A stretch of 20,011 nt of DNA from a virus, in IMG/VR virus record IMGVR_UViG_3300047470_000008, positions 1 through 20,011 of that record; one strand, written 5' to 3'. This document shows, in pieces, positions 1 through 20,011 of this stretch. The notes under the pieces were generated by a model that was not told the DNA's origin, ran no database searches, and saw only the letters and a program-made list of their open reading frames with translations. Every line of letters begins with the position of its first letter. Positions within the stretch are counted from its first letter, which is position 1. A program made the position numbers and the translations under genes.

Positions 1-1
1 C

Positions 2-745
2 ACCTCGGGTGCCCGCTACCACACGCCGGGCGATCAGGTCCTCGGTACGGTCACCAAGTTCAACGAGCGCGTCATCACCATCGACGACCTCCTGCTGACC
101 GACTACTTCACCGCCAACATCTACGAGGCGATGAACCACTTCGAGACCCGCTCGGAGATGACCAAGCAGCTCGGTGAAGAGCTGGCCCAGGCATACGACC
201 GGAACGTGGCTCGCACCATGATCCTGACGACCCGTATGTCGAACGTCGTGGACAACCTCCCCGGTGGCGGCAAGATCGTCAACGCGGCTCTGCTCACGGA
301 CAGCGACAAGATGGCTGCGGCCTTCTTCGACGCGGCTGCTGCTCTGGATGCCAAGTACATCCCGGCTGAGCGTCAGGCTGCTCTGAAGCCGGTGCAGTAC
401 TACGCCCTGGCCCAGAACACCAAGGTCATCAACAAGGACTGGGACGGCAAGGGTTCCTATTCGGACGGTAAGGTCTTCAAGATCGCGGACATCCCGGTCT
501 TCAAGTCGCTGAACCTCCCGAACGGCACGACCGTTGCAACCGGCCCGACCAAGTACCAGGGCGACTTCACGGCAACTGCCGGCATCATCTTCAACAAGGG
601 CCTCGCTGGCACTGTGAAGCTGCTCGATGTCGCTATCGAGAGCGAATACATGGTCTCGCGTCAGGGCACCCTGATCGTCGCCAAGTACGCTGTCGGTCAC
701 GGCGGTCTCCGTCCGGAATGCGGTCTGGAGCTGGCCACGGCCTAA
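2..745 (+). CDS. Major capsid protein, C-terminal part (T7 gp10A-like), partial
   Basis: This is the shell-forming protein of the phage head. The reading frame is open from base 2, so the N-terminus lies outside the window. About 247 residues are present, against about 345 for whole T7 gp10A. Recognition rests on the stretch ITIDDLLLTDYF followed by IYEAMNHFETRSEMTKQLGE, which closely follows T7 gp10 (ITIDGLLTAD, then EDAMNHYDVRSEYTAQLGE), and on the C-terminal AKYAVGHGGLRPE, which T7 has almost unchanged. The ATG at 131 is internal (the Met of EAMNHF), not the start. The -1 frame after the stop closes after about ten codons and no slippery run is visible, so a T7 10B-type frameshift product is not supported. 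A strong terminator follows directly, as after T7 gene 10. Confidence 0.96.
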   Translation, partial: TSGARYHTPGDQVLGTVTKFNERVITIDDLLLTDYFTANIYEAMNHFETRSEMTKQLGEELAQAYDRNVARTMILTTRMSNVVDNLPGGGKIVNAALLTDSDKMAAAFFDAAAALDAKYIPAERQAALKPVQYYALAQNTKVINKDWDGKGSYSDGKVFKIADIPVFKSLNLPNGTTVATGPTKYQGDFTATAGIIFNKGLAGTVKLLDVAIESEYMVSRQGTLIVAKYAVGHGGLRPECGLELATA

Positions 746-764
746 TCCACACCCACCACAACAG

Positions 765-797
765 AACCGGGGCTCCTTAGGGGGCCTCGGTTTTTTT
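765..797 (+). terminator. Intrinsic terminator after the capsid gene
   Basis: A 12-bp stem is formed by AACCGGGGCTCC (765-776) and GGGGCCTCGGTT (781-792), with two G-U pairs and a TTAG loop. Seven T's follow at 791-797. The position matches the T7 Tphi terminator behind gene 10, which lowers transcription of the tail genes relative to capsid. It is the most canonical terminator in the window. Confidence 0.9.
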
Positions 798-822
798 CGT
801 TCAACTCTCCACTGGAGGACAA

Positions 823-1410
823 ATGGCCAACGGCCTGACCCCACTGACAGAGCTTGAGGCGATCAACGAAATCCTCGCGACCAGCGCCGAAAGCCCTGTG
901 TCGACCCTTGAGGAGAACCAAGTGATCGACGCCTCGCTCGCCATGAATACCCTTCGGGCCACCTCGGTCGAGGTCCAAACCGTAGGCTGGAATTACAACC
1001 GGGAAGAGGGCGTGAGCTTGACCCCCGACCAGAACGGAGAGGTCATCCTTCCCCCGAACGTCCTGAGGGTCGATACCTCGGGAGAAAGCGCCAGCACGAA
1101 CGCCGTGCAGCGTGGTGCCCGCCTCTACGACAAGGGCAACCGAACCTACCAATTCGCCGGCAATGTGACGGTCGATTGGGTCCTCGGGCTCAGCTTCGAG
1201 GAACTCCCGTCAACTGCCCGCATCTACATCACCATCCGCGCCGCCCGCAAATACCAAGACAGGTACTTCGGGGATCAGGCGACCCACTCCTACACGGCAC
1301 AGGACGAGCAGAACGCTCGCGCCTCGATGATCGATGAGGAGATGGACAGCAACGACGCGAACATGCTGAGCGACAGCCAGTTCATGATCAAGCTCCGGGG
1401 CCGCGCCTAA
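823..1410 (+). CDS. Tail tubular protein A (T7 gp11-like, tail adaptor/gatekeeper)
   Basis: This protein forms the ring joining the head-tail connector to the tail nozzle. The product has 195 residues, against 196 for T7 gp11. It opens with LTPLTELEAINEILA and contains the family pattern GWNYN(R)E, then LYDKGNRTYQF and the helical IRAARKYQDRYFGD segment near the C-terminus, all typical of podophage tail tubular protein A. The ATG at 823 is preceded by GGAGG at 813-817. The gene sits directly behind the capsid terminator and abuts the gp12-like gene, which is the T7 order. Family and position agree, so the call is secure. Confidence 0.95.
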   Translation: MANGLTPLTELEAINEILATSAESPVSTLEENQVIDASLAMNTLRATSVEVQTVGWNYNREEGVSLTPDQNGEVILPPNVLRVDTSGESASTNAVQRGARLYDKGNRTYQFAGNVTVDWVLGLSFEELPSTARIYITIRAARKYQDRYFGDQATHSYTAQDEQNARASMIDEEMDSNDANMLSDSQFMIKLRGRA

Positions 1411-3885
1411 GTGGCCAAGGTCTCTGGCTCGATTGCCAACTTTGCCAACGGTGTCAGTCAGCAGGCTATGGCCTTGCGGCTGGCAACCCAAGGCGAACTC
1501 CAGACGAACGCCTACTCCACCATCGTGGACGGCCTTAAGAAGCGCCCTCCGACACAGCTCAGGGCCAACCTCGGGGCTGCCATCCCGGCGTCCGTCTTCA
1601 CCCACACCATCAACCGTGACGCGTTTGAGCGCTATGAGGTCATCCTGACCCCGGCCTCGATCCGCGTCTTCACCCTCGGCGGTGAGGAACGCTACGTCAA
1701 CGCGCCGGCTGGCCTCGACTATCTGGCCTACGACAGTGTCGCCTACAAGCGACCCCCGTATCGCGCCCTGACGGTCGGAGACTTCACGTTCATCACCAAC
1801 CAGACGACCAAGATCGAGCTGGACAACGCGGTGGTCGAACAGGTCTCCCCGAGCGAGGCCATCATCAACGTGCTGGCCGGCAACTACGGCAAGACCTACT
1901 CGATCAAGATCAACAACGTCGAGGTCGCCCAGTACCGGACGCCGGACGGCCAGAGCGCCGCCCAGAGCCCCGCCGTGGACGTCTCCTTCATCGCCCGCAG
2001 GCTCGCCACTGGTGAGACCGTAGCCATGGAAACGACGGTCAACAGTCAGGCCAACGGCAACTGGACATGGAAGGTCACGGACACCGCACTCTCGGCCAAC
2101 GGCATCACTGCCGGCAACGGCTGGACGGTGAAGGTCTTCAAGTCGACGATCTACATCAAGAAGGACGACGGGGCCGAGTTCAGCATCTCCTGCGACGACG
2201 GCTACAACGGCAACGCCATGAAGGCCATGCGCAAGACCGTGCAGGACTTCGCGGACCTCCCGGCTTACTGCGAGGACGATGTCGCCATTGAGGTGACCGG
2301 CTCTGTCGGCACCGAGTTCGACAACTACTACGTTCGGTTCGATCGGCAGGACGCCAACTCCTCCATCGGGGTCTGGCGGGAAATCCCCAAGCCTGGGATC
2401 ACCAAGGCGCTCAAGGGTTCCACGATGCCCCATGTTCTCGTTCGCGAGGCAGACGGCTCGTTCACCTTCAGGGCAGCCGACTGGGACCAGCGTAAGGCCG
2501 GCGATGACAAGATCGCCCCAGGCCCGTCCTTCGTGGGCAACAAGATCAACGAGCTGCTGTTCTTCAAGAACCGCCTCGGCTTCCTGGCCGATGAGAACGT
2601 GATCCTGTCCCGAGCTGGCAGCTTCTACGACTACTGGCGCTCGACCGCGACGGCTCTGCTCGACGATGATCCCATCGACGTGGCGGCAACCGACAACGGC
2701 GTCTCAGTGCTTCGCAGCGCGGTGGCTACGGCTGACCGGCTGGTGCTGTTCGCGGACCAGACGCAGTTCACCCTGATGGGCAACGAACTGCTGACCCCAA
2801 AGACAGCCTCGATCCGTCCCTCGACCTCGTTCTCGACGTCGTCAGTGGCGCGGCCTGTAAGGGCTGGCAGCTCGATGTTCTTCCCGGTCGACCGTGGGCA
2901 GTTCACCATGATCCGCGACTACAGGATCGACGTGAACACCGGCCTAGCGGACGCCGCAGATACGACTGGGCATGTCCCTCAGTATCTCCCAGGCACGGCC
3001 CTGAAGATCGCTGCATCGACCCATGAGGACATCCTCGTGGTGCAGTGTGAGGGAGACCCCACGGCGCTCTACGTCTACAAGTACTACTGGTCGAACGATC
3101 AGCAGCTCCAGGCGAGCTGGTCCCGCTGGACCTTCCCCGGTGTCACCGCAATCCTCGACATCGACTTCATCGACAGCCAGCTCATCATGGTCGTCAACCG
3201 TGGCGACACGGCACACATTGAGGTCATGGAAATCCAGCCAGGTGGTGTCGACCCCAACATGCGCTTCGTGGTCAACCTCGACCGGCGCTTCAGGATCGAC
3301 GCAGCCGTTGGCCGTTCCTATGACCCGTACAGCGACCTGACCCTGATCCCGATGACCGAGGACATCACCACAGCCGCGTACAGATGCGTGACTGCCGGTG
3401 ACGCCGTGAAGGTCATGGAGCCGGGGCTGGAGATCAAGATCGTCTCAGCGACCCCCTCGCTGGTGGTCCTGCAGGGCGACGTCAGGAACGTCTCGCTCTA
3501 CTTCGGGACGGACTACGAGATGCGCTACAGGCTGTCCACCATCTTCATCCGGCAAGAGAGCCGTTCGGGTGGTGTCTCGGTGATCACTGAGGGGCGGATG
3601 CAGCTCCTGCAGCTCCTCCTCCAGTTCTCCAAATCGGCCTACTTCAGGGTCGAGGTCACGCCGATGGCGAGGGAGACGCGAGCCTACTTCTCGATGGGCC
3701 GGCTCATGGGCGACCCCAACAACATGGTCGACGTGGTCAACCTTAGCGACGGAGCCTTCCGGGTTCCGATCCTGTCCAAGAACGACCGGGTCTCCATCGA
3801 GATCGTCAACGACAGCTACCTCCCGGCCTGCCTGCTCTCCGCAGAGTGGATCGGCAACTACGTCCAGAAATCAACAAGGATTTGA
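1411..3885 (+). CDS. Tail tubular protein B (T7 gp12-like nozzle)
   Basis: This is the main tail nozzle protein through which DNA leaves the virion. The product has 824 residues, against 794 in T7. It starts MAKVSGSIANFANGVSQQ and has DGLKKRPPTQ, INRDAFERYEV, ADGSFTFRAADW, SFVGNKINELLFFKNRLGFL, DDDPIDVA and the C-terminal WIGNYVQKS, each with a recognisable T7 gp12 counterpart (for example GISQQ, GLQKRPP, LINRDEHEQYY, RNRLGFLSGENIILSR, DDDPIDVAVS, WEGNYLRRS). The start is GTG at 1411, immediately after the TAA of the gp11-like gene with no spacer and only a weak ribosome site. Translation is therefore probably coupled. The TGA overlaps the next ATG by one base. Confidence 0.96.
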   Translation: MAKVSGSIANFANGVSQQAMALRLATQGELQTNAYSTIVDGLKKRPPTQLRANLGAAIPASVFTHTINRDAFERYEVILTPASIRVFTLGGEERYVNAPAGLDYLAYDSVAYKRPPYRALTVGDFTFITNQTTKIELDNAVVEQVSPSEAIINVLAGNYGKTYSIKINNVEVAQYRTPDGQSAAQSPAVDVSFIARRLATGETVAMETTVNSQANGNWTWKVTDTALSANGITAGNGWTVKVFKSTIYIKKDDGAEFSISCDDGYNGNAMKAMRKTVQDFADLPAYCEDDVAIEVTGSVGTEFDNYYVRFDRQDANSSIGVWREIPKPGITKALKGSTMPHVLVREADGSFTFRAADWDQRKAGDDKIAPGPSFVGNKINELLFFKNRLGFLADENVILSRAGSFYDYWRSTATALLDDDPIDVAATDNGVSVLRSAVATADRLVLFADQTQFTLMGNELLTPKTASIRPSTSFSTSSVARPVRAGSSMFFPVDRGQFTMIRDYRIDVNTGLADAADTTGHVPQYLPGTALKIAASTHEDILVVQCEGDPTALYVYKYYWSNDQQLQASWSRWTFPGVTAILDIDFIDSQLIMVVNRGDTAHIEVMEIQPGGVDPNMRFVVNLDRRFRIDAAVGRSYDPYSDLTLIPMTEDITTAAYRCVTAGDAVKVMEPGLEIKIVSATPSLVVLQGDVRNVSLYFGTDYEMRYRLSTIFIRQESRSGGVSVITEGRMQLLQLLLQFSKSAYFRVEVTPMARETRAYFSMGRLMGDPNNMVDVVNLSDGAFRVPILSKNDRVSIEIVNDSYLPACLLSAEWIGNYVQKSTRI

Positions 3886-4346
3886 TGATCACAATTCGCA
3901 GGGCCAAGGTGGCCGACGCTATCTCCCTGGCCCCGCGTTTGAGGTCAGCAGACCGGGATGAAATCAAAGCGGCCTTGGGCATGACGCCTGAGGCTGCTCT
4001 ACCCCTGTTCATTCAGGGCAACTACGTGTGGGCCGGCGTCGAGCCATCGGGGGAAGTCTTCGGGCTCTTCGGTGTCGATCCGGTCCACAACAACCCCTAC
4101 CTGGGGATCGTTTGGATGGTCACTTCCCCGGCCATCATGGATCACCGTCGAGAGCTGATTAAGCTCGCCCCGAAGTGGCTCAAAAGGCTCCACCGTGTGC
4201 GGCCCCTGATCGGCAACCATATCGACGCCCGCAACACCACGCACATCCGCTGGCTCAAGCGTATGGGTTTCTCGTTCCTGAGGACCCATCCCGAGTTCGG
4301 CGTTGAGAAGCGTCCCTTCCACGAATTTGCAAGATTGAGGTCATAA
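3885..4346 (+). CDS. Internal virion protein A (T7 gp13-like, GNAT-related fold)
   Basis: The product has 153 residues starting at the ATG at 3885, whose A is the last base of the upstream TGA (TGATG overlap). A longer reading from 3846 would sit inside the gp12-like gene and is not needed. It opens MITIRRAKVADA and carries NTTHIRWLKRMGFSFL near the C-terminus, matching T7 gp13 (MMTIRPTKSTDF and NTSHIRFLKTIGA). Proteins of this family look like GNAT acetyltransferases, but I see no clear acetyl-CoA loop (Q/RxxGxG/A), so catalysis should not be assumed. T7 gp13 is needed for virion morphogenesis. The gene begins the block of ejection-protein genes. Confidence 0.88.
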   Translation: MITIRRAKVADAISLAPRLRSADRDEIKAALGMTPEAALPLFIQGNYVWAGVEPSGEVFGLFGVDPVHNNPYLGIVWMVTSPAIMDHRRELIKLAPKWLKRLHRVRPLIGNHIDARNTTHIRWLKRMGFSFLRTHPEFGVEKRPFHEFARLRS

Positions 4347-4348
4347 CG

Positions 4349-4894
4349 ATGTGCGTAGGCGCAGTCGCAATGGCTGTTGCTCAGTTCGCCCTGTCCGCTG
4401 CTGGCACTGTCGCTGGCTTTGTCGGCCAGTCGCAGCAGGCTGAGGCGCAGCAGCAATACTACAAGAACAACCGTGAGGCCGCGAACAAGGCAGCCGTCAA
4501 CACCTACGCTGCCAACCAGAACCGCGCCCTACAGGAACGCAAGGCTGCCTCGCAAGAGACCCAGCAGTTGCAGACTGACGCCATGCGCGCGAGGGGCACC
4601 GCAGAGGTTGCCGCTGGTGAAGCCGGTGTGACGGGCCTGTCGGTCAACGCCTTGATTGGCGACTACTACGGGCAGCAGGGCCGCTACGAGCGCACCCTCG
4701 ACAACAATTACCAGATGCAGGCCGACTACCTCCGTGGGGAGATGGACGCCACCCAGGCTCAGGCCGAGGGTCGCATCAACTCGGTCCAGCAGGGCCAGAA
4801 GCCATCGTTCGCTGACGCTGCCATCCGTATCCTCGGCGGCGGTCTCGACGCATACGGCGGGTATCAACGCGCCAAAGCAGCAGGGGTCGCATAA
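4349..4894 (+). CDS. Internal virion protein B (T7 gp14-like ejection protein)
   Basis: The product has 181 residues, against 196 for T7 gp14. It begins with MCVGAVAMAVAQFALSAAG, a short Cys followed by a hydrophobic segment as in T7 gp14 (MCWMAAIPIAI). A long Ala/Gln-rich helical region follows (roughly residues 28-150). A second small hydrophobic stretch, AIRILGGGLDAYGG, lies near the C-terminus. T7 gp14 is ejected into the cell and forms an outer-membrane pore for DNA entry; the same role is inferred here. GAGG at 4336-4339 precedes the ATG, and TAA overlaps the next ATG (ATAATG). The identification rests on position, length and N-terminal pattern more than on long identities. Confidence 0.88.
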   Translation: MCVGAVAMAVAQFALSAAGTVAGFVGQSQQAEAQQQYYKNNREAANKAAVNTYAANQNRALQERKAASQETQQLQTDAMRARGTAEVAAGEAGVTGLSVNALIGDYYGQQGRYERTLDNNYQMQADYLRGEMDATQAQAEGRINSVQQGQKPSFADAAIRILGGGLDAYGGYQRAKAAGVA

Positions 4895-7209
4895 TGGCAC
4901 AAGGAAGAGTTCAAGCACCGGACCTACAGTCGAACGCGAGGCTCACGCCAGCGCCGATGCAGTCCGACACATACGCCCCACCGCCGCAGCCGGCCAAGAA
5001 CGAGAACCTGTTCCGTCTGGCTGACGCGCTCAGCTCCTTCTCGGGCAGCGTTGGGAACCTCGTCGGGGTCGCCGGTAGGAAGTCCAAGGAAGATCAGGCC
5101 CGAGAGGATGCCGCCTTCCAGATGCACATCGCCGGCCAGACCCTCGCGCAGACCCGCAAGGACATCGCTGACGGCAAGATGATGGTCACCGACGACAAGC
5201 TCGCCAATGCGGCCCGCCAGTCGGTCTATGGTGGCAAGTGGGCGGAAGGCCTAGCGTCCGACACTGACACCGAGCTGCAGACCGACTTCAACTGGGACAC
5301 CGGCAACCCGGAAGAGTTCCTCGCCAAGAAGTTCCAAGAGAACATCGAGAAGAGCGGACTGACCGACCCGAACGCCATCGCGGCTGCCGGCAAGGCCTGG
5401 GACAACTACAAGACCTCGGTCCTCGCCAAGCAGCAGGACTACCGCATCAAGCGGACGAACCAATCGACCGTCGACACCGCGTTCACGGTCATCAGCGACA
5501 AGGCCAATGAGTGGGCCGGCAAGGGCATGGACCCGAAGCAGTTCGCCACGAACCTCAATGCGATGCGCAAAGAGCTGGGCGTCAAGGGCTCCCTCGGGGC
5601 CAACGACGAAGCGCTCGATCAGGAGTACCTCAACGCCGCCGCAAGGATGGCCACGACGAACCCTGAGTATGCCGTGGCGATGGTTGACGCCGAGTATGAC
5701 GGACGCGCTGGAAAGACGTCCCTGTCGGCTCAGCGTGACTACCGCGACCGCGTCCTCCAGATCAAGGCCGAGGCTGCTAAGGCAATCGGCTTGCGCAGTG
5801 ACGCCGAGCAGAAAGCTTCCATGGCTGCCTCCGCTGACGAGCTGGTTGCATCGGGCAAGGGTGACCAGATCACTGACACCCCGTGGTTCGACCACAAGGG
5901 CGAGCAGCACAACGAGAGCGGCGAGACGATCAAGAAGGAGGCCTACCAGCGCTTCCTGATCAAGTCCCGCGACACCGCTGCAAAGGACAAGGAGACCGGC
6001 GAGCAAACCCTGGCTAGGGAGCTGAGGGTCGCCAACTCTTCCGGCGTCGAACACCCAGGCCTCAAGGCTGAGGTTGGAGGCGTCTTCCAGGCCGCTTCGG
6101 TGGACATGACGCAGGACCCCCAGGCAATGGATCGGGTCATGCAGAAGGTCAAGACGGCCCAGTGGCTCTACAACAATTCCAAGAACACCTACATGGCCTA
6201 CACCAAGGAGGAAGACCGGGACTTCATGGAGAGCTTCATCCTCGCCAAGAACGATATGCCCGGTAAGGATGGACGCCAGATGTCCGATCAGGCTGCCCTG
6301 GAGTTCGCCATCAGGACTTCCCAGCCGGTACAGGTCGACGGCCTGAACTTCACCAAGGCTCAGAACGACGCCATTGACGCCGCGACCAAGACCCTGGGCC
6401 GATCCCCTGGCTGGCTGTGGGGTGAGAATGACGCTGAGCCTGTCAATTCCGCCGCAGCCCAGCAGCGTGTCGCCTCCATGGCCAAGCGCTTCGTGCGTGG
6501 TGGCTGGAATGCCGACAAGGCGATTGAGGCTGCCAAGGATTACGTCAAGCGCACCTCGACGACCTACAACGGCGTCCTGCTGGAGACGGGTTCGATGGTC
6601 CTGCCGGATAACTTCCAGCCGGCCATGGACACCATCATCTCGGACTTCGTGAAGGAGAACCCCCGCGTTCTGCCGACCCACGACATCTCAGCCGGCGACA
6701 TCTCGATCATCCCCATTGGCGACATCAACCGTTCCAACGGGCGGTTCATGCTGGTCAGCAAGGAGGACGGCAAAATCCTCCCGATCATGGATGACAAGAC
6801 TGGCCAACCCCACTTCGTCACCCTCACACGGATCAGGGAAGTCGCCAAGATCGCGGACACCGAGGCTACCGCCAAGGCTACCAACGGCGTGACCCTTCAG
6901 GGTGCAGCCCGAGCCCGTGGTCTGGTCTCCGCTTCCGATGGTCGATACGTCGATCCCAAGACCCGCGAGTACTACGACATCACGATCCCAGAGGCCGGTG
7001 GCGCTCCGGTGGTCAAGAAGTCCGGTCAGCGGGCCAAGGCAGCGGTGTTCGACGACAAGGCGAAAGCTGCAGGCATCAGCGTTGGTGACCTAGTGCGGCC
7101 TCCGAAGGACAAGCCCAAGGCTCCCAAGCCGAGACGAACTCCCTCGATCAAGCCACTCTACGACGACAACGGCATCATGCCACCGCTGAGCCCTCGCATC
7201 AGCAACTAA
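4894..7209 (+). CDS. Internal core protein (T7 gp15-like ejection protein)
   Basis: The product has 771 residues, against 747 for T7 gp15, and is mostly helical and rich in charged residues. It starts at the ATG overlapping the preceding TAA. A stretch with YVKRTSTTYNGVLL followed by GSMVLPDNFQP resembles T7 gp15 (FLKESTYTFTG, then VIPKNM). The C-terminal 60 residues are basic and Pro/Lys-rich (DKPKAPKPRRTPS), comparable to the basic end of T7 gp15. In T7 this protein forms the periplasmic tunnel of the ejectosome together with gp16 and is ejected into the cell before the DNA. A hairpin follows the stop before the gp16-like gene. Confidence 0.92.
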   Translation: MAQGRVQAPDLQSNARLTPAPMQSDTYAPPPQPAKNENLFRLADALSSFSGSVGNLVGVAGRKSKEDQAREDAAFQMHIAGQTLAQTRKDIADGKMMVTDDKLANAARQSVYGGKWAEGLASDTDTELQTDFNWDTGNPEEFLAKKFQENIEKSGLTDPNAIAAAGKAWDNYKTSVLAKQQDYRIKRTNQSTVDTAFTVISDKANEWAGKGMDPKQFATNLNAMRKELGVKGSLGANDEALDQEYLNAAARMATTNPEYAVAMVDAEYDGRAGKTSLSAQRDYRDRVLQIKAEAAKAIGLRSDAEQKASMAASADELVASGKGDQITDTPWFDHKGEQHNESGETIKKEAYQRFLIKSRDTAAKDKETGEQTLARELRVANSSGVEHPGLKAEVGGVFQAASVDMTQDPQAMDRVMQKVKTAQWLYNNSKNTYMAYTKEEDRDFMESFILAKNDMPGKDGRQMSDQAALEFAIRTSQPVQVDGLNFTKAQNDAIDAATKTLGRSPGWLWGENDAEPVNSAAAQQRVASMAKRFVRGGWNADKAIEAAKDYVKRTSTTYNGVLLETGSMVLPDNFQPAMDTIISDFVKENPRVLPTHDISAGDISIIPIGDINRSNGRFMLVSKEDGKILPIMDDKTGQPHFVTLTRIREVAKIADTEATAKATNGVTLQGAARARGLVSASDGRYVDPKTREYYDITIPEAGGAPVVKKSGQRAKAAVFDDKAKAAGISVGDLVRPPKDKPKAPKPRRTPSIKPLYDDNGIMPPLSPRISN

Positions 7210-7214
7210 CCCTC

Positions 7215-7246
7215 AGGCCCTCGGATCACCTTCCGGGGGCCTTTCC
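7215..7246 (+). terminator. Hairpin between gp15- and gp16-like genes, weak terminator or processing site
   Basis: AGGCCCTCGG (7215-7224) and CCGGGGGCCT (7233-7242) form a 10-bp stem with one G-U pair and an 8-base loop. They are followed only by TTCC, so termination would be partial. The hairpin sits in the 58-bp gap upstream of the gp16-like ribosome site. It is closely related in sequence to the hairpin at 10973-11003. An mRNA-stabilising or RNase-processing role is also possible. Confidence 0.6.
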
Positions 7247-7267
7247 AATTCACCCACAAGGAGCCTC

Positions 7268-10200
7268 ATGAAGGTTACAGCAGATCAAGTCATCGCCGGC
7301 CTCCAGAGGCGCGGTGTGCCATTGCACGTCGCCCAAGGCGTTGCGATGAACTTCGCCGATGAGAGCAGCTTCAACACCGACATCAACGAGCAGAACCCCT
7401 CGGCTGGTCGCGGAGGCTTCGGCCTCGCCCAGTGGACAGGCGGTCGCCGTGTCGCTCTGGAGAACTTCGCCTCCCATCGTGGCACTGCCGCCAGTGACCT
7501 CGACACCCAGCTCGACTTCTTCATGGACGAGAACTCCACCTCGGAGGCCAGTGCATGGCAGAAGGTCATGGGTGCCCAGACGTCCAATGAGGCCGCTGCA
7601 CAATTCGTCCAGCATTGGGAACGCCCACGGGCTGACTACCTCGCCCAGCGACAGGCCAAGTACCGTGGCGGCTCCTCAGACATTTCCATGGGAACCGGCG
7701 ACGTCCACCAGTGGTTCACCGCTCAGCCGGCTGCCCAGCCCAACACGGCAACTGACCCGAGCCTGTGGCAGACTGTCCAAGACAGCGCGGCTCAGAACCA
7801 GACGCTCCCGTGGGTCACCGATATGTGGGCTCGCGGCTCCTACGACAAGCCCCAGGCTGACCCTAACTGGTCCCTCGACCAGAAGCGTATTGCGGCCGAT
7901 TTCGCAGCTCGCAACATCCCCGAGAGCGAGATCAAGACCTACTCTGAAGGTCGCGGCGCGGTGGGCCTGACTTCGGTCTCTGAGGCCGACTATCAGGACA
8001 ACCTCGGGCGCATCAAGCACGACTTCGATCAGCGCACCCGACTGGCCAATTCCGGCTTCACCGGCACGGTCCTCGACATCGCCAACTCGATCCTCGATCC
8101 GGTTGCCCTCGCGGGTGACGCTATGGGCGGCGCTTTCGGCCACGCCTTGGTGTTCGGCGCGAAGGCCGGTCGGCTCTCCAACGTCCTGCGGGGCGCTGCG
8201 GTGGGTGCGGCTGCCGGCTTCGGTGGCACTGCCGCCACGATGGCCAACCCGAACACGAACCAGATGGACCTCCTCGCGGGGACCATTCTCGGTGCCGGCA
8301 TAGGTGGCGTTGCTGGTCACCTCTTCGCTCATCCCTCGACGGCCTTTGAGGCTGAGGGTCTGAGGCGCGCTGCGGCCAACGCTGTGGATGCCCATGAGGG
8401 TCTCGCCATGCCGGGTTCCGTGGGTGCCGCCAAGGCTACCCCTGCCAAGCCGTTCCTCGACGAGGACAAGCTCATCGCTCAGGTCGACGACCGGGACTTC
8501 GCGGAGACCTTCGGTGGTCGCTTCCGCGTCGACCTCGCGGCCAAGATGATGGAAGACGACAACCACCTGATCAACGCTGCTGCCGGCCTCGTGCAGGATG
8601 GCGTCGGCAAGAAGGGTGGCGCTGTCAACAACATCTCGGCTTCCGAGGACATGACCCGCCTCTTCGAAGAGAAGGTCATTTACCACGAACAGGTCTACAA
8701 GACCCAGGTCAAGGACTACGCTACGCGCCAGGACAAGAGCCTGAAAGGCATCCAGATCGAGCGCAAGTTCAACGACGAGGTCGACGCCTACATCCGCGAC
8801 CGGGCGGCGGGCCGGGAAGACCGCTACGACGATGCGGTGCGCAAGGCTGGCGACAAGCAAGTCTCGCTCTATTCCGACGCGCTCAAGATGATGCAGAACC
8901 CCTTCCTCCGTGAAGGCTTTGCGGATGCTCGCCCGGTGCTGAACGCGGACGTCGTCAAGGCTGACCCTCACTTCGCCCCGCGTTTCTGGGAAGCTCCCAA
9001 GCTGATGGAAGCACGGCGGATGTTCGGTGAGGACGCGGTCTCGAACCTCATTGGTCGAGCCATGAAGTCCGCCAACACGGCACTCAATGACGACGTGATC
9101 GAGCGCACCTCCAAGGCCTTCACCAAGGCAATCATGGACCGGGCTCACGGGCTCGATGACGTGACCAACTTCAACCTATCCCAGGCCAACCTCGACGGTC
9201 TTCTGGAGATGCTGGAGAAGAACTACGGGCTGATCAAGGAAGACGTGGACGCCCTGAAGTGGTCGCTCTCCGGGGCCGGCAAGAAAGGCACCGACAAGGG
9301 CGCTGACGGCCACATGAAGTCCCGCCTGCTGCTCGACGAGAGTATGCCGGGGGTCATGATGAGGAACAACCTCACGGGCACCACGGAGGAGCTGAAGCTC
9401 TCCGACCTGTTCTCGACGGACGCCAAGGCCAACTTCACCCGCTATATGCGCAGCACCATGGGCCGCGTGGCTCTGGCTCGCTACCGCTGGAGTGACGGCG
9501 CTGGCAACCTTGTGATCAACGGCTTCACGTCCGACGCCGACTGGAACAAATACATCCAGTTGACCAAGCAGCGGAACGCCGAGCTTATCTCCGCAGGCAA
9601 GATCACCAAGGCTCAGGCAGACACCGGCATCAAGCGCATGGAGTTCGCCTACGCCACGATCCTCGGTCGCCCCACCAACACCCTCGACGCCACCAACGCC
9701 GGCTGGACCCTCAGGATGCTCCGCAAGTTCAACTTCGCGCGCATCATGAACCAAGTCGGCTTCGCCCAGCTCTCCGAGATCGGGATGCCTATCGCGTCCC
9801 TCGGGTGGAAGGCTGCTCTGTCCCAAGCGCCGGCCCTACGCCGCGTCGTGAACCAAGACGGAGCGTCGATCCTGAAGTCCGGTCTAGCTGACGATCTGGA
9901 GGCCATCCTGGGTGTGGGTGCAGACCGCCTCACGCACAGCTCCAACTACAACCTCGAAGACATCACGCACCTCTACGAAGAGCCTACCTCGACGTGGAAG
10001 GATGTGGTCGAGAGGGGCCTGAACAAGGCCAACAAGGCTACCTCGGAAATCTCGGGTCTCACTCAGGCCAACGTCATGCTGGAACGCTGGACCGCTGCGG
10101 CGATCATCCAAAGGTTCTCCGACATGGCGCACGGCGGCAAGGCTTTCTCGGCCAAGCGGCTGGCTGACCTGGGCATGGACAAGGACATGACCGACCGCGT

Positions 10201-10951
10201 CATGAAGATGTTCAAGGAAGAGGGCAATTTCGAGCATGAGACCGGCTTCATCACTGGTCGCAAAGTCATGCGCGCTCACTTCGACAAGTGGGCCGATAAG
10301 GAGGCCCGTGAGGCTTTCATTCGGGCAGCCCATAGGTTCAGCCGGCAGATCATCCAGAAGAACGACATCGGGAACATGGCAATGTGGATGTCTCATCCGC
10401 TCGCCAAAATCTTCATGCAGTTCCGCACGTTCATGGTCGGGGCCTACGCCAAGCAGACCCTGAAGTCTCTCAACATGCGCGACGGGATGGCGCTCCACCA
10501 GCTCATGCTGACCTCGGGGTTGGCCACGGCCTCCTACATCGCTCAGATGAAGCTCCAGGCCATGGGCCGCGAAGACAAGGACAAGTTCCTCTCAGAACGG
10601 CTCAACCCTGGGAACCTCGCCGCTGCCGGCTTTGCCCGCGCAGGCGTGTCCTCGATCATCCCAATGCTGGTCGACACCGGGCTCTACGCCTCAGGCAACG
10701 ACGCGCTGTTCTCCTACACCCGCACCACGGGTCAGGCGAGCAACATGCTCTTCGGCAACCCGACGATGGGCGGCATCGACGACCTCACGCAGGCAACTCG
10801 TGGTGTCGCTGGGCTGTTCCGTGACGGGCAGTGGTCGCAGGACGAGGCACGGTCACTGACCCGCATCCTCCCCTTCGGCAACGCTCTGCCGATCACCATG
10901 GGGCTCAACGCGGCGATCTCTGATCTGCCCAAGCATCCGCCCCGCAACTAG
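7268..10951 (+). CDS. Internal virion protein with phage-tail-lysozyme-like domain (T7 gp16-like)
   Basis: The largest protein in the window has 1227 residues (T7 gp16 has 1318). AAGGAG lies just upstream of the ATG. Residues 1 to about 140 resemble the phage tail lysozyme family (Phage_lysozyme2 type): a helix with FADESSFNT (E32 is the likely catalytic acid), then GRGGFGLAQWTGGRR (about 47-61), then QLDFFMDE. T7 gp16 instead carries a lytic transglycosylase with a TESRF motif. Residues about 258-360 are Gly/Ala-rich and hydrophobic, with possible membrane-interacting helices. The rest is mainly helical, with a C-terminal RILPFGNALPITMGLNA resembling the end of gp16 proteins. The likely role is to open the peptidoglycan locally and span the envelope during DNA ejection. 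Position after the gp15-like gene supports this. Confidence 0.93.
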   Translation: MKVTADQVIAGLQRRGVPLHVAQGVAMNFADESSFNTDINEQNPSAGRGGFGLAQWTGGRRVALENFASHRGTAASDLDTQLDFFMDENSTSEASAWQKVMGAQTSNEAAAQFVQHWERPRADYLAQRQAKYRGGSSDISMGTGDVHQWFTAQPAAQPNTATDPSLWQTVQDSAAQNQTLPWVTDMWARGSYDKPQADPNWSLDQKRIAADFAARNIPESEIKTYSEGRGAVGLTSVSEADYQDNLGRIKHDFDQRTRLANSGFTGTVLDIANSILDPVALAGDAMGGAFGHALVFGAKAGRLSNVLRGAAVGAAAGFGGTAATMANPNTNQMDLLAGTILGAGIGGVAGHLFAHPSTAFEAEGLRRAAANAVDAHEGLAMPGSVGAAKATPAKPFLDEDKLIAQVDDRDFAETFGGRFRVDLAAKMMEDDNHLINAAAGLVQDGVGKKGGAVNNISASEDMTRLFEEKVIYHEQVYKTQVKDYATRQDKSLKGIQIERKFNDEVDAYIRDRAAGREDRYDDAVRKAGDKQVSLYSDALKMMQNPFLREGFADARPVLNADVVKADPHFAPRFWEAPKLMEARRMFGEDAVSNLIGRAMKSANTALNDDVIERTSKAFTKAIMDRAHGLDDVTNFNLSQANLDGLLEMLEKNYGLIKEDVDALKWSLSGAGKKGTDKGADGHMKSRLLLDESMPGVMMRNNLTGTTEELKLSDLFSTDAKANFTRYMRSTMGRVALARYRWSDGAGNLVINGFTSDADWNKYIQLTKQRNAELISAGKITKAQADTGIKRMEFAYATILGRPTNTLDATNAGWTLRMLRKFNFARIMNQVGFAQLSEIGMPIASLGWKAALSQAPALRRVVNQDGASILKSGLADDLEAILGVGADRLTHSSNYNLEDITHLYEEPTSTWKDVVERGLNKANKATSEISGLTQANVMLERWTAAAIIQRFSDMAHGGKAFSAKRLADLGMDKDMTDRVMKMFKEEGNFEHETGFITGRKVMRAHFDKWADKEAREAFIRAAHRFSRQIIQKNDIGNMAMWMSHPLAKIFMQFRTFMVGAYAKQTLKSLNMRDGMALHQLMLTSGLATASYIAQMKLQAMGREDKDKFLSERLNPGNLAAAGFARAGVSSIIPMLVDTGLYASGNDALFSYTRTTGQASNMLFGNPTMGGIDDLTQATRGVAGLFRDGQWSQDEARSLTRILPFGNALPITMGLNAAISDLPKHPPRN

Positions 10952-10972
10952 CACCCAACGCACCCCTCAACG

Positions 10973-11003
10973 AGGCCCTCAGGATCACACCTGGGGGCCT
11001 TTT
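10973..11003 (+). terminator. Hairpin between gp16-like and tail fibre genes, partial terminator
   Basis: AGGCCCTCAGG (10973-10983) and CCTGGGGGCCT (10990-11000) form an 11-bp stem with one G-U pair and an ATCACA loop. Three T's follow, then GCATTT. It sits just upstream of the AAGGA of the tail fibre gene. Both arms and part of the loop match the hairpin at 7215-7242, so the two are copies of one element. It could be a leaky terminator or a processing hairpin setting the fibre dose. Confidence 0.65.
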
Positions 11004-11025
11004 GCATTTCCACTCAAGGAAACCA

Positions 11026-13011
11026 ATGACATCACCAATTCTTTCGTTCGTCGTCTATGACGGCGACGGGTCGGAGCGCGAGTTCAACTTCGACTTCGGT
11101 TACCTCGACCGGAACCACGTCAAGGTCTACGTCGATGACGTCCCCGTGGGTTCCTTCACTTGGATCGGCCCGTTCCAGCTCCGCTTCGACGCGGCACCGG
11201 CTGACGGCTCCAAGATCAAGATCGCTCGGGAAACCCCCAAGCCTCCGCTGGTGACCATCGCCAACGGCTCCTCGCTGCGCGCTGAAGACCTCAACAGGCA
11301 AGCCCTGCAGGCGATCTACGTCAGCCAGGAAAGCGCCGACATCGCGGTTCTGATGAAGTCCGGTACGCTGCTCGCGCCCGACACTGACGCAGGCCGGGTC
11401 GACCTCCAGTTCCCCTCCATTGAAGCCCGCAAGAACAACGTTCTGGGTTTCGACGAGTTCGGCCAGTTCCGTCCCTTCACGTCCGCTGACATGCCCAAGG
11501 GCGAGACCGGCGACAAGGGTCCTCAGGGTGACGCAGGCCCGCAGGGTCCTGAAGGTCCCGAGGGTGTGCAGGGCCAGATTGGTGACGTCGGCCCCCGTGG
11601 TCCGATTGGTCCCCAGGGTCCGCAAGGCATCATGGGTCCGCAAGGTCCGCAGGGCATCATCGGCCCGTCCTTCAACCCGAACGCATTCGGCACCGGCACC
11701 GACCGGGCAGCCTACAACAACCAAGTGCAGGGCTTCGCCTACCTGTCCCTCGACGAGGGTCTCATGTACTGGAAGCTCTCGAACGCCTCTGGCGACTGGT
11801 CTGATGGCGTTGCCTTCGGTGCTGGCCCGCAGGGTGTTCAGGGTCCACAAGGCATCACTGGCGAGGTTGGACCTGAGGGTCCTGCTGGTCCGGTCGGTCC
11901 TGCTGGTCCGCAAGGTAACCAGGGCAGCCAAGGCCCGCTCGGTCCTATCGGCCCCGCTGGCTCGGTTGGTCCCGCTGGTCCCGGCTTCTCGTGGAAGGGC
12001 GCATACTCTCCCGCGACTGCCTATGTCCCTCGCGACGTCGTCAGCTACGCTGGTGGCTCCTACCAGAACATCGTTGGCATCTCGGGGCAGCTCCCGACCA
12101 ACACGACCTACTGGTCCCCGTTCGCCGTCAAGGGTGACACGGGCGCTCAGGGCATCCAAGGCCCGGTCGGCCCGGTCGGTCCTCAGGGCACCGCTGGCGT
12201 AACTGGTCCTGCCGGTCCTACGGGTCCTCAGGGTCCCGGTCAGGCACCCTCTGTCTCCATCTTCACGGCCTCCGGTACGTGGACCAAGCCTGCCGGCATC
12301 GACCCCAACGCTCTTGTCCTAATCGACATGTGGGGTGGCGGTGCTGGTGGCGGCTCGAACACGCGCGGCGGTGGCGGCGGCGGCGGTGGCTATCGGCAGC
12401 TCTCCTTCCGCGCCAGTCAGTTGGCTGCGACGGTCTCTGTGATCGTTGGTGCCGGTGGCGCTGTGGATGCTGCTGGTGGCTGGTCGGCCTTCAACGGCCT
12501 CTCCGTCTTCGGTGGTGGCACTGGTGCAGCCGGTAGCGGTAGCCAGGGCTTTGCTGGCGGCGGCGGCGGTGGCTGGACAAGCCAAGGTGGCACGGGCGGC
12601 TCTGGTGGTTCTGTCGGCCAAATCGGCCCCACTGGTGGCCTCGGCGGTACTGCTGCGGGCTCCCTCGGTGGAGCTGGTGGTGGAGCCGGTGGCCCCTTCG
12701 GCTTGAACGGTACTGTGGCTGGCGGCACTGCTGTCGGTCGCCCCGGTGGTGATGGCATTTATGGCGGCGGCGGTGGCGGCGGTGGAGGCAACTCCAATGC
12801 TGCTGGTCCCGGTGGCGATAGCTTCTACGGCGGTGGCGGTGGTGGTGGCTCTGGCACTGCTTCGGGTGCTGGCGGCACGAGCATCTTCGGCGGTGCTGGT
12901 GGCACAGGTTCCGTTGCTGCCGTTGGTGGCACTGCTGGCTCGGCCCCAGGTGGCGGCGGCGGCGGTAATAACGTTGGCGCGCGCGGCGAAGTCCGCGTCT
13001 GGATCGTATAA
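11026..13011 (+). CDS. Tail fibre protein: T7 gp17-type N-terminus, collagen-like shaft, glycine-rich tip
   Basis: The product has 661 residues from the ATG at 11026, which has AAGGA at 11016-11020. A TTG at 11002 in frame lies in the hairpin and is rejected as start. Residues 1 to about 150 match the T7-type tail-attachment domain ([30 protein letters not shown] is quoted here only by its key words [16 protein letters not shown] and VKVYV; then [18 protein letters not shown]). Three Gly-X-Y collagen-like blocks follow at about 159-213, 267-319 and 369-404. Between the second and third is a [11 protein letters not shown]...[11 protein letters not shown]...YW module (about 323-364) like carbohydrate-binding family 5/12 repeats. 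Residues about 437-653 are very Gly-rich and end in GEVRVWIV. The fibre probably binds a surface receptor through the glycine-rich tip. Confidence 0.93.
11500..12237 (+). repeat. Three collagen-like Gly-X-Y coding blocks in the tail fibre
   Basis: In-frame triplet repeats encode Gly-X-Y with frequent GPQGP, GPAGP and GPVGP units. They lie at about 11500-11664, 11824-11982 and 12130-12237, interrupted by two non-collagen modules. The first interruption (about residues 214-266, with [15 protein letters not shown]) is a short module of unknown fold; the second is the WKGAY carbohydrate-binding-like module. Such blocks form trimeric collagen triple helices in phage fibres. Repetitive DNA of this kind can recombine and change shaft length. 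Confidence 0.85.
12334..12984 (+). repeat. Glycine-rich tip-coding region of the tail fibre
   Basis: A roughly 215-residue segment is made of runs such as GGGGGGGGG spaced by short variable words ([24 protein letters not shown]). The DNA is dominated by GGT/GGC triplets. Polyglycine-rich tips with variable loops between glycine runs are known from T-even phage gp38 adhesins such as that of S16, where loops exposed between polyglycine-II strands determine receptor choice. The same layout is inferred here from sequence only. Confidence 0.75.
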
Positions 13012-13026
13012 GGAAACACACACAAC

Positions 13027-13434
13027 ATGGCACGTTACGCTGTCCTCGCTGGCAGCGTGGTCGAGAACATCATTGAAGCGGTCCCGGGGTTCACTCTCCC
13101 GGGCCGCTCTCTGGTGCCGGCCACCGCAAACGCACAAGTCGGCTTCACGTACTCCGATGGCACCTTCAACCCGCCCGCTGGGCCGACCGTTGAAGAGCTT
13201 CGTGAGGCGTTGCCGCAGATTACCCCGAGGCAGCTCAGGCTCGCCCTGCTGTCCCTCGGCATTCACGAAGCAGACGTCGACATGAAGCTGGTCAATGACC
13301 CGGCTGGAATGGTCGAGTGGAAATACGCAACTTACTTCAAGCGATCCCATCCGCTTGTCGACGGCCTCGGTGCCCTCTTCTCCATCACCGCAGAGCAGAC
13401 CGACAGCCTTTGGGCATGGGCGGCTGCGCTGTGA
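13027..13434 (+). CDS. Probable tail fibre assembly/chaperone-like protein
   Basis: The product has 135 residues. AAGGAAA overlapping the fibre stop codon serves as its ribosome site. The N-terminal part reads ARYAVLAGSVVENIIEA, then GRSLVPATANAQVGFTYSDGTFNPP, a pattern (short strand, NIIEA, later G-W/F-Y-DGTF) common in small proteins encoded next to phage fibre genes and in fibre assembly proteins. The C-terminal half (ITPRQLRLALLSLGI, then VEWKYATYFKRSHPLVDGL) is helical and resembles C-terminal parts of fibre-adjacent proteins in prophages of alphaproteobacteria. The place directly behind the fibre gene supports a helper or capping role. Function is inferred. Confidence 0.65.
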   Translation: MARYAVLAGSVVENIIEAVPGFTLPGRSLVPATANAQVGFTYSDGTFNPPAGPTVEELREALPQITPRQLRLALLSLGIHEADVDMKLVNDPAGMVEWKYATYFKRSHPLVDGLGALFSITAEQTDSLWAWAAAL

Positions 13435-13463
13435 TCCTCTCTCTAATCGCAGGACCATCCAAC

Positions 13464-13640
13464 GTGGACACCACTACCGCTGCGGTCGCCGTCTCCGCAG
13501 TCGCGAGCCCCGTTTGGCTCCCCTGGCTCCATGTGGCGTCTGACGGCGCAGCTCTCATCGCACCCATCCTCGGCACCATCTGGCTGATCGTCCAGATCGC
13601 TTCCAAGGCCCGCGAATTGCTCCGAAAGGACACCAAGTGA
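13464..13640 (+). CDS. Holin-like membrane protein (T7 gp17.5 position)
   Basis: The product has 58 residues from the GTG at 13464, which has AGGA at 13451-13454, nine bases upstream. Alternative in-frame starts are GTG 13431 (4-base GTGA overlap with the previous stop, 69 residues) and ATG 13416 (74 residues). A single clear hydrophobic helix, AALIAPILGTIWLIVQIA, spans about residues 29-46 and is followed by a basic tail, SKARELLRKDTK. T7 gp17.5 has the same layout (helix ending TVVQIGAK, charged tail) and the same place between fibre and small terminase. Holins form lesions in the inner membrane that time lysis. The start is uncertain, the function fairly likely. Confidence 0.72.
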   Translation: MDTTTAAVAVSAVASPVWLPWLHVASDGAALIAPILGTIWLIVQIASKARELLRKDTK

Positions 13641-13906
13641 AGACCAACAAGTCGGGTCTCGAAGACCTCTTCGACACCTTCGCAACGCAGCTCAAGACGA
13701 TCCTCACCGATGGCCGCACGGTCGTCGACAAGGAGACCGGCGAGGCTGTCCAGATCACGCCCGACGCGGCGTCCCTGAACGTCATCCTGAACTTCCTCAA
13801 GCACACCGGCACGACGGTCGCCCCGGGCACAAACCCGGTGGTCAACGACATCGTCGCCAATCTGCCGTTTGACGGCTCCGAACATCAAGAACGGTACAAC
13901 CAGTGA
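13637..13906 (+). CDS. Small terminase subunit (T7 gp18-like, DNA maturase A)
   Basis: The product has 89 residues, the same length as T7 gp18. It starts at the GTG at 13637, with AAAGGA at 13625-13630, overlapping the holin stop by four bases (GTGA). The middle has a helix plus NVILNFLKHTG, and the end reads VNDIVANLPF followed by an acidic tail, DGSEHQE. The pattern of a helical body, then LKxxG, then a LPF-x(2-4)-acidic end is typical of podophage small terminases. The small subunit recognises DNA for packaging and delivers it to the large subunit. In T7 the large subunit gene follows closely; here two other genes intervene. Confidence 0.8.
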   Translation: MKTNKSGLEDLFDTFATQLKTILTDGRTVVDKETGEAVQITPDAASLNVILNFLKHTGTTVAPGTNPVVNDIVANLPFDGSEHQERYNQ

Positions 13907-14163
13907 ACATCACCGCTCAGAACACCTTCACCACGCCGATCCTCATCCAGGCAGCCAACAAGTTCGACATCACGGTCAGCGGCACGTTCGTCGCCACCGT
14001 GGTCCTCCAGCGCTCCAAGGATCAGGTTACCTGGCTCGACGTCGAGACCTTCACGGCCCCGGTCGAGAAGACTGGTGACGCCGGCTCCGCTTGGTACTTC
14101 CGCATCGGCGTGAAGACTGGTGGCTTCACCTCTGGCACGGCTGTCGTCGACCTCTTCGACTAA
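13903..14163 (+). CDS. Small beta-rich phage protein of unknown function
   Basis: The product has 86 residues from the GTG at 13903, in a GTGA overlap with the small terminase. It has no Cys, no signal peptide and no membrane helix. The alternation in FDITVSGTFVATVVLQRS...TWLDVETFTAP...AWYFRIGVKTGGFTSGTAVVDLF predicts a small beta sandwich. The words GTFxxTVxLQRS, DVETFTAP and RIGVKTGxxTSGTA recur in phage structural or fibre-adjacent proteins, so a virion decoration or tail accessory role is plausible but not shown. It occupies the place of the T7 spanin gene 18.5 but lacks the lipobox or membrane anchor of a spanin. Its TAA overlaps the ATG of the SGNH gene by one base (TAATG), suggesting the two work together. 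Confidence 0.72.
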   Translation: MNITAQNTFTTPILIQAANKFDITVSGTFVATVVLQRSKDQVTWLDVETFTAPVEKTGDAGSAWYFRIGVKTGGFTSGTAVVDLFD

Positions 14164-16613
14164 TGGCAACTGTCACCCGCTCGGTCCTGCGGGGCGTCCT
14201 TCGGGACGTCCTGTCGGGGGCCACAGCAATAAGTTCTCCCACGCTGCTCACCTATGCCTCTCGCATCGCCCAGCTCGGGGACAGCATTACGCAGTACGGC
14301 GCGGCTCTCTCGACCTCTCTGCTCAGCTTCAGCAACGCTGGCGAACTGGAGACGGCAGCCTCCCTCAAGGGCAACTTCAACATCGACATCTGGGGCTCCG
14401 ACAGTGCCACTAACCCTGGCTGGTTCGGTGGCGACATGGGCATTGCCGGCCAAACACTCACCGGCATCGGGCTCCGCTTGCCTGACGCTATCGGCCTCAT
14501 GCCTGACGCGCTCATCATCGCGGGCGGGACCAACGACAACGTCGGCAGTGGCACCGTGGCAGCAACAGCCGCAGCCTACACTGGCATGGCGACCTCGGCC
14601 CACAATGCCGGCGTCAAGCACGTCTTCATCCGCTCGATCTGGCCGAAGGGTCCGACCCAGAGCGTTCCCTCTACGCCGTCCGATCAGCGAGCCTACAACG
14701 CGCTCCTGAAGGCGTTCTGTGACGCGAACCCGACGTGGTGCCACTACGTCAACATCTTCGACGCGGTGACCAACGCTGACGGCACCCCGAAGACCGGGAT
14801 GTTGAACGCTGACGATCTGCACCCGTCTGCCCTCGGTGGCTACACGGCTGGCACTGCCATGCTCGCGGCCATCGAAGCAGTCATGGACAACACCAAGAAC
14901 TCGTCCTGGCTGGTCGACAACTTCTGGGCCACCGGCAACATCATCACCTCCGGGTCTCTCCCCGGCACCGTGGCGGCGTCTGGCACCGGCATCAGCGGCA
15001 ACCTTCCGACCGGCTGGACCGCAGCCCTCTCGGCCACCCCGACGTCGACCGTAGCGTTCTCGCTGGTCGCAAACCCTGACACGGGTGGGCAGTCGCTGGT
15101 CATGGACATCGTTCCTGGCTCTGGCAGCGGCTCTGACATTCTGACCATCTCGCTCCCCTCGGTCACCCCTACGGCCAGCCAATGGTACAAGCCATGGATG
15201 GAGTTCGAGGTTGGCGCGGGCAGCCGCAACCCTCAGCTTGAGATCATCAACGGCGTCGTCAATCCCGACAACCCGGTGACCTCCGTCCGCACCCTGTTCG
15301 GTGATCTGGCTTCGGCCACCACCGGCAAGATCAAGACCGCTGCTCCTCCCATCCAGAGCAGGGCTACGGCGACCGTCCCGAAGATCATCCTGACCATCGA
15401 CCGAGGGCGCGCTGCGTTCCAGACCAAGGTGCATCGCGTCTACATGGGACCGATGGTCGATCCGCACATCACCTGGGGCCAGACTGCGCTTCCGGTGAAC
15501 ACCTCCCTGCCGTCCGTCTCGGGCACCCCAGGCGTGGGCAACGTGCTGACGATCAACCCCGGCGTCTGGACTGGTCTCACCAGCACCAACACCTCGTCGC
15601 AGTCGTTCCAGTTCAACCTCTACCGTGACGGCATCTTCGTCTCGTCGACCTACGGGAGCGGCAACCTGTCGTACACCCAGGTCGCGGCTGATGGCGGCTC
15701 CACGCTGTGGTGGACTGTGGGCGCGTCGAACATGGCCAAGGGTCGCTCGGCAACCTCCCTGTCCCCCTCGGTCAACGTACCGAACCCGGCTTGGAAGTCC
15801 GAGTACGACTTCATCGCTGACACCCACAAGACCAACGGCACGGTTGACGCCAACTCGACGGCCTCTCTGACGACCGTCAGGGCCACCGCAGGGTACGGCT
15901 TCAAGATGCTCACGCTGTTCCCGGCCAACACCGCTCGGCGCACCCCGACTGGCCTCGTGGTCGAGCCTATCGTCGACTACAAGCTGTTCCCGACGCTGCC
16001 TGACAACGCGGGCAACTGGACCTATTCGGCTGCCGTCTGCACCCCTGCAGGAGGCGCTCTGGGTCCAGATGGAACCACGGTGTCGAGCCGGATCGTCATG
16101 TCCACGGCAGCGGGTTACGCCCGTCGCACCGTTGGTGGATCGGCCAACTACAGGTCGGCTAAGGCCATCGTGAAGGGCACGGCAGGCCAACAGGTCGCGC
16201 TGTCCTATACGCCGGGTCAGGCATCGACCCCGAACACCTCCGTCACGCTTACCTTCACGGGTGGCTGGGATGTGATCGACGTGCCGAACATCCTGGCTGG
16301 CAACGCCAACATGGTCTACCAGCTCACCAACGTGGCGGGCCAGTCCTCGCTCACGTTCGATGTCGTCTACGCTGGTGTCGGGCTCTCGGGCACCGGCAGC
16401 GCCACGGCAGCCTTGCAGACCCCGTTCCCGCTCACCACGGCAGCGGCGTCCTCGGCAGCAGACGCGATCTCTCTGACCATCCCGGCGTCCAGCACGGACG
16501 GCGTCTTCACCTTCGACGACGGCTCCAAGCAGCGCGTTGCGGTATCGGCGGGAACCTACAACATCCCGACGGTCCTCAGCCGCCGCCTGATCACTTCGTT
16601 CAAGATAATCTAG
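14163..16613 (+). CDS. SGNH-hydrolase tailspike-like protein (probable receptor/capsule esterase)
   Basis: The product has 816 residues from the ATG at 14163, which overlaps the upstream TAA. A longer reading from 14091 is inside the previous gene. Residues about 33-240 form an SGNH/GDSL esterase domain: GDSIT at 39-43 (Ser41 nucleophile), a block II glycine in GIAGQT, GGTND at 120-124 (Asn123) and DDLHP at 216-220 (Asp216, His219 of the DxxH pair). Residues about 420-550 contain an Ig-like module with LPSVSGTPGVGNVLTINPG...YRDGIF...YTQVAADGG. The remainder is beta-rich, ending ISLTIPASSTDGVFTFDDGS. Such enzymes on phage tails deacetylate surface polysaccharides; that role is inferred. The N-terminal 30 residues may be the virion anchor. 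No spanin genes are seen at this locus. Confidence 0.87.
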   Translation: MATVTRSVLRGVLRDVLSGATAISSPTLLTYASRIAQLGDSITQYGAALSTSLLSFSNAGELETAASLKGNFNIDIWGSDSATNPGWFGGDMGIAGQTLTGIGLRLPDAIGLMPDALIIAGGTNDNVGSGTVAATAAAYTGMATSAHNAGVKHVFIRSIWPKGPTQSVPSTPSDQRAYNALLKAFCDANPTWCHYVNIFDAVTNADGTPKTGMLNADDLHPSALGGYTAGTAMLAAIEAVMDNTKNSSWLVDNFWATGNIITSGSLPGTVAASGTGISGNLPTGWTAALSATPTSTVAFSLVANPDTGGQSLVMDIVPGSGSGSDILTISLPSVTPTASQWYKPWMEFEVGAGSRNPQLEIINGVVNPDNPVTSVRTLFGDLASATTGKIKTAAPPIQSRATATVPKIILTIDRGRAAFQTKVHRVYMGPMVDPHITWGQTALPVNTSLPSVSGTPGVGNVLTINPGVWTGLTSTNTSSQSFQFNLYRDGIFVSSTYGSGNLSYTQVAADGGSTLWWTVGASNMAKGRSATSLSPSVNVPNPAWKSEYDFIADTHKTNGTVDANSTASLTTVRATAGYGFKMLTLFPANTARRTPTGLVVEPIVDYKLFPTLPDNAGNWTYSAAVCTPAGGALGPDGTTVSSRIVMSTAAGYARRTVGGSANYRSAKAIVKGTAGQQVALSYTPGQASTPNTSVTLTFTGGWDVIDVPNILAGNANMVYQLTNVAGQSSLTFDVVYAGVGLSGTGSATAALQTPFPLTTAAASSAADAISLTIPASSTDGVFTFDDGSKQRVAVSAGTYNIPTVLSRRLITSFKII

Positions 16614-16625
16614 GCCCCACAGGCA

Positions 16626-16695
16626 GGCCCCAGGACGAGCGTTAGGTCGCTCAGCAACCCAACAGCCCCCAAGCTCACAGCGCCCGTCCTGGGCC
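16626..16695 (+). other. Long inverted repeat in the leader of the large terminase gene
   Basis: GGCCCCAGGACGAGCG (16626-16641) pairs with CGCCCGTCCTGGGCC (16681-16695), with one mismatch and one bulged C, enclosing about 39 bases. A local hairpin, GAGCG (16637-16641) with CGCTC (16648-16652), overlaps the left arm, so the two folds compete. No T run follows, so it is more likely an RNA processing or translation-control structure than a terminator. T7 has an RNase III site (R18.5) in the comparable part of its genome. Confidence 0.5.
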
Positions 16696-16698
16696 ACC

Positions 16699-16713
16699 TC
16701 TGGCTACGCCAGA
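16699..16713 (+). other. Small hairpin upstream of the large terminase ribosome site
   Basis: TCTGGC, TAC and GCCAGA form a perfect 6-bp stem with a 3-base loop. It ends about ten bases before the AAGGAG (16723-16728) of the large terminase gene. It may act with the longer inverted repeat just upstream. Confidence 0.4.
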
Positions 16714-16731
16714 CACCCTCTCAAGGAGAAC

Positions 16732-18444
16732 ATGACCAAGCAGACCCTATCTGCCTCGACCTCGCTGTCGTCGCAGTCAGACCCGCTCCGCGACTTCCGC
16801 AACTTCCTGTTCGTGGTCTGGAAACACCTCGCCCTACCGGACCCGACAAAGGTCCAGTACGACATCGCCTCATTCCTGCAGCACGGCCCGAAGCGCCTCA
16901 TCATCGAAGCCTTCCGTGGCGTCGGCAAATCCTGGGTCACCTCGGCCTTCGTGTGCTGGCTACTCTACTGCAATCCGCAGACCAAGGTCCTCGTCATATC
17001 GGCCTCGAAGCAGCGCTCGGACGACTTCTCGACCTTCACCATGCGCCTCATCTTTGAGATGGAATTGCTGGCCCACCTGAGGCCCACAGCAGACCAGCGC
17101 CAGTCCAAGGTAGCCTTTGACGTCGGCCCCGCCCGTGCGTCCCACAGCCCGTCTGTGAAGTCCCTGGGCATCACCTCGCAGATCGCCGGCTCCCGCGCCG
17201 ACGTGATCATCGCGGACGACATCGAAGTCCCGAACAATTCAGACACCCACCTCAAGCGCGAGAAGCTCTCCGAACAGATCAAGGAGTTCGACGCCGTGCT
17301 GTCGCCGGGTGGTCGCATCATCTACCTCGGCACCCCGCAGACCGAGCAGTCGATCTACAACCTCCTGCCTGACCGTGGCTACGTCTGCCGCATCTGGCCG
17401 GCTCGCTATCCCGACGAGGAACGCCGCGCCAAGTACGGCTCCAAGCTGGCCCCAATGATCGCCCATCTGCTGGATCAGACGCCTGACCTCGTGGGAGGCA
17501 CGACGGACCCTCAGCGGTTCACCGAGATCGACCTGACCGAGCGTGAGATGTCCTACGGGCGCTCAGGCTTCGCCCTCCAGTTCTACCTCGACACCAGCCT
17601 CTCGGACGAAGACAGGTTCCCCCTGAAGCTGTCCGATCTGATCATCATGGGGTTGAACCCTCGCAAGGCCCCGAGAGAGGTCGTGTGGGGCTCCGGTCCC
17701 GAACAGGTGATCGAGAAGCTGCCGATGACTGGGCTCCCCGGTGACCGGCTGCATCGCCCGATCTTCACCGACAAGGACTTCGTCGACTATGACGGCACGG
17801 CCATGTTCGTCGATCCCTCGGGTCGCGGTAAGGACGAGACCGCCTGGGCTGTGGTCAAGATGCTCAATGGCATCCTCTACCTCACCCGCGTCGGCGGCGC
17901 TCGCGGCCACGGCTACGACAACAAGGTCCTCGACGAGATACTGGACTGCGCCAAGGAACAGGGCGTCAACGTCATCAAGGTCGAGCCCAACTACGGCGAC
18001 GGCATGTTCGCCCAGCTCCTCCGTGCCCGAGCCCAGCTCCGCTACCCGGTCTTGATCGAGGACGCTGAGTGGTCGAAGGCCCAGAAGGAAGCCCGCATCA
18101 TCGACACCCTGGAGCCGATCATGAACCAGCACAGACTGGTGGTCGATCCCAAGGTCATCGAGTGGGACTACGACAGCACCGCTGACCTCCCCACCGACGA
18201 GGTGAACAAGTACCGCCTGTTCTACCAGATGACCCGGATCACCAAGAACCGTGGAGCCCTGGCTCATGACGACAGGCTCGATGCTGTTGCCGGCTGTGTC
18301 GCCTACTGGCTGGAATGGATGGCCAGGAACACGACCGTGGCTGTGGAGGTGAGGAAGCAGGAGCTGCTCGACGCCGAACTGGCCAAGTTCATGGAGACGG
18401 CCCTCGGTGGCTCCCTACGGTCGCCCCCTCGGTTCGCCCTCTGA
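16732..18444 (+). CDS. Large terminase subunit (T7 gp19-like, DNA maturase B)
   Basis: This is the ATP-driven packaging motor and nuclease. The product has 570 residues (T7 gp19 has 586). The Walker A-like loop is FRGVGKS (61-67, K66), and Walker B is DVIIADD (157-163) followed by E165. SPSVKSLGITSQIAGSRADVI, RIIYLGTPQTEQ and GFALQFYLDTSLSDEDRFPL each match T7 gp19 almost word for word. The nuclease half has FVDPSGRGKDET (D361), KVEPNYGDGMF (E418, D423) and AHDDRLDA (513-517 region), the acidic residues expected to bind metal. AAGGAG ends three bases before the ATG. It is the last recognised gene before the repeat-rich end region, as gene 19 is nearly last in T7. Confidence 0.97.
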   Translation: MTKQTLSASTSLSSQSDPLRDFRNFLFVVWKHLALPDPTKVQYDIASFLQHGPKRLIIEAFRGVGKSWVTSAFVCWLLYCNPQTKVLVISASKQRSDDFSTFTMRLIFEMELLAHLRPTADQRQSKVAFDVGPARASHSPSVKSLGITSQIAGSRADVIIADDIEVPNNSDTHLKREKLSEQIKEFDAVLSPGGRIIYLGTPQTEQSIYNLLPDRGYVCRIWPARYPDEERRAKYGSKLAPMIAHLLDQTPDLVGGTTDPQRFTEIDLTEREMSYGRSGFALQFYLDTSLSDEDRFPLKLSDLIIMGLNPRKAPREVVWGSGPEQVIEKLPMTGLPGDRLHRPIFTDKDFVDYDGTAMFVDPSGRGKDETAWAVVKMLNGILYLTRVGGARGHGYDNKVLDEILDCAKEQGVNVIKVEPNYGDGMFAQLLRARAQLRYPVLIEDAEWSKAQKEARIIDTLEPIMNQHRLVVDPKVIEWDYDSTADLPTDEVNKYRLFYQMTRITKNRGALAHDDRLDAVAGCVAYWLEWMARNTTVAVEVRKQELLDAELAKFMETALGGSLRSPPRFAL

Positions 18445-18494
18445 CACCCCTCAGGAACGAATAAGGCCTCCACTAGGACTACCCCGAGGGTTCC

Positions 18495-18513
18495 CCCTTA
18501 AGGTGACACCCGA
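18495..18513 (+). promoter_or_regulatory. Candidate phage RNA polymerase promoter, copy 1 (SP6-like core)
   Basis: The element has the form CCCTTARGGTGACACCYGA and contains GGTGACAC, the core of the SP6 phage promoter (ATTTAGGTGACACTATAG). It matches the second copy at 18532 in 17 of 19 positions. The initiation part differs from SP6. The place, after the last late gene, resembles T7 phiOR. No other copy at a gene boundary was found in this window, so the assignment is tentative. Confidence 0.4.
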
Positions 18514-18531
18514 TGTGATCCCCCAGGAAGA

Positions 18532-18550
18532 CCCTTAGGGTGACACCTGA
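18532..18550 (+). promoter_or_regulatory. Candidate phage RNA polymerase promoter, copy 2 (SP6-like core)
   Basis: This is the second copy, 37 bp after the first, continuing as CTGAGAGC so that a G falls where SP6 initiates. Degenerate relatives may lie at about 18622-18637 (AGGAGACACCTAGA) and 18682-18700 (CCTGGGGTGAACCTGAGGG). The motif also contains a CCTTAGGG word of the surrounding cluster, so it may simply be a better-conserved pair of that repeat. Confidence 0.4.
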
Positions 18551-18816
18551 GAGCATCCCTCAGCAGCCCCAGCAGTTCTCCCTGTGGTGCAGCCGAGGGG
18601 TGCCTTGGGGGGACCAGGGTAGTCAGGAGACACCTAGACCACCTCCCTTCAGGGGAACCCATTGGACTGCCTGATGGTGTACCTGGGGTGAACCTGAGGG
18701 GGGTCGGAATATTTGGTACAAAAATGCGAGCGGGTGATCGGATAAGGGGCACGCGCGCCGACCCCCCGTACCCCCTCGTCGAGCCACGCATTAATCCGCG
18801 CCCGCCCGCGTGTGAT

Positions 18817-18842
18817 GCGCGTGGTCTTAGTCGCGCGTGGTC
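18817..18842 (+). repeat. Direct repeat GCGCGTGGTC, two copies
   Basis: GCGCGTGGTC occurs at 18817-18826 and 18833-18842, a 16-bp period. A second short pair, CCCACACAT at 18852-18860 and 18864-18872 (12-bp period), follows immediately and leads into the ATGAGGCGCA array. The function is unknown. Confidence 0.55.
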
Positions 18843-18984
18843 GCACGTTCTCCCACACATTTCCCCACACATGAGGCGCAAGGCCTTACGTTCCAAGGCA
18901 CTGCAAGGGATGACAGAACCCTTAGGCACCATGAGGCGCACCAATCGGGCACCATGAGGCGCACCATGAGGGACATGGAACGGG

Positions 18985-19002
18985 CATTCCAAGGCTGGAA
19001 TG
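18985..19002. other. Palindrome CATTCCA-AGGC-TGGAATG
   Basis: A perfect 7-bp inverted repeat with a 4-base spacer lies inside the array region and is followed by TTTATT. It could be a protein-binding site or a short terminator; the T run is too broken to decide. Confidence 0.45.
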
Positions 19003-19032
19003 TTTATTCCCTTGTCCGCCAATCGGTGGTTT

Positions 19033-19045
19033 TGACAATCTGTCA
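19033..19045. promoter_or_regulatory. Palindrome TGACA-ATC-TGTCA, operator-like
   Basis: A perfect 5-bp inverted repeat with a 3-base centre is embedded in TTTGACAATCTGTCACA. TTGACA at 19032 looks like a bacterial -35 box, but no fitting -10 box lies 16-19 bases downstream, so only the palindrome is claimed. Confidence 0.35.
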
Positions 19046-19250
19046 CAAAATGACCCGGCGATATCCCGCAAGGTTCACCATGAGGCGCACCATAGCGGGC
19101 ACCATGAGGCGCGGCGCTAGGCTGGAAAGGCCAGGGTCACCAATCGGGCACCATGAGGCGCACCAATCCATTGCACTAGCGGGCACATTAGGCCGATCCG
19201 CGGTTATTTCTCAAACTTTCTTTCTCAATGATTTCAGCATGTTAGCCCAT

Positions 19251-19276
19251 AAATGACGGCTATCTGTCGTTTTTTT
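19251..19276 (+). terminator. Possible intrinsic terminator in the junction region
   Basis: AAATGACG (19251-19258) can pair with TGTCGTTT (19265-19272) across a 6-base loop, using two G-U pairs. A run of seven T's covers 19270-19276. The stem is weak. If real it would stop rightward late transcription before the early genes of the next genome unit. Confidence 0.35.
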
Positions 19277-19303
19277 CAATCATCCCACTTGCGCAATCAT
19301 CCC
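19277..19303 (+). repeat. Direct repeat CAATCATCCC, two copies
   Basis: Exact 10-bp copies lie at 19277-19286 and 19294-19303, a 17-bp period, directly after the T run. A weak bacterial promoter-like pair (TTGCGC at 19289, TATCTA at 19313, 18-bp spacer) overlaps the second copy. No stronger early promoter was found. Confidence 0.45.
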
Positions 19304-19523
19304 GTTCCGGTCTATCTATTGGTCATCGAACGAAGCGGTTCGGGGCGGCGAGGTTCTCGGGTTCCACTAGATCGCATCTTCGGTAACGAGTTTCGGGGCA
19401 CCAAGGGGCTCCATTCTAAAGACTGCCAGACCATCGGCTCTCTGTTCTTTGACAGGCGCAAACACGGGCAAAGCCGCCCTAGCCACTGAATACCGTTTCT
19501 ACCTATCCACTGGCGCGAAAGTT

Positions 19524-19603
19524 GCGGCAACGGGAAAGGATCAAGCGGGACTAGATCGAACCCTATCGGTCAACATACGGGCAGCCTTGGCGGCAACCGG
19601 AAA
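19524..19603 (+). repeat. Direct repeat GCGGCAACNGGAAA, two copies
   Basis: Fourteen bases are repeated at 19524-19537 and 19590-19603 with one difference (G or C at the ninth position), 66 bp apart. A 9-bp word, ACTAGATCG, also recurs at 19366 and 19550. They add to the repeat load of the junction region. Confidence 0.5.
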
Positions 19604-19722
19604 TGACACGGGCAAGTGACAGTCTGCGGTGCCCTGACCTAAGCCTTAAGACGGTGCCAAAGAGGCAAGCGAAAGCTTCCCTAACAATCTGCCTAAGCGG
19701 TGCCAATCGGTGCCGCCAAGGC
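19584..19722. repeat. 12-bp perfect inverted repeat with 115-bp spacer
   Basis: GCCTTGGCGGCA (19584-19595) is the exact reverse complement of TGCCGCCAAGGC (19711-19722). The interval holds the CGGTGCC words. The right arm ends about 50 bases before the first early gene. Spaced arms of this type can be protein-binding sites or form a long-range fold in the early transcript. Confidence 0.55.
19627..19714 (+). repeat. Four CGGTGCC words
   Basis: CGGTGCC occurs at 19627, 19652, 19698 and 19708. Its reverse complement, GGCACCG, resembles the GGCACC part of the ATGAGGCGCA array, so the left and right repeat groups may be in opposite orientation. Chance is not excluded for so short a word. Confidence 0.4.
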
Positions 19723-19774
19723 ATCCCAGAGTGTCGGACAACCGGCCTTCTGGCATGTCTTGAAAGGGGCTCAA

Positions 19775-20011
19775 ATGACCATCCATTCATCATTCTGGAA
19801 AGATCGCCACTCGGCGGTGCGCAATGCATCGATCAAGTGGACAGTGCGAGATAGCAACCGCCAGCGGTGCTACAACTCGGAAAGCAAGCATCTTCATCCT
19901 AAGGCCGGTCGGTTCGCTGACAGGCAAGCGGCCAAAGGGTTCGCTAGGCTCTGCGCAAAGATTGCCATTCGCCACATGGTCGCAACCGGCGTGATTGCTG
20001 ATTACGACATG
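19775..20011 (+). CDS. First gene of the early region, unknown function, partial
   Basis: An open frame starts at the ATG at 19775 and has no stop to the end of the window (79 codons seen). AAAGGGG at 19763-19769 gives a good ribosome site. The visible protein is basic (many Arg, Lys and His) and begins MTIHSSFWKDRHSAVRNASI; later it reads GRFADRQAAKGFARLC. I recognise no family. Its place as the first gene after the genome-end region is where T7-like phages put small early proteins that act against host defences or redirect host enzymes, but nothing in the sequence shows which. Confidence 0.7.
   Translation, partial: MTIHSSFWKDRHSAVRNASIKWTVRDSNRQRCYNSESKHLHPKAGRFADRQAAKGFARLCAKIAIRHMVATGVIADYDM

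Follow-up and report, generated by a model that had tools for sequence, protein, structure and literature searches.

What is an array of short direct repeats doing at the concatemer junction of a T7-like phage? T7 itself carries such repeats, SRL and SRR, and to our knowledge neither their purpose nor the duplication of the terminal repeat in T7-like phages has ever been settled. The question arises in a 20,011-nucleotide stretch of viral DNA, hereafter the window (W in comparisons), which is the late end of a T7-like rhizobial phage close to Mesorhizobium phage Lo5R7ANS (Lo5; large terminase, TerL, 81.5% identical), whose genome encodes an integrase and a T7-type RNA polymerase. An earlier note had read a repeated word between the large terminase gene and the first early gene as a functional analogue of SRR/SRL, a phage-specific tag probably marking the packaging or end-processing region. 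We asked which parts of that reading hold, and whether the word or its position is what matters.

The order of features from terL to the early gene is that of T7: terL, weak CCTNAGG words, left cut, a repeat with four words, right cut, three more words, a putative early promoter, a boxA-like element and the first early gene. The interval described earlier as gene-free shows no conserved gene between the terL stop at 18444 and the conserved early ORF at 19776. A coding sequence over the array was rejected, as the ORF there has 139 aa in the window and 93 aa in the near-identical phage L007, and so is not conserved. L007 has a TerL 99% identical to that of the window, and the window's small terminase (TerS) is 98.9% identical in both L007 and a second relative, L008. 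A large GDSL lipase/esterase-like protein is encoded between the two terminase genes (14160-16613; Pfam Lipase_GDSL_2, E 1.6e-16). A consensus promoter scan made no call at the putative early promoter (19289-19317). In the early leader, TGTTCTTTGACA (19443-19454) resembles the boxA antitermination element of rRNA operons; with at most one mismatch it recurs in the leaders of 12 out of 26 relatives, always on the forward strand, against a shuffle rate of 0.002, and LUZ100 has TGCTCTTTAACA at 647, between its host promoter P2 and terminator T1.

Table 1. Features of the window around the predicted concatemer junction, in window coordinates; a slash marks a predicted cut.
Feature	Position	Strand	Basis or content
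Terminase small subunit, 89 aa	13637..13906	+	PHROG 891 'terminase small subunit', E 2.6e-9
Terminase large subunit, T7 gp19 type	16732..18444	+	phrog_38, E 1.7e-112; Pfam T7 terminase RNaseH-like domain
CCTNAGG words, right-end side of repeat	18449..18699	.	18449, 18533, 18693; weak candidate SRR counterpart, different word
Block A, predicted left-end cut signal	18701..18736	+	kept in relatives; AAAAATGCGAG at 18720-18730
Predicted 285-bp direct terminal repeat	18737..19021	.	6-nt rule on the left, block B on the right, Lo5R7ANS redundancy
Array, portion within predicted repeat	18871..18975	+	words at 18871, 18931, 18954; degenerate word at 18966
28-bp exact duplication, copy 1, within predicted repeat	18939..18966	+	sequence reading
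Block B, predicted right-end cut signal	18997..19033	+	GGAATGTTTATTCCCTTGTCCGCCA/ATCGGTGGTTTT, cut between 19021 and 19022; conserved in relatives
Dyad TGACAATCTGTCA	19033..19045	.	operator-like, just right of predicted repeat, followed by AAAATGACC
Array, portion past predicted repeat, T7 SRL position	19080..19162	+	words at 19080, 19104, 19153
28-bp exact duplication, copy 2, outside predicted repeat	19138..19165	+	sequence reading
Putative early host promoter TTGCGC-N17-CTATCT	19289..19317	+	same hexamers and spacing in L007, L010
First early gene, runs off the window	19776..20011	+	L007 homologue 185 aa; L030 86%, L010 76%, Lo5 61%

The array is unmistakable. Its word, ATGAGGCGCA, has five exact forward copies (18871, 18931, 18954, 19080 and 19153), a sixth with one mismatch at 19104 and a seventh, degenerate copy, ATGAGGGACA, at 18966, in agreement with the at least seven related copies first reported. 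With up to one mismatch the window holds nine matches against 1.74 expected, a number that none of 100 shuffles reached. The only further exact copy in the window lies on the minus strand at 17042, inside terL, and most relatives' records contain the word as a single copy. In L007 (35,117-bp record), six of seven copies fall in its array; counted across the 20-kb window and the 35-kb L007 record, the word is thus concentrated where the earlier note placed it. The repeating unit is GCACCATGAGGC, decayed and 11-12 bp long, with six matches at up to one mismatch in the array and none elsewhere in the window on either strand. The exact duplication that had been noticed, CACCAATCGGGCACCATGAGGCGCACCA, is there too, though its length is 28 bp rather than 27.

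Repetition sets this segment apart. No other 350-bp stretch of the window is as repetitive as 18851-19200, which has 163 direct 8-mer pairs against a shuffle mean of 2.4; the runner-up, a Gly-rich region, has 72. All repeats of the array run in one orientation, and the stretch contains no inverted 8-mer pairs. A structured RNA or DNA over the array was rejected on this last count, on a folding z of -0.54 and on the lack of an Rfam match. A host-derived repeat was rejected as well: of four rhizobial genomes, two have ACCATGAGGCGCACC a single time and the other two, M. loti LU among them, lack it. Scanning viral contigs for CACCATGAGGCGCACCA returned four contigs, among which only that of L007 has several copies. 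Separately, positions 59-127 of L134, from a Rhizobium mongolense genome, match the type II hammerhead ribozyme at 37.6 bits against a gathering score of 37.

Where the array lies relative to the genome ends can be predicted from homology. An alignment of relatives 3' of terL revealed two conserved blocks, A and B. W, T7, Pasto, LUZ100 and Lo5R7ANS each have, over both strands, a single occurrence of the core motif of block A, AAAWWTSYGAG. In T7 and Pasto the motif stops 6 nt short of the terminal repeat's mapped left end; the Pasto ends were mapped by PhageTerm (PMC8407765). Because of this 6-nt rule, we predict the left end of the window's repeat at 18737. LUZ100 is an exception in detail, as its annotated repeat begins 18 nt rather than 6 past the motif and its right edge is unlike block B. 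Long ungapped block A profiles missed the left ends of T7, Pasto and LUZ100, and the short core found them.

Block B holds GCCA/ATCGGTG, and a profile of the rhizobial blocks puts the T7 right end, CCCT/ATCTGTT, in exact register and ranks it among the top few T7 positions. This register places the predicted right end at 19021. The K11 record annotates the corresponding site as its concatemeric junction; the Pasto right end was not found in exact register by block B, owing to a length difference. T7-type left- and right-end signals thus follow terL at a spacing within the 150-300 bp of such repeats, and by homology with the T7 and Pasto signals they predict a terminal repeat spanning 18737-19021. 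The Lo5R7ANS record is itself redundant at its termini: the repeated 246 bp cover the segment homologous to this one, a few bases off at each edge. End signals of the T7 and Pasto type flank the array, so by homology the ends do not lie far from it, the outcome that the earlier note had named as speaking against its reading. One correction to the earlier placement is that part of the array lies within the predicted terminal repeat itself.

With the genome ends placed by homology, the array is a positional analogue of T7 SRL. Like the SRL of T7 and T3 (a CCTAAAG array at the genome's left end), it lies at the concatemer junction, adjoins the predicted repeat next to the right cut and precedes the early promoters. 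The form agrees as well, in that both consist of a short word in direct orientation only, with units of ~12-13 bp, and the window's word is enriched there only. The array straddles the predicted right cut, with four copies within the repeat and three just past it; T7 SRL is likewise partly inside, having three copies within its repeat and eight just beyond. Three differences stand against these likenesses: the word is unrelated, proportionally more of the array falls within the repeat, and there is no SRR made of the same word. CCTAAAG does not occur on the window's forward strand, and the array word is absent from 18445-18736, upstream of the predicted repeat. The three CCTNAGG words on that side occur at ~13 times the motif's density in the remainder of the window, and the motif is denser there also in L007, L010 and Lo5. 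The SRL half of the proposed SRR/SRL analogy is supported, with the array partly in the SRL position, in a single orientation and with a lineage-specific word; the same-word SRR half is not.

Is the window exceptional in this? Pasto carries a left-end array of the same layout, its word recurring in the right half of the repeat and just past it (187, 200, 289, 300 and 324). The Pasto word, GCACCCATCGGC, is similar to the window's and yet different; the Pasto right cut is the canonical CCCT/ATCTGTT, and its TerL is only 54% identical to the window's. The announcement of the Pasto genome does not describe the array (PMC8407765), and our searches of the open-access literature turned up no account of arrays of this kind in phages other than T7. 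We then compared the right half of the repeat plus 150 bp across phages, using known repeats or, as for SP6 and K1F, assumed repeat lengths. Repeats in this segment exceed all of 200 Markov shuffles in T7, T3, gh-1, K11, K1F, Pasto, LUZ100 and W, and 1 of 200 shuffles matched SP6; JG068 and ProddE show no clear excess there. The top words are CCTAAAG (T7 and T3), CCATAGG, ACCTGAG, ACCTACA, GCACCCA, TCTAGTG and GCACCAT, and they are mostly unrelated. Tentatively, at somewhat less than an even chance, we propose that the T7-like junction array is fixed by position and not by word, with arrays of unrelated words recurring across the repeat's right edge. Such position-fixed arrays might be generated when the repeat is duplicated, or a directional repeat of whatever word might be of help at this place.

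A natural first thought is that the packaging machinery reads the word. In phage lambda, cosB comprises several short sites (R1-R3) beside the packaging cut that the small terminase gpNu1 binds specifically. The window likewise has several short sites by a predicted packaging cut, and if its word were such an iteron, a specific binding site for TerS, one would understand why multiple copies in the same orientation sit beside the predicted cuts and are confined to the junction. Unlike TerS-specific pac/cosB iterons, however, the word is not constant among phages with identical TerS. L007 and L008 share the same TerS, and their TerL are 99% identical, but their words differ (ATGAGGCGC and AGGGTGCGC, 7-mer overlap 0.14), whereas L030 keeps the word with a TerS of 84% identity. 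Across 16 phages, once overall relatedness is allowed for, array similarity has no significant link to TerS (partial Mantel r 0.12, p 0.16), and the values for TerS, regulator and integrase, each taken singly, span r 0.10-0.14 and p 0.10-0.16. Several relatives, moreover, lack a clear array and keep the blocks. We consider packaging iterons improbable: because the word differs between TerS-identical phages, the array word itself is probably not what the small terminase reads. The comparison among relatives with similar small terminases that the earlier note had called for thus goes against its tag.

If TerS is not the reader, the lysogeny regulator might be. The words would then be operators for the small transcriptional regulator encoded beside the integrase, and would silence the early promoter past the array. 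Among the closest phages the regulator type does follow the word (92-93% identity in L007, L010 and L030; 52% in L008). L008 and Lo5, however, share a 94% identical regulator and not a word, the predicted terminal repeat takes in half of the array, and over the 16 phages there is no significant link between regulator and array (partial Mantel r 0.10, p 0.14). Operators are, in our judgement, very unlikely.

How the array changes among relatives bears on whether it does anything at all. W, L007, L020 and L025 have a strong array, L008, L010 and L030 a weaker one, and L013, L019, L021, L027 and L028 a very weak one or none, though the cut-site blocks are still recognisable. Because several relatives with both blocks have little or no array, it is dispensable in this lineage. 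The array could be a neutral scar, in which slippage during end replication and repeat duplication makes short tandem repeats that decay without ever having a function. Its patchiness, the change of word between TerS-identical phages and a 12-bp gap between W and L007, which is one unit of an array whose units are ~12 bp, all speak for this, and patchiness, word replacement and one-unit gaps fit a slippage-prone segment. Against a scar, many phages that are only distantly related have excess repeats at this location, and the words are unchanged where the spacers have diverged. Past the repeat, W and L007 agree at 31 of 31 word columns without gaps, and at 72 of 95 spacer columns with 24 gap columns (Fisher p 0.001, the columns not being independent). 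This retention of the word hints at constraint, and it could instead reflect homogenisation of the repeats rather than selection. The array is possibly a scar of repeat expansion alone, a reading that we hold to be doubtful, and we favour over it, without certainty, a junction element indifferent to its word, which is probably what the array is.

The computation supports the array, the conserved blocks, their agreement with the mapped T7 and Pasto ends, the recurrence of arrays elsewhere and their decoupling from TerS. What might such an element do? The T7 junction contains ATCTGTT, a class II signal at which RNA polymerase pauses (PMC11617373). Maturation is reported to start when the paused complex, together with gp3.5, interacts with gp18 and gp19 (PMC3276506). 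By analogy, the conserved ATCGGTGNNTTTTG at block B is likely the counterpart of the T7 junction pause sequence. Late transcription would pass through terL into the concatemer junction, and the phage RNA polymerase would pause at the right edge, at ATCGGTGGTTTT, the putative counterpart of T7 ATCTGTT. Terminase would then cut at blocks A and B, with the array flanking the cutting. The decayed 11-12-bp tandem units fill the right half of the predicted repeat and run ~140 bp past it, straddling the predicted right cut, and would turn over by tandem duplication and conversion. We give an even chance to the array serving a T7-like temperate phage as its SRL-type element at the left end, most likely aiding junction processing or repeat duplication through position and repetition, and not through a word that TerS reads. 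The pause, the exact bases at which terminase cuts and whatever benefit the array brings are inferred.

What T7 shows together is told apart by this comparison, namely conserved cut signals on the one hand and, on the other, arrays whose word can change even where TerS does not. Since their terminases match and their arrays do not, L007 and L008 form a natural swap pair for the role of T7's SRL. How the left repeat is completed is described as still not fully understood (PMC3350473). For some temperate T7-like phages and prophages, the unique left-end motif also makes it possible to predict termini from the sequence.

Several smaller features cluster around the predicted cuts. A near-palindrome, GGAATGTTTATTCC, lies at 18997-19010, 11 bp before the predicted right cut, and takes the form GGAATGTTCATTCC in L010 and L030; GGAATRTTT is present in block A as well, and ATCGG follows both predicted cuts. 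The dyad TGACAATCTGTCA is intact in Lo5 and L011, occurs as variants in L014-L016 and L025 (two variants in L016), has one arm altered in L007 and L008, and is missing in L010, L030 and L009. About 100-350 bp right of block B, L008 and L009 have a short ORF (MDWIAVAFGGLGGVLALAGW... in L009), apparently for a small membrane protein, at the site that the outer half of the array occupies in W and L007; L030 contains a related stretch.
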